52,700 nt of DNA, from NCBI RefSeq assembly GCF_018860705.1, contig NZ_JAHKQA010000016.1, forward strand, positions 1-52,700, in the 5' to 3' direction. Source of the stretch: Citreicella sp. C3M06 (GTDB lineage Bacteria; Pseudomonadota; Alphaproteobacteria; Rhodobacterales; Rhodobacteraceae). Every line of letters begins with the position of its first letter. Position 1 is the first letter of the stretch. A model generated the notes under the pieces. It was not told the DNA's origin. It searched no databases and worked only from the letters and a program-made list of their open reading frames with translations. Positions 1 through 52,700 of the stretch are shown piece after piece. Position numbers and translations under genes: made by a program.

Positions 1-699
1 CGGATCATCGTGGGCGAGCGGTCCGAACGGGCCGAAACCTTCGCGCGGCTGCTGCTGCAGGGCTCCGAGGAAACCGAGGTGCCCACGCTGTTCACCGACC
101 CCGACGAGGCCGAGGCGATCAAGCTGTTTGCCAACACCTATCTTGCGATGCGCGTCGCCTTCTTCAACGAGCTCGACAGCTATTCGCTGGCCGGTGGCAT
201 GGACAGCCGCCAGATCATCGAAGGCGTCAGCCTCGATCCGCGCATCGGGGCGCATTACAACAACCCGTCCTTCGGCTATGGCGGCTACTGCCTGCCCAAG
301 GACACCAAGCAGCTGCTGGCCAACTATTCCCACGTGCCGCAGAACCTGATCCGCGCCATCGTCGATGCCAACCGCACCCGCAAGGATTTCCTGTCCGATC
401 AGATCCTGATGCGCGGGCCCAAGGTGGTGGGCATCTACCGCCTTGTGATGAAGGCGGGCTCGGACAATTTCCGCCAGAGCTCGATCCAGGGCATCATGAA
501 GCGGCTCAAGGCCAAGGGCGTCGAGGTCATCGTGCATGAGCCGGTGCTGGAAGAAGCCGACTTCTTCCGCAGCCGCGTGGTCAACGATCTGGAGGCCTTC
601 AAGGCGCAGAGCGACCTGATCGTCGCCAACCGCATCACCGACGATCTGCGCGACGTGACCGACAAGGTCTTCACCCGCGATCTGTTCGGCGCAGACTGA
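1..699 (+). CDS. ugd: UDP-glucose 6-dehydrogenase, C-terminal part (5' end cut by window edge)
   Basis: The enzyme oxidises UDP-glucose to UDP-glucuronate with NAD in the cytoplasm, supplying uronic acid sugars for exopolysaccharide. The frame is open from base 1 and gives 232 residues starting [10 protein letters not shown]. The family's catalytic cysteine segment is present as [15 protein letters not shown], and the end TRDLFGAD matches the end of the 388-residue E. coli-type enzyme, in which the corresponding arginine is about residue 157. The N-terminal Rossmann part is missing here and is found at 52519-52700, so the two pieces probably form one gene on a circular molecule. The stop lies 8 bases before the start of the epimerase gene, indicating an operon. 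The family assignment is very secure; that both pieces are one gene is inference. Confidence 0.95.
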
Positions 700-707
700 G
701 CCGCGCG

Positions 708-1739
708 ATGCAAACCGTTCTCGTCACCGGCTCGGCAGGGTTCATCGGCTTTCACCTCTGCCAGCGTTTGCTGGCAGAGGGCTTCCGGGTGATCGGGCTG
801 GATGCCATGACCGATTACTACGACGTGGCGCTGAAACAGGCGCGGCTCGACCAGCTGCCGCAATCCAACGCCTTCGTGCAGATCACCGGCCGGGTCGAAA
901 CGCCGGGTCTGGTGATGGGGCTGTTCGAAGAGCACCGGCCCGATTACGTCATCCATCTCGCGGCGCAGGCGGGGGTGCGCTATTCCATCGAAAACCCGCG
1001 CAGCTATCTGGAAAGCAATATCGCCGGCAGCTTCGAGATCCTCGAAGCCGCGCGGGCCTATCCGCCGCGCCACATGCTGCTGGCCTCGACCTCGTCGGCC
1101 TATGGCGCCAACACCGAGATGCCCTACCGCGAGACCGACAAGGCCGATCACCAGATGTCGTTCTATGCCGCCACCAAGAAGGCGGGCGAAAACATGGCGC
1201 ATTCCTATGCCCACCTGTTCGGCCTGCCGGTGACGATGTTCCGCTTCTTCACCGTCTACGGGCCATGGGGGCGGCCCGACATGGCGCTGTTCAAATTCAC
1301 CAAGGCGATCCTGAACGGCGAGCCCATCGACGTGTACAACCACGGCGACATGAAGCGCGACTTCACCTATATCGACGATCTGGTGACCGGCATCCGCCGC
1401 CTGATGGATGCGGTCCCGCTGCGCCCCGAAGACGGCATCGTGCCCGAGGGCGACAGCCTGTCGCCGGTGGCGCCGTTCCGGGTGGTGAACATCGGCAATT
1501 CCGATGCGGTGCAGCTGACCGATTTCATCGCCGCCATCGAAACCGCCCTGAACCGGACGGCGATCCGCAACATGATGCCGATGCAGCCCGGCGATGTGCC
1601 GGCCACCTGGGCGGATGCCTCGTTGCTGCACCGGCTGACGGGCTATGTGCCTAGCACCGACGTTGCCACCGGCGTGGCGCAGTTCGTGCGCTGGTATCAG
1701 GATCATTACGACACCGGGAAACCGGCCTCGGACGCTTGA
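708..1739 (+). CDS. UDP-glucuronate 4-epimerase-like SDR enzyme
   Basis: An NAD-dependent sugar epimerase of 343 residues, predicted to convert UDP-glucuronate to UDP-galacturonate in the cytoplasm. The NAD-binding motif TGSAGFIG is at residues 7-14. The extended-SDR catalytic pattern has serines near 127-130 and YAATK with Tyr153 and Lys157. The segment FFTVYGPWGRPDMALFKF is typical of the UDP-glucuronate epimerase branch (LpsL/Cap1J-like). It lies 8 bases after ugd, which makes its substrate, so the two form a two-step supply line for uronic acids. The C-terminal part is of normal length with no sign of damage. A UDP-glucose 4-epimerase activity is the main alternative, but the ugd pairing and the motif favour the uronate enzyme. 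Confidence 0.9.
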   Translation: MQTVLVTGSAGFIGFHLCQRLLAEGFRVIGLDAMTDYYDVALKQARLDQLPQSNAFVQITGRVETPGLVMGLFEEHRPDYVIHLAAQAGVRYSIENPRSYLESNIAGSFEILEAARAYPPRHMLLASTSSAYGANTEMPYRETDKADHQMSFYAATKKAGENMAHSYAHLFGLPVTMFRFFTVYGPWGRPDMALFKFTKAILNGEPIDVYNHGDMKRDFTYIDDLVTGIRRLMDAVPLRPEDGIVPEGDSLSPVAPFRVVNIGNSDAVQLTDFIAAIETALNRTAIRNMMPMQPGDVPATWADASLLHRLTGYVPSTDVATGVAQFVRWYQDHYDTGKPASDA

Positions 1740-1889
1740 GGATAAGGCAGCCGGGGCAGATCGCTCCGGTGGGTGGCGCGCATTGCTGGATATGATGCGC
1801 GTGAGTGGGTAAGAGCGCGGTAAGATGCTCGACGGAAAACTGGCCACGAAATCCGGATCCGCGGGATGGCCCAGGCATGACGGGATACC

Positions 1890-4037
1890 ATGAACACTTC
1901 TTCTTTTTCGAGTCGGCCCGGAACGGGGATACGTGACAGGCTGCAGGCAAGCCCGGTATCGGGGGATGCCGGCGTGATCGACCTGCGGGCCATGTTGCAA
2001 ACGCTTTGGCGTGGCCGGCTCATCATCTTTGCGATCACCACCGTAGCGGTGCTGCTGGGGGGCTATTACGCCTATGCGGTGGCTACGCCGCTGTACCGCT
2101 CCGAAGTGGTCGTGATGCTGAACAACCGCGATCAGCAGGTGGTCAACCTTGACAGCGTGGTGGGCGGGCTTGGCCGCGACAGCTCGGTCGTCAACACCGA
2201 GGTCGAGGTGCTGCGCAGCCGCGATCTTCTGGGCAAGCTCGTCGACAGCCAGGATCTGATTTCGGACCCGGAATTCAACGGCTCGCTCAATCCGCCCTCG
2301 GCGATAGCGCAGGCCAAGGCGAAGGTGAAATCCCTGCTGGGGATGGCCCCGCCCGCCTCGGATGTTGTCTCGGATGACGCGGCCCGGCTTACGCGCCAGT
2401 CGGTGATCGACGCGCTGCGCAGGGCGGTCTCGGTGCGCAACGTGCCCGACAGCCTGGTGTTTCAGGTCACGGTCGAATCCGAAGACTCCCGCAAGGCCAC
2501 CCGTCTCGCCGATGCGCTGGTTGCGATGTATATCGAAAACCAGCTCGAGGTGAAATTCGAGGCCACGGAACAGGCCGCAAGCTGGCTGTCCGAACGGGTC
2601 TCCGAGTTGCAGATCGAGCTTGAGGCCGCCGAAACCCGCGCTCAGGAATTCAGCACCAGCATCGATCTTGTCAGCCCCGAAGGGCTTGAGGCCGCCGAAC
2701 GCCAGCTCAAGGATCTGCGCGACCGCACCGCCGATACGGAAATCCGCCTGCAGGCCGCGCAGGAGCGTGTGGCCGCGCTTGCGGGCGCGCAGACGCCGCA
2801 GGCACAGGTCGAGGCAAGCAACGACGCGCGGCTCCGGACGATGCTGCCCGATATCGGGCAGGCCGAAGTCGCCACCCGTTTCGGACTGCGCTTCGACGGG
2901 CTGGTGCAACAGGCTGAGCAGGAGGTTGCGCGGCTTGAAAATCAGGTACGGGTGCTGTCGACCTCGCTGGGCGAGTTCGAAGCCCGCGTGCAAAAGCAGA
3001 ACAGCGACCTGATCACCCTGCAGCAATTCACCCGGGAGGCCGAGGCCAGCCGTCTGCTCTATGAGCATTTTCTGGCGCGACTCAAGGAAACCTCGGCGCA
3101 GCAGGGGGTCCAGCAAGCCGACAGCCGGGTGCTGTCGCATGCGGTCATTCCGGTCGTTCCGTCCGAGCCGCGCAAGTCGCGGATCCTGATGATGTACGGC
3201 GTTCTGGGCCTGATGGCCGGGGCGGCGCTGGTGCTGCTGCGCGAGGGGATGAGCGACAGTTTCCGCGATGCACAATCGCTGGAGGCCGCCACAGGATACG
3301 CCGTCATCGGCGAAATTCCCCGGCTTCCACCCCGCAAGCGCAAGGGCGTGCTGACCTATTTCTCCGAAAATCCGACCTCGGCCGGGGCCGAGGCGGTGCG
3401 CAACCTGCGCACCTCGGTGCTGTTGTCCAACATCGACAACCCGCCGCAGGTGATCATGGTGTCGTCGTCGATCCCGGGCGAGGGCAAGACCACCGTGTCG
3501 CTGAGTCTGGCGCAAAACCTGGCCGGCATGGGCCGCCGGGTGCTGCTGATCGAAGGCGACCTGCGCCGCCGCGTCATGTCGACCTATTTCGACACCAAGG
3601 CGCAGGGGGGGATGATTTCGGTGCTGACCGGCAAGCAGGCCTTTTCCGAGATCGTCGTGCATGATCCGACGGTCGGAATCGACGTGCTGTTCGGCGAAGC
3701 GACCAAGGCCAATGCCGCCGATATCTTTGCCTCGGAACGCTTTGCCGAGCTGCTCGCCGAGGTGCGCCAGAAGTATGACCATATCATCATCGACACGCCG
3801 CCGGTGATGGTGGTGCCCGATGCGCGCATCATCGCGCAGCATGTGGACGCGGGCATCTTCGTGGTGCGCTGGGACAGCACCCCGCGCAAGATGGTTTCCG
3901 AAGCGCTGGCAATGTTCGAAAGCGTCAATGTGCAGCTCAACGGCGTGCTGCTGAACAACATCGATCAGCGCGGCATGAAACGCTACGGCAACGGCTATGG
4001 CTACGGGGCCTACGGGCGCGGCTATTACACCAGCTAG
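1890..4037 (+). CDS. Wzc-type polysaccharide co-polymerase with C-terminal tyrosine autokinase
   Basis: An inner-membrane protein of 715 residues that would control chain length and export of the polysaccharide. A Wzz domain starts near residue 28 and the first membrane helix is about residues 43-65. A long coiled-coil periplasmic region covers roughly 225-400, and the second helix is about 431-450. A cytoplasmic BY-kinase follows: Walker A SIPGEGKTT (527-535), Walker A' LLIEGDLRR (552-560) and Walker B HIIIDTPP (631-638). The tail from residue 699 has six tyrosines in a Gly/Tyr-rich stretch, the usual autophosphorylation cluster. It is the fused, proteobacterial form; a second, split system lies at 36150-38547. 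Its stop shares the bases CTAG with the stop of the convergent glycosyltransferase. The upstream 150 bp hold no gene. Confidence 0.92.
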   Translation: MNTSSFSSRPGTGIRDRLQASPVSGDAGVIDLRAMLQTLWRGRLIIFAITTVAVLLGGYYAYAVATPLYRSEVVVMLNNRDQQVVNLDSVVGGLGRDSSVVNTEVEVLRSRDLLGKLVDSQDLISDPEFNGSLNPPSAIAQAKAKVKSLLGMAPPASDVVSDDAARLTRQSVIDALRRAVSVRNVPDSLVFQVTVESEDSRKATRLADALVAMYIENQLEVKFEATEQAASWLSERVSELQIELEAAETRAQEFSTSIDLVSPEGLEAAERQLKDLRDRTADTEIRLQAAQERVAALAGAQTPQAQVEASNDARLRTMLPDIGQAEVATRFGLRFDGLVQQAEQEVARLENQVRVLSTSLGEFEARVQKQNSDLITLQQFTREAEASRLLYEHFLARLKETSAQQGVQQADSRVLSHAVIPVVPSEPRKSRILMMYGVLGLMAGAALVLLREGMSDSFRDAQSLEAATGYAVIGEIPRLPPRKRKGVLTYFSENPTSAGAEAVRNLRTSVLLSNIDNPPQVIMVSSSIPGEGKTTVSLSLAQNLAGMGRRVLLIEGDLRRRVMSTYFDTKAQGGMISVLTGKQAFSEIVVHDPTVGIDVLFGEATKANAADIFASERFAELLAEVRQKYDHIIIDTPPVMVVPDARIIAQHVDAGIFVVRWDSTPRKMVSEALAMFESVNVQLNGVLLNNIDQRGMKRYGNGYGYGAYGRGYYTS

Positions 4038-5212
4038 GGGGTGCGGTCCGGCGCTTGGATCTGCGACAGAACGTCGGCCAGCGCCGCCCCTGCTCCTGCG
4101 ACCGAGAACCGCGTCTCGTAGCAGCGCCGTGCGGCGATCCGCATTGCGCCTTGTTCCGCGGCGGGCAGCGCAAGGAAGCGTTCGAGCATGGCAGTGCTGT
4201 CCTCGACAGTGTCGTTACAGGCAATGCCGGCCCCGTCGCGATCGATCTCGCGCCAGATATTGACCTGTTTCGAGATCAGCACCGGCACATCCACCGACAG
4301 GGCCTCGGCCACCACGATGCCGAAATTTTCCTGATGCGAGGGCAGGGTAAAGGCCAGCGCCCCGGCAAAGGCGGCGGATTTCTCGGCCCCCTCGATCATG
4401 CCGGGCCAATGCACCCGCGCTGCGATGCCCAGATCTTGCGCCAGCGCCTGCAGCTCGGCCTGCCAGCCGACCTGATCGGGACCGGCGATCACCAGATCCA
4501 GCGCCGGCTGCGCCGGGGCGACCTTGGCAAAGGCGCGGATCAGATCGTCGCATGCCTTTTTGGGGTGAATGCGGCTGAGAAACAGGAAATAGTCGCGCGC
4601 CTCCAGCTCTGGCAGACGTGCTTGCCATGCGGCGCGGCCCTGCGCCATCTCGGCCTCGGGCAGGCGCAGATCGCCCGCGCAAAAGGCCACCGGCTGGCCG
4701 TGATAGCCCTGATGCCCAACAAAAGCACCCTTTGCGAGGTTCATCTCTTCTTCGCAGGTGAACAGCACGCGCGCGGCGCCGGTCAGCATCCGCCCCTGCC
4801 ATAGCCACCAGTAGCCCTGCTTGATCACGTGTTTCACCGGCTTGATGCGCCGGAAATAGGGGTCGAGCATGCCATGCGGGAACAGCACCCAAGGCAGGCC
4901 CGCTGCCTGCAATGCCCCATAGCCCCCGATCGCGGCGGGGTTCCACAAGCCATGCACCACCGCCGCATCGCAGCCCGGCGCAAGCTGCGCCACCGCCGCG
5001 CCGATGGCTGGGGCAAGGGGGGCGCGGCCCGCAGGCCCGCAGGCGTAGGTTTCAAAGGGAAACTCGGCCAGATGGGCGGCGCCGGGCGTATCGAGCGTGA
5101 CAAAGACGCTGTCGATCCCCTGCTGGCGCAGTTCATGCGCGATGGTCTGGGCGTAGTTGGCAACCCCGCCCTCGCGACTGTCGATGGACTGGAGAAGGTG
5201 CAGAACTTTCAA
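4034..5212 (-). CDS. Glycosyltransferase family 4 (GT-B fold)
   Basis: A cytoplasmic glycosyltransferase of 392 residues that probably adds one sugar of the repeat unit on the lipid carrier. The N-terminal half has the acceptor-domain pattern GGVANYAQTIAHEL. The C-terminal half has FLSRIHPKKACDDLI and the retaining GT4 E-x7-E motif in HQENFGIVVAEALS. The start is a TTG at 5212; AGAGGT six bases upstream makes this start convincing although it is not ATG. The gene is convergent with the Wzc gene, and the palindrome CTAG at 4034-4037 provides the stop on both strands. It lies 24 bases after another GT4 gene on the same strand. The sugar donor and linkage cannot be told from sequence. Confidence 0.88.
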   Translation of the reverse strand: MKVLHLLQSIDSREGGVANYAQTIAHELRQQGIDSVFVTLDTPGAAHLAEFPFETYACGPAGRAPLAPAIGAAVAQLAPGCDAAVVHGLWNPAAIGGYGALQAAGLPWVLFPHGMLDPYFRRIKPVKHVIKQGYWWLWQGRMLTGAARVLFTCEEEMNLAKGAFVGHQGYHGQPVAFCAGDLRLPEAEMAQGRAAWQARLPELEARDYFLFLSRIHPKKACDDLIRAFAKVAPAQPALDLVIAGPDQVGWQAELQALAQDLGIAARVHWPGMIEGAEKSAAFAGALAFTLPSHQENFGIVVAEALSVDVPVLISKQVNIWREIDRDGAGIACNDTVEDSTAMLERFLALPAAEQGAMRIAARRCYETRFSVAGAGAALADVLSQIQAPDRTP

Positions 5213-5236
5213 AGTCGTACCTCTGGGTTTGGGGGC

Positions 5237-6373
5237 TTAGTCGGGGCAGGCCAGCGTGGCCACGGCTTCGGCAAAGGCGGCGACATCGCCGCGCGGGGCA
5301 CTGGCGCGCGCGCCCGTGGCAAGCCGCGCGCAGAGCGCTTCGTCGGCGTCCAGCAGCGTCATGTATCCTGCAAGGCTTTCGGCGCTGTCATGGGGAAAGC
5401 TGAAGCCGGTCACCCAATCCTGCACCAGCATCTCGCGCGCGCCGCAGCGATCCGACAGCAGCACCGGCAGATCCAGCGCCTGCGCCTCGATCACCACATT
5501 GCCGAACTGTTCTTCGAGGCTGGGCAGGATCAGCGCGAGGCTGCTTGCGAGAATCCGGGAAATCTCGGCGGTCTGCACGAAGCCGTGAAAGATCACCGCA
5601 TCGACGATGCCCAGATCATCGGCCTGTTTTTTCAATGCCTGCTCAAGCGGGCCATTGCCGCACAGGTTCAGCAGGCGCTGCCCACCGGCTGCGCGATAGA
5701 GCGCGAAGGCCTCAAGCGCCATGGCGAGGTTCTTCTTGTCGACCAGCCGGGCGACGATGGTCCACGGCCTGTCGGCAAAGGTAGGGCGGGGCACATCCGC
5801 CGCCTGCGCGCGCATCCGGTCGATGGACAGGGTGTTGTAGGGGCTGGCAACGCGGCGCAGGCCGAGAAAGCGGAAATAATCGGTCGATCTCTCCTGCGTG
5901 CCGATGGCCCCGTAATAGGGGCGCAGAGCCAGACTTTTGAGCCATTCGCCGCGCGCGCGGCGCGGCTTGTCGTCAAATTTCGAACAGCCCATGGTAAACA
6001 CCCGCGCCCCGCACAGCCGCAGAACCACCGCCGTGGCCAGAACCTCGGGGCGTTCGTAATGGCACAGGAACCACTGTGCCCGGCGCAACCCCCAGGCCGC
6101 GCGCAGCAAACGCAGGGTGCGGCGCGCAAGGCCGGGGGCCTCGTCCATCGCGAACAGGGTGATCTTGTCAAAGCCCGGCCTGTCATCCCCGACCCAGTCA
6201 TAGGTGACGTCACGGTCGAACAACTCGATCCCGTGTACCTGCGCTGCGGGAAACCGCTGGGCCACGGCTTCCAGCCGGTCGGCGTGCATCGGGCCGAAAT
6301 TGTTCCACACAAAGACCAGCCGCGTCGGGTCTGCCTGTGTGCCGGGGGCAAGAAAAGACCTGCTATCTGTCAC
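5237..6373 (-). CDS. Glycosyltransferase family 4 (GT-B fold)
   Basis: A 378-residue glycosyltransferase, first gene of a minus-strand pair with the GT4 at 4034-5212. The C-terminal donor-binding half is clear: WTIVARLVDKKNLAMALEAF, then NLCGNGPLEQALK, then the E-x7-E motif in EEQFGNVVIEAQALDLPVLL. The N-terminal half (FVWNNFGPMHADRLEAV) resembles enzymes that scan a nucleotide-lipid acceptor. The open frame runs upstream to 6694, but the GTG at 6373 has AGGAGA seven bases before it and gives a protein of normal length, so I chose that start. Donor and acceptor sugars are unknown. It belongs to the same polysaccharide locus by position. Confidence 0.85.
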   Translation of the reverse strand: MTDSRSFLAPGTQADPTRLVFVWNNFGPMHADRLEAVAQRFPAAQVHGIELFDRDVTYDWVGDDRPGFDKITLFAMDEAPGLARRTLRLLRAAWGLRRAQWFLCHYERPEVLATAVVLRLCGARVFTMGCSKFDDKPRRARGEWLKSLALRPYYGAIGTQERSTDYFRFLGLRRVASPYNTLSIDRMRAQAADVPRPTFADRPWTIVARLVDKKNLAMALEAFALYRAAGGQRLLNLCGNGPLEQALKKQADDLGIVDAVIFHGFVQTAEISRILASSLALILPSLEEQFGNVVIEAQALDLPVLLSDRCGAREMLVQDWVTGFSFPHDSAESLAGYMTLLDADEALCARLATGARASAPRGDVAAFAEAVATLACPD

Positions 6374-6711
6374 GGGCGGTTCTCCTGCCGGGGGCGCATT
6401 GCGGCCTGTCTGTGGGTGCCGGTCATGCGCTCCGTTTACGCACAGTTTGCGCACCGGGGGCCAACGCGGCGGATCTTGGGCTATCGTTACGCTGATCGCG
6501 AGACCGGGTGCAACACGGGGTGCGGCTTGAGACGGCTGCAAAGCGGCGCAAATGTCGGGTCTGCCCGCAGGTGTTGCAGCAAGGCCGGAACCGCGCGCGG
6601 TGCCGAGCCGGTTTTTTAACGAAACAGAAGGATTCTTCAGCAACCGAACCGGGATGGCAGATGCGCCCGCCCGTGCCGGAGCAAAGTTGTTCACTGCCGG
6701 AGAAACAAGAG
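6374..6711. promoter_or_regulatory. Divergent intergenic region, 338 bp
   Basis: This stretch separates the minus-strand glycosyltransferase pair from the plus-strand spike-base-like gene, so both units should have promoters here. The far ends of open frames pass through it, but these lack ribosome binding sites and family features. A short T/A tract at about 6611-6618 precedes the small gene. I see no clear promoter with correctly spaced -35 and -10 boxes and no strong hairpin. Confidence 0.35.
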
Positions 6712-6972
6712 ATGTCAGACAAGTACAGCCAGTTCACGCATGGCCTCAACTCGCCGCCCTATGGTGGGTTCGATATCACGCCCAGCGACGCAACCGATCT
6801 GTCGACGGTCACCCGTGCCCTGAACGTCGGGGTATCCGGCGACGTTCACGTGACGCTGCTCGACGATAGCGAAGCGACGCTGTTCCTTCAGGCCGGGGGG
6901 ATCTTTCCGCTGCGCGTCAAGCGGGTGTGGGCGACGGGCACCAGTGCTGGCGCCCTTGTCGGGCTTTATTGA
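6712..6972 (+). CDS. Spike base-like protein (gene-transfer-agent Rcc01079-type family)
   Basis: A protein of 86 residues starting at the ATG at 6712, with GGAG about ten bases upstream. The central pattern ITPSDATDLSTVTRAL, then VGVSGDVHVTL, then FPLRVKRVWATGTSA fits the small beta-rich spike base proteins found in gene transfer agents and phages of Rhodobacterales (RCAP_rcc01079 family). In the gene transfer agent this protein anchors spikes to the particle. Here no capsid, portal or tail gene is nearby. Instead it is followed by a coupled 40-residue ORF and a tailspike-like beta-helix protein inside an exopolysaccharide locus. There is no signal peptide. Family membership is recognised from memory of conserved residues, not from a search. 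Its role outside a particle is unknown; it may be a scaffold for the beta-helix protein. Confidence 0.72.
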   Translation: MSDKYSQFTHGLNSPPYGGFDITPSDATDLSTVTRALNVGVSGDVHVTLLDDSEATLFLQAGGIFPLRVKRVWATGTSAGALVGLY

Positions 6973-7094
6973 TGCTCGGCCTCGGGCTTTTGTTCTCGGG
7001 GTCGCAGCCGATCGTCGTCTCTGCATCGGGGGGGACGACGATCTCGCTGCTGCATGCCGACGACCTCATCACGGCAGATACCATCTTTGTATAG
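6972..7094 (+). CDS. 40-residue ORF translationally coupled to the spike-base-like gene
   Basis: An ATG overlaps the stop of the previous gene (TGATG), and the frame runs 40 codons to a TAG at 7092. The peptide starts MLGLGLLFSGSQP, contains the beta-type repeat-like segment SASGGTTISLLHADD and ends ITADTIFV. The overlap argues for translation by coupling. The peptide has no family I recognise. Its alternating small and branched residues suggest a beta strand pair rather than a membrane anchor. It could complete the spike base fold or be a short linker protein between the spike base and the beta-helix protein at 7176. It could also be a chance frame, since it is short. Confidence 0.45.
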   Translation: MLGLGLLFSGSQPIVVSASGGTTISLLHADDLITADTIFV

Positions 7095-7175
7095 GTCGAG
7101 CGGCCCCGCGTTGGGCCTCCCCCCGGAACCGGGTGACGAGCACGACCTGAGTCCATTCTACCGGAGACATGCTAC

Positions 7176-9152
7176 ATGGCACTCGTAATCCCTTCGCTTC
7201 CGATGACCGGAAGCCGGTTGAAAACCACCCTTGAGGAGATCCGGCAACGTATGCCGGTCAAGCTGGCCTCGACCAGCGAGATGAGCGCATTGTCCGGCTT
7301 CGTCGATGGCGACCGATGCCTGACGCCCCAAGGCGTTTACGAGATCTTCTCGGGGGTGTCCGCTGCCCCCAGCGCGACGGTCGTGAGCATGACGCAAGAC
7401 GGGATGCTGGCGATGCTCGCGGCGGACAGCCCGGTTCCGGATGTCGACACGCTGATAAGCGACACCCGCCCGCCAGAGTTTTTCACGGCGGGGATGCGCC
7501 TGATGACCCAGGCCGAAACCTATGTCTATCGCGTTGCCGCCAGCGATGCGAGCGATCACCACGTGACCACCGCCGGGGGGGCGAAACTGTACGTCGAACC
7601 GGGCCCGCGCGGCTTCGACGTTCGCGCCTTTGGCGCGCAGGGCGACAGCGTGACCGATGACAGCGCCGCGATCAGAACCGCCTTTCGCGCGGCCGTGTCC
7701 AGCAAACAGGCACCGACCATCGGCAGCAACGAGATCGTCCAGCACGCGGTGTTCTTGCCCGGCGGGCAATATCTGGTGAACAGTCCGCGCAGCCTGATGG
7801 ACACGCTGGGCGTGGGCCGCGCGATGGGGCTGACCTATGAAGGCGACGCCACCGGCACCACCATTCATTTCGGCCACGATGGCGAAGACTATCTTTGCTA
7901 CAATCCCAATGAGTTCCTCTTTGTGCGGTTCCGAAACCTGCGGTTCACCGCCAGCAGCGACACTGCGCGGTTCATGTTCGTAAACGCCAGCGGCGGCGCT
8001 CAGGATGTCCTGTTCGAGAACTGTAACTGGAACGGCACCTGGCAGAAGTTGTACCGTCTGGAAGGTGGCAACAACAATTCCGAATGGCGCTGGTCGAATT
8101 GCGCGATCACCGCGACCATTCGCGACACCGTTCTGGACATTCCCAGCGAAGGGTCGGACCAGTTTCTCAACTACTGGGCCACCAACTGCAAATTCTGGCT
8201 GTACGACGGCCAGTTCCTGCGGGCCCGCAAGGGCGGACATTTCCATTTCGTCAATTGCGACTGGTCCGGGCTGGCCCCCGGCATGACGCAGAACCAGTCG
8301 AGCAGAGGCGCGCCGCTGTTCGAGCTGCTGGGCGATGATCATGCGCGCGGCGTGTGTAGCTTTACCGTCACCGGCGGACGGGTGGAGCACAAGAATGTCG
8401 CCTCCAAGCTCATCTACTGCGAATGGAATTACGGCACCGTCGCGTTCCGTGATCTGGATTGCGGCGCGGTCACACCCAGCGGGTACGACACCGTCATCAA
8501 TACCCATTTCAGTTGCGGCAATACCCAGGGGCCGACCGTTCTGTTCGAAGGGTGCGATCTGATCGGCACTCATGTCTATTCGAACGGCACCGGGGCGTAT
8601 GTCTATGAACACAATGCCGCCTATCGGATGTGTACGATCCGGCAAAACAGCCCGGATGATTTCCTGACCTTCAACCGCACGACGAACGTTGGTGGCAGCT
8701 GGCTGGTCGAACTTGATCGCTGTCGGTCGGCCACCCCCAGCAGCTCCACCTCGTTGGTGGTCTGGGATGTGGTGCTTGGCTCACGCCTTGCCAAGAACGG
8801 CCATTTCGGCAAACGGTCTTTCGTGTTCCGCGATGTGACCGGGCGCGGCACCCCGCTGACCACCGGAACCTTTACCGCGCAGCTTCCGGCGCGGGCGGTG
8901 ATCACCCGTGTGGCCTTTCGCAACTCGGGCCTGCTGAGCAGCATCAATACCGTAAACTTCCGGCTCGAGGACGGCGCTGGTACGCTGATTGCGCAAAGTG
9001 GCGATCATCCACTGAACTCTGTGCTGAACATCGATCTGCCGGTCAGCTTTCTCGTGCCCTTGGGAAATGAAACGCTGGTGCTGCGTGACGCCAACGGCGT
9101 TGCCAACCAACAGGGCACCTCGATCTTCGTAGAGGTGGAATTCATCGTCTGA
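7176..9152 (+). CDS. Tailspike-like right-handed beta-helix protein (pectate-lyase-3 type fold)
   Basis: A 658-residue protein with ATG at 7176 and GGAGA eight bases upstream. Residues 1-140 form a non-helical N-terminal part without signal peptide, as in phage tailspikes. Then comes the classic entry to a beta-helix, GFDVRAFGAQGDSVTDDSAAI (about 146-166), followed by repeated coils to about 555. A beta-sandwich-like C-terminal domain follows (about 560-658). The core segments GNNNSEW (298-304), LNYWATNCKFW (331-341), RKGGHFHFVNCDWSG (351-365) and ELLGDDHARGVC (383-394) recur in the exported paralogue at 15024-16757. Such proteins bind or cut polysaccharide. The gene follows the spike base and 40-residue genes by 81 bases. 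The lack of a signal peptide leaves the export route open. The fold is well supported; enzymatic activity is a guess. Confidence 0.8.
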   Translation: MALVIPSLPMTGSRLKTTLEEIRQRMPVKLASTSEMSALSGFVDGDRCLTPQGVYEIFSGVSAAPSATVVSMTQDGMLAMLAADSPVPDVDTLISDTRPPEFFTAGMRLMTQAETYVYRVAASDASDHHVTTAGGAKLYVEPGPRGFDVRAFGAQGDSVTDDSAAIRTAFRAAVSSKQAPTIGSNEIVQHAVFLPGGQYLVNSPRSLMDTLGVGRAMGLTYEGDATGTTIHFGHDGEDYLCYNPNEFLFVRFRNLRFTASSDTARFMFVNASGGAQDVLFENCNWNGTWQKLYRLEGGNNNSEWRWSNCAITATIRDTVLDIPSEGSDQFLNYWATNCKFWLYDGQFLRARKGGHFHFVNCDWSGLAPGMTQNQSSRGAPLFELLGDDHARGVCSFTVTGGRVEHKNVASKLIYCEWNYGTVAFRDLDCGAVTPSGYDTVINTHFSCGNTQGPTVLFEGCDLIGTHVYSNGTGAYVYEHNAAYRMCTIRQNSPDDFLTFNRTTNVGGSWLVELDRCRSATPSSSTSLVVWDVVLGSRLAKNGHFGKRSFVFRDVTGRGTPLTTGTFTAQLPARAVITRVAFRNSGLLSSINTVNFRLEDGAGTLIAQSGDHPLNSVLNIDLPVSFLVPLGNETLVLRDANGVANQQGTSIFVEVEFIV

Positions 9153-9220
9153 GCCCGCTCCCGCTGGTGCGCGGGGGGGGATCTGTTAAGCTGGGTGTCG
9201 CGACGAATACGGGGAGCAAA

Positions 9221-9784
9221 ATGGCGACATATCAGGATCTTGGGCTGTTCCGGGTGCCGGCGGGATTCCGCGGGCGCTCGGGCCTTTACGTCCAACTGTG
9301 GTGGATTGTCCAAGCGGTGCTGATCGGGCTGTCGCCGCAGCCGCTGCATGGCTGGCGCGCCATGGTGCTGCGGGCGTTTGGCGCGCGCGTGGGGCGGGGG
9401 GTCAAGATCCGCCCGTCGGCGCGCATCACCTATCCCTGGCGGGTGACCATCGGAGACAATGTCTGGATTGGCGATCGGGCCGAGCTGTATTCTCTGGCCG
9501 AGATCGACATCGGTGACAACGCCTGCGTGTCGCAGGATTGCTATGTCTGCACCGGCTCGCACGATCACCGGCAGATCGATTTTCGCTATGATTGCCGCCC
9601 TGTCCGCATCGGGGCCGAAAGCTGGCTGGCCGCGGGCTGTTTCGTCGGGCCGGGGGTCAGCATCGGGGAGGGCGCGGTGATCGGTGCGCGCTCGTTGATC
9701 CTGCGCGACGTGCCGCCGGCACGGATCTGCGCCGGTAACCCGCTGCGGGATCTCGGGCCGCGCGCCGCCGCTGTCAGCGACTGA
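9221..9784 (+). CDS. WcaF-type colanic acid/exopolysaccharide O-acetyltransferase
   Basis: A cytoplasmic acetyltransferase of 187 residues with a left-handed beta-helix of hexapeptide repeats. The N-terminal WcaF-like segment WWIVQAVLIGLSPQP is followed by repeats such as VTIGDNVWIGDRAELYSLAEIDIGDN (split here as overlapping turns), the loop CTGSHDH with the likely catalytic histidine, and the tail DVPPARICAGNPLRDLG. The enzyme would use acetyl-CoA to acetylate a sugar of the repeat unit. The ATG at 9221 with GGGGAG just upstream is better than the in-frame alternatives starting at 9167. The gene ends convergently with the next glycosyltransferase, overlapping it by 11 bases. Confidence 0.87.
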   Translation: MATYQDLGLFRVPAGFRGRSGLYVQLWWIVQAVLIGLSPQPLHGWRAMVLRAFGARVGRGVKIRPSARITYPWRVTIGDNVWIGDRAELYSLAEIDIGDNACVSQDCYVCTGSHDHRQIDFRYDCRPVRIGAESWLAAGCFVGPGVSIGEGAVIGARSLILRDVPPARICAGNPLRDLGPRAAAVSD

Positions 9785-10937
9785 GCAGCGCCCCAAGCCC
9801 ATCCAGCATGGTGTTTTCGGAAAAATGCGCCCGGGCATGGGCGGTGGCCGCCGCGCCCATCTCTGCCCAGCGGGGCTGGTCGGCCAGCGCGCGTGCGATC
9901 CCCTCGGCATAGGCGGCGGCGGTCGGGGCGGACATCAGCCAGCCGGTTTCCCCGTCGATCACCGTTTCTGACGGCCCGCCCGCTCCGTGGGCCAGCACCG
10001 GCTTGCCCATGGCCATCGCCTCGATCACCGACAAGCCAAAGGGTTCGGGATCGGTGCGGGTGTTCAGCACCACGTCGCACAGGGCGTACCACAGGATCAC
10101 ATCCGCCTGCGGCCCGGCGAAATGCACCCGGTCTTGCAGCCCGGCCTGCGCCACCTGCTCGCGCAGCGCGCCGGCAAAGCGGCTTTCCAGCGGCCCGCCG
10201 CACAGCAGCAGATGGGCGTCTGCGCCAGCAAGGCTCATGGCTTCGATCAGCTCGGCCTGCCCCTTTTCGGGGGTGATGCGTGCCATCAGCCCCAGCAGAG
10301 GCGCCTCTTCGGGAATGCCAAGCGCGGCCCTTGATTGCAGGCCCGCCCCGGCGCCCGGGCAGAAGGTGTCGGTATCGATGCCCAGATGCAGCACGTGGCG
10401 GCGATAGTGCCCCGGCCCCAAAGTGCCATCGGTATGGTGCGAATTGGCCACCGGGATCAGCGGTCCGGCGCGGAACAGCGCCCGGTAAACCCGCCGGTTC
10501 AGATCCAGCGGATAGCCCGAGCTGACCGAATTGGGCATCATCCAAAAGGCGCGGGTGCCCGACCAGCGCGCGCTCAGCGCCGCCAGCATCGTGGCCAGCG
10601 GGCTTTGCAGCAGGATGGTATCGATGCCGCGGGCGCGGATTTCCCGCGCAAGGCGGCGGGCAAGACCCAGCTGCGCGACCCCCCGACGCCCCAATGCCCA
10701 AACCTTTTGCGCCCTCCCGCTGCCGCGCGGCGAGGGCGATGCGACCGGCAGGTGCAGCACGTCGATGCCCTGCGTTTCCAGCCGCGCGCGCAGCGTGGCA
10801 TTGTCGCGCAGCAGCAGCACCGACACCCGGTGCCCCCGCGCCGGCAACCCGCGCAGCAGCGTGTCCCAGACCCGCATCACGCCGTAGCCCTCGCCGCCTT
10901 CCAGAATGAACAGCAGATGCGAAGCGGCTGTTGTCAT
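9774..10937 (-). CDS. Glycosyltransferase family 4 (GT-B fold)
   Basis: A 387-residue cytoplasmic glycosyltransferase, last gene of a long minus-strand run starting at 18178. The acceptor-side start is FILEGGEGYGVMRVWDTLL. The donor half shows LGLMARITPEKGQAELIEAM, then LLLCGGPLESRF, and the E-x7-E motif in EPFGLSVIEAMAMGKPVL. The ATG at 10937 overlaps the stop of the flippase gene as ATGA, so the two are translationally coupled. Its 3' end overlaps the end of the acetyltransferase gene by 11 bases. The sugar specificity is not predictable. Confidence 0.88.
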   Translation of the reverse strand: MTTAASHLLFILEGGEGYGVMRVWDTLLRGLPARGHRVSVLLLRDNATLRARLETQGIDVLHLPVASPSPRGSGRAQKVWALGRRGVAQLGLARRLAREIRARGIDTILLQSPLATMLAALSARWSGTRAFWMMPNSVSSGYPLDLNRRVYRALFRAGPLIPVANSHHTDGTLGPGHYRRHVLHLGIDTDTFCPGAGAGLQSRAALGIPEEAPLLGLMARITPEKGQAELIEAMSLAGADAHLLLCGGPLESRFAGALREQVAQAGLQDRVHFAGPQADVILWYALCDVVLNTRTDPEPFGLSVIEAMAMGKPVLAHGAGGPSETVIDGETGWLMSAPTAAAYAEGIARALADQPRWAEMGAAATAHARAHFSENTMLDGLGALLSR

Positions 10938-12463
10938 GGGGTTTTCTTTCGGCGCAGGATGCCCAGCATGGCCACCATCAGTTCACGGTTGAAGGCCAGA
11001 TTATAGGCCAGAAATACCGCCAGCGCCGCCGCGGTTTCCAGCATCGGGCGCAGGATCAGCGTGCTGTCATGGACGCTGACTCCGCGCCATGGGTCGGCAA
11101 GCAACATCGCCACCACCACGGCCCCGTAGACGGTAAAGCAGCGCGCGAAAAAGCCGACGGTGCGGCGCGGCGCGATGCCGATCATGTTTGCGGCCAGCGG
11201 AAAGGTCAGCAAGCCGCTGACCAGCCGTTGCAGCGCCACCGCGATGGTTGCACCGTTGAACCCGTCCAGCGTTGCGCCGACAAAGGCACAGATCAGGATG
11301 AACCCGGCATCCCAGATCAGCGTCATCAGCCGCCAACCCCACGCGCCCTGGCTTTCGAACACCACCCCGGCAAGGTTCGCCGTCAGCCGCACCGGCAGGA
11401 CCGCGGCGATGCTGACCACCACGACGATCGCCGGGTCCCATTTGCCGCCCCACACCAGATGCACCAGCATCGGGCCGATCCCGACCAGCCCGATGCACAG
11501 GATGCTGATCATCAGGGTGACCGCGCCGCTGATGCGCAGATATTGCCGCCGCAGCTGCGCCAGATCGTGCTTGAGCTTGGAAAACAGCGGCAGCAGCGCC
11601 TGATTGATCCCCATCGAGATCATCACCGTCAGGTTGGCCACCAGCGTGAAGCCGAAGAAATAATAGCCCAGCTCCTCGGCGCTGAGCATTTCGCCCAGCA
11701 GCAGGTAATCGCCGTTCATCCCAAGCGCGAACAGAAAGGACGACAGCAGCACCCAGCGCATTTCCACCGTCATCTGCCAGAACCGGCGCGGCGTCAGCTT
11801 CCACGACAGCCGCAGCCCCGGCGTCGCCCGTTTCAGCAAGGCCACATGAAACAGCGTCGCCGCCGCCAGCGCCAGCGCCATGGTATAGCCCGCCGCCCCC
11901 AGCGCCGCCGCCCCGACAAGCACCACGTAATAGAACAGCGAGCGTTTCATCTCGGCCATGCTGATGGCGCGGAAATCATAATTGACGCTCATCACCGCCA
12001 TGTAGACCGTCGTCGCCGCCTTGAGCGGGATGCTCAGCCCGGCCAGCGCGATCACCCAGAACAGCGGGCGCACGTCATAGGTCATCTCGAACCCGATGCC
12101 GACCACGAGAAACAGCACCAGCCCGATCGAGCCCAGCCATAGCGCAAAGGCGGAATAATCGGGCAGGATCTCGTCCAGCCGGTCATGCTGCTGGATCAGC
12201 ATCTTCGACACGCCCGGATTCTGGAAGCCGTTGACAAAGATCATCGCCGTGGTGAGCAGTGCGAAGATGGCATAGGTGTCCACCGCCAGCAGGTAGCCAA
12301 GCGCCACCTGACTGCCAAAGGACAGCAGCTTGGACACCACCAGCGACAGCGCCGTCCAGGCCATGCCGCGCGCGGCGGTGCGCCCCGACGATTGTACGCC
12401 CGCGGATGAGGCGCCGGTGGTTTTACCTGCGACCGGGTCGGAAACGCCGGGTGTGTCGGTCAT
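10934..12463 (-). CDS. Wzx-type oligosaccharide flippase
   Basis: An integral membrane protein of 509 residues with about a dozen hydrophobic helices, fitting the polysaccharide flippase (MATE/MOP) superfamily. It would move the lipid-linked repeat unit across the inner membrane. The N-terminal helix is typical: ARGMAWTALSLVVSKLLSFG, and an inner segment INQALLPLFSKLKHDLAQLR carries the positive cytoplasmic loop. I chose the ATG at 12463, eight bases after the stop of the pyruvyl transferase gene; an upstream in-frame ATG at 12505 would overlap that gene. The stop overlaps the next gene as ATGA. It is the only flippase in the window, so both polymerase-like proteins may depend on it. Confidence 0.85.
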   Translation of the reverse strand: MTDTPGVSDPVAGKTTGASSAGVQSSGRTAARGMAWTALSLVVSKLLSFGSQVALGYLLAVDTYAIFALLTTAMIFVNGFQNPGVSKMLIQQHDRLDEILPDYSAFALWLGSIGLVLFLVVGIGFEMTYDVRPLFWVIALAGLSIPLKAATTVYMAVMSVNYDFRAISMAEMKRSLFYYVVLVGAAALGAAGYTMALALAAATLFHVALLKRATPGLRLSWKLTPRRFWQMTVEMRWVLLSSFLFALGMNGDYLLLGEMLSAEELGYYFFGFTLVANLTVMISMGINQALLPLFSKLKHDLAQLRRQYLRISGAVTLMISILCIGLVGIGPMLVHLVWGGKWDPAIVVVVSIAAVLPVRLTANLAGVVFESQGAWGWRLMTLIWDAGFILICAFVGATLDGFNGATIAVALQRLVSGLLTFPLAANMIGIAPRRTVGFFARCFTVYGAVVVAMLLADPWRGVSVHDSTLILRPMLETAAALAVFLAYNLAFNRELMVAMLGILRRKKTP

Positions 12464-12471
12464 GATGTGGC

Positions 12472-13734
12472 TCAGGCCTTGTTCAGATCGGGCATCTTCT
12501 GCCACAGCGGCAGCCCGTCCAGCCAGCCGCGGGTATCGACTGTGACCGGGGTGTCACCGGCGGCGGCCCAGGCATCGTGATCGGCGATCAGCGCCTCGAT
12601 ATCGCTCAGCTCGACCTTGTCGCCATCCTTGACGCAAAAGCTTTGCGCCATGTCGGCAAAGGGCGAGGCGGATTTGAGCCAATCCACCATGGTCTTGGCC
12701 TTGCGGCTGTAGCCCACGAAGAACACCGGCTTGCCCAGCGTCAGCGAGCTGAGGCAGCCATGCATCCGCGCGCCCACGAACATGTCCAGCTCGGACAGCA
12801 TCTGCGAGATCGAGGCAAAGGACATCTCGCCGCGCCACACCTGCACCTTGGCGGCGATGTCGGGGGCCAGCGCCGCATGCAGCTGGTCCAGCGTGCGCGG
12901 ATCATGCTGGGTTCCGCGCCCGTCGGGCGAGGAAACATGCGGCACGAGGCTGACCTCGTAGCCCTGCCGCACCAGCCCTTCGGTGATGCGGGCGTAGCGC
13001 TCGACGATGCCATCGCCGAATTTCTCCAGCAGGAAGGGGGTGAAGTTGATGCCGATCCGATGCACCTTGCGGCGCTCGAACACGGTTTTCGGGCGCAGCG
13101 AAAAGATCGGGTCGGGGAAAATGGCGACATTGTCGGCGATGCCATGGCCGGCGAGGTAATCGGCGGTGCCCTTGTCGCGGGCCACCAGCAGGCGGAACCG
13201 CTTCAGGTGATCCAGCAGCTGGGCGCGGTGCGCCTCTGACAGCACCTCGAAGCGTTCCATGTTGGCGCCGAACATGATGGCGGGAATGCCGTGGCGGGTG
13301 GCATAGGATTCATAGCCCAGCCAATCCTCGGGCAGGGCATCGCCGAACATGGTGTAGATGTCGCCGCCCACCGAACAGAACAGGTCTGCCGACTTGAATT
13401 CGCTGCTGGCAAAGCGCGGGGTCCAGTGCGAGATGAACAGCCCGGTCTTGCGCAGCACGCCGCGCACATAGCGCTTGCGTTCCAGCATCGGCACCACGCG
13501 CACGCCGGACACATCGGCCAGCAACGCCCGGTCGCGCTCCGGGTGGTAGCTTGACACCACGAAGGTCAGGTCGTGATCGGGATAGGCCCGTTTCAAAAAG
13601 GCGATGGACCCGCGGATGATGATCTCGCAGCCGATATTGGTCAGCAGTTGAAAGGAAAAAACGATCCGTTTGGACGGCCCTGCCGGGGCGGTTGCTACGG
13701 GATCTGGCGCGGTCATCTGGTCAGTGCTGGACAT
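12472..13734 (-). CDS. Polysaccharide pyruvyl transferase family protein
   Basis: A 420-residue protein of the polysaccharide pyruvyl transferase (CsaB/WcaK) family, which adds ketal-linked pyruvate from phosphoenolpyruvate to sugars and gives the polymer negative charge. Visible family signs are NIGCEIIIRGSIAFLK near the N-terminus, the SVGGDIYTMFG segment, RDKGTADYL, and the diagnostic C-terminal GARMHGCLSSLTLGKPV. The frame extends to a TTG at 13770, but the ATG at 13734 is more likely. It sits between the nitroreductase-like gene (54 bp away) and the flippase (8 bp). A second family member is at 33149-34327. Some members of the family are not pyruvyl transferases, so the exact reaction is uncertain. 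Confidence 0.82.
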   Translation of the reverse strand: MSSTDQMTAPDPVATAPAGPSKRIVFSFQLLTNIGCEIIIRGSIAFLKRAYPDHDLTFVVSSYHPERDRALLADVSGVRVVPMLERKRYVRGVLRKTGLFISHWTPRFASSEFKSADLFCSVGGDIYTMFGDALPEDWLGYESYATRHGIPAIMFGANMERFEVLSEAHRAQLLDHLKRFRLLVARDKGTADYLAGHGIADNVAIFPDPIFSLRPKTVFERRKVHRIGINFTPFLLEKFGDGIVERYARITEGLVRQGYEVSLVPHVSSPDGRGTQHDPRTLDQLHAALAPDIAAKVQVWRGEMSFASISQMLSELDMFVGARMHGCLSSLTLGKPVFFVGYSRKAKTMVDWLKSASPFADMAQSFCVKDGDKVELSDIEALIADHDAWAAAGDTPVTVDTRGWLDGLPLWQKMPDLNKA

Positions 13735-13788
13735 GGGCTCGTCTGTTTTCGGGGCCGGTACGCGACGCAATGCGCAGACCGGCCGGGG

Positions 13789-14766
13789 TCAGAAATGAAA
13801 GGTCTGCGCCTGAAGCCGGGCCGAAATCGGCACCGTGCAATCTTCGGCGGCGGGTCCGCAGGAAATCATCATGACAGGGTAAAAGCGCGGGTCTATTCCC
13901 AGCGCCCCGATCACCTTGCGCGCCATCTTGTGCGATACGCACAGGTTCAGGCAGCACGAGCCGATGTTGCGCGCGTTGAGCGCATTCACCAGCGCGCCGG
14001 AAAAGATGCCCGCATCCACGAAGGGTTCGAACAACTCGTATTCCTCGACAAAGGCGGTTGTGTCGGCCAGCACCACCAAAAGATTGTGGATGGTGTGATC
14101 GAACCCCTTGTTGCCCGCCTGCAGCGACAGCATCCGGCGCAGCATGTCCGGGTCCTGTACCACCGCCACCGCCCAGGGCTGCCGGTTGCAGACCGAGGGG
14201 CTGAGATTGGCAAGGTCGATCGCCTCTTGCAAAAGCGCCGGGTCGACGGGGCCGGGGGCGTAGTTGCGCACCGACCGGCGGGTGCTGACCAGCCGGTCAT
14301 ACAGCGCGCGTTCGTCATCGCTTACATCGGGGCGGTTGGGGATGGTGCCGCCCAGATCCGGGCGGCTCGCCTCATAGCCCGCAACCTCGGCAGCGATATT
14401 GTCGACCACCGGGTCGGTGGCCCCCTGATCGCGGTGCCAGTCCACGTAGCTGGCCAGAACGCTTTGCCCGACGGCGATCGCCGGAGCGTTGCCGGGAACG
14501 GCCAAGCTGGCGGTCATTTCGCGGCGCAGGTGGTCGGTCTTGGCCTTGCCAAAGAACCGGCGGACCTGCGGCAGCGACAGGCCCTTTTCGACGGTATGGG
14601 CTTCGCGCATGATCCAGGCGCGGGACGCGGTGGCGTTATAGCTGCGCGGGAAAGCCCCGGAATGCTGCACATAATAGCGGCACCAGCGGATCGCCTTGAC
14701 CCAGCACAGCGCGATGCGGACGGGTCGTGTTCGCCGCAAACGGTTCAGCGTGGATTTCAGGCTCAT
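13789..14766 (-). CDS. Nitroreductase-family flavoprotein in polysaccharide locus
   Basis: A 325-residue protein. The C-terminal two thirds fit the FMN-dependent nitroreductase fold: STRRSVRNYAPGPVDPALLQ gives the FMN phosphate-binding segment, ANLSPSVCNRQPWAVAVVQD the next, and GALVNALNARNIGSCCLNL the dimer/FMN segment. An N-terminal extension of about 160 residues with basic residues and a cysteine/tryptophan-rich start precedes it. Such fusions occur in polysaccharide clusters next to pyruvyl transferases and FrhB-like proteins. The substrate is unknown; a reductive step on a sugar or a cofactor is a reasonable guess. The start is the ATG at 14766. The gene probably forms an operon with the pyruvyl transferase, flippase and glycosyltransferase downstream. 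Confidence 0.78.
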   Translation of the reverse strand: MSLKSTLNRLRRTRPVRIALCWVKAIRWCRYYVQHSGAFPRSYNATASRAWIMREAHTVEKGLSLPQVRRFFGKAKTDHLRREMTASLAVPGNAPAIAVGQSVLASYVDWHRDQGATDPVVDNIAAEVAGYEASRPDLGGTIPNRPDVSDDERALYDRLVSTRRSVRNYAPGPVDPALLQEAIDLANLSPSVCNRQPWAVAVVQDPDMLRRMLSLQAGNKGFDHTIHNLLVVLADTTAFVEEYELFEPFVDAGIFSGALVNALNARNIGSCCLNLCVSHKMARKVIGALGIDPRFYPVMMISCGPAAEDCTVPISARLQAQTFHF

Positions 14767-15023
14767 GCCCAGACCCTTCTGGATTGGTTGCGGTAACGGC
14801 GGGCGTGCGGGGAAGACGTATCGATAGGCAGTAAGGTCATGGCATCCGTGACTGGAAATCCTGATCAGGCGGGCGCCCTGCGGTTGCCCTGCCTTACCCG
14901 CCTAGTGCCAACACCCGAGGCTGCGCAAGGAAAAAGCTGCCGCACTGCAGAAAACCTGCAACACTTCCGAGCCGTTGCTTTTTTCCGCATATTCTTGGCG
15001 CGGTGGGCCATGCGCCGCTTGCG
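14767..15023. promoter_or_regulatory. Intergenic gap between same-strand genes, 257 bp
   Basis: This stretch separates the beta-helix gene at 15024 from the nitroreductase-like gene, both on the minus strand, and is wide enough for a promoter of the 13.8-9.8 kb unit. It has a short run of A/T near 14926-14934 and 14977-14985. I see no convincing promoter pair, hairpin terminator or gene. Confidence 0.3.
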
Positions 15024-16757
15024 TCATGCGCGATAATGCAAAAGGCACATGCCCGGAAAGGTTGCGCCCGGTTCGGGGCGCAACGCCACTGGCGTGCCGT
15101 CCGACACCGGCAGCGGTCGGCCCGGCACGGGGGTCACATCGTGGCCAGCGGACCACAGCCGCAGGCCGGGCACCGGGGTCATGGTCGCGGGGTCGACCAG
15201 CGCCTCGATCCGGGCGCCTTTGGGCAGGCGCTGCGCGCTGCCGTCAGCGGGCAGCAGCGCCTGATGGCTTTCGATGCGGCAGGCCCCTCCCAGCAGCGCG
15301 CCGAGGTTGCAATCCCACAGGCCGCGGTCGCGCCGCGCCGTGCCGCGGCAGTCGCGAAAGATCATGTCGGGGATGCGCCGCGGCGCCTTGGAACCGTCAT
15401 AGATCACCACCTCGTCGGGGCCAGCGCCATGAAAGAAGCTGCAGCGGGTAAAGGCGATCAGCGCCTGATCCGACCCCTTCTGGCCGTGGTTGTCCACCCG
15501 CAGCTGCCCGGCGAATTGCGAGTCCGACACCGACAGGATCGGCCCGCGCCCTTCGCCAAGGATCAGCTCGATCACCGGGGCGGCGGGGGTCATGCGGTAG
15601 GTCTGCGAGGACAGATCAAGCCCGGAGATGTCGATGGTGCCAGATGGCCATTCCGAGCGCAGCAGCAGCGCCTGCTCGGTTTTCAGCTCGACCCGAAGGT
15701 TGCGGATGCTGCAGGCACAGACGCCGCGCGCATGATTGTCGCCCAGCAGCTCGACCAGATAATTGGCGGCCTTGGGCGCATAACCCGACACGTCGCAATC
15801 CGAGATATGCAGATGCCCGCCCTTGTGCAGCCGGGCAATGGTCACCCAGCCCCAGAGCTTGCAGTTGCGGAACCAGTAATTCAGATTCTGATCGGACGAG
15901 CGGCCCAGCAACAGCGTAAACGGGTCGAGATAGACCGCGCTGTGCACCCGATCGAACAGGAATTCGGAATTGTTGTTGCCAGCGGCGCCGGTCTCAGGGT
16001 CGGGCACCATTTCGATGCCAATGCCCCAGCGGCCGCGAAAGGCGATGTCAATGAACTGGTGATCCTGCGAAATACCGCTGCCATAGCAGCGGGCAAACAC
16101 CGCCCCCGGCACATCGGTGTAAAGCGTCAGCCGGGCAAGGCGCAGCCCCAGCACCGAATTGTTGTTCCAGAGCAAGGGTTCAGAGGCATCTACGGGGTCA
16201 TAGACCAGCACGGTCGATTGCTGTCCTGCACCGCTGATGCGCAGACCGTCGTGGCGGCCCGCCAGATCGCGGGCCAGCAGCGCGCCGGGTCGGGTGACCC
16301 GCATCATCCCCGGGGGCAGCACCAGTTCGGCATGGTTTGTCATGGCCCGGATCACCGCGCGCGTCAGCGCCTCGGAGATATCTGGCGCGCTGGCCGGATC
16401 GGGCCCACCGCGGGCAGGCGACAGCGGCGCGATCCCCCACGACGCCAAAAGAATGCGCCCGTCGGATGGCAGCACCCGCAGCTTCTGATTCAGCGCGTCT
16501 CCGGGCAGGGGCAGGTCGTGATCCGTCGCTTCGGGCGGCAGCAGCGCGTAGCGGCTGCCATCCATCAGCGCAAAGCAATCCCCCGGCGCCAAGCCCAGAT
16601 CCGCCAGACGGGCCGCAAGATCGGGCGTCTGCCGCAGCTCGTTTGCGGTTTGCGGAGGCGGGGTGTCAGACAGCGCCTCCCGGCTGGCCTGTTGCGCCGC
16701 GCCGCCATGGCCCAGCGGCAGCAGCACCCCCCCCAGAAGCAGGTTGCGCCGCTTCAT
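15024..16757 (-). CDS. Exported right-handed beta-helix protein, paralogue of the tailspike-like protein
   Basis: A 577-residue protein beginning MKRRNLLLGGVLLPLG, a twin-arginine-like export signal with probable cleavage after residue 20 or so. Beta-helix coils fill about 140-480. Its core matches the protein at 7176-9152: GNNNSEF (260-266), LNYWFRNCKLW (292-302), HKGGHLHISDCDVSG (311-325) and ELLGDNHARGVC (336-347). It lacks the N-terminal tailspike part and the typical GFDVRAFGA entry. The ATG at 16757 overlaps the stop of the polymerase gene as ATGA, so it is coupled to it. Probable role: binding or trimming the exopolysaccharide in the periplasm or outside. No catalytic residues can be assigned. 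Confidence 0.78.
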   Translation of the reverse strand: MKRRNLLLGGVLLPLGHGGAAQQASREALSDTPPPQTANELRQTPDLAARLADLGLAPGDCFALMDGSRYALLPPEATDHDLPLPGDALNQKLRVLPSDGRILLASWGIAPLSPARGGPDPASAPDISEALTRAVIRAMTNHAELVLPPGMMRVTRPGALLARDLAGRHDGLRISGAGQQSTVLVYDPVDASEPLLWNNNSVLGLRLARLTLYTDVPGAVFARCYGSGISQDHQFIDIAFRGRWGIGIEMVPDPETGAAGNNNSEFLFDRVHSAVYLDPFTLLLGRSSDQNLNYWFRNCKLWGWVTIARLHKGGHLHISDCDVSGYAPKAANYLVELLGDNHARGVCACSIRNLRVELKTEQALLLRSEWPSGTIDISGLDLSSQTYRMTPAAPVIELILGEGRGPILSVSDSQFAGQLRVDNHGQKGSDQALIAFTRCSFFHGAGPDEVVIYDGSKAPRRIPDMIFRDCRGTARRDRGLWDCNLGALLGGACRIESHQALLPADGSAQRLPKGARIEALVDPATMTPVPGLRLWSAGHDVTPVPGRPLPVSDGTPVALRPEPGATFPGMCLLHYRA

Positions 16758-18178
16758 GAATGTCGGTCCGCCGGCCGCGTGGGCCCATGGCGAGGGCGGG
16801 CACGGCTGGCGGCGCGGGGCTGGCGCGCCAGAACGATCCGCGACAGGCCCCACCACAGCCCCACCAGAAACAGCGCCGAGGCCGGGGCCGCGATCACCCC
16901 CAGCAATGGCCCGCGTCCGATGATCGGCGCAAAGCCCGCAAGGATTACCGCCATCATGCTGATCACCGGGCGGCGCGCCTCGTCATAGCCATCGTCCAGC
17001 GCGCGGATCAGCCAGCCAAACAGCACCATGCCGCCGATCGCTCCGACATAGTGGAAATCGGCGAACAGCTCGCCCGGAACCGGCGCGCTGATGTTGAGGA
17101 AATTGAAGCCGGCGATTTCGGCGGCTTCCGAGCCGGTCGGCTCGTGCTTGCCGCCCCAGATCGAGCGCGGCACGAAGAACAGCAGCGCCGACAGCAGGCG
17201 GCTGCCCAGCGTCACGCCTTCTTGGCTGACCATTCCAAAAACGTTCACCATCGCCTGCACGCCATCGTAATCGCCATGCATCATGCCTTCGAGCGGCGAG
17301 GTGAACGACACGTTCAGATTAACGCTCTCGCTCCGGCGGTTATAGGCCTGCAAGGCCGGGAACAGGCCGAACATCAGCAGCGGCGCGGCGGCGAACAGCG
17401 CCGTCTTCCAGCGCAGGAACCAGCCTTTGGCGGTGCTCATCAGCACCGCAAGGATCGTGGCGATCAGCCAGAACCGGGGCAGGGCAGGTGGGAAATTGGC
17501 AATGCACAGCGTCAGGCAGGCCAGCACCATGGCGGCCAAGGTCCAGTTGTTGCGGATGCGCATCCGCAACAGCACATAGCCCGCGATCACCATCGAGGCG
17601 ATGGCCATGCCGCGGGTCAGCGTGAAGATCAGCCCGTAGGTCGCGGTGCTGCCACCACTGGCGAGCAGCGCGATCCCGGTGGTGTGGCGGGTGCCGATGA
17701 AGGCGGCAATCCCATAGGTGGCGACCGCCATCAGCAGATAGGCAAAGGTCAGAAGGCAGACGACAAAGGTCGCCCGCGCGATGCGGTTTCGCTGCCCCTG
17801 CGGCACCTCGGTCAAAGGCCTTTCGATGGGGGTGGGCCGACTGGCGACCCGGCAGAAATAGCCCAGAGCAAAGGCCAGCGTCGACAGCAGCACGATCACC
17901 GCCGCATCGGGGATGTATTCGCGCTGCACCGCGTTGTTGATCCAGTAGAACCTGTCGCTGCGTACCTGCATCAGCCCGGCAAGGATGAACCCGTAGGTGG
18001 CATAGAGCAGATAGGCAAAGCTGGTCGCCGAAAGGCTGCGGGAAAACACCGCGTAGGTGAAGCAGGTCAGCGACACCAGAAAACTGATTGCAAGCAGCAC
18101 CGAGGCGAAGGGATGCGCGTCTCCGGCATCGAAGACAATCACGAGGCCAAGACAATTCAGAAGATAAAAGGGGATCAT
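16754..18178 (-). CDS. Wzy-like oligosaccharide repeat-unit polymerase
   Basis: A membrane protein of 474 residues with about twelve hydrophobic helices and a large polar loop near residues 295-380, which includes NRRSESVNLNVSFTSPLEGM and FVPRSIWGGKHEPTGSEAAE. This arrangement is typical of O-antigen/exopolysaccharide polymerases, which join flipped repeat units on the periplasmic side. The ATG at 18178 was preferred to a GTG at 18217, neither having a strong ribosome site. It is the first gene of the minus-strand unit and is coupled to the beta-helix gene. A second polytopic protein of ligase/polymerase type is at 28092-29555; which of them is the true polymerase is unclear. Confidence 0.78.
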   Translation of the reverse strand: MIPFYLLNCLGLVIVFDAGDAHPFASVLLAISFLVSLTCFTYAVFSRSLSATSFAYLLYATYGFILAGLMQVRSDRFYWINNAVQREYIPDAAVIVLLSTLAFALGYFCRVASRPTPIERPLTEVPQGQRNRIARATFVVCLLTFAYLLMAVATYGIAAFIGTRHTTGIALLASGGSTATYGLIFTLTRGMAIASMVIAGYVLLRMRIRNNWTLAAMVLACLTLCIANFPPALPRFWLIATILAVLMSTAKGWFLRWKTALFAAAPLLMFGLFPALQAYNRRSESVNLNVSFTSPLEGMMHGDYDGVQAMVNVFGMVSQEGVTLGSRLLSALLFFVPRSIWGGKHEPTGSEAAEIAGFNFLNISAPVPGELFADFHYVGAIGGMVLFGWLIRALDDGYDEARRPVISMMAVILAGFAPIIGRGPLLGVIAAPASALFLVGLWWGLSRIVLARQPRAASRARPRHGPTRPADRHS

Positions 18179-19203
18179 CGGGGCTCGGATGTCTGGGGCG
18201 GAAAGGTCGCGTCGCACAGTCGAGACAGTCGGCGATGCGACTGCACCCTATCATGATTGACCGTGCATGCCAGTACGGGCCGGGCGCTGATGCCCATCCC
18301 ACGTGCAAAACGGCGCATTGTGCGGCAGGCTGGCGAACATCACATGCGCAAGGCCTGCAAGGCCGCCTTGGCTGTAACGGCTTGCCTGGCGTTTTGGTGA
18401 CGCCCAAATTTTACGCCCGGACCGGGTTGGCGTCTGGGATGCCGCCTCTTTATGTGCCCGTCATGTGCCGGGCCCAGAGATCGAAGACATGTTCGCCCCG
18501 GATCAGGTGCGATTCGCTTTGGACCCCGCCAGCGGCCCAACCATCATGGCAGGGGAAGCGAAGACATCCCTCCATATTTCGCCGACGATCTTGCCTGACG
18601 GGCCTTCGAGACGCTCCTCGATGAGCAAGGTTTCCGCGCCGTCTACAGCGCAAAGGAGCCCGGCAAGCTCCGGCTCTGAACGCATGGCCGATCAGGGCGG
18701 CGATATGTGGGGGCTTCGCCCTGCTCGGCCATGAAAAGCTTCTCCACCCTCGGTGAGACATTTCTGCTTTGCCCAGCCGAGGGCATCTCACCCTGGTTGC
18801 AGCACCAAAACATCCAATAATGTGCATTATGTTGTTTATCATTTACTGACTCGGCCATGCAATCCGAAGACCGGTATTTGTCTGGCGAATACGCAGCATT
18901 AACCAAACGAATGCGAGATATTGATCAAGCGAATAACAGTAACTGGTATCCCAATTAAATAACTCATTTTTATATCTCGTTCTCAATATCTGTTTTTTAA
19001 TAACGCCTTAAAGATGACATCTTTTCGCCCCAAAAATTCCACAATTCAAAATCACCGTATGGTTGCGTTTGTGCGGTATCCTGTAATCCACGTAGAGTAT
19101 GTAAACCGAGATGATAATCATCCCGGACACACAGGCTCCATTCATTTTTTCGTGGAATAATAGCGACTCAGGAAATCAAATATATCGGCAACGGAATACG
19201 CAA
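18179..19203. promoter_or_regulatory. Long intergenic region with AT-rich right half
   Basis: About 1 kb lies between the divergent polymerase and LamG genes. The left part has normal base composition and holds only short frames, one of which (18503-18685, minus) looks weakly coding. From about 18800 to 19200 the sequence becomes clearly AT-rich, unlike the rest of the window, with tracts such as TCATTTTTATATC. This is likely the control region of the large secreted protein gene and may be acquired DNA or a target for a xenogeneic silencer. I could not find a properly spaced promoter pair. Confidence 0.4.
18503..18685 (-). CDS. Unrecognised 60-codon frame, possible gene remnant
   Basis: A short minus-strand frame from an ATG at 18685. 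The peptide contains LLCAVDGAETLLIEERLEG and SGKIVGEIWRDVFASPAMM. The third codon positions are mostly G or C, as in real genes here. A stop lies directly upstream, there is no clear ribosome site, and the adjacent frames continue with gene-like sequence. This suggests a decayed fragment rather than a working gene. I do not recognise the family. Confidence 0.2.
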   Translation of the reverse strand: MRSEPELAGLLCAVDGAETLLIEERLEGPSGKIVGEIWRDVFASPAMMVGPLAGSKANRT

Positions 19204-22200
19204 ATGACGAGCACAACCGAAGCAGCTGAGGCTTCTTCAGGAACGAATGGTGATCAAAGCTATTACCTGTCGGATTTCGTAGATATATCCTCGCAAAGCA
19301 TTGAAGATGTCCGCTTTGAAGACGATGTGCGCATCGTCACATCCCAGGCGGAATTCGATGCCGCTTACACGGCACTCGCTGCCGGGGCGGGCGGTGTCAT
19401 CCTGCTGGACACTGCGGGCGGCCCTTATACGCTTTCCCATTACGACGTCCAAAACGCACAGATCGATGCGCCTGTCATGATCACCTCGCTGACCCCGGAA
19501 GATCCCGCGGTCGTGTCGTCGGTCTACATGCGCAACCACGAAAATTTTCACCTGTCGGACGTGAAGATCGAGGGTGACAGCGGCACGCTTATCACGGTTA
19601 AAGATACTGATAATTCAGGTATTTACGAAAGCGAAATCTCGTCCATCGCCGAGGGCGCCGCTGGCCTGAACGAAGAGGCTGGCGGCTACACGATCGGGGC
19701 CACCGGCGCCGATATCGTCGAGGTTGAGAACTTCAGCTTCATCGGCAACGAGCTGCACAATCTCTTTCACGGGGCCACTTTTCGCGAAGTCGTCGGCCTG
19801 ACCTACACCGACAACGAACTCTATGCCCTGCAGGGCGACGGGGTACGGCTGGGCGGGGTGCAGGATGCGCTGATCGCCGACAACTGGTTCCATGATTTCC
19901 TCGGATCGACCTACGAATACAATCATTCCGATTTTATTCAACTATGGGGCGCGAATATCTGGCTGAATAATGAAGATATTACCATTCAGTCAAATTTCTT
20001 CGACAATTCTACTGGTGCGGCATATCAGGTAATATTCGGCCAGAACGAGGATTACGAGGAGAACGGATATCTTTTCGAAAATATCGTGGTCGATAACAAT
20101 GTGATCTGGGGAAGCGCCTATCATGGCATTTCCGTGTCAGATACATCGAATATGGTGGTGACCAACAATACACTTATCTACATCGAGGATGCATATTACC
20201 TGAACGCGGACGGCACCCAAACCACCCTGAAGAGCCCCGGCTGGATCGACATTGACGGAACCAACCCCGTTGTCGAGAAAAACGTCGGCCTGCGGATTCT
20301 GGATGATGGCGATAACATGACACTGAGTCATGGCACCGATAGCGAGCTGGACCAGCTGAACCAGTACACCAACCTGACCGTGGGCGAGAGCGGTGATCTG
20401 CGCGACATCACCCTGCTGCCCGACAGCGCGCTGAACGGGGTCTACGGATCAAGCCTGTTGTGGTTCGATGAAACCCCGGACACGCTGCTGGCGGTTGCGC
20501 GCGCGTCGGTCAGCGTGTCGGACCTGTCGGTCTATACGCTGGATGCGGGCCTGTCGCGCGGCCCGGACGGGTTGATCGACGAGAACACGATCGTCACCTG
20601 GACGCTGGATGACGGGCGCAGCTTCACCGGATCCCAGATCGAGGTGGATTTCGAGACCCCCGGCCTGCACAGCTACACGCTGACCGTCACCCAGCCCGAC
20701 GGCAGCAGCGACACCATCACCCGCACCGTCGAAATCGAGGACCCGCTTCTGGTCGATCTGGAACTGGTCGACGGCGTGCTGACCAATGTCGCCCCGGATG
20801 GGGTCACGCTGACGAATCTGTCCAGCGCCACGCTTGATGGCGACAGCCTGCGCATCGGCGAAGGCGCGATGGTCGAGATTGCCCGCACGGTGGGCGACAT
20901 CTTCAACCTCAGCTCCTTTGATTTCTCGATGACGCTGGATATCGACGAGGGCTCATCGGGCACCCTGTTCATGATCTATCAATCGCTCGAAGCCACCGTC
21001 CAGACGGATGGCTCGATCTCGTTCAAGTTCTCGAACGGAGACACATGGTTCAGCGTCCGCTCGGCCAGCGGGCTGCTGAATGACGGCCCCGTGGATCTCA
21101 GCTTTGTCTACGATGGCGCGATGCTGAGCCTTTACGCCGATGGCGAGCTCGTGGCCGAGACCGCGGCAAGCGGGTCGACCCAGTCCGCGCAATACTGGGG
21201 GCTGACCTTTGGCAACCCCTGGAAGGCCAGCGTCGACGCCTCGCTGTCGAACATTTCGATCAAGTCCGAAGCCTCCAGCGCCGAGGAGATCAGCGCGGCA
21301 GCCACTGCCGAGGACAACACGGCCTCGGTCGTGGTCATAGAAACCCTGTTCGAGACCGATTTCTCGAGCGCGGATATCGCGGGCATGACCATATCCGAAG
21401 AGGATATCGTGACCATGCCGAGCGGCGAGACCGGCGTGATGGTCGCGGGCGGCGACGTCGAAGTGAACCGGGATACCGGGTATCTTTACGACACCGGCTC
21501 GTTTGAAATCACCTTCACCGCACAGCATTTCGACACCACGACCGAAGGCACGATCTTGTATCTGCACGAGACGCTGTCGCTTTCGGTCCGTTCCGACGGG
21601 CGGCTGCTCTTCAGCCTGACCACCGATGAGGGCACCCAGCTCCTCCGGACTCCGGAGATGCCGCTGGCCGACGGCGCTGCGCATGAGATCAGCATCGGCT
21701 ATGATTCCGAAGCCGGTGTGATGCAGATCGCGGTGGATGGCGAGGTGGTCGCCCAGGCCGAACAGACCGGGCTGACCGCGGTGGCGCAATCCTGGGGCCT
21801 GACCATCGGCCATCCCTGGGCCGGGGACGAGCCGGATATGGGCATTACCTCGCTGGAGATTTCCGACGGCACGATCATCTCGGATCCAACCCCGACAGGA
21901 TATGACGCGGACGCGCTGATCTTTCTTGATTTCAACGACACCGTGACCAACGAGGTGGCATCAGCCGCCATGCCCGAGGTCAGCACCGGCACCCTGACCT
22001 ATGCCAGCGATGCAGACGACACCTGGGCCGAATTCGATGGCAGCACGACGGTCAGCGTGTCGCGCTACGTCGAAGAGCTGCACTCCCGCGATACCTTCGA
22101 ATTCGTGGTGTCCATCCGGGATGACGACAACAGCGACTGGGAAGCGGTCTTCGAGATCTACGACTCGATGGCGCTGAGCATCAATGATGACGATTTCTAC

Positions 22201-22482
22201 TTCACGATGGAGCTGGGCGACGAGACGGTCTCGTTGCAGAGCAATTCCGATGTGCTGGCCGATGGCGACTTCCACGAGGTCAAACTGGGCTATGATTCCT
22301 CGCTTGGAAGTCTGGCGATGATGGTCGATGGCGTGGTTGTCGATGAGACCTACGCCACCGGGCTGACCACGGAAGAGCAATATTGGGGTCTGACCATCGG
22401 ATCGGGCGTCGGCGACGGGCTGGATGCCGACATCACGCATTTCTCGATGAACGAGAGCGCGGACTGGCTGGCGGTCGCCTGA
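19204..22482 (+). CDS. Large secreted beta-helix protein with PKD-like and three LamG-like domains
   Basis: A very acidic protein of 1092 residues (1123 if the ATG at 19111 is used). I chose 19204 because the preceding 93 bases are AT-rich with rare ATA codons and look untranslated. Order: short N-terminus without signal peptide, right-handed beta-helix about 70-370 with HSDFIQLW (241-248), PKD-like domain about 430-512, then three concanavalin/LamG-like domains at about 565-685, 765-890 and 945-1085. Each ends with a WGLT motif (near 664, 863 and 1060). With no signal peptide and a C-terminus ending WLAVA, secretion by a type I system is plausible, but none is encoded here. The beta-helix core resembles the protein at 26765-28087. 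Likely role: an extracellular polysaccharide-binding or modifying enzyme, or a matrix adhesin. Confidence 0.78.
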   Translation: MTSTTEAAEASSGTNGDQSYYLSDFVDISSQSIEDVRFEDDVRIVTSQAEFDAAYTALAAGAGGVILLDTAGGPYTLSHYDVQNAQIDAPVMITSLTPEDPAVVSSVYMRNHENFHLSDVKIEGDSGTLITVKDTDNSGIYESEISSIAEGAAGLNEEAGGYTIGATGADIVEVENFSFIGNELHNLFHGATFREVVGLTYTDNELYALQGDGVRLGGVQDALIADNWFHDFLGSTYEYNHSDFIQLWGANIWLNNEDITIQSNFFDNSTGAAYQVIFGQNEDYEENGYLFENIVVDNNVIWGSAYHGISVSDTSNMVVTNNTLIYIEDAYYLNADGTQTTLKSPGWIDIDGTNPVVEKNVGLRILDDGDNMTLSHGTDSELDQLNQYTNLTVGESGDLRDITLLPDSALNGVYGSSLLWFDETPDTLLAVARASVSVSDLSVYTLDAGLSRGPDGLIDENTIVTWTLDDGRSFTGSQIEVDFETPGLHSYTLTVTQPDGSSDTITRTVEIEDPLLVDLELVDGVLTNVAPDGVTLTNLSSATLDGDSLRIGEGAMVEIARTVGDIFNLSSFDFSMTLDIDEGSSGTLFMIYQSLEATVQTDGSISFKFSNGDTWFSVRSASGLLNDGPVDLSFVYDGAMLSLYADGELVAETAASGSTQSAQYWGLTFGNPWKASVDASLSNISIKSEASSAEEISAAATAEDNTASVVVIETLFETDFSSADIAGMTISEEDIVTMPSGETGVMVAGGDVEVNRDTGYLYDTGSFEITFTAQHFDTTTEGTILYLHETLSLSVRSDGRLLFSLTTDEGTQLLRTPEMPLADGAAHEISIGYDSEAGVMQIAVDGEVVAQAEQTGLTAVAQSWGLTIGHPWAGDEPDMGITSLEISDGTIISDPTPTGYDADALIFLDFNDTVTNEVASAAMPEVSTGTLTYASDADDTWAEFDGSTTVSVSRYVEELHSRDTFEFVVSIRDDDNSDWEAVFEIYDSMALSINDDDFYFTMELGDETVSLQSNSDVLADGDFHEVKLGYDSSLGSLAMMVDGVVVDETYATGLTTEEQYWGLTIGSGVGDGLDADITHFSMNESADWLAVA

Positions 22483-22503
22483 GGGGCGACCGTCAGGCGC
22501 GGT

Positions 22504-23811
22504 TCAGGTCCTCAGGTCCCGCTGCCCTTCGGCGGCGGGGCGCGGGTCGCGGATCACCGCGCTGATCTGGCTCTTGAAGCGGGCCAGAATCGACGTCATG
22601 TCCCAGCGCTCAAGCGCCCGCGCCCGCGCCGCGGCGCCCAGCCGGACCCGTTCCGGGGCGTCATCCAGAAGCGTTTCCAGCTCGCGCGCGAGGGCGGCGG
22701 CATCGCCGGGCGGCACAAGCCGGCCACAGCCCTCGACCTCTTGCCCCAGCGCGGTGTCGGGATCGGCGGTGGCCAGCACCGGGCGACCCGACGCCAGCAT
22801 GTTGGTCAGCTTTGACGGCAGCACCAGATCCGCCGCCCCGGCGATCTGTGGCAGCAGATGCAGATCGGCCATCCCCAGAAGATCGCTCAGACGGTCGATC
22901 GGCTGCAACGGAAAGAACCGGATCATCGGCAGATCCTGCGCCTGTTCCTGCAGAACCTCGCGCATCGGCCCATCGCCGCAGACAGCGATGGTCAGGTCGG
23001 TGCGGTGGCGCAGGTGCCGGGCCATTTCGGGCAGGATCTCAAGCCCCTGCTTGTTGGCAAGATTGCCCGAATACAGCGCCACATGCGGCGTATCGATGCC
23101 CAGCTCGGCCTTGAGCGGCGAGACCCCTTCGACCGGCTGCACCTTCGAGATATCCGACCAGTTGCGGAATTCGGTGATCCGCCATTCCGCAACATCCTTG
23201 CGGCGCAGGCGCGACAGCATCGGCCCCGAGATCGAACTGACCCGGTCGAAACTGCCCAGCACCGCGTGTTCGAAACGCTCTGCAAGGCGCCCGATCAGGC
23301 TTTTCTGATTCAGCAGGCCGGTGGCAAAGGCGGCCTCGACTTCGAAATCCTGAACATGCAGCCAGGTCGCGGCCCCGCTGAGCCGCGCCGCCGCCAGCAC
23401 GCCGGGCGCCGAGATCAGCGACGGTGCCACCAGCAAGATCACATCGGGGCGGTGTACCAGCGCCTTCCACAGCAGCACCGGCAGGGCGCTGAGCGCAAAG
23501 CTGATGTGATGCAGGATGCGGCGCGACCCGCTCGGCTTGCTTGGCACGTAGATCGGGCAATGCACCGCGCGGGTGCCCTCGGGGCCGCGACGCCGCGTCC
23601 ACCACGGGCGGCGCCAGCCTTCATAGGTGCGCCAGGCCGGGTAATAGGGGCGCGCCGCGATGACATCCGTTTCGACCCCGTTGCGCGACAGATACTCGGC
23701 CATGCCCGAGGAATAGACCCCGATGGCAATCATTTCCGGCGCATAGTTGAGCGAGACGATCAGCACACGCTCCGCCTTGCCGTTTGCGCTATCATCCCTC
23801 GAGGTCGCCAT
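22504..23811 (-). CDS. WcaI-like glycosyltransferase family 4
   Basis: A glycosyltransferase of 435 residues resembling WcaI of colanic acid synthesis, a fucosyltransferase-like enzyme. The N-terminal signature is VSLNYAPEMIAIGVYSSGMA, followed by AARPYYPAWRTYEGW. The donor half has ALYSGNLANKQGLEILPEMA, IAVCGDGPMREVL and LVLPSKLTNMLASGRPVLAT, in which the usual first Glu of E-x7-E is replaced by the WcaI-type pattern. The ATG at 23811 has GGAGA eight bases upstream. It is a single-gene unit facing the LamG gene with a 21-base gap. The sugar is unknown; fucose transfer is only suggested by family. Confidence 0.82.
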   Translation of the reverse strand: MATSRDDSANGKAERVLIVSLNYAPEMIAIGVYSSGMAEYLSRNGVETDVIAARPYYPAWRTYEGWRRPWWTRRRGPEGTRAVHCPIYVPSKPSGSRRILHHISFALSALPVLLWKALVHRPDVILLVAPSLISAPGVLAAARLSGAATWLHVQDFEVEAAFATGLLNQKSLIGRLAERFEHAVLGSFDRVSSISGPMLSRLRRKDVAEWRITEFRNWSDISKVQPVEGVSPLKAELGIDTPHVALYSGNLANKQGLEILPEMARHLRHRTDLTIAVCGDGPMREVLQEQAQDLPMIRFFPLQPIDRLSDLLGMADLHLLPQIAGAADLVLPSKLTNMLASGRPVLATADPDTALGQEVEGCGRLVPPGDAAALARELETLLDDAPERVRLGAAARARALERWDMTSILARFKSQISAVIRDPRPAAEGQRDLRT

Positions 23812-23971
23812 GAATCTATTCTCCGATTACCTAATGCCAATCACACCAATACTGCGTCAGGATCAGGTATTGCTGTCCCGCGCGCACTTCCGCAGGTTTT
23901 TGCACCTTTAGGAAGATTACCACCGGAAAGCCAGAGAACCCCGGCAGATTTGTACTTGTCCCGGCGCGGTG

Positions 23972-24001
23972 TTGGGCACACACAGGGCGCATGTCTATAA
24001 T
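23972..24001 (+). promoter_or_regulatory. Probable sigma-70 promoter of the 24-29.5 kb operon
   Basis: TTGGGC at 23972-23977 and a perfect TATAAT at 23996-24001 are separated by 18 bases. Transcription would start near 24008, about 110 bases before the GT2 gene. It lies in the 307-bp gap between the divergent WcaI-like and GT2 genes. This is the clearest promoter I see in the window. Confidence 0.45.
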
Positions 24002-24118
24002 CAAGGCAAAACAGCAATATGACAGCTGCGGTTCAAACCGGACTTCCCCGGCCCCCGTGGCGTCTGGCCCCGCCGCCCTCCCTGAAATCGCCCCCGACCC
24101 AAGAGTACCCCACCTGCT

Positions 24119-25138
24119 ATGACATCGGCCTTCCGGAACCGCCCCGCCCCCCCGGTCGCACCGGATCCCACGCGCGGTGCGCCTGTCGCGCTGACCGGCG
24201 CGCCTAGCGCTGCGGCAGAGCTGACCGTCATCGTGGTCAGCTACAACACCCGTGATCTGACCCTTGCCTGCCTGCGCACGCTGTTTGCCGCCACCCACAG
24301 CGCGCGCGCCCATGTGGTGGTGTTCGACAATGCCTCATCGGATGGCTCCGCCGACGCGGTGGCCGCGGCCTTTCCGCAGGTCGAGCTGATCGCCAGCGCC
24401 GAGAACCTCGGCTTTGCCCGCGCCAACAACGTGGTGGCACAGGCGGCGCGCACCGACTGGCTGCTGCTGCTCAACCCCGATACCGAAGTGCATGACGGCG
24501 CCATCGACACGCTGCTGGCCTTTTCCAAGGCGCGCCCCGAGGCGGGCATCACCGGCGGGCGCACGGTGTTTCCCGATGGCAGCCTGAACATCGCCTCCTG
24601 CTGGATGCGCATCACACCATGGTCGGCGTTCTGCATGGCCACCGGGCTGACGGCGGCGTTCCGGGGCAGCGCGGCGTTCAACCCCGAGGGCATGGGATCC
24701 TGGGCGCGCGACAATGTGCGCGAGGTCGACATCGTGGTCGGCTGCTTCCTGATGATCCGCAAATCGCTGTGGGACAAGCTGGGCGGGTTCGATCTGAAAT
24801 ATTTCATGTATGGCGAAGAGGCCGACCTGTGCCTGCGCGCCCGGGCACTGGGCTATCGCCCCGCGATCATCCCAAAGGCGCAGATCATGCATCTGGTGGG
24901 CGCGGCCTCGGGCAAGCGCGCCGACAAGCTGCGCATGGTGGCCAAGGCGCGCGCAACGCTGATCCGCGATCACTGGCCAGCGTGGCAGCAACCCTTCGGG
25001 CTGGCGATGATGTGGCTCTGGGCGGCGCTGCGGCGGGTGGCCTCGGGGCTGCGCGGCGGGGCTGCGGCCGAGAAATGGCGCAGCGTCTGGGCCACGCGGG
25101 CCGACTGGCTGGCTGGCTACGCAAAGCCCGACCCATGA
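24119..25138 (+). CDS. Glycosyltransferase family 2 (GT-A fold)
   Basis: A 339-residue inverting glycosyltransferase of the rhamnosyltransferase-like GT2 group. The N-terminal start of the fold is TVIVVSYNTRDLTLACLRTL, followed by VVVFDNASSDGSADAV, the pattern ENLGFARANN, and the metal-binding LLLLNPDTEV. The later segment KYFMYGEEADLCLRARALGY holds the probable catalytic acidic residues. It opens an operon with the acetyltransferase, esterase, beta-helix and ligase-like genes, with overlapping or near-touching starts and stops. The first ~35 residues are proline/alanine-rich and may not be part of the fold, so the true start could be later. Donor sugar unknown. Confidence 0.87.
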   Translation: MTSAFRNRPAPPVAPDPTRGAPVALTGAPSAAAELTVIVVSYNTRDLTLACLRTLFAATHSARAHVVVFDNASSDGSADAVAAAFPQVELIASAENLGFARANNVVAQAARTDWLLLLNPDTEVHDGAIDTLLAFSKARPEAGITGGRTVFPDGSLNIASCWMRITPWSAFCMATGLTAAFRGSAAFNPEGMGSWARDNVREVDIVVGCFLMIRKSLWDKLGGFDLKYFMYGEEADLCLRARALGYRPAIIPKAQIMHLVGAASGKRADKLRMVAKARATLIRDHWPAWQQPFGLAMMWLWAALRRVASGLRGGAAAEKWRSVWATRADWLAGYAKPDP

Positions 25139-25764
25139 GAGACGCCCCGATGATCGACAAAGACCCCCACGCCCAGCAAGACGCCCCCGCCCACAAGCTG
25201 CGCCTGAGCCGCCCCCAGCGGCTGTGGCGGCTGCTGAAAGCCAGCCTTGATCCGCGCGCCTGGGCGCATCTGATCAAGATGGTGAATTTCTACAATTACA
25301 CCCATGTTGCGCCGCTGCGGCAGATCCGGCTGGGGGCAAACCCGTCGATCAGCCCGACGGCGGCGTTTTCCTATCCCGAACGCATCCGCATCGGCGCGCG
25401 GGTGCGCATCGGCTTTCGCTGCGTGATCTGGGCCGGTCCGGGCAAGGGCCGGGTCATCCTTGGCGATGATGTGCTGCTGGGCCCCGAGGTGATGATCACC
25501 GCCTCGGGCTATCGCTACAATGACGGCGCGCCGATCACCGATCAGGCCAGCGACGAGGCCGATGTGGTGATCGGCAATGATGTCTGGCTTGGCACCCGCG
25601 TCACCGTGCTGCCCGGTGCGCGCATCGGGGATGGCGCCATCATCGGCGCCCATTCGGTGGTGCGCGGCGACATCCCGGCCATGGCCATCGCGGTGGGCAG
25701 CCCGGCGCGGGTGGTCTCGCAACGGCAGATCCAAGGCGCTTCTCTGAAGGACGATCCACAATGA
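25135..25764 (+). CDS. Hexapeptide-repeat acyltransferase (left-handed beta-helix)
   Basis: A 209-residue acetyltransferase of the NodL/WbbJ type. Hexapeptide turns are seen from about residue 78 (ISPTAAFSYPERIRIGARVR) to 190 (AIIGAHSVVRGDIPAMAIAV), and the tail GSPARVV is typical. The usual catalytic histidine loop is altered: after ILGDDVLLGPEVMI comes TASGYRYNDG, which lacks the common H residue of NodL, so activity or mechanism may differ. The ATG at 25135 overlaps the previous stop as ATGA; an ATG at 25150 is the alternative. The stop overlaps the esterase gene by ATGA, so acylation and deacylation enzymes are made together. Confidence 0.83.
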   Translation: MRDAPMIDKDPHAQQDAPAHKLRLSRPQRLWRLLKASLDPRAWAHLIKMVNFYNYTHVAPLRQIRLGANPSISPTAAFSYPERIRIGARVRIGFRCVIWAGPGKGRVILGDDVLLGPEVMITASGYRYNDGAPITDQASDEADVVIGNDVWLGTRVTVLPGARIGDGAIIGAHSVVRGDIPAMAIAVGSPARVVSQRQIQGASLKDDPQ

Positions 25765-26696
25765 AACGACCCTCCTGGCCTCTGGTGATGGCTCTGGTGC
25801 TGTGCGCGGCGCTGGCCGGCACCGCTTATGGCACGCTGAGCGGCTGGACCCACGGCGCCTATATCAAGCTGCGCCGCGAAACCCGGTTGGCCCTTGGTCT
25901 GGAAAAATTCTGGCTGCGCCTGCCCGGCCCCGGATCGACGGGCACGCGCAGCCCCGTGGCCTGCCCCGATCCCTCCACCACCCGCGTGCTGGTGACCGGC
26001 GGGCAATCGAACGCCGCCAACACCAACACCAAAGCCGCCAGCCTGCCCGCGGATGCAGAGGTCTACGCATGGTTCAACGGCGCCTGCTGGCGCGGCGAGG
26101 ACCCGATGCCCGGAGCCACCGGCAAGGGCGGCAGCCTGTGGCCCTTGCTGGGGGCCGCGCTCACGCAGGATCTGGGCCAGCCGGTGCTGTTCATCAATGG
26201 CGCGGTCGGCGGCTCGCAGGTGGGGGACTGGCTGGACCGGCGCTCGGGCTATCTCGATGCGCTGCTGGAACGGATCTCGGCGGCGCAGGCACAGGGCTAC
26301 GCGCCAGAGCTGATCCTGTGGCATCAGGGGGAAAGCGATGCGAATGTGATGCCCGATACCGCCGAAGGCCACGCCGCCATGCGCGCGCAGCTGGACGCGC
26401 TGAGCGCGCAGCTGCTGGCGGCAGCACCGTCGGCGCAGCTTTACATGTTTCAGGCCTCGAAATGCATCGGCCCGCGCCGCGCCGAAGGGGTCGAGGCGAT
26501 GCGCGCGGTGCAGCGCGCCGTGGCCGAGGCCAGCCCGCGGATCATCGCCGGGCTGAACACCGACGACTTCGGCAATGATTACCGCTGGGACACCTGCCAT
26601 TTCAACAGCCTTGGACGCAGCGCCGTGGTCGGGGCGCTCACCGCACCGCTTCTGGATCTGCTGCGCGCGCCGACGCTCTCTGGCGACGCTGGGTGA
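25761..26696 (+). CDS. Exported SGNH esterase, sialate O-acetylesterase-like
   Basis: A 311-residue protein with an N-terminal hydrophobic signal (residues 7-24), probably acting in the periplasm or at the surface to remove acetyl groups from the polysaccharide. Family motifs: GGQSNAA with the nucleophile Ser83, WHQGESDAN at 187-195, and DTCHFN giving the Asp277/His280 pair. This is the pattern of the carbohydrate esterase group with sialate O-acetylesterases. It is coupled to the acetyltransferase gene upstream (ATGA) and to the beta-helix gene downstream. Together they suggest that the degree of acetylation is tuned on both sides of the membrane. Confidence 0.84.
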   Translation: MKRPSWPLVMALVLCAALAGTAYGTLSGWTHGAYIKLRRETRLALGLEKFWLRLPGPGSTGTRSPVACPDPSTTRVLVTGGQSNAANTNTKAASLPADAEVYAWFNGACWRGEDPMPGATGKGGSLWPLLGAALTQDLGQPVLFINGAVGGSQVGDWLDRRSGYLDALLERISAAQAQGYAPELILWHQGESDANVMPDTAEGHAAMRAQLDALSAQLLAAAPSAQLYMFQASKCIGPRRAEGVEAMRAVQRAVAEASPRIIAGLNTDDFGNDYRWDTCHFNSLGRSAVVGALTAPLLDLLRAPTLSGDAG

Positions 26697-26764
26697 AAGC
26701 CCCTAGAATGATCTTTGCCCCTGTCGCCGACCCGGCCCGCGACCAGACCGAGGACTGTCCCGCC

Positions 26765-28087
26765 ATGTCCAGCGCCATGTCCAGATCCGCCCTGCCCGGA
26801 CATCGCCCCGCCGCCTGCCATCCGGGCCGCCGCCACGTGCTGGGCGGCCTTGCGGCGATCTGCGCCGCCCCGCTGTCCGCCGCCCCATCCGGTCCGGTGA
26901 TCGACGTTGCCGATGCCGACGCGCTGCTGGAGGCCGCCCAGAGCGCCGCCCCCGGCACCACGCTGCGCCTTGCGCCGGGCCGCTATGGCGCGTTCAAGCC
27001 ACGCGGCGCCAAGGGCAGCGCCGGGCAGCCGATCACGCTGGTCTCTGCCGACCCGGCAAGCCCGGCCCGGCTGGGCTATATGCTGATGGATGAGTGCGCC
27101 CATGTGGTTCTGGACGGGCTTGTCTTTGATTATCACTTCGATGCCTCGCACAAGATGACCTTTCGCCCCTTCACCGTGCGGGCCTGCGAGAACGTGACCG
27201 TCACGGGGTGCCTGTTCGATGGCGATACCATGCGCTCGGACCCGGCGGACACTGCCTATCATGGCTATGGCTGGGCGCTGGGGCTAAGCCTGACGAGCGC
27301 GCGCGGCATCACCTTGCGCGACAGCGAAATCCGCGGCTTTGGCCGTGGGCTGGTGGTCGCCGATTGCCACGATCTGACCATCACCGGCAATGACCTGCAC
27401 GACATGCGACTGGACGGGATGAATTTTGCCCGCGTCTCGGACATGCTGCTGGAAAACAACCATATCCATGATTTCCGCCGCGCGCCCGAAGACAAGGGCC
27501 ATCCGGACATGATGCAGTTCTGGACCCGCCGCACCACCGCCCCCACCGAGCGCGTGACGATCCGGCGCAACCTGCTCAATTCCGGGCTGGGGCCCCTGAC
27601 GCAATCGATCTTCATGCGCAACGAAGAGGTCGATACCGGCGCCGCCGGGCGCGAGATGTTCTACCGCGACCTGCTGATCGAAGAGAACGTGATCATCAAC
27701 GCCCATCTGCACGGCATCACCGTGGGGGAAACGCTGGGGCTGACGATCCGCAACAACACCCTGATCCACAATGCGCGCTCGGACGGGGCGGCGGATAATC
27801 CCGATCTTTACACCCCGCGCATCACCGTCAAGGAACGCTCGGAACAGGTCCGGATCCTGCGCAACCTTGCCTATCTGGTGCCCAAGCCCCAGCTCGCCGC
27901 TGGCTGGGAGATCGCCGATAACGTACCGATTCAAGACCGCCGCATGGGCCTGTCGACCCATTACGACAAGCTGTTCGTGAACGCGCGGGGCGGCAATCCG
28001 CAGGATCTGGCGTCCTTCCGCTACCGGCAGGACGGCCCCTTGGCCGGGGCCGGGCTGGGCGCGAGCTGGCTGGACACAGCGGGATAA
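26765..28087 (+). CDS. Exported right-handed beta-helix protein (polysaccharide lyase/epimerase-like)
   Basis: A protein of 440 residues, starting at the ATG at 26765 with GAGGA ten bases upstream; a GTG at 26693 overlapping the esterase stop would add 24 residues. The export signal has a twin-arginine-like motif GRRHVLGGLAAICAAPLSA (21-39). The rest is a beta-helix resembling the chondroitinase B/alginate lyase fold: VSADPASPARLGY, then many coils such as NDLHDMRLDGMNFARVSDML. HPDMMQFW (246-253) and NNTLIHN (330-336) match segments of the LamG protein at 19204. It would bind, cut or epimerise a uronic-acid polymer. The catalytic residues are not identifiable by eye. Confidence 0.78.
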   Translation: MSSAMSRSALPGHRPAACHPGRRHVLGGLAAICAAPLSAAPSGPVIDVADADALLEAAQSAAPGTTLRLAPGRYGAFKPRGAKGSAGQPITLVSADPASPARLGYMLMDECAHVVLDGLVFDYHFDASHKMTFRPFTVRACENVTVTGCLFDGDTMRSDPADTAYHGYGWALGLSLTSARGITLRDSEIRGFGRGLVVADCHDLTITGNDLHDMRLDGMNFARVSDMLLENNHIHDFRRAPEDKGHPDMMQFWTRRTTAPTERVTIRRNLLNSGLGPLTQSIFMRNEEVDTGAAGREMFYRDLLIEENVIINAHLHGITVGETLGLTIRNNTLIHNARSDGAADNPDLYTPRITVKERSEQVRILRNLAYLVPKPQLAAGWEIADNVPIQDRRMGLSTHYDKLFVNARGGNPQDLASFRYRQDGPLAGAGLGASWLDTAG

Positions 28088-28091
28088 CCTC

Positions 28092-29555
28092 ATGGCCATG
28101 AGTGAAACGTCCCCCAGAGCCATGCAGCCCCTGCCCGCCCCCGCCGATGACAGCGCCAGCGCCGTCCCGGGCGCGCGCCTGAGCCGTGTCGCCGTGGCCT
28201 ATCTGCTGTGCATCATGCTGCCGGTGTTCTTCAAGCTGGGGCCGCTGGGCATGGGCAACCTGCGGCTGCTGCTGATCGTGATCGTCGTGCCGCTGCTGGT
28301 GCGGCTGTATCTGGGGCATTTCGGCAAGCTCGTGCTGCCGGACCTGCTGTTCCCGCTCTTCATCCTGTGGACGATGCTGTCGCTGATCCGCAACAACCCG
28401 GAGATGGCGATCGAAAACACCGGCTCGACGGGGATCGAGTTTCTGGGAGGCTATCTGTGCGGGCGCGCCTATGTGCGCACGTCGGGCCAGTTCCTGCAAC
28501 TGTGTCGCTGGCTGGCGCTGATCGTGTGCCTGCTGATGCCCGTCGCGTTTATCGAGGCCGCCACCGGCCGGCTGCTGCTCGGCGAGATACTGTCGAAACT
28601 GCCCGGTCTCGGGTCCGAGACACGGAACGTCGGCGGCACCCGGCTGGGGCTTGACCGGGTGCAGACGGTCTTTGCCCACCCGATCCATTTCGGCCTGTTC
28701 TGTTCGGTCGCCGTGTCGATGGTCTTTGTCGCGATGAAGGGCCAGATGGCCCCGCCGCTGCGCTTTCTGGTGGCGGCGCTGATGATCATCACCGGCTGTC
28801 TGGCCCTGTCCAGCGGCGCGCTGCTGGCCATGGCCCTGCTGATCGCTCTGGTGACCTGGGCGTGGATCTTTCAGCGCCTGAGCTGGAAATGGTGGCTGCT
28901 GCTGGCGATGATGGCACTGGCCTATGTGGCGATCGACCTGCTGTCGAACCGCTCGCCCATGCGGGTGTTCCTGAGCTATGCCACCATGTCGGCGCATACC
29001 GCCTACTGGCGTGCCATCATCTTCGAATGGGGCATGATCAACGTCTGGGAAAACCCGTTGCTGGGGCTGGGATTCAACGACTGGAAACGCCCGATCTACA
29101 TGATCTCGGGCAGTATGGACAATTTCTGGCTGGTCATCGCCGTGCGCTACGGCATCCCGGCGTTCCTGTGTCTGGCCCTTGGCGTCTTCGTGCCGCTGCT
29201 GCGGATCATCTTCCGCGATTTCCGCGCCGATCCGAGACTGGGGCAGCTGCGCCTGGCCTGGGTGCTGACCTTTGTCTGCCTCAGCTTCACCTTGTCGACC
29301 GTACATATCTGGGGAAACATCTTTTCCTTCGTCTTCTTCATGTTCGGAGCGGGGATGTGGATGGCCCGGACCGAGGTGCAGGCCCCCGGCTCTGATCAAG
29401 GCGCCGTTTCAACGTCTGGCCCCGGGCAACCCGCCGATGACACCGCCGCCCCCCGCTCTGGCCAGACGCCGGGCACCAGCGACCGGCGTGCACCGCCCCG
29501 CTACACGCGGTTTGCCCCCAATCATGCGACACAGCGCCGGAGACCGCCGGTTTAG
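28092..29555 (+). CDS. O-antigen ligase/ExoQ-like membrane protein
   Basis: A polytopic membrane protein of 487 residues with about eleven helices between residues 33 and 430. The large periplasmic loop before the last helices contains AHTAYWRAIIFEWGMINVWENPLLGLGF, the conserved region of the Wzy_C/O-antigen ligase family (quoted only in part: EWGMINVWENPLLGLGF). Such proteins polymerise or ligate repeat units, as ExoQ does for succinoglycan. The C-terminal 70 residues are rich in Pro, Gly, Ser and Arg and probably disordered in the cytoplasm. The start is four bases after the beta-helix stop. Together with the Wzy-like gene at 16754 it makes two candidate polymerases for one flippase. Confidence 0.8.
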   Translation: MAMSETSPRAMQPLPAPADDSASAVPGARLSRVAVAYLLCIMLPVFFKLGPLGMGNLRLLLIVIVVPLLVRLYLGHFGKLVLPDLLFPLFILWTMLSLIRNNPEMAIENTGSTGIEFLGGYLCGRAYVRTSGQFLQLCRWLALIVCLLMPVAFIEAATGRLLLGEILSKLPGLGSETRNVGGTRLGLDRVQTVFAHPIHFGLFCSVAVSMVFVAMKGQMAPPLRFLVAALMIITGCLALSSGALLAMALLIALVTWAWIFQRLSWKWWLLLAMMALAYVAIDLLSNRSPMRVFLSYATMSAHTAYWRAIIFEWGMINVWENPLLGLGFNDWKRPIYMISGSMDNFWLVIAVRYGIPAFLCLALGVFVPLLRIIFRDFRADPRLGQLRLAWVLTFVCLSFTLSTVHIWGNIFSFVFFMFGAGMWMARTEVQAPGSDQGAVSTSGPGQPADDTAAPRSGQTPGTSDRRAPPRYTRFAPNHATQRRRPPV

Positions 29556-29742
29556 ACGGTTCTGTCCCTTCTCATGCGGTTTTGCGGTGGAGCCCCCGCC
29601 CCGGGCCGATTAACACACGGACAAACATGACGGATCGGAACACGGATCACGGCATCGGGAAAATCGGGGGCCGCCACAGCATCGCCCCACACATCGATTT
29701 GCACGCCCTTTGACCTGACCGTATTTCCTCAAGGACTTTGGA

Positions 29743-30819
29743 ATGCCCCATCAGACCCACGCCCTGACCTTTGACGTGGCCATCGCCACCCGCAACCGTC
29801 CCGATGCACTGGCGCTGACGATCCCGCTGCTGCTGGGTCAATCGCGGCGGCCCGAAAAGCTGATCGTCATCGACAGTTCGGACGACCACGCCCCGGTGGC
29901 GCAGGTGGTGGCGGACACCACCGCAGGGCAGGGCATCGAGGTGATCGTCGAGCATACCGAAAAGGGGCTGACCCGCCAACGCAACCGCGCCCTGAGCCAC
30001 GTGAGCGCCGACGTGGTGTTCTTTCCCGACGACGACACGCTGTTCTTTCCCGGCACCAGCGCCGCCATCATGGACATCTACGAGCGCGACACCGACCGTA
30101 AGGTCGCCGCGGTGAACCCGGCGGTGTCGCTGGTCCCGCCCGAGGGCGCGCTGGACGGCGCCGCCTATGCCATGTCGCAGGCCCATACCCGCGAGGCGCG
30201 CACCGTCGGCTGGCGCACCCGGCTGGGCCGGATGCTGCCCGACATCAACCCGCGCTTTGTCATCGGTCGCATTCTGGTGGATCGCGCCCCCGACCTGCCA
30301 TGGATGGCAGAACTGGACTCCACCCATGTGGAATGGATGACCGGCTTTCGCATGACCTTCCGCACCGAGGCGCTGCGCGCCGCCGGGTTCGAGCCGGTGT
30401 TCGGCGGCTATTCCCTGTTCGAGGATACCGACGCGTCCTGGGCGGTGACCGATTTCGGCTGCGTGCTGGGCACCCGGCGAGGGCAGGTCTATCACCACCG
30501 CTTTCCCTCGGGGCGGGCCGATCGCTACGGGCTCGGGGCGATGGGGCTGGCCAATCTTGCCTATCTGATGGCCAAGCACAGCGCCGATCGCGGCCTGACA
30601 GCGGCGCAGCGCCGCGAGGCCCTGCGCAAGACCCGCAGCTACGCCCGGCTGCGGATGCTTGCGGCCCGGATCCGGGCCATGCGCGGCGACAACGGTGCCG
30701 CCGAGGATCTGCGCGGCATGAAGGCCGCCTGGTCCGCGATCAACCGGCTTTTCGCCGCGCCGCGCCCCGATCTCGCGCGCACCTATCTGGACATCAAGCA
30801 CGAGATCGGAATCGACTGA
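29743..30819 (+). CDS. Glycosyltransferase family 2 (GT-A fold)
   Basis: A 358-residue glycosyltransferase. The N-terminal fold is VAIATRNRPDALALTIPLLL, followed by LIVIDSSDDH, the pattern KGLTRQRNRAL, and the metal-binding FFPDDDTLFF with a clear DDD. SLFEDTDASWAV further on probably holds the catalytic base. The C-terminus, after residue 260, is a helical basic region. AAGGAC lies seven bases before the ATG at 29743. The gene leads a second plus-strand run ending at 35214 and overlaps the next gene as TGATG. The 187 bp upstream hold no gene. Confidence 0.86.
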   Translation: MPHQTHALTFDVAIATRNRPDALALTIPLLLGQSRRPEKLIVIDSSDDHAPVAQVVADTTAGQGIEVIVEHTEKGLTRQRNRALSHVSADVVFFPDDDTLFFPGTSAAIMDIYERDTDRKVAAVNPAVSLVPPEGALDGAAYAMSQAHTREARTVGWRTRLGRMLPDINPRFVIGRILVDRAPDLPWMAELDSTHVEWMTGFRMTFRTEALRAAGFEPVFGGYSLFEDTDASWAVTDFGCVLGTRRGQVYHHRFPSGRADRYGLGAMGLANLAYLMAKHSADRGLTAAQRREALRKTRSYARLRMLAARIRAMRGDNGAAEDLRGMKAAWSAINRLFAAPRPDLARTYLDIKHEIGID

Positions 30820-31853
30820 TGCACGTAGCAGCACAGGATATTGGGCCCGGCATGGACGCTCTTCACAGCGACAGGACCTTGCTCATCAAGGCCAAGGGCG
30901 GGCTTGGCAACCGCATGCTTTCGGCGATCTGCGGGCTGCTGTTCGCAGACCTGACGGGCCGGCGCCCGGTGATCGACTGGCGCGACGGCAGCTACGCCCC
31001 CGAGGGCGAAAACGCCTATCCGCTGCTGTTCGACACCCCCGCCGACATGGCCGCACCCGATGCGTTCGACGACTGGCAGGGCGCCGTGTCGCCCGCCACA
31101 TGGCAAGGCAGCCTTGATGTGCCCGCCGCCCGCATGGTGCATCGCCACGACCCCTCGGCCCATTCCAGCGCCCGGATCTACCGGCGGTTCTGCACCGACC
31201 TGTCGCGGCTGGATGCCCCCGAGGCGCTGGCGGTGTTCTGGTGCTACCTGCCGAAATTCGCCCGCCTCGCCCCGCATCTGCGGCGCGATCCGCGCTTTGC
31301 CGGGCGCACGCGCAACGCCATCATCGAAGACTACCTTGGCCGCTATTTCACCCCCAATGCCCGGGTGCGCGCCGCAGTTGAATCCGAGATCGCCGCCATG
31401 GGCCGGCCGCACCTTGGCGTGCATGTGCGCTACACCGACCGCAAGGTGCCGGTCCACCGCATCGAGGCCGCGCTGGACCGCAAGCTGAAGGATCAGCCCG
31501 ATGCGGCGATCTTTCTGGCCACCGACAGCGCCGAGATCGAAAAGCGCTTCGCCCAACGCTACGGCGAGCGGATGCACAGCACCGATAAATATCTGGCCGC
31601 CGATGGCGCGCGCCTGCACGAGATGTTCAGCGGCCCCGATGGCGTCACCAAACAGACCGAGGCGGAAAACGCGCTGATCGACATCCTGCTGCTGTCGCGC
31701 TCCGCCCATCTGGTGTGCTCGCGCCATTCCACCTTTGCCGAAACCGCGATCCTGTACGGCGCCATGAGCGGGCGCAACATGGGCCGGGTGACCGACATCG
31801 ACCGCCTGAACGCCAAGGTCGTGGTCAAGCGCATCGTGCAGGATTACCTGTGA
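30819..31853 (+). CDS. Fucosyltransferase-like glycosyltransferase (NodZ/GT11-like)
   Basis: A 344-residue protein. The N-terminal KAKGGLGNRMLSAICGLLFA and the central HVRYTDRK are typical of alpha-1,2/alpha-1,6 fucosyltransferase-like enzymes (GT11/GT23, NodZ), where the HxRxxD motif binds GDP-sugar. Later segments FLATDSAEIEKRF and VCSRHSTFAETAILYG match the end of the same fold. The ATG overlaps the previous stop (TGATG). Transfer of fucose is suggested by family only, and no GDP-fucose synthesis gene is in the window, so the donor would come from chromosomal genes or be another sugar. Confidence 0.75.
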   Translation: MHVAAQDIGPGMDALHSDRTLLIKAKGGLGNRMLSAICGLLFADLTGRRPVIDWRDGSYAPEGENAYPLLFDTPADMAAPDAFDDWQGAVSPATWQGSLDVPAARMVHRHDPSAHSSARIYRRFCTDLSRLDAPEALAVFWCYLPKFARLAPHLRRDPRFAGRTRNAIIEDYLGRYFTPNARVRAAVESEIAAMGRPHLGVHVRYTDRKVPVHRIEAALDRKLKDQPDAAIFLATDSAEIEKRFAQRYGERMHSTDKYLAADGARLHEMFSGPDGVTKQTEAENALIDILLLSRSAHLVCSRHSTFAETAILYGAMSGRNMGRVTDIDRLNAKVVVKRIVQDYL

Positions 31854-31863
31854 GGGTCGCGCG

Positions 31864-33102
31864 ATGACCCAGCCCCCCGCCAGCCCGGCCCTGAACAAGG
31901 TCCTGCGCGGCAACCTGTGTTCGGGCTGCGGTGCCTGTGCGGCGCTGGCCCCAAAGGCGGTGGCGATGCGCATGACCCCGCCCGGCTTCCTGCGCCCGGA
32001 CCAGAGCGCCCCGCTGCCCCCCGATGCCGAAGCGGCCATCGCCGCCGCCTGCCCCGGCCTTGGCCAGACGGTCGAGGCCGGGGCGCGCCGCGACGATGCG
32101 CTGTGGGGCCCGTGGATCGAGATGCACATGGGCCATGCCAGCGATCCCGCGCTGCGCCATGCCGGGGCCTCGGGCGGGGCGCTGTCGGGGCTGCTGGCGC
32201 ATCTGCTGGCAAGCGGCACCGTGGACGCGGTGATCGAAACCGCCGCATCCGATCAGGTGCCGGTGGCCAATGACACCGTGCTGGCCCGCAGCCGCGACGA
32301 CATCCGCGCTGCCGCCGGGTCGCGCTATGCGCCGTCCGCACCACTGGCGGCGCTGCCCGATGCGCTGGCCGATCACCGCGCCAGCGGGCGGCGCTTTGCC
32401 TTTGTCGGCAAGCCCTGCGATGTCGCGGCCCTGCGCGCGATGCAGGCCCGCGATCCCGAATTGCGCGCCGCCATCCCGGTGCTGCTGTCGTTCTTTTGCG
32501 CCGGGGTTCCGTCGCAGGACGGGGCGCGCGCCCTGCTGGCCGCGCTGGACGCCCCCGAGGACCGGGTGCGCAGCTTTCGCTATCGCGGCAACGGCTGGCC
32601 GGGCCAAGCCACGGCGCAGCTCGACGACGGCAGCACCCGCTCCATGAGCTACCATGACAGCTGGGGCGGCATCCTGTCCAAACACGTGCAGCACCGCTGC
32701 AAGGTCTGCGCCGATGGCACCGGCACCGCCGCCGATATTGCCTGCGCCGATGCGTGGGAGGCGGATGCGGACGGCTATCCGCTGTTCTCCGAAGCGCCGG
32801 GACAAAGCCTGATCGTGGTGCGCAGCGACACCGGGCAGCGCCTGTTGAGCGAGGCCATTGCCGCCGGGGCCATCGCCGCCGCGCCCTTCGATGCGACGAC
32901 GCTGGCCGCGATCCAGCCCGGCCAGCGCGAACGGCGCCGGGCGCTGGCGGCGCGGCTGGCAGCGCTGATGCTGGCCGGACGCCCAGCCCCCCGCTACCGG
33001 GGGCTGCGCCTTGTCGCGGCGGCGCGGCAGAACCCGCTGCGCCGGAACGCCAAGAATTTCCTCGGGATGCTGCGCCGTGCCCTGCGCGCGCGCGCGTCCT
33101 AG
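31864..33102 (+). CDS. FrhB-like (coenzyme F420 hydrogenase/dehydrogenase beta) family protein
   Basis: A 412-residue protein of the FrhB family as found in polysaccharide clusters. The N-terminal iron-sulfur site CSGCGACAALAP has three of the usual cysteines, but the fourth (CP in ferredoxin-like sites) is replaced by AP. The domain then shows ASGGALSGLLAHLLASG, FVGKPCDVAALRAM and CKVCADGTGTAADIACADAW with further cysteines. These proteins are thought to carry flavin and Fe-S and to do redox work on sugars, often next to pyruvyl transferases, as here (47 bp to the next gene). GAGGG precedes the ATG at 31864. The actual electron donor and substrate are unknown. Confidence 0.8.
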   Translation: MTQPPASPALNKVLRGNLCSGCGACAALAPKAVAMRMTPPGFLRPDQSAPLPPDAEAAIAAACPGLGQTVEAGARRDDALWGPWIEMHMGHASDPALRHAGASGGALSGLLAHLLASGTVDAVIETAASDQVPVANDTVLARSRDDIRAAAGSRYAPSAPLAALPDALADHRASGRRFAFVGKPCDVAALRAMQARDPELRAAIPVLLSFFCAGVPSQDGARALLAALDAPEDRVRSFRYRGNGWPGQATAQLDDGSTRSMSYHDSWGGILSKHVQHRCKVCADGTGTAADIACADAWEADADGYPLFSEAPGQSLIVVRSDTGQRLLSEAIAAGAIAAAPFDATTLAAIQPGQRERRRALAARLAALMLAGRPAPRYRGLRLVAAARQNPLRRNAKNFLGMLRRALRARAS

Positions 33103-33148
33103 CGGCCCAACCAAAAGGCCGGACAACAGGCCAAGACAAGGAACGCCC

Positions 33149-34327
33149 ATGGCCCCTCTGCGCATCACGCTCATCATGCATTCGACCCGTTCCGACAATC
33201 TTGGGGTCGGGGCCCTGACCGTGGCCGAGGTCGATATCCTGCGCCGCCTCGCAAGCGAGGCCGGGCGCACGGCCCAGATCACCATCGTCGACTTCAAGGA
33301 TGCCCGCACCCCCTATGTGACGGGCGATGACATCCGCATCGTCGATCTTGACCGCCGCTTCATGACCCGGCCTAGCGGCTATCTTGCGCTGGCGCGGGCG
33401 TCGGACATGGTGGTCGATATCGGCGCCGGGGACAGCTTTGCCGACATCTACGGCAGCGCGCGGCTGAAGAAGATGCTGCTGCTCAAGGCGCTGACCCATC
33501 TGGCGGGCACGCCGCTGGTGCTGGCGCCGCAAACCATCGGCCCCTTCACCGGCGGATGGACAACGCGCGCGGCGCTGGCCTCGATCCGGCGCTCGGCGGT
33601 GGTGGCGACGCGCGATGCGCTGTCGACGCAGGCGCTGCGCGACATGGGCTTTTCCGGCGAGGCTATCGAGGCCTCGGACGTGGCGCTGCGCCTGCCCTAC
33701 ACGCCCCCCGCCCCCCGCCCCGAGGGCGCGCCGCTGCGGGTCGGGCTGAACGTGTCGGGATTGCTGATGGCGGGGGGCTATGCCGATGGCGACAAGCTGG
33801 GCGGGGGCGATTACCCCGATCTGATCCGCCGCCTGATCCGCCATTTCACCCAGACCCTGCCCGGCATCGAGCTGCACCTCGTGCCCCATGTCATCGTCGC
33901 CGAAGGCCCGATGCAGGTCGAAGACGACCAGCGCGCCAGCGCCGCCCTTGCCGGGGAATTTCCCGATGTGGTGCTGGCCCCCGCCTTTGCCTCGCCCTCC
34001 GAGGCGAAAAGCTACATCGCGGGGATGGATTTCTTTGCCGGGGCGCGGATGCACGCCTGCATCGCCGCGTTTTCCTCGGGGGTGCCGGTGGTGCCCATGG
34101 CCTATAGCCGCAAGTTCGCCGGGCTGTTCGGCACGCTGGGCTATGATCGCACGGTGGATTGCACCGGCAGCAGCGCCGATGCGGTGTTTGCCGCCGTCAC
34201 CCAAGGCTGGGATGCCCGCGAGACCCTTGCGCAAGACGTGGCGACGGCGCTGCCGCGCGGGCTGGCCCGGCTGGACAGCTACGAGACCGCCCTGCGCGCC
34301 CTGATCGCCCGGATTCCGGCGCGATGA
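33149..34327 (+). CDS. Polysaccharide pyruvyl transferase family protein
   Basis: A 392-residue member of the same broad family as 12472-13734. The N-terminus is ITLIMHSTRSDNLGVGALTV, then DMVVDIGAGDSFADIYG, LVLAPQTIGPFTGG and RDALSTQALRDMGF. The C-terminal diagnostic segment is GARMHACIAAFSSGVPVVPM. The ATG at 33149 with AAGGAA seven bases upstream is preferred to longer frames. It would transfer pyruvate from phosphoenolpyruvate to a sugar, probably together with the FrhB-like partner. Its stop overlaps the next glycosyltransferase start as ATGA. The two pyruvyl transferases are clearly different from each other. Confidence 0.84.
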   Translation: MAPLRITLIMHSTRSDNLGVGALTVAEVDILRRLASEAGRTAQITIVDFKDARTPYVTGDDIRIVDLDRRFMTRPSGYLALARASDMVVDIGAGDSFADIYGSARLKKMLLLKALTHLAGTPLVLAPQTIGPFTGGWTTRAALASIRRSAVVATRDALSTQALRDMGFSGEAIEASDVALRLPYTPPAPRPEGAPLRVGLNVSGLLMAGGYADGDKLGGGDYPDLIRRLIRHFTQTLPGIELHLVPHVIVAEGPMQVEDDQRASAALAGEFPDVVLAPAFASPSEAKSYIAGMDFFAGARMHACIAAFSSGVPVVPMAYSRKFAGLFGTLGYDRTVDCTGSSADAVFAAVTQGWDARETLAQDVATALPRGLARLDSYETALRALIARIPAR

Positions 34328-35214
34328 CGCCAAGCGCCGCGATCATCATCCCCCACCACGCCGACCTTGTGCGGCTGGAGCGCTGCCTTGCGGCGCTCGC
34401 CCCCCAGCTTGGCCCCGAGATCGAGGCGGTGGTGGTGGACAACGCGCCGGCAGAGCCGCTGCCCGAGGCGCTGAGGACGCGCTTTGCCGCCCTGCGCTTT
34501 GTGGTCGAACCTGCCGCGGGGGCGGCCCATGCCCGCAATCGCGGCGTCGCCGAAACCAGCGCGCCGCTGCTGGTGTTTCTGGATTGCGACTGCCTGCCCG
34601 ATCCGGGCTGGCTGCAACGCGCCCTTGACGCGGCGCGCGCCCATCCCGGCGCGCTGGTCGGCGGGCGGGTGTCGGTCTTTGACGAAACCCCGCCGCCGCG
34701 CTCGGGGGCAGAAGCCTTCGAGGCGGTCTTTGCCTTCGACAACCGCGCCTACATCGAACGCAAGGGGTTTTCGGTGACCGCCAATCTGCTCGCCCCGCGC
34801 GCGGTCTTTGAGCGTGTGGGTGGGTTCAGGCCCGGCCTGTCCGAGGATCTGGACTGGTGCCGCAGGGCCACGGCGGCGGGCGCACCGCTGGTCTATGACG
34901 ATGGGCTGCATGTGGCGCATCCCTCGCGGTCGAACTGGCCAGCGCTGGCGCGCAAATGGCGCCGGCTGACCGACGAGGCCTGGGGATTGCAGGGGCGCGG
35001 CCTGCGGGCCCGCAGCCTTTGGGCGCTGCGCGCGCTGGCGATGCCGTTGTCGGCGCTGGCCCATCTGCCAAAGGTCTTGCGATCCCCCCGCCTGCGCAGC
35101 CCCCGCGAAAAGGCCCGCGCCGCGGCGACCCTGTTCAGATTGCGAATCGCACGGGGGTTCTGGATGCTGACCCAGGCAGGCAAGCCTGTCCGAAATCGGG
35201 AAAAGCCCTGCTAA
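34324..35214 (+). CDS. Glycosyltransferase family 2 (GT-A fold)
   Basis: A 296-residue glycosyltransferase. Fold signs are AAIIIPHHADLVRLERCLAAL, then VVDNAPAEPLPEAL, the pattern AAHARNRGVAET, and the metal-binding VFLDCDCLPD. FRPGLSEDLDWCRRATAAG holds the likely catalytic acidic residues. The C-terminal 80 residues are basic with a hydrophobic stretch near 240-255 that may attach the protein to the membrane. It ends the plus-strand run that began at 29743 and is coupled to the pyruvyl transferase by ATGA. A weak hairpin follows at 35322. Specificity unknown. Confidence 0.85.
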   Translation: MTPSAAIIIPHHADLVRLERCLAALAPQLGPEIEAVVVDNAPAEPLPEALRTRFAALRFVVEPAAGAAHARNRGVAETSAPLLVFLDCDCLPDPGWLQRALDAARAHPGALVGGRVSVFDETPPPRSGAEAFEAVFAFDNRAYIERKGFSVTANLLAPRAVFERVGGFRPGLSEDLDWCRRATAAGAPLVYDDGLHVAHPSRSNWPALARKWRRLTDEAWGLQGRGLRARSLWALRALAMPLSALAHLPKVLRSPRLRSPREKARAAATLFRLRIARGFWMLTQAGKPVRNREKPC

Positions 35215-35321
35215 AAACCCGAAGATCGACGGTCCACCCGATGAACTGCTCGAATTTGACGCATATCCGATCAATACTCTGGCGGTATCGGCGAGTTCAC
35301 ACCGAAATTTGAAAATTCCGG

Positions 35322-35345
35322 GGCCGGCGTCAACAAACGCTGGCC
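35322..35345 (+). terminator. Hairpin after the 29.7-35.2 kb operon
   Basis: GGCCGGCGT and ACGCTGGCC pair over nine positions (one G-U) around the loop CAACAA. No T-run follows on the plus strand. It lies about 107 bases after the glycosyltransferase stop and before the VPLPA-CTERM gene, so it may end the operon, but the evidence is modest. Confidence 0.3.
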
Positions 35346-35431
35346 TGAGGGATCGTGACCTGTGCTAGGTTGGTCGCTGTAACCAGTACCGCTTGACGTC
35401 GTTCAGGCAATTTTTTGAGAGTTCGACCCTT

Positions 35432-36046
35432 ATGAAGACAGGTCTTATTGCAATTGCGGCCGCAGCCGCGATCGCGGCTGGCAGCGCGCAGGCACTGACA
35501 ACGCTTGATTTTGCAAACTACACCGCGACCGGTGGCGGCAGTGTCAGCAACTACGGGCAATTCGCCAACGTGACATTCAACTGGGCAGACATCCCTTACA
35601 CCGGGTATGTCACGATCACCTCCGACAGCGCGTTCAGCCTGTATCTTTCGGATTATTCCGGTGGCACCAATACAGATGAACTGTCCGGGTATGTTCTGAT
35701 CAACCAGACCACATCGACCCGCCTGACCAACGACGTCACCTGGTGCGGCAAGACACGGACCGCTGAAGCCATCCGCGGCAGCTGTAACCTGATCTCCAAC
35801 GATGCGAGCATTCCCTACGAAAAGATCATGCCCGACACGGTTACCGCCGCTTATAATTTGAGCGCTGGCAGCTACCTTCTGGGCGTCTATGACGGCAACG
35901 ATCCCGAAGGTTCGGTGTCGTTCCAGGCCAGTGAAATCGGGTATCAGGAAATCATCTCGCCGGTGCCGCTGCCCGCAGGTGGCATGCTGCTGCTCGGCGC
36001 GCTTGGCGGCATGGCCGCGCGTCGCCGGTTCCGCAAGGCCGCCTGA
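35432..36046 (+). CDS. VPLPA-CTERM sorting-domain secreted protein
   Basis: A protein of 204 residues with a Sec signal peptide (MKTGLIAIAAAAAIAAGSAQA, residues 1-21, split as 1-20 plus A). The body is rich in Thr, Ser, Asn and Tyr with two cysteines near 105 and 118, and looks beta-structured. The C-terminus is a tripartite sorting signal: VPLPA at 178-182, a hydrophobic helix about 183-196 and a basic tail RRRFRK. This is the signal recognised by exosortases of the XrtD type, encoded at 44463. The protein is probably processed and released or anchored to the exopolysaccharide. The start was placed at the ATG before the signal peptide. A terminator follows. Confidence 0.85.
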   Translation: MKTGLIAIAAAAAIAAGSAQALTTLDFANYTATGGGSVSNYGQFANVTFNWADIPYTGYVTITSDSAFSLYLSDYSGGTNTDELSGYVLINQTTSTRLTNDVTWCGKTRTAEAIRGSCNLISNDASIPYEKIMPDTVTAAYNLSAGSYLLGVYDGNDPEGSVSFQASEIGYQEIISPVPLPAGGMLLLGALGGMAARRRFRKAA

Positions 36047-36070
36047 ACCTCTCAGCCACCCGGATACAGG

Positions 36071-36094
36071 AAAGGGGCCGAATGGCCCCTTTTT
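36071..36094 (+). terminator. Rho-independent terminator of the VPLPA-CTERM gene
   Basis: GGGGCC (36074-36079) pairs with GGCCCC (36084-36089) around a GAAT loop, extended by AAA/TTT, and followed by TTTTT. It is 24 bases after the stop of the VPLPA-CTERM gene and is the clearest terminator in the window. The convergent kinase gene ends at 36150; the shorter T-run on the other strand could serve it too. Confidence 0.85.
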
Positions 36095-36149
36095 CATGCG
36101 TTGCGGTTTTCATGGGGGGGCCGCCCCGCAGCCGACTAAGCGCAGCGCC

Positions 36150-36956
36150 TCAGGGGTAATCGGCGTACCCGTATTCTTCCTCGGGGTAATTGCACTTGTT
36201 AAGAACGACGCCTAACACATTGGTATAAGATGAAATTTCGCGCTCAGACGCATCTATTTCCTTGATCGTCGTGTGTTCCGCCGCCGCGACAAGGATGACG
36301 CAATCCACATGCTGCAGAAAGCTGATGGTGTCGTCTGCGACCTGCAACGGCGGCGTATCAAACAGCATGAGCGTCGGCGCATAGGTTTTCTCGATCCTGT
36401 CCAGCGCCTCTGCGCAACGCGGCGATTGCAGCAGGTCCGACGGGTTCTGGCGCGGCCCGTCACTGCTCGCCACGGCAAAGCGGTCATTCAGCCGACAGGC
36501 GTTGGCCGACAGATCCGCGTCGCCGCGCAGCACCGCGCAGACATCCTGAGGCTGTTTCAGCCCGATCTTGCTCGCCAGGCTCGGGCGGCGCAGGTCCGCT
36601 TCGATCAGGATCGCCGAGACATCTTCGCGCCGGGTCATGCTGAATCCAAGATTGAGCGCCGTGGTGCTCTTGCCGCAGCCAGCCGTCGGCGAGGTGATCG
36701 CCAGCCGTTTCCAGCCATTGGCCCGCATCAGTTTCAAAACCCGCGTGCGCAGCACATCAAAGGCGGCAAAATCGCCTGTCTTGAGATTGCTTTCGCCGCC
36801 GCAAAGCCGCATGCGCTCCATCAGCGCGCGGTCCGGCGTATGGCGGGGCAGCGCTTCCCAGAAAGCGGCGCCGACCAGCTGGCGGCGGGATATGACGGGG
36901 GGCGACGCATTGCGCGAAGCGCGCGCCTTGGCAATCGCGGCCTGGATACGTTCCAT
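36150..36956 (-). CDS. CpsD/CapB-family tyrosine kinase of the exosortase-type polysaccharide system
   Basis: A cytoplasmic BY-kinase of 268 residues, the stand-alone partner of the chain-length protein encoded just upstream. Walker A is SPTAGCGKST (89-98), Walker A' LIEADLRRP (117-125) and Walker B LMLFDTPP (196-203). Tyrosines 262, 264 and 267 in the tail EEYGYADYP are the probable autophosphorylation sites. The ATG at 36956 has AAGGAG five bases upstream; the longer frame to 37187 overlaps the chain-length gene. The kinase would phosphorylate itself and control assembly of the polymer. With the Wzc-type protein at 1890 it gives two tyrosine kinase systems on one plasmid. Confidence 0.87.
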   Translation of the reverse strand: MERIQAAIAKARASRNASPPVISRRQLVGAAFWEALPRHTPDRALMERMRLCGGESNLKTGDFAAFDVLRTRVLKLMRANGWKRLAITSPTAGCGKSTTALNLGFSMTRREDVSAILIEADLRRPSLASKIGLKQPQDVCAVLRGDADLSANACRLNDRFAVASSDGPRQNPSDLLQSPRCAEALDRIEKTYAPTLMLFDTPPLQVADDTISFLQHVDCVILVAAAEHTTIKEIDASEREISSYTNVLGVVLNKCNYPEEEYGYADYP

Positions 36957-36966
36957 GCGGGCTCCT

Positions 36967-38547
36967 TCAGGATTGCGGTGCGCCAAGCGCGTTGCGGGCA
37001 CGGGCGATGGCCATCTCGACCGCCTCGCCAAGCGGCATGATCTGGCTGTCGACCAACCATAGCCCGCCGCCCAGCAGCAGCACGCCCGCCAGGACGGCCC
37101 CCACAAGCAGCTTGCGGCGCTTGCGCTGATTGCGGAGTTGATCAGCGGTATGGATGTAGGGCACCGTCGCCAAGGCCTCGATGCCAAGTTTCGCAGTGAT
37201 CTCGGACGGGCGCCGCACGGTGCTGTTCAACAGCTCGATCACTGCGATCAGCCCCATTCCCAGCAGCAGCCCGCCCGCCACGCCGCCTGCGGCCAGAACC
37301 TTTCGGTTCGGGCTCATCGGGTTGCGCGGAGCGATGGCCGGCTCGACAAGACTGATGCGCTGCCCCTTGGACAGAGCCTCGATCATGTCGCCGGTTTCGG
37401 CCCGCGACTGGTTTGACACCGCCCGGTTGTACTGGGCCTGCAGGTTGTCATAGTCGCGCTGCATTGCATCCAAGGTGACGGAATTTCCCGGCGTGCGCGC
37501 GATGCTGTCGGCCAGCTCTTCCATCCGGGATCTAAGCTCCTGGCGGCGGCTCTGGATATCGGCGAGCTGGCTTTCGATATCGGCAAGCTGGATCTCGAAG
37601 GCACTGGGTGCCGCGCTGCCTTCAGGGGCGTTTTCGCTCAGCCGGTCGGCGGCGGCCTGCTGTTCCGCCACCGTTTTTTCCAGCGCCGCGATCCGCGCCT
37701 GCATCAGCTCAAGCCGTGGGTTGGTTTCGGCCAGCACCACCCGCGCGCTGGCGTAATCGCGCCGCAGCTGCATCAGCTGCTGCATGTCGGCGCTGAGCGC
37801 CCCGCTGACTTCGACATCCGGCACCCTGCCGGTGTTCTCGAACAGTTCGACCAGCCGGGTGCGGCGCTCCTCGAGGCTTTGCTCGTCGCGGCCGAGCTGT
37901 ATCAGCCGTTCCTGCAAGCCGGCCTGCTGCGAGCGGCGGAAATCCAGACTGTCGGGCAAGGCATCAAGGTTCTGTTCCTGAAACGACAGCATCCGCGCCG
38001 ACAGGCTCGAAATCTCCTGCTCCAGCCGGTCGACTTCCTGGGTGAAGAATTCCAGCGTCTGTCCGGACACGGTGGTCCGCATCCGCACGTTCTCGCTCAG
38101 GATCAGCGTGACGATCTCATTGGTGACCCGCGCCACCCGTTGGGCATCGGAATCGCGAAATCTGACATTGACCAGCAAGGCGTTGCGCCCGCCCCCGGTC
38201 AGCTCGATCGAGATCCTGTCGCGCAGATCTGCAACCTTTGCCGAAGCCGGAAGCTGCGCGTCCTCTCCGGTGTAGATGGCCATCCGGTTGGCAAGCTCAA
38301 GCAGCACTTCGCGGGTCAGGATGCGCTGTTCGATGATCGAGATCTGCTCGCCAGCCGAGGTGCGCACCGTCGAGGCCGCAAGATCGTCGGGGATCTGCTC
38401 GGCCTCGACAATCAGCCGGGCGCTGGACCCATAAACCGGTGGAAGCGTTATCGCGAAATACAGCCCCAGCGAGGCCCCGAGCAAGACAAACAAAACCAGC
38501 CAGTGCAAGCGCCGTACAAAGCGGCGCAAGTAGAAACTCAGGTCCAT
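36967..38547 (-). CDS. Chain-length determinant protein of the exosortase-type polysaccharide system
   Basis: An inner-membrane Wzz/GumC-like protein of 526 residues. The first helix is about residues 14-35 (LHWLVLFVLLGASLGLYFAI), followed by a long periplasmic region with coiled coils near 165-225 and 285-345. A second helix lies at about 421-440, and there is an unusual third hydrophobic stretch about 476-495 with a short cytoplasmic tail. It matches the XrtA/PEP-CTERM-associated chain-length family and not classic Wzz, which has two helices. The ATG overlaps the stop of the ATPase gene (TGATG). It works with the kinase ten bases downstream. Confidence 0.85.
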   Translation of the reverse strand: MDLSFYLRRFVRRLHWLVLFVLLGASLGLYFAITLPPVYGSSARLIVEAEQIPDDLAASTVRTSAGEQISIIEQRILTREVLLELANRMAIYTGEDAQLPASAKVADLRDRISIELTGGGRNALLVNVRFRDSDAQRVARVTNEIVTLILSENVRMRTTVSGQTLEFFTQEVDRLEQEISSLSARMLSFQEQNLDALPDSLDFRRSQQAGLQERLIQLGRDEQSLEERRTRLVELFENTGRVPDVEVSGALSADMQQLMQLRRDYASARVVLAETNPRLELMQARIAALEKTVAEQQAAADRLSENAPEGSAAPSAFEIQLADIESQLADIQSRRQELRSRMEELADSIARTPGNSVTLDAMQRDYDNLQAQYNRAVSNQSRAETGDMIEALSKGQRISLVEPAIAPRNPMSPNRKVLAAGGVAGGLLLGMGLIAVIELLNSTVRRPSEITAKLGIEALATVPYIHTADQLRNQRKRRKLLVGAVLAGVLLLGGGLWLVDSQIMPLGEAVEMAIARARNALGAPQS

Positions 38548-39443
38548 CAATCCGCCCACTTCTCGCCGTCACCCCGCGCCGCGCCGGATTCGACCAGCGG
38601 CTGCGGCGGCAGGGTTTCCCCGCCAAAGAACATGTCATCGTCCAAAATCGTTTGCACGTTGTCACGGGTGACCGCATTCACCCCATCCGTAAAGGCATAA
38701 AGCAGCGCCATTTCAGATAGTTGATTGACCAGTCGCGGCACACCTTGGGTGGCCTTGGCGATCAGGTCGATTGCCGCGTCATCAAACAGCGCGGCCTCGC
38801 CCCCGGCCAGCTCGGCGCGGTGGCGAATGTAGGCGCGCACCTCGTCGGGCGGCATCGGGCCAAGATGGGCCGACGCCACCACCCGCTGGGCGAATTGCGT
38901 CATGTCGGGGCGGCGCACCATGTCGCGCAGCTCGGGCTGACCGGCGAGGATCAGCTGCAACAGCTCGTCCGGCCCCGAATTGATGTTGGTCAGCATCCGC
39001 AACTCTTCGAGCGCCTCGCGGCTGAGGTTTTGCGCTTCGTCGAAAATCAGCACCACCCGGCGCCCGGCGGCGTATTCAGCGATCAGGAAGCTTTGCAGCC
39101 GGTCAAACTGGGTGACGTAGCCTTCGCCCTCTCCGATCGCCAGCCCGAGCGCCTGCAGCACCCATTGCAGCAGCTCCCCGCGGCTGCCATGGGCATTGCT
39201 CACAAGGCCGATGGTCAGATCCGCTCCCGCCGTTTCGATCAGATGACGCAGCAAGGTGGTCTTTCCCGCGCCCACATCGCCGGTGATCAGCGTCACCGGC
39301 GCACAGGTCATCACCCCGTATTCCAGCATCGCCCAGGCGCGGCGGTGCGCCGGTGACCAGTACATGCAGCCCGGATCTGGCGCCAACGAAAAAGGCCGGG
39401 TCTTCAGGCTGAAATGCTGAAGATAATGCTGCAAATCGCTCAT
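38547..39443 (-). CDS. ExeA-like AAA ATPase of exosortase/polysaccharide loci
   Basis: A 298-residue ATPase, start at the ATG at 39443 with AGG seven bases upstream. The N-terminal segment FSLKTRPFSLAPDPGCMYWS is characteristic of the secretion ATPases of PEP-CTERM/exosortase regions (PrsA/ExeA-like). Walker A is TGDVGAGKTT (54-63) and Walker B RVVLIFDEAQN (129-139). The later segment VPRLVNQLSEMALLYAF belongs to the lid. It is thought to help assemble or regulate the polysaccharide export complex. It is the first gene of the three-gene minus-strand operon and is divergent from the TPR lipoprotein gene. Confidence 0.87.
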   Translation of the reverse strand: MSDLQHYLQHFSLKTRPFSLAPDPGCMYWSPAHRRAWAMLEYGVMTCAPVTLITGDVGAGKTTLLRHLIETAGADLTIGLVSNAHGSRGELLQWVLQALGLAIGEGEGYVTQFDRLQSFLIAEYAAGRRVVLIFDEAQNLSREALEELRMLTNINSGPDELLQLILAGQPELRDMVRRPDMTQFAQRVVASAHLGPMPPDEVRAYIRHRAELAGGEAALFDDAAIDLIAKATQGVPRLVNQLSEMALLYAFTDGVNAVTRDNVQTILDDDMFFGGETLPPQPLVESGAARGDGEKWAD

Positions 39444-39807
39444 CACGTCACCTGAGGTTCGGATGCACCATGATCAGCCCGTCCGCGAAGGTTTGCGGCG
39501 GGCGTGATGCCTCGCGGCGTCTTCTTAGCGGGTGGTCATCACCGAGGCAACGCGACACCCGTACTCATCACGAACCAGAGCCATCTTTGTCTCTTGGTCG
39601 CGAAATCGTTATGCCACAATGTACTGCAGTGCAGGCATCTTCTGACAGATCCGCCTAGAAAATAGCCTGCGGCGGCCTAGGCTTGGCTCGACACACCTGC
39701 GATAACTCCTGTAAATCACATTGCGGACGGCAGAAGACAAAGCCCCGCTCTTCTCCGACACTTTAGTCCGCCGCCCATTCTCTGGGGCCCATATTTCAAG
39801 ATTGCTC
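39444..39807. promoter_or_regulatory. Divergent control region of the exosortase-type gene set
   Basis: This 364-bp gap separates the ATPase-chain-length-kinase operon from the TPR lipoprotein and export genes, so it should hold promoters for both. A small palindrome ACTGCAGT is at about 39623-39630. A frame crosses the end of this region into the TPR gene but without signal or ribosome site. I see no confident -35/-10 pair. Confidence 0.35.
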
Positions 39808-42234
39808 ATGACCAAAATAGTTCGCCTGATCCCAGTTCTTGGCTTGTCCATGCTCCTGCTTGCAGGTTGCCAGAGCGAAGAGGAAAAGGCCGAAGAGTTT
39901 TACCAATCCGCCCTGACCTATCTTGAACAGCAAGATGTCGAGCGCTCGCTGATCGAGCTGCGCAACGTGTTCATCCATGATGGTCACCATAAAGACGCCC
40001 GCATGCTTTATGCCCGGCTGCAACAGGAGCGGGGCAACACCACCGAGGCCTATGGTCAGTATCTGCGCCTGATCGAACAATACCCCGACATCGTCGAAGC
40101 GCGCGAGGCGCTGGCCGGCATGGCTCTGGAGCGGCGCAACTGGGACGAGGCCACGCGCCACGGCGAAGCCGCCATCGCGCTTGATCCCACCCGCATCGGC
40201 ACCCGCGCCATTGCCACCGCGCTGCAGTACCGCAGCGCCACGCTGGCGCGCGACCCCGAAGCGCAGGCCACTGCCGTGGCCGCTGCCAAGGCGGTGCTGG
40301 ATGAAGACCCCTCTCAGTCGGCGGCCCGCCGGGTGGTGATCGACGCGCTGCTGATGGAAAACGACGCCGAGGCGGCGCTGACACAGGTCGACAAGGTGCT
40401 GGAATACACCCCAAATTCCGGCGAATTCAACATGTTGCGCGGCCAGCTTCTGGCGCAACTGAACCGCGCCGAGGCCCTGGGGGACCAGCTGCGCAAGCTC
40501 TACGAGCTGTTCCCCGAAAACGAGGCGATCCGCGCCGACCTGATCCGCTGGTATCTCAACACGCAGGATTTCGACGGGGCCGAAGGCTTTTTGCGCTCGG
40601 AAGCGGGCGCGCCAGACGAGGATACCACCGGCAATCTGACCGTGGTCGACCTGCTGCGCCGCACCCAAGGCTCCGAGGCCGCCGCCGCCGAACTGGACAG
40701 GCTGATCGAGGCTGCGGGCGAGAGCGCCCCGGCAGATCTGTACCGCGCCATGCGCGCCTCGATTGACTTTGACAGTGGCAGCCGCGACAGCGCCATCGCC
40801 GCCATTCGCGCGGTGCTGGACGGGGCCGAGGCCAATGACCAGACCCACCGCATCCGCATCATTCTGGCACGGATGCTGGCCGTCACCGGCAACCCTGTCG
40901 GCGCGCGCGAGCAGGTTGAACAGGTGCTTGCCGAAGATCACGGCAACGTCGATGCCCTGAAAATGCGCGCCGCATGGCTGGTGGCCGATGACCGCCCGGG
41001 CGATGCGGTGATCGATCTGCGCACCGCATTGGATCAGGCCCCGCGCGACAGTTCGATCCTGATGCTGATGGCCGATGCCTTTTTGCGCGACGGGTCAGAG
41101 GCGCTGGCACAGGAACGCCTGTCGATGGCGGTGCAGGTCTCGGAAAACGGCGCGCAGGAATCCGTGACCTATGCGCGCTTTCTGATCGCGCGCAACCGGC
41201 TGCAACAGGCCGAAACCGTGCTGACCAGCGCCCGCCAGCGCGCCCCGCAGAACATCGAGGTGCTGCGCCTGCTGGGCGATATCTATCTGCGCCAGCAAAA
41301 ATGGCCGCAGGCGCAAGGCGTGATCGACGCGCTGCGCGACATTGCCACGCCGCAGGCGGTCGAGCTGTCCCGCGTCTATCAAAGCGGCATCCTTCTGGGG
41401 CAGAACCGCATCGACGAGGGGCTCGATTATCTGCGCGCCCAGATCGATGCCGAGAATGGCGGCAATCTTGGCGCGGTGATCCAGCTGGTGCGCACGCAGG
41501 TCATCACCGGGCGTTTCGACGAAGCCCTCGGCTTCATCGACGCGGAACTGGCCAAAACCCCCGACAGCATCCCGCTGCAGCTGCTGAACGCCAATATCTT
41601 CGCCTTGCAGGGCGATCTGACCCGGGCCGAAACCATCTACCGCGATCTGCTGTCGCGCCAGCCCGACATCGAACCGGCGATCCTGCAATTGCAGGCGCTG
41701 CTGCGCGCCACCGACCGCAGCGCCGAAGCCGAGACGCTGGTCACGGACAGCATCAAGGTGCTGCCCGGCTCGCGCCGCCTGCGGCTTCTCGAGGCAAATC
41801 GTCTTGAGCAAACCGAACAGTATGAGAAGGCGATCGCGCTTTACGAACAGCTTTACGAAGAACAAAGCTCGGATGTGGTGGTTGCCAACAACCTCGCCTC
41901 GATGCTGTCGAACTACCGTGACACCCCCGAGGATCTGGACCGCGCCTATGCCATCGCCCGGCGGCTGACCGGCACCCAAGTGCCGGCGTTTCGCGACACG
42001 CTGGGCTGGATCCTGTTCCTGCGCGGCGATACCCAAGCAGGCCTAGAACATCTGCAACCGGCCGCAGAGGCCATGCCCGAAGAAGCCAGCGTCATCGCCC
42101 ATCTTGGGGTCGCGCTGGCCGCCGCCGGGCGCACCGAGGACGCGCGGGATAGCTTGCAACGCGCGCTGGACATGGCCAAAGACACCGACGCCGTGTGGAA
42201 GACCCGCGCGATGGAGGCGCTGGAACAGCTCTAG
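39808..42234 (+). CDS. TPR-repeat lipoprotein of exosortase/PEP-CTERM loci (PrsT-like)
   Basis: A protein of 808 residues. It begins with a lipoprotein signal, MTKIVRLIPVLGLSMLLLAGC, where Cys21 is the lipidation site. The rest is helical tetratricopeptide repeats, for example EEFYQSALTYLEQQDVERSL, and the last repeats around LGWILFLRGDTQAGLEHL and VIAHLGVALAAAGRTEDARD. This is the architecture of PrsT, found with exosortases and exopolysaccharide genes, where it may act as a periplasmic or outer-membrane scaffold for export. The frame extends 29 codons upstream, but only the ATG at 39808 gives the lipoprotein signal. A long perfect hairpin follows the stop. Confidence 0.88.
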   Translation: MTKIVRLIPVLGLSMLLLAGCQSEEEKAEEFYQSALTYLEQQDVERSLIELRNVFIHDGHHKDARMLYARLQQERGNTTEAYGQYLRLIEQYPDIVEAREALAGMALERRNWDEATRHGEAAIALDPTRIGTRAIATALQYRSATLARDPEAQATAVAAAKAVLDEDPSQSAARRVVIDALLMENDAEAALTQVDKVLEYTPNSGEFNMLRGQLLAQLNRAEALGDQLRKLYELFPENEAIRADLIRWYLNTQDFDGAEGFLRSEAGAPDEDTTGNLTVVDLLRRTQGSEAAAAELDRLIEAAGESAPADLYRAMRASIDFDSGSRDSAIAAIRAVLDGAEANDQTHRIRIILARMLAVTGNPVGAREQVEQVLAEDHGNVDALKMRAAWLVADDRPGDAVIDLRTALDQAPRDSSILMLMADAFLRDGSEALAQERLSMAVQVSENGAQESVTYARFLIARNRLQQAETVLTSARQRAPQNIEVLRLLGDIYLRQQKWPQAQGVIDALRDIATPQAVELSRVYQSGILLGQNRIDEGLDYLRAQIDAENGGNLGAVIQLVRTQVITGRFDEALGFIDAELAKTPDSIPLQLLNANIFALQGDLTRAETIYRDLLSRQPDIEPAILQLQALLRATDRSAEAETLVTDSIKVLPGSRRLRLLEANRLEQTEQYEKAIALYEQLYEEQSSDVVVANNLASMLSNYRDTPEDLDRAYAIARRLTGTQVPAFRDTLGWILFLRGDTQAGLEHLQPAAEAMPEEASVIAHLGVALAAAGRTEDARDSLQRALDMAKDTDAVWKTRAMEALEQL

Positions 42235-42248
42235 CCCCCCGCCCTGCT

Positions 42249-42290
42249 CTGCCCGTGCCCGCTGCCCTGTGGCACAGCGGGCACGGGCAG
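42249..42290. repeat. Perfect 16-bp inverted repeat between TPR and export genes
   Basis: CTGCCCGTGCCCGCTG at 42249-42264 is the exact reverse complement of 42275-42290, with a ten-base loop. There is no T-run, so it is not a classical terminator. It may be an mRNA processing or stabilising hairpin, or an attenuator, between the long TPR gene and the export gene 87 bases further on. Confidence 0.75.
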
Positions 42291-42376
42291 AAGGCCTGAC
42301 ATATTGGCCTCATCGGCAGGACACTCATTCTGCTTTAGTCTCGCGCCCAAGCCACTCGAACAAGAAAGATTTCCAG

Positions 42377-42985
42377 ATGCCGATAGTTCGCGCCCTGATC
42401 GTACTGAGCCTTTCGGCGCTGGCGCTGGCCGCCCCGGCCAAGGCCCAGCAGGGCAATTACGCCATCCGCCCCGGCGACACGCTGCGCGTCGAGGTGCTTG
42501 AAGACGAAAGCCTGAACCGCAACCTGCTGGTGCTGCCGGACGGGCGCGTGTCGGTGCCGATGGCCGGCCCGATCCCCGCCGCCGGGCGGACCGTCACCGA
42601 GGTGCAGCGCAGCATTGCCACGGCGCTGGCCGGCAGCTTTGCCCTTGCGCCCACCGTCTATGTCGGCATCAACGCGCTGGCCGAGACCCCTGAACAAGGC
42701 TTCGAACCGCTGACTGTCTATGTGCTTGGCGAGGCGAACGCCCCCGGCATGATCGCGGTCAGGCCCGATACGACGGTGCTGCAACTGTTCGCGCAGGCCG
42801 GCGGGTTCACCAACTTTGCCGCGCTCAAGCGCATCCAGCTGCGCCGCACCGATCCCGCCACCGGGACCGAAACCATCTACAAGCTGAACTACAAGGACAT
42901 TCAGGCCGGGCGCAGCCCCAACGGGCTGGTGCGTCTGGTCGATGGCGACGTGATCGTGGTGCCCCAACGCCGCCTGTTCGAATAG
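42377..42985 (+). CDS. Short polysaccharide export protein (Wza/EpsA-like, Poly_export plus SLBB)
   Basis: A 202-residue exported protein with a Sec signal peptide (cleavage probably after AKA at 21-23). The Poly_export domain is NYAIRPGDTLRVEVLEDESL onwards. An SLBB-type domain follows, with LTVYVLGEANAPGMIAVRPD and LRRTDPATGTETIYKLNYKD. It lacks the C-terminal helix that forms the outer-membrane barrel of Wza and has no lipobox. Outer-membrane passage may therefore be provided by the next gene, ten bases downstream. This short form is usual in exosortase-type loci. No other Wza-like gene is present, so the fused Wzc system may share this one. Confidence 0.87.
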   Translation: MPIVRALIVLSLSALALAAPAKAQQGNYAIRPGDTLRVEVLEDESLNRNLLVLPDGRVSVPMAGPIPAAGRTVTEVQRSIATALAGSFALAPTVYVGINALAETPEQGFEPLTVYVLGEANAPGMIAVRPDTTVLQLFAQAGGFTNFAALKRIQLRRTDPATGTETIYKLNYKDIQAGRSPNGLVRLVDGDVIVVPQRRLFE

Positions 42986-42994
42986 GCCCCTGGC

Positions 42995-44287
42995 ATGAAA
43001 CACCCGCGTCTTTGGCGAAACGCGACAGCACTTGCCGCCCTGTCGCTGGCCTTTGGGCTGCCGCTGGCCGCGCAGGACACGGGCGGCGTGTTGATGCAAT
43101 TCACCCTGTCGCAGCGTGTGCAAAGCCTGACCAACCCCGATCTGAACCCGGGCGAAGAAGACCAGAGCGCCTTCAGCAGCAACACCAACCTCGGGTTCAG
43201 CCTGTCGAGCGCCACCCACACCGACGAGCTGACCCTGACGCTGGGGGGCAGCCTGCGCCATGTCGAAGCCCCGGATGCCGAGGATGATGTGTCCTTCGGC
43301 CTCAAATCGCCCTCGGCCAGCCTGAGCTATGCCCGCAGCGTCGGCACCAACAGCCTGAACGCCGGGATCACCTTTGTGGAATCGGATATCTCGTACCTGC
43401 AATCGGTGAGCGAAACCGACGACATCGACAACACTGACGACACCGACAGCCCGGTCATCGACATCTACGACGACTACAGCTTCGGCACCCGAACCCGGCT
43501 TGGCGCCCACGCCGGGCTGAGCTTTGGCGTGGGCGGGCCGACCGAGCTGGGGGTCTCTGTCAACGCCCGGTCCATCCGCTATACCGACGCCGGGTCCAGC
43601 TATGACGACAGCGACAGCGACAGCTACGGGCTGCGCGGCAGCTGGTCGCTGGCGCTGACCCCTGCTGTCACGCTGTCGGGCGGGCTGGGCTACAGCCAGT
43701 TCAAGGAAGACGGCAGCGCCACACGCGACACCTGGACGCTGTCCAGCGCGCTGGCCTCGCAGCAGGCACATGGCACGCTGAGCGGCACATTCGGCGTGAC
43801 CCGGATCGAAGAAGGCACCCGCAGTTCGGTGGGTCTGGGCTGGTCGCAGGCCCTGCCGCAAGGCGCGCTGGAGGTCAATCTTGGCCTCACCCGTCCCACC
43901 AGCGGCAACATCGGCCTGACCGGGGGGCTGTCATGGTCCCGGGATCTGCCGAACAGCCGCATCGAAACCTCGCTACGCCATGGGTTCGCGGCCAACAGCG
44001 ACGATGAGGAAACCCGGTTTACCAATGCCTCGGCCTCGCTGTCCCGCCAGCTGACGCCGCTGACAGATCTGACCCTTGGGATTGGCTATGTGCGCAACGT
44101 GGTCGAGGACAGCGACAGCACCACCAGCCAGGGCAGCTTTGATGCCGGCATCAGCCATGCTCTGGATCAGGACTGGACCCTTGGTGCCGGCTACCGCCAC
44201 ACCCACCGCCGCGAGGACGACGAGGACTGGGCGCAATCCGACAGCCTGTATCTCAGCATCGGCCGGGCGTTCTCGGTGCGCTACTGA
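42995..44287 (+). CDS. Putative outer-membrane beta-barrel protein of the export line
   Basis: A 430-residue protein with a Sec signal peptide ending near AAAQ (about residue 26). The rest alternates polar and hydrophobic residues in strand-length blocks with aspartate-rich turns such as DDIDNTDDTDSP and YDDSDSDSYG. It ends in a tyrosine (FSVRY), as many outer-membrane barrels do. It matches in place and shape the barrel proteins seen between export and exosortase genes in PEP-CTERM loci (TIGR03016-like). It would be the outer-membrane exit for the polymer. The turns are strongly acidic, perhaps for calcium binding. The family is inferred mainly from context. Confidence 0.75.
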   Translation: MKHPRLWRNATALAALSLAFGLPLAAQDTGGVLMQFTLSQRVQSLTNPDLNPGEEDQSAFSSNTNLGFSLSSATHTDELTLTLGGSLRHVEAPDAEDDVSFGLKSPSASLSYARSVGTNSLNAGITFVESDISYLQSVSETDDIDNTDDTDSPVIDIYDDYSFGTRTRLGAHAGLSFGVGGPTELGVSVNARSIRYTDAGSSYDDSDSDSYGLRGSWSLALTPAVTLSGGLGYSQFKEDGSATRDTWTLSSALASQQAHGTLSGTFGVTRIEEGTRSSVGLGWSQALPQGALEVNLGLTRPTSGNIGLTGGLSWSRDLPNSRIETSLRHGFAANSDDEETRFTNASASLSRQLTPLTDLTLGIGYVRNVVEDSDSTTSQGSFDAGISHALDQDWTLGAGYRHTHRREDDEDWAQSDSLYLSIGRAFSVRY

Positions 44288-44462
44288 CCGACAAGCGCGC
44301 AGAGGCGCCCACCCCGCGAGACCGTGACCCAAGTTGCGGCGCACAGGGCGTTTGCCCCCTCGCACCAGAGGGCGCAAGCGGCTAAACTCCCCTGAAATCC
44401 GGCCTGTATCGGCTGACCCACGCCCGACACCATCCCCTTTTCGAGACGACAGAGGTTTTGCC

Positions 44463-46061
44463 GTGCCCAGCTCTGCCACCACCTTCGGGGCCCTGCCCGC
44501 CCGAGGCCTCAACCCTGCCGGGCTTGCCACCTTTGCCTTGCTTGTCATCGCGTCGCTGCCGGTGTTCTGGCTGGGCTTTCAATCGCTGGCCTCGGCCTGG
44601 TCGACGCCGGAATACAGCCACGGGCCGCTGATCCCGCTGATCTCGCTCTACCTGTTCCTGCGCGAATTGCGCCACGCGCCGCCGCGTGATGCGGCGGCGC
44701 CGGTGACACGCTGGCCGGGGCTTGTGGTGATCGCGCTGGGGCTGGGCATCGGCATTCTCGGCAATCTGGTGCGCATCCCCGACGTGGTGACCTATGGCTT
44801 CATCCTCTGGGTGGGCGGACTGGTGCTGACGGTGATGGGCTGGCAGCGCGGGCGCAAACACCAGCTGCCGGTGCTGCATCTGGTGTTCATGCTGCCGCTG
44901 CCGCAGTTCCTCTACTGGCACATGACCATCGCGTTGCAGCTGATCAGCTCTGAACTGGGGGTGTGGTTCATTCGCCTTGCCCAGATCCCGGTGTTCCTTG
45001 AGGGCAACGTGATCGACCTTGGGGTCTACAAGCTGCAGGTGGCCGAGGCGTGTTCCGGGCTGCGCTACCTGTTCCCGATCCTGAGCTTCAGCTACCTGAC
45101 GGCAATCCTGTATCGCGGCCCGTTCTGGCACAAGGCGCTGCTGTTCCTCACGGCGGCGCCGCTGACGGTGTTCATGAACGCCTTTCGCATCGGGGTGATC
45201 GGCATTCTGGTCAATCATTTCGGCATCGCACAGGCCGAAGGCTTCCTTCATGTCTTTGAGGGCTGGGTGATCTTTGGCGCCTGCGTGGCGCTGCTGTTCC
45301 TGCTGGCGGTGATCCTGCAACACACCACGCGCAACCCCAAGACGCTGGCCGACACCATCGATCTGGATTTCGACGGGCTTGGCGGAGAGGCCGCCCGCGT
45401 GCTGCGCATCCCGCTGAGCAAGGGGCTGGTGGCGGCAACGCTGCTGTCGGTGGCCATCGCGGGCAGCTGGCTGCTGGCCCCCACCCCCGAGCGCGAGCGC
45501 ATCGTGCGGGAAAACTTTGTCCATTTCCCCCGCGCCATCGGGGATTGGCAGGGGCTGTTCTCGTCGCTCGATCAGGAAACGCGCGATGTGCTCAAGGCCT
45601 CTGATTACATCAACGTCACCTATTCGTCGCCAGACGTGGCGCAGCCGGTGAATTTCTTCGCCGCCTATTATACCACCCAGACCGAAGGCGCGGGCATCCA
45701 TTCCCCCGAGGTCTGCCTGCCGGTCGGCGGCTGGGAGATGTTCTCTCTGGACACGGTGCCGGTGAGCATGCCGGACACCCCCTATGGCGATTTCATGGTC
45801 AACCGCGCGGTGATCCAGAAGGGGCTGACGAAACAGATGGTCTATTACTGGTTCGAACAGCGCGGCCAGCGGATGACCAATGATTACGCGGTCAAGGCCA
45901 GCGTGGTCTGGGACGGGCTGACACGCGGGCGGGCCGATGGCGCGCTGGTGCGGTTTGTCACCCCCATGGCCCGCGGCGAGTCCGACGCCTCGGCCGAGGC
46001 CCGCCTGCAGGGCTTCATGGCCGAGCTGCTGCCGGGCTTGCCGCGCTACATCCCCGAATGA
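44463..46061 (+). CDS. xrtD: Exosortase, VPLPA-CTERM-specific (XrtD type), fused to EpsI domain
   Basis: A 532-residue membrane protease/transpeptidase that should cut the VPLPA-CTERM signal. The N-terminal part (about 20-290) has eight or so helices with the catalytic residues Cys197 in [13 protein letters not shown], Arg242 in MNAFRIGVI and His263 in LHVFEGWV. The C-terminal part (about 340-525) is an EpsI domain with [16 protein letters not shown] (Cys418). The fusion of exosortase with EpsI is the XrtD arrangement. The GTG at 44463 has AGAGG seven bases upstream and is preferred to the longer frame. A likely substrate is on the same plasmid at 35432. It is followed by a rhomboid gene with a one-base gap. 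Confidence 0.88.
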
Positions 46062-46062
46062 C

Positions 46063-46722
46063 ATGACCCGCCGCCCCCCCGCGACAGGCCCGGCCAGCAT
46101 GCGCGCGGCGCGCGGGGTCTGGATCGGCCTTGCTGCCGTCTTCGTGCTGGTCGAGGCAACGCTGTCGGGGGCGGATGCCGGGCTGTGGGGCAGCCCGCTG
46201 TGGCGTCCTCTGGCCTATCAATACGGCGGGTTCTGGGCCGGGCTGCTGCACGGCTGGCAGGCCAATTATCCCATGCAGCCGCTGGCGATGTTCGTGACCT
46301 ACCCGTGCCTGCACGCCGGCTGGCAGCATCTGCTTGGCAATTTGCTGGTGTTCGGCTGGCTGGGCGAGCAGCTCGGGCGCAGCTTTGGCGCGGCGCGGCT
46401 GGCGGCCCTGCTGGCGATCTCGGCGCTTGGCGGCGGGCTGGCCTTTGGCCTGCTGGCCACGAGCCCGCGCCCGATGGTGGGCGCCTCGGGCGCGATCCTC
46501 GGGATGGTTGCCGCATGGATCGCCGCCGAAGCCCACCAGATGGCGCGCGACGGCCAGCCCCGCGCCCGCATCCTGCGCATGTGCGCCAGCCGCAGCGCTG
46601 CGGTGCTGGCGCTGAACCTTGTCGCCACCTGGTTCGAGGCGGGCGGGCTGGCCTGGGAAACCCATCTGGGCGGCTTTGTTGCCGCTGCGCTGGCGCTTAC
46701 GGTGCTAAGGCCCCTGCCCTAG
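46063..46722 (+). CDS. Rhomboid-family intramembrane serine protease
   Basis: A 219-residue membrane protein. The catalytic Ser142 is in GASGAILGM and His201 in WETHLGGF. The conserved HAGWQHLLGN segment (84-93) carries the oxyanion residues. There are six or so helices, as in bacterial rhomboids. The start at 46063 is one base after the exosortase stop, so the two proteins are made together. A rhomboid next to an exosortase suggests a second proteolytic step on the sorting signal or on the released helix. The gene shares the CTAG stop bases (46719-46722) with the convergent sugar transferase gene. Activity is well supported, the substrate is a guess. Confidence 0.83.
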   Translation: MTRRPPATGPASMRAARGVWIGLAAVFVLVEATLSGADAGLWGSPLWRPLAYQYGGFWAGLLHGWQANYPMQPLAMFVTYPCLHAGWQHLLGNLLVFGWLGEQLGRSFGAARLAALLAISALGGGLAFGLLATSPRPMVGASGAILGMVAAWIAAEAHQMARDGQPRARILRMCASRSAAVLALNLVATWFEAGGLAWETHLGGFVAAALALTVLRPLP

Positions 46723-47384
46723 CGCCCCGTGCAGCGGCACACCACCGCCACCGTCGCGGCCAGCAACGCCAGATCCTGACGCAGCGACAGGCGCCGGTGG
46801 TACAGCGTGTCGAAACTGGCGCGGGCGGCAAAGCTGCTTTGATTGCGGGCCGCGACCTGCCACAGGCCGGTGACGCCGGGGCGCAGGCGGTAATAGGCGC
46901 GCCCCTGATACAGCGCGCGCTGGCTGTCCATCATCGGGCGCGGGCCGACAAGGCTCATGTCGCCGCGCAGCACGTTCCACAGCTGCGGCAATTCATCCAT
47001 CGAGGTCTTGCGGATGATCCGCCCGACCGCGGTGATGCGCGGATCATGGCTCAGCTTCTGGCTATGTTCCCATTCCGCCCGCGCCTCGGCATTGGCGGCA
47101 AGATGCTCGGCCAGCAGCCGATCGGCATCGGGCTGCATCGAGCGCAGTTTCCACATCCGATACAGCCGCCCTCCCTGCCCGACCCGCAACTGCGTGTAGA
47201 ACGGCGAGCCGCCATCGCAGGCCACCGCGATCATCAGCGGCAGCAGCACAATCAGAATTGCCGGAGCCGCCAGCAGCACGAGGCAAAGATCCAGCGCCCG
47301 TTTTCCGCCCCTGCGGTAAATGCCGCCGCGCCGTAGATCTGTGGTCGCCGGGGCGAGCCCCGGCGTGTCGCATTCCATCGCCAT
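46719..47384 (-). CDS. Initiating undecaprenyl-phosphate sugar transferase (WcaJ/ExoY-like)
   Basis: A 221-residue membrane-bound enzyme that puts the first sugar phosphate on undecaprenyl phosphate and so starts each repeat unit. It has one N-terminal hydrophobic hairpin (about residues 35-55, LDLCLVLLAAPAILIVLL), then YRMWKLRSM, IRKTSMDELPQLWNVLRGDM, SLVGPRPMM and RPGVTGLWQV, all conserved in the family. The ATG at 47384 has GCAGGAG nine bases upstream, which decides against the TTG at 47402. It lies alone between the rhomboid gene and a small membrane protein gene. It is the only initiating enzyme in the window. Confidence 0.9.
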   Translation of the reverse strand: MAMECDTPGLAPATTDLRRGGIYRRGGKRALDLCLVLLAAPAILIVLLPLMIAVACDGGSPFYTQLRVGQGGRLYRMWKLRSMQPDADRLLAEHLAANAEARAEWEHSQKLSHDPRITAVGRIIRKTSMDELPQLWNVLRGDMSLVGPRPMMDSQRALYQGRAYYRLRPGVTGLWQVAARNQSSFAARASFDTLYHRRLSLRQDLALLAATVAVVCRCTGR

Positions 47385-47458
47385 GCCAGTACACTCCTGC
47401 AATGCAAGGTTGTTGCGGGCAAAAACCCAAAATCGTCAACACGGGGGAAATCGCGGCT

Positions 47459-47656
47459 TCAGCTGTCCTGAGGCTTCGAGCGGTAACAGATCACCATGAC
47501 CGCCACCACTGCCGGCCACACCGTGCACAGCAGATATCCCCCAAACAGATGCAGCAAACTTTTCGCACCCCTGCTGCGATGCTCCCGAAAGGTCAGGAAC
47601 AACGCCGAAAATGTCACAATCGCGTATAACACTAGGAAAATATTCCAGATTTCCAA
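47459..47656 (-). CDS. Small two-helix membrane protein of unknown function
   Basis: A 65-residue protein from a TTG at 47656 with GGCGGA about six bases upstream; an ATG at 47740 gives a 93-residue form whose extra N-terminus is polar and less likely. Two hydrophobic helices, about 4-22 (WNIFLVLYAIVTFSALFL) and 37-58 (LFGGYLLCTVWPAVVAVMV), flank a basic loop RSRGAK. It is upstream of the initiating sugar transferase on the same strand, 74 bases away, and could be a partner of it or of the exosortase. I do not recognise the family. Confidence 0.5.
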   Translation of the reverse strand: MEIWNIFLVLYAIVTFSALFLTFREHRSRGAKSLLHLFGGYLLCTVWPAVVAVMVICYRSKPQDS

Positions 47657-47903
47657 GTTTCGTCCGCCTTTTGTGCCGTCCTCAGCCTGGTGAAATTCGC
47701 CCGGCCATGGTGCCACCCGAACTGTCGTCCAGGAATACACCCATGACGAGAGCTAGCGGAGCCGCCCGATCCAAATCAACCCAAATCGAGGATATTCTGC
47801 ATCTGCAGCATTGTAGACACAGAAGGGACAATCTCCTGCGCACAACTACTAGGAGATTCCTAAAAAACAGGCATTCGCACAACAGCCCCCTTGACAGTCG
47901 GCT
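47657..47903. promoter_or_regulatory. Gap between glycosyltransferase and small membrane protein genes
   Basis: About 247 bp, with a somewhat lower GC content than its surroundings. It contains the inverted repeat AGGAGATTCCT (near 47850-47860) and TTGACAG at 47892-47898, which could be a -35 box on the plus strand without a matching gene. The upstream region of the small membrane protein and sugar transferase lies here, but I see no convincing promoter. Confidence 0.25.
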
Positions 47904-49211
47904 TCAGGGAGTCGATGCGTGCGGGTCCGACGACTTCTGCGGCACGGTGCCGGTCTTGCCGGGATGCAACTTGCCGAAGACACGGTCATACGCAGCCAGC
48001 AAATGCGGGGCCGATGCGCTCCACGACAGCGATTCCAGCACTCGGTCCCGGCCCTTGCGGCCCAGTTCGGCGGCCATCTCCGGGTCTTCGATCAGCCGGG
48101 CGATCTGGCGGGCGAAATCGCGCGGATCATTGGCCTCGGCATACAGCGCCGCATCGGCGGCACTGGCGCGCCCCTCGGTCAGATCGAACTGCACCAGCGG
48201 CTTTTCCAGGGTCATGTATTCCATGACCTTGTTCATGGTCGAGATGTCGTTCATCGCGTTCTTGGGATCGGGCGCGACGCCGATGTCGATTTCATTGAGG
48301 ATCGCCAGCAGCTCCTCGCCATAGCGCGCCCCGGCAAAGGTCACCCGCTCGCTCAGCCCGCGCGCCGCGACATCCGCCTGAACCGTGGCCACATGCGGCC
48401 CGAAGCCCACGATCACCAGCCGCACGTCGTCATGGCCCATCTCACGACCAAGAATGTCCAGCGCCTCGACCAGCAGGTCCATGCCCTCTTGCTGGCCGAT
48501 CACGCCGACATAGCCCAGCACCGTCTTTGCGCCCTGCCGGATGCTGGTGTCGCCCGGCCCCGGCTGGAACTTGTCGATGCGCGGCGCCGAGCGCACGGTG
48601 AACACGTCCTCTGGAGACATGCGACCGCGGTTGATGGCGATCTGGCGAAAGCTCTCGTTGGTCGAAATCGACACGTCAGCCACGGCAAAGGTCAGCCGTT
48701 CGAACAACAGCATCACCCGCCACAGCAGCCCGCGGCGACCGAACTTGGCCTCGAACAGTTCGGGGCAGACATCGTGGTGGTCGAACAGGTACCGGACGCC
48801 GGACATCTTGTAGCGCAGCGCCAGAAGGAAGATCAGGTCCGGCGGGTTGCAGCCGTGGATCACATCGAAACCACGCTCGCGCCGGATCACCCGCGCCAGC
48901 CGGAACCAGTAGCGGATCGCCAGAAGATATTCGCGGGCATAGGCGATTGCCCCGGAATGGGCCTCGGGCAGCTCGGGGTGACGGTAGATATGCACCCCGT
49001 CGATCTCTTCGTAGGGCGCATCCCAGCCGCGCCCCTGCGGGCAGATCACCGAGACCTCGTAGCCGGCCTGAACCAGCGTTGACGCCTCGAGCCAGACACG
49101 CCGGTCAAGCGGCAAGGGCAGGTTTTCGACGACGATGAGAACGCGGCGGGGCATCAGCAGGCGCAGATCGGTTTGCGCATCGGGAGGGCTCTGGAGGGAT
49201 GCATCATGCAA
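47904..49211 (-). CDS. Glycosyltransferase family 4 (GT-B fold)
   Basis: A 435-residue glycosyltransferase. The start of the fold is RVLIVVENLPLPLDRRVWLEA, with VIHGCNPPDLIFLLA and LFDHHDVCPELFEAKFG typical of a bacterial subgroup of GT4. The donor half shows TVLGYVGVIGQQEGMDLLV and NDISTMNKVMEYMTLEKPLV, where the expected E-x7-E motif is changed. The ATG at 49211 is used; an ATG at 49154 just before the fold is a fair alternative, as neither has a strong ribosome site. The gene faces away from the partition region and probably belongs to the sugar transferase unit. Specificity unknown. Confidence 0.84.
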   Translation of the reverse strand: MHDASLQSPPDAQTDLRLLMPRRVLIVVENLPLPLDRRVWLEASTLVQAGYEVSVICPQGRGWDAPYEEIDGVHIYRHPELPEAHSGAIAYAREYLLAIRYWFRLARVIRRERGFDVIHGCNPPDLIFLLALRYKMSGVRYLFDHHDVCPELFEAKFGRRGLLWRVMLLFERLTFAVADVSISTNESFRQIAINRGRMSPEDVFTVRSAPRIDKFQPGPGDTSIRQGAKTVLGYVGVIGQQEGMDLLVEALDILGREMGHDDVRLVIVGFGPHVATVQADVAARGLSERVTFAGARYGEELLAILNEIDIGVAPDPKNAMNDISTMNKVMEYMTLEKPLVQFDLTEGRASAADAALYAEANDPRDFARQIARLIEDPEMAAELGRKGRDRVLESLSWSASAPHLLAAYDRVFGKLHPGKTGTVPQKSSDPHASTP

Positions 49212-49517
49212 TATGCAACTAGGCAGAGACGTGTATTGATGCGGGGGGATGTCATTTTACAGTGTCTTCCCCCGGGGTATTCGATTTTCAAGACACCCGA
49301 CCGGGACCGCGGGATTGTCTCTACTGCGAGTGTGTTTGGAAAACGTTACTACCGTCAGACACAGGCTCGAACAAGCGGGTTGTGCTCCTTAAACCAGTTG
49401 CTTTTGCGGAAAAATACCCTCTGAGGTGTAATGGCAACATCTAAATCAGCCCGAAGATCCTCTCTTCGAAGCGCGGTCCAATCCACCGTGCCCGGCCTGA
49501 AACTGTGCAGAAGATAT
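49212..49517. other. Non-coding stretch before the partition repeats
   Basis: This region leads from the last glycosyltransferase toward the parA control repeats. It contains a G-run (49240-49246) and a C-run (49268-49273) that can pair as an imperfect hairpin near 49240-49275. I see no gene, and no clear promoter for the minus-strand glycosyltransferase. Confidence 0.3.
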
Positions 49518-49556
49518 ACTACCTGACAGCTATCCAAATAGTATCTGTCAGGTAGT
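49518..49556. repeat. 12-bp perfect inverted repeat upstream of parA
   Basis: ACTACCTGACAG at 49518-49529 is the exact reverse complement of 49545-49556, with a 15-base spacer. The outer-to-outer distance of 39 bases fits two DNA-bound dimers or a stem-loop. It belongs to the same repeat-rich, AT-richer area as the palindromes that follow and may be part of the partition site or parA operator. Confidence 0.7.
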
Positions 49557-49566
49557 CAAATAGTAG

Positions 49567-49694
49567 CCGATAGCTATCGGATATCTTCTAGCAAGCCGTT
49601 AGCTATCGGCTATCATTTGGATAGCGTGCGGCAAGATCACAGCTACCAGATAGCTAACCGATAGCTCATGACGCATCGGTCCGGATCGGCTATC
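49567..49694. repeat. Cluster of CCGATAGCTATCGG-type palindromes, candidate centromere/operator
   Basis: The perfect palindrome CCGATAGCTATCGG is at 49567-49580. A variant GCCGTTAGCTATCGGC (one mismatch) is at 49595-49610, and related GATAGC/GCTATC halves occur at about 49620 and 49649-49666. ATCGGCTATC occurs at 49605-49614 and again at 49685-49694. They lie directly upstream of parA, where a partition protein or its partner would bind. A role as parS-like centromere plus promoter operator is inferred from place and symmetry. Confidence 0.6.
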
Positions 49695-49740
49695 CTTGGT
49701 CCACAATCATAAAAACCACATCCATGAGGGAGCAGTTCTC

Positions 49741-50424
49741 ATGCCGGTCATTTCCTTCGCCAACCCCAAGGGCGGGGCAGGCAAGACCACCACCGCGCTT
49801 CTTCTCGCGCTCGAGCTTGCCGAACGCGGGGCGCAGGTCTGTGTCATCGATGCCGATCCCGAACGCTGGATCTCGCAATGGGGCGGGCTGCCGGGCAAGC
49901 CCGAGGGCATCACCATCCTTGGCGACATCACCGAGGACAGCATCGTCGAGCGCATCGACGAGGCGGCGCAGGACGCGCAATTCGTCATCGTCGATCTTGA
50001 GGGCACCGCCAGCCTGATGGTCGCCAATGCCATCGGCATGTCCGATCTCGTGGTCATCCCGCTGCAAGGCTCGTCGATGGATGCCAAGGGCGGCGCCAAG
50101 ACCATTCGCCTGATCCGCAACCAGGAACGCATGGCGCGCCGCAGCATCCCGCATGCGGTGGCGCTGACGCGCACCTCTGCCGCGGTCACCTCGCGGGCGA
50201 TGAAGAACGTGCAGGCCCAGCTGTCGCAGGCCGGGATCGAGGTTTTCGCCACGCCCATCGTCGAGCGCGCCGCCTTTCGCGACCTGTTCGACTATGGCGG
50301 CACGCTCGGGGCGCTCGATCCGGCGCTGGTCAGCAATGTTGCAAAAGCGCAGGCCAACGCCCGCGCCTTTGCCGGCGAGGTGCTGGCGCGGCTCAAGGCC
50401 GTCCGCATGGCGGAGGTGGGCTGA
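49741..50424 (+). CDS. parA: ParA-family plasmid partition ATPase
   Basis: A 227-residue ATPase that would drive segregation of the plasmid. The deviant Walker A KGGAGKTTT begins at Lys10. CVIDADPERWIS follows, then VIVDLEGTASLMVANA as the Walker B area. It is of the small ParA (VirC1/ParA-Ib-like) kind without an N-terminal DNA-binding domain, so it needs a DNA-binding partner. The ATG at 49741 has GGGAG ten bases upstream. The stop overlaps the start of the next gene (TGATG). The palindromic repeats just upstream are the likely regulatory and centromere DNA. Confidence 0.92.
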   Translation: MPVISFANPKGGAGKTTTALLLALELAERGAQVCVIDADPERWISQWGGLPGKPEGITILGDITEDSIVERIDEAAQDAQFVIVDLEGTASLMVANAIGMSDLVVIPLQGSSMDAKGGAKTIRLIRNQERMARRSIPHAVALTRTSAAVTSRAMKNVQAQLSQAGIEVFATPIVERAAFRDLFDYGGTLGALDPALVSNVAKAQANARAFAGEVLARLKAVRMAEVG

Positions 50425-50879
50425 TGAGCGGACAGGCAGACAAGGCACCGGGCCGCGCCAATCTCGGTTTCGCAGGGGGGTTTGACGACGAGCTCGACCG
50501 TTTCGATCCGGCAGAATGGAGCGCGCCGCGCCAACCCCGCCCGAAACCGGCCCCCGAAACCCAGGCAGCCTCGCGCCAGCTGGCCGAAGCGACGGGCTTC
50601 CGCTCCCGCGAGCCGGGGGCAGGGGAGGGGGGTTCCAGACGCAAGGCGGCCCCGAAACCGGACACAGACCCCAACACAGAATCCAAGCCCGCACCGCGCC
50701 CGCAGCGCCGCCGCCGCACCGGACGCAACGCGCAGTTCAACATCAAGGCCAGACCCGAGACCATCGAGGCCTTCTGTGCCGTCGCCGACGCCCACGGCTG
50801 GGGTCTCGGCGAGACGCTGGAACACGCGGTGACGCTTCTGGCGGCGGATCTCGAGGCGCGCGGCAAGCGCCGGGGCTGA
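50424..50879 (+). CDS. Small ParB-like partner protein of the RepA plasmid
   Basis: A 151-residue protein coupled to parA by TGATG. Residues 1-95 are polar and rich in Pro, Ala, Arg and Glu, probably disordered. Residues 96-140 (RTGRNAQFNIKARPETIEAF, then GLGETLEHAVTLLAADL) look like a ribbon-helix-helix DNA-binding domain, as in small ParB/ParG-type proteins. It lacks the ParB/Spo0J helix-turn-helix. It should bind the repeats upstream of parA. The assignment rests on position, size and the helical end. A hairpin follows at 50903. Confidence 0.65.
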   Translation: MSGQADKAPGRANLGFAGGFDDELDRFDPAEWSAPRQPRPKPAPETQAASRQLAEATGFRSREPGAGEGGSRRKAAPKPDTDPNTESKPAPRPQRRRRTGRNAQFNIKARPETIEAFCAVADAHGWGLGETLEHAVTLLAADLEARGKRRG

Positions 50880-50902
50880 CCGGCGATCTCGTCTGCGCCT
50901 GC

Positions 50903-50940
50903 GATGCCGCGTTCCCTGCCGGGCGCGGCATCCGTCGTTT
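50903..50940 (+). terminator. Probable terminator of the parA operon
   Basis: GATGCCGCG (50903-50911) pairs perfectly with CGCGGCATC (50924-50932) around a 12-base loop, followed by CGTCGTTTT. It lies 24 bases after the partner gene. The T-run is short and offset, so strength is uncertain. Confidence 0.5.
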
Positions 50941-50989
50941 TCCGAGTCGTTTCACAGCCTTGCGGGGCAGGGGATTTGCCCTGCGACAG

Positions 50990-51093
50990 ACCATTCGGCG
51001 GCGCGAGGGGTGTTATATATGGGTTAAATAAGGTGTTACGCCCGTTTTGAGGCCTGTTTTTAATTTATCTTTCAACAACTTGCAGACACCCCC
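50990..51093. other. AT-rich segment beside the iterons, likely origin melting region
   Basis: The stretch around GTTATATATGGGTTAAATAAGG and TTTTTAATTTATCTTTCAAC (parts of about 51010-51078) is markedly richer in A and T than the genes beside it. It borders the first iteron set, which is the usual place for the DNA-unwinding element of an iteron plasmid. I see no perfect DnaA box. Confidence 0.5.
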
Positions 51094-51157
51094 CGTGTGT
51101 AAAGTGGTGATTCTGCGTGTGTAAAGTGGTGATTCGCCGTGTGCAAAGTGGTGATTC
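51094..51157 (+). repeat. Iteron set A: three direct repeats at exact 22-bp spacing
   Basis: CGTGTGTAAAGTGGTGATTC starts at 51094 and 51116, and the variant CGTGTGCAAAGTGGTGATTC at 51138. The repeats are 20 bases with two-base gaps, so they sit on one face of the helix. Such iterons bind the RepA initiator at the origin. They lie about 210 bp before repA. Confidence 0.88.
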
Positions 51158-51250
51158 TACTTCGATTCGCAACTCATGCGGGAAAACCGACTCCGCTGTC
51201 CTAAAACTCTGGTCGTTCCGCCTTTGGCTTTGCCATTTCGGAGCCGATTG

Positions 51251-51347
51251 CGTGTGTGAAGTGTCGAAGCGACTGTGTGCGAAGTGTCGTTTCCAAGCTG
51301 GACGTGTGTGAAGTGTCGTTGTACGGTCGAACGTGTGTGAAGTGTCG
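51251..51347 (+). repeat. Iteron set B: four direct repeats just before repA
   Basis: CGTGTGTGAAGTGTCG starts at 51251, 51303 and 51332, and the variant TGTGTGCGAAGTGTCG at 51274. The spacing is 23, 29 and 29 bases. They share CGTGTGT and AAGTG with set A but differ at the end. Being between set A and the repA start, they may control repA transcription as well as origin firing. Confidence 0.88.
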
Positions 51348-51363
51348 AAGCGAGGGCCCGAGA

Positions 51364-52392
51364 ATGACGATTGCATCGCCGCTGCTGCCGGACCGCCACC
51401 CGCAGGGCGACTTCTTCGTCTGCGACATCCTCGATGCCGCGCCCAAGGGCGACATTGGCTCGATGGAACACCCGATCTTCTCGCTCAGCACCAAGCCGGA
51501 CACGAGGCCGCGCAAATACGAGCACAACGGCATCACCGTCGAGATCAAGCCATCCATCGACGGGCTGGCCACGGTGCATGACCGGGACGTGCTGATCTAC
51601 TGCATCTCGGCGCTGATCAAGGGCATGAACGAGGGCAAGGAGCCGCAGCAGGTGATCCGCTTTCAGGCCGCCGACCTGCTCAAGGCCACCAACCGCATGA
51701 CCACCGGGCGCGGCTACACCCTGCTGAAGGCGGCGATGGAACGGCTCGCGGGCACGCGGATCTCGACCAATATCAGCACCGGCGGGCAGGAGGTCTTCGA
51801 GACCTTCGGCCTGATCGAACGCGCCAAGATCGTGCGCGAAACCCGCGACGGGCGCATGCAGGAGGTCGAAGTCAAGCTGTCGGACTGGGTGTTCAACGCC
51901 ATCCGCGCCCAAGAGGTGCTGACGCTGTCGCGCGAATATTTCCGCCTGCGCAAGCCGCTGGAACGGCGCATCTACGAACTGGCGCGTAAGCATTGCGGGC
52001 GGCAGCGCGAATGGCGGGTCAGCCTTGCGGTGCTGCAGAAGAAATGTGGATCGGGCTCGACCTTGCGCGAATTCCGCCGCCTCGTGGCGGCGATCGCCGA
52101 CGAGGACGAGAAATTCGGCCACATGCCCGATTACGAAATTCGCATCGACGATGAAAAGGATCATCTGGTGGCGCGCTCGCGCGGCACGGTGGGGCCGGAT
52201 TACGCCGAGGCAATCAGCATCCCGGCGCTGGACCCGGATGTCTATGACATGGCGCGCGCCGCCGCGCCGGGCTGGGACGTGCGGATGATCGAGGCCGAAT
52301 GGCGCGACTGGGCGACCGATTGCCCGCGCAATCCGGAGATGGCCTTTCTGGGATTTTGTCGAAAATGGGCGGAACGACGCGGCGCACCCTGA
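51364..52392 (+). CDS. repA: RepA-type plasmid replication initiator
   Basis: A 342-residue initiator of the RepA (RPA) family of alphaproteobacterial plasmids. The pattern DFFVCDILDAAPKGDIGSMEH, then HNGITVEIKPSIDGLATVHD and RDVLIYCISALIKGMNEGK, is characteristic. It is followed by winged-helix segments including GRGYTLLKAAMERLAGTRIS and YFRLRKPLERRIYELARKHC. The frame continues upstream through the iterons, but the ATG at 51364, after GAGGG, fits the family. It should bind the two iteron sets and start replication. It stands alone after the parA pair, a typical layout of Roseobacter RepA plasmids. Confidence 0.93.
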   Translation: MTIASPLLPDRHPQGDFFVCDILDAAPKGDIGSMEHPIFSLSTKPDTRPRKYEHNGITVEIKPSIDGLATVHDRDVLIYCISALIKGMNEGKEPQQVIRFQAADLLKATNRMTTGRGYTLLKAAMERLAGTRISTNISTGGQEVFETFGLIERAKIVRETRDGRMQEVEVKLSDWVFNAIRAQEVLTLSREYFRLRKPLERRIYELARKHCGRQREWRVSLAVLQKKCGSGSTLREFRRLVAAIADEDEKFGHMPDYEIRIDDEKDHLVARSRGTVGPDYAEAISIPALDPDVYDMARAAAPGWDVRMIEAEWRDWATDCPRNPEMAFLGFCRKWAERRGAP

Positions 52393-52518
52393 CCCGATGC
52401 ACAGGAATTGGGCAGGGCGCTCTTACGGGGCCCCTCGATCCGGATGACGTCCGCCGTGTCTTGAGGCGGTCTTCAAAGGGTTCTACACCGGGCCAAGGCA
52501 CTTGAGAGGAATACCGAG

Positions 52519-52700
52519 ATGAAGATCGCCGTTGCCGGCCTGGGCTACGTGGGCCTGTCGAATGCCGTGCTGCTTGCGCAGAACAACGAGGTCACCGCCG
52601 TCGATGTCTCGCAAGAGCGGGTCGACATGGTGAATGCGGGCAAATGCCCGATCGTCGACGCCGAGCTCGAAGAGTTCCTCGCAGAGCGCAAGCTGACGCT
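52519..52700 (+). CDS. ugd: UDP-glucose 6-dehydrogenase, N-terminal part (3' end cut by window edge)
   Basis: About 60 residues, MKIAVAGLGYVGLSNAVLLA onward, giving the Rossmann NAD-binding start of the enzyme. GAGGAA lies nine bases upstream of the ATG at 52519. The frame is open to the last base. The missing middle part of about 96 residues would connect it to the piece at 1-699. The start is 126 bp after the repA stop with a small hairpin (CCGCC/GGCGG near 52451-52469) between, so a promoter for the polysaccharide operon may lie in that short gap. Confidence 0.93.
   Translation, partial: MKIAVAGLGYVGLSNAVLLAQNNEVTAVDVSQERVDMVNAGKCPIVDAELEEFLAERKLT

Follow-up and report, generated by a model that had tools for sequence, protein, structure and literature searches.

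A three-gene module inside an exopolysaccharide locus of Citreicella sp. C3M06 probably represents the locus for the head spike of the host's own gene transfer agent (GTA), an RcGTA-like particle whose spike genes would be unlinked from its main cluster, as they are in Rhodobacter capsulatus. We put the probability of this reading at about three in four. It is carried by the family of the base protein, the Leu/Gly start of the second ORF, the tailspike homology of the third, the presence of a GTA cluster elsewhere in the genome and the position among polysaccharide genes, all of which were read from the sequence. Particle assembly, the contact between anchor and spike, the identity of the polymer and catalysis are what we infer from these genes. 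Coordinates refer to the window, the whole stretch of 52,700 nucleotides that was analysed (contig NZ_JAHKQA010000016.1, positions 1 to 52,700), in which the following features are relevant:

5237..6388, minus strand: GT4 glycosyltransferase flanking the module (PF00534; relative in the same position in Pacificoceanicola onchidii)
6570..6619, plus strand: promoter-like element preceding the base gene, made up of GGTGTTGCA-N13-CGCGCGCGG (6570-6600) and then TTAA (6616-6619); related elements precede part of the spike-base genes
6712..6972, plus strand: head-spike base protein, 86 aa, Rcc01079 / GhsA family (NF048002, PDB 6tb9)
6972..7094, plus strand: putative detached anchor ('star') peptide, 40 aa (Leu/Gly start, separate-ORF orthologues)
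7176..9152, plus strand: tailspike-type putative receptor-binding protein, 658 aa (PF12708, phage and viral-contig relatives, alignments)
9221..9784, plus strand: WcaF-type O-acetyltransferase flanking the module (NF007797, E 2.6e-74; P. onchidii has a relative at this position)
15024..16757, minus strand: 577-aa spike-core paralogue whose N-terminus is signal-like (BLASTP, shared core residues, genome search)

A spike base, a detached anchor and a tailspike-type protein

The original prediction had described a spike base of 86 residues, a coupled ORF of 40 residues and a tailspike-like beta-helix protein of 658 residues, and family matches and conserved relatives indicate that these three genes are real. 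The identity of the base was borne out by profile searches, in which the 86-aa ORF matched the NCBIfam family NF048002 spike_base (RCAP_Rcc01079 family; E 1.1e-29, 102.5 bits, cut-off 28), PHROG 12296 and PDB 6tb9, the head spike base Rcc01079 (E 1.1e-9). A search of the draft host genome revealed this spike base and no second one. Relative to Salipiger aestuarii the pN/pS ratio was 0.26 for the base gene and 0.14 for the first 301 codons of the spike gene, and these low values, together with the conserved relatives, rule out chance ORFs.

The stop codon of the base gene is overlapped by the 40-aa ORF (TGATG), whose N-terminus, MLGLGLLF, resembles by eye the published Leu/Gly 'star' peptide through which the head fibre of RcGTA is described as plugging into its base (PMC7296036). 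None of the families in three profile libraries matched this ORF. Orthologues are nevertheless encoded as separate ORFs in the same position in S. aestuarii (82% identity; pN/pS 0.41) and in P. onchidii, where identity between the genera was only 41% and pN/pS 0.78. Star-like peptide and fibre are not one polypeptide in the window, since the 40-aa ORF ends at 7094 and the 658-aa ORF starts at 7176, and the same split was seen in loci L195 and L196. A recent frameshift that cut a single fibre gene is ruled out by the conservation of the split in three species, and is further opposed by CGGAG-type sequences before the spike start in both the window and P. onchidii. This apparent detachment of the anchor from the spike is new here, and the literature searched yielded no structural precedent for it.

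The start of the 658-aa protein at 7176 was backed by alignment with the P. onchidii protein. Residues 148-286 matched Pfam PF12708 (Pect-lyase_RHGA_epim; E 5e-9), while PHROG tail and tailspike matches were weak (best 6e-4). Whether the query was the spike or its viral relative, scans of viral contigs returned one viral contig only, IMGVR_UViG_2615840712_000001, a probable prophage. Its tailspike is 61% identical to the 658-aa protein over residues 113-657 but has an unlike N-terminal part; small ORFs and an Amidase_2 endolysin come after it, and no spike base was present in the 9.3 kb examined. The tail spike of Sulfitobacter phage phiGT1 is 34% identical to the 658-aa protein over residues 29-173 of the latter, for the rest of which no match to it was reported. 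On this basis the protein would consist of a putative attachment part of ~145 N-terminal residues followed by a pectate-lyase-like core, and the poor structure models hint at a strand-rich C-terminal part. Since the AlphaFold models had a mean pLDDT of only 34 (3 sequences) or 40 (4 sequences), the term beta-helix rests on family matches and homologues; the predicted tailspike type was thus upheld by PF12708 and the viral relatives, and the fold was not derived from a model. For the traits of a phage tailspike depolymerase, namely a right-handed beta-helix, a trimer and an N-terminal virion-attachment domain, the same two lines of evidence are what the sequence offers, the models being too poor to add to them, and the one sign of possible polysaccharide cleavage is a set of conserved polar residues in the alignment. 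No signal peptide was evident at the start of the protein when the alignment was inspected by eye.

The module lies in an exopolysaccharide locus of a plasmid

Two GT4 glycosyltransferases, the WcaF-type acetyltransferase, a polysaccharide transporter and a pyruvyltransferase flank the module, which confirms that a particle-type spike module is located inside an exopolysaccharide locus, and the window contig encodes a RepA-type plasmid initiator. As had been claimed, capsid, tail-machine, packaging and lysis families were absent among the window proteins scanned (a subset of its ORFs), and GTA-seeded profiles gave no match in the window. The three-gene order was recovered elsewhere: P. onchidii has the identical order with the same neighbours around base, anchor and spike, and S. 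aestuarii has the same order up to the point where the contig ends. The spike is probably inherited together with the polymer that it recognises, since the module and the exopolysaccharide locus around it share one RepA plasmid.

The same locus encodes the 577-aa paralogue, which is 27% identical to the spike core over 404 aa (BLASTP, E 2e-31) and shares core residues with it in the alignment. A plasmid-encoded, secreted-looking paralogue of the spike core, as judged from its sequence, is new here. The core is common to the viral-contig tailspike, this protein of the same locus and a Cupriavidus protein that has an export-like start and lies beside polysaccharide genes. The idea that the paralogue is a constant companion of the spike was dropped, as 20 kb of P. 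onchidii contained no relative except the spike itself.

The host genome and its family carry GTA genes

The host belongs to the Salipiger group, and in its draft genome the GTA cluster is located on a different contig from the spike module. A GTA_TIM match (E 2.6e-149) was found on contig C89, inside a colinear gene run at C89:479-15031, while the window is on C59. Parts of a GTA particle are the simplest reading of the module because there is a GTA cluster on another contig, the genome has this sole spike base, and the R. capsulatus spike genes are likewise unlinked and beside capsule genes. Across the family, spike bases were present in 133/346 GTA_TIM-positive genomes versus 6/48 GTA_TIM-negative genomes (Fisher P-value 3e-4). 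Seven spike-positive genomes lacked GTA_TIM (six in the family sample plus the Salipiger genome G009), and six of these seven were also without a GTA capsid match. We dropped the idea that every spike of a GTA-negative genome lies apart from polysaccharide genes, because loci L109 and L126 have polysaccharide matches; the GTA-negative loci L079, L143 and L015 had none.

A promoter-like element precedes part of the spike-base genes

The promoter-like element upstream of the base gene recurs upstream of part of the spike-base genes, and this shared element, defined from sequence, is new here. TTAA occurred within 150 nt upstream of 58 of 127 spike bases, compared to 174 of 825 control upstream regions (P-value 1.4e-8). 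The R. capsulatus head-spike promoter is reported to have CtrA half-sites (PMC9638019). With respect to CtrA/GafA control, the window offers the TTAA at 6616-6619 and the family its enrichment upstream of spike bases, and no link of the element to other GTA genes or promoters emerged. As a genome-wide marker of GTA genes the element failed, with 21 matches in its own genome versus 22 for the reversed pattern; in 20 Salipiger genomes there were 32 matches versus 33 for the reversed pattern, and 2 of the 32 were at spike bases.

Spike-base genes lie near polysaccharide genes across the family

In a six-frame count, 79 of 126 spike loci had a polysaccharide gene within 5 kb, compared to 1 of only 20 control regions, every one of which came from contigs >260 kb. 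We argue solely from counts of at least one such gene, since a six-frame count may score a split gene twice. This count replaces an earlier one (73/127 vs 1/20 within 5 kb), for which a gene caller tuned to GC-rich DNA had missed genes in some loci. The proximity of spike-base genes to polysaccharide genes across the family is new here. No paper stating a general linkage was found in the literature searched, and parts may be in print in the 2016 work of Hynes et al. and Westbye et al.

Roseobacters have exopolysaccharide plasmids, and 27 plasmid records carry a spike base. The module could therefore be a GTA head spike whose place in the polysaccharide locus is passive, both kinds of genes collecting on plasmids or variable islands with no matching of spike to polymer. 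In keeping with such passive placement, 38 of 127 spike loci had no polysaccharide match within 8 kb, and only 20 of 137 homologous fibre pairs shared a neighbour of at least 50% identity. However, non-homologous pairs shared such a neighbour less often still (237/5953), in counts where the pairs are non-independent and phylogeny is uncorrected. The linkage was also seen on contigs of 3.0-4.3 Mb (L103, L105, L135 and L145), the spike core has a paralogue within the same locus, and in R. capsulatus an interaction has been reported between the spike and the capsule that the neighbouring genes produce (PMC10218006). Taken together, we consider passive placement rather unlikely, although it is the best of the alternatives.

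These results suggest that a polysaccharide locus can carry a spike matched to its own polymer. A broader proposal, to which we give somewhat less than even odds, is that Rhodobacterales polysaccharide loci carry a linked, co-inherited GTA receptor-binding spike matched to the polymer of the locus. DNA would then go mainly to cells with the same coat, moving the locus would move the target, and a greenbeard-like self-recognition would result; the receptor-binding domain could share a family with the secreted polymer enzyme of the locus, and the spike could be assembled in trans, with a 40-aa peptide as adaptor between the base and an exchangeable tailspike. This touches on how GTAs choose their recipients and why cells keep GTAs. 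Should the linkage hold generally, which the neighbourhood counts suggest, genetic linkage of lock and key would bias GTA exchange to same-coat cells. This would bear directly on kin-selection explanations of GTAs, and exchange partners are predicted to change when a coat plasmid is transferred. The spike loci form a ready test set, each spike lying beside the genes for its probable ligand.

Cellular and phage alternatives

The original prediction held that the cell may have adopted a particle-derived module to bind or trim its own polymer or to protect it from phage. On such a reading, base, anchor and tailspike would be released or exported, after which they would trim or cross-link the exopolysaccharide of the cell or guard it against phage. 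The position inside the exopolysaccharide locus agrees with this, and both the secreted-looking paralogue on the plasmid and the Cupriavidus relative would mean that cells, too, use this domain family. Yet the base protein is known to act on capsid pentamers (PMC7296036), the 658-aa protein has no evident signal peptide, and spike bases co-occur with GTA_TIM and in many cases have TTAA upstream. The particle-derived part of the claim therefore stood; own use is the less supported part given the GTA cluster on another contig and the single spike base, and we regard it as improbable as the main function, while a side job for the cell may exist.

Spike bases were also found in 37 phage records, on a Tritonibacter plasmid together with phage tail and lysozyme genes, and close to phage genes in the bacterial loci L069, L015, L083 and L073, so that membership of the family alone does not mean GTA. 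The module could accordingly be part of a phage, or the remnant of a prophage that had integrated into the locus, with no role in a GTA; its core is shared with a viral-contig tailspike. Against this, no phage gene was seen near the module in the scanned subset of window proteins, the polysaccharide genes around base, anchor and spike are conserved in P. onchidii, and selection on base and spike is purifying. GTA-seeded profiles detected phage-like genes at 1 of 127 spike loci, although unrelated phages escape such profiles. Three more phage-like loci emerged when large flanking proteins (ten and six) at loci without polysaccharide matches were scanned against PHROGs and Pfam. We assign phage origin a low probability, and an intact prophage is rejected, as phage genes were not seen nearby among the proteins of the window that were scanned.

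Proposed head spike and its relation to known spikes

In the head spike that we favour, the fivefold vertices of the GTA head would carry pentamers of the 86-aa base protein. The Leu/Gly N-terminus of the 40-aa peptide would plug into this base like the N-terminus of the RcGTA fibre, and its C-terminal part would recruit the separate 658-aa tailspike via the N-terminal part of the latter. The tailspike core would bind, and probably cut or trim, surface polysaccharide, so that particles could attach to and cross the coat of recipient cells.

The RcGTA head spike (GhsA/GhsB, Rcc01079/Rcc01080) has a base of the same family as the 86-aa ORF and a Leu/Gly-rich anchor start as in the 40-aa ORF (PMC7296036), and its genes are reported to lie outside the main GTA cluster and beside capsule genes, as in the window (PMC8601537, PMC10218006). 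The window differs in encoding the anchor peptide in one ORF and the receptor-binding protein in another, in having a 658-aa tailspike-type protein instead of a 325-aa fibre, and in its location on a contig that encodes a plasmid initiator of the RepA type. By description, the 658-aa protein is also like TspA (Rcc02623), a detachable RcGTA tailspike that acts on biofilm polysaccharide; TspA is described as baseplate-attached and encoded beside lysS, while the 658-aa gene lies behind a head-spike base instead (PMC13420450).

The spike base gene and its exopolysaccharide setting

The three-gene module of the window is best read as a gene transfer agent (GTA) head-spike locus within an exopolysaccharide locus. 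The elements on which this reading draws are as follows.

Features of the window
6570-6619: promoter-like element followed by TTAA
6712-6972: spike base gene, 86 residues
6972-7094: 40-residue ORF
7176-9152: tailspike-type protein, 658 residues
15024-16757, minus strand: 577-residue paralogue of the spike core, the second match in the source genome
44463-46061: exosortase EpsH with DUF3485

The original prediction had assigned the 86-residue protein to the Rhodobacterales spike bases from its conserved pattern, and a profile search agreed, since the match to NCBIfam NF048002 (spike base protein RCAP_Rcc01079 family) spans the model from end to end (102.5 bits against a cut-off of 28, E 1.1e-29). 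The protein also matches PHROG 12296, the solved head spike base of the Rhodobacter capsulatus GTA (RcGTA; E 1.1e-9) and, more weakly, a second 'Spike Base Protein', 8cjz (E 0.004). A search of the whole draft genome found no other spike base. Phage records place relatives far outside the alphaproteobacteria, in phages of Flavobacterium, Verrucomicrobia, Edwardsiella and Pseudanabaena.

The module has a GT4 gene on one side and a WcaF-type acetyltransferase gene on the other, in a locus where family profiles detect glycosyltransferases, a polysaccharide transporter, a pyruvyltransferase, an O-antigen-ligase-type protein, an exosortase and an acetyltransferase. Exosortases were also seen on other spike-bearing plasmids (Alloyangia, Rhodovulum sp. 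P5). The host belongs to Salipiger in the broad sense, and its draft genome comprises 5.0 Mb in 106 contigs, of which the window is one (C59; 52,700 bases). This contig encodes a RepA-type replication initiator (PF10134) and what we take to be a ParA-like protein. Because apparent C-terminal and N-terminal parts of one nucleotide-sugar dehydrogenase gene occupy its two ends (1-699 and 52519-52698), the contig probably represents an almost complete circular plasmid, about 53 kb in size. The known head-spike locus of R. capsulatus likewise has a polysaccharide setting; new in the window are the plasmid location, the split anchor, the tailspike-type receptor-binding protein and the presence of a paralogue of the spike core within the locus.

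A putative detached anchor peptide

The 40-residue ORF overlaps the stop codon of the base gene (TGATG). At 65 of 127 spike loci a loose Leu/Gly-type start pattern was found whose start codon lies only a few bases from the base stop, and in 57 of these the ORF so begun is 185-1385 residues long. A few of the entries look implausible on inspection. In the window, Salipiger aestuarii and Pacificoceanicola onchidii the ORF stops after 38-40 residues, and the tailspike is a separate ORF 80-95 bases downstream. In our reading the 40-residue ORF encodes a detached anchor peptide. It is under weak to moderate constraint: the comparison with S. aestuarii, with 31 synonymous sites, gives a pN/pS of 0.41 and that with P. 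onchidii one of 0.78. Locus L087 (genome G233) has a similar coupled ORF of 35 residues and, 23 kb away on the same contig, a protein that resembles the 658-residue spike over residues 1-189 (33%). In genome G282, too, a protein like the spike N-terminal part is encoded on the same contig as the spike base, while in genome G084 such a protein lies on another contig. As a co-occurrence, the cases of L087 and G282 would fit a pairing of the spike N-terminal part with the detached anchor; G084 differs.

Spike bases among polysaccharide genes

On a broader scale, linkage of spike and polysaccharide genes recurs across the Rhodobacteraceae. Besides the window, 126 spike neighbourhoods were compared, namely 6 from Salipiger and 120 among the matches listed, mostly best-scoring first, with some genomes yielding two. 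Window proteins served as seeds for the polysaccharide profiles, the window itself being omitted from the counts, and matches were counted in six frames with the dehydrogenase and epimerase profiles omitted. At least one polysaccharide match fell within 5 kb at 79/126 spike loci versus 1/20 controls, and within 8 kb at 88/126 versus 2/20, the controls being single regions from 20 genomes of this set, each on a contig >260 kb. Annotated plasmids agree with this count: 27 plasmid records carry a spike base, 16 were examined and one lacked annotation, and in the remaining 15 the base lay amid polysaccharide genes in 12, was phage-plasmid-like in one and was neither in two.

Phage genes were detected near loci L069, L015, L083 and L073; as the phage profiles were seeded from the GTA cluster alone, other phage genes near spike loci may be missed. 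The 41-kb Tritonibacter mobilis plasmid p5, which has genes for phage tail proteins and lysozyme besides a spike base missing from its annotation, is likely a phage-plasmid. For the 44 loci without a polysaccharide match in the first count, 113 of 161 flanking proteins, from all loci except L015 and L086, were compared with Pfam. None of the 25 commonest among the 138 families is a phage structural family; these 25 serve sugar-nucleotide or housekeeping functions.

An ORF of at least 170 residues follows the base at 111/128 loci, although some may be spurious frames. These ORFs cluster into three larger groups, with 18, 17 and 5 members, besides three triples and six pairs; all others are single. 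With within-Salipiger pairs omitted and kinship ignored, a neighbour of at least 50% identity was shared by 20/137 homologous fibre pairs versus 237/5953 other pairs.

Promoter-like elements and the GTA cluster

TTAA, the core of the CtrA site, occurs within 150 nt upstream of 58/127 spike bases versus 174/825 other upstream regions of the same loci (p 1.4e-8). In the same comparison AATT, TATA and ATAT showed no enrichment, and CTAA and TTAG a slight one. Inspection of the whole set revealed a second element, GGYGTTGCG-N13/14-GCGYRCGG, upstream of part of the spike bases. The window's site was the starting point for a model trained on random halves of the loci, from which the window and L016 were omitted; over ten splits, 5 to 17 of 63 held-out loci exceeded the control 99th percentile (~0.6 expected), the spacing range having been chosen on the whole set. 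With the full model 33/127 loci did so; in 10 of these TTAA follows within 60 nt, with a preferred distance of 12-15 nt (9 loci), and CTA[GAT] has a preferred distance of 28-31 nt (11 occurrences). A link of the element to other GTA genes could not be shown, and no specificity was seen across the source genome and 20 Salipiger genomes. For R. capsulatus, passages of PMC9638019 describe the head-spike genes as late genes of the GTA that CtrA and GafA trigger, and their promoter as containing putative CtrA half-sites.

The source genome matches GTA_TIM, our marker profile for the GTA cluster (E 2.6e-149), within a colinear gene run (C89:479-15031) that is presumably RcGTA-cluster-like, as judged by gene names, GTA_TIM being the one gene tested by profile. 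Among 20 Salipiger genomes, 19 have GTA_TIM and 7 a spike base. The sole spike-bearing one without GTA_TIM, G009, has no GTA capsid match either, and its spike base (L015) adjoins phage tail genes. In the family sample, 139/394 genomes have a spike base and 346/394 GTA_TIM; the base occurs in 133/346 GTA_TIM-positive versus 6/48 GTA_TIM-negative genomes (p 3e-4, ignoring kinship and completeness). Five of these six also lack the GTA capsid, one being just 77% complete, and the sixth, G132, has capsid pieces.

The tailspike-type protein and its relatives

The search for the same gene order elsewhere, which the original prediction had proposed, succeeded: in P. onchidii the order GT4-base-anchor-tailspike-acetyltransferase-GT4-transporter-pyruvyltransferase is colinear with the window, and its tailspike is a full-length relative (62% identity). 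Pfam gave PF12708 (residues 148-286) as the sole match of the 658-residue protein, and two AlphaFold runs produced models too poor for use. On a 38-kb viral contig, probably a prophage as its name reads as that of an isolate genome, residues 60-610 of a 611-residue protein are 61% identical to window residues 113-657. Small ORFs and an Amidase_2 endolysin follow this viral gene; among the genes before it, three have no Pfam match and one matches a DUF. Residues 29-173 of the window spike resemble the Sulfitobacter phage phiGT1 tail spike (34%). The N-terminal and receptor-binding parts thus have separate relatives, as is usual in tailspikes.

Among the 394 family genomes, the 658-residue protein had matches in 7. 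The 577-residue paralogue is 27% identical to it over 404 residues (BLASTP, E 2e-31), and its start, MKRRNLLLGGVLLPLGHGGAAQQ, is signal-like as judged by eye. A Cupriavidus metallidurans CH34 protein with an export-like start (L187 8860-10470) is 34% identical to spike residues 148-585. Its neighbours are a mannose-1-phosphate guanylyltransferase/isomerase-type gene, two tyrosine-kinase-type genes, Poly_export, GT87 and GT4. These secreted-looking proteins thus lie in polysaccharide loci of one alpha- and one betaproteobacterium. A Pfam scan gave no model covering their conserved core. Since N-x-NSE, SDQ-x-LNYW, GGH, CD-x-SG, H-x-x-GVC, R-x-E-x-K and EW are kept in the alignment of the spike, the viral tailspike and both secreted-looking proteins, the spike core belongs to a family that polysaccharide loci themselves employ, which would suggest a common substrate.

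Spikes may also carry polymer-modifying esterases. At four loci (L240, L241, L244 and L248) the genes directly behind the base are annotated as esterases or hydrolases:

Genes behind the spike base
Two Thioclava, Limimaricola: sialate O-acetylesterase
Cereibacter: SGNH/GDSL hydrolase
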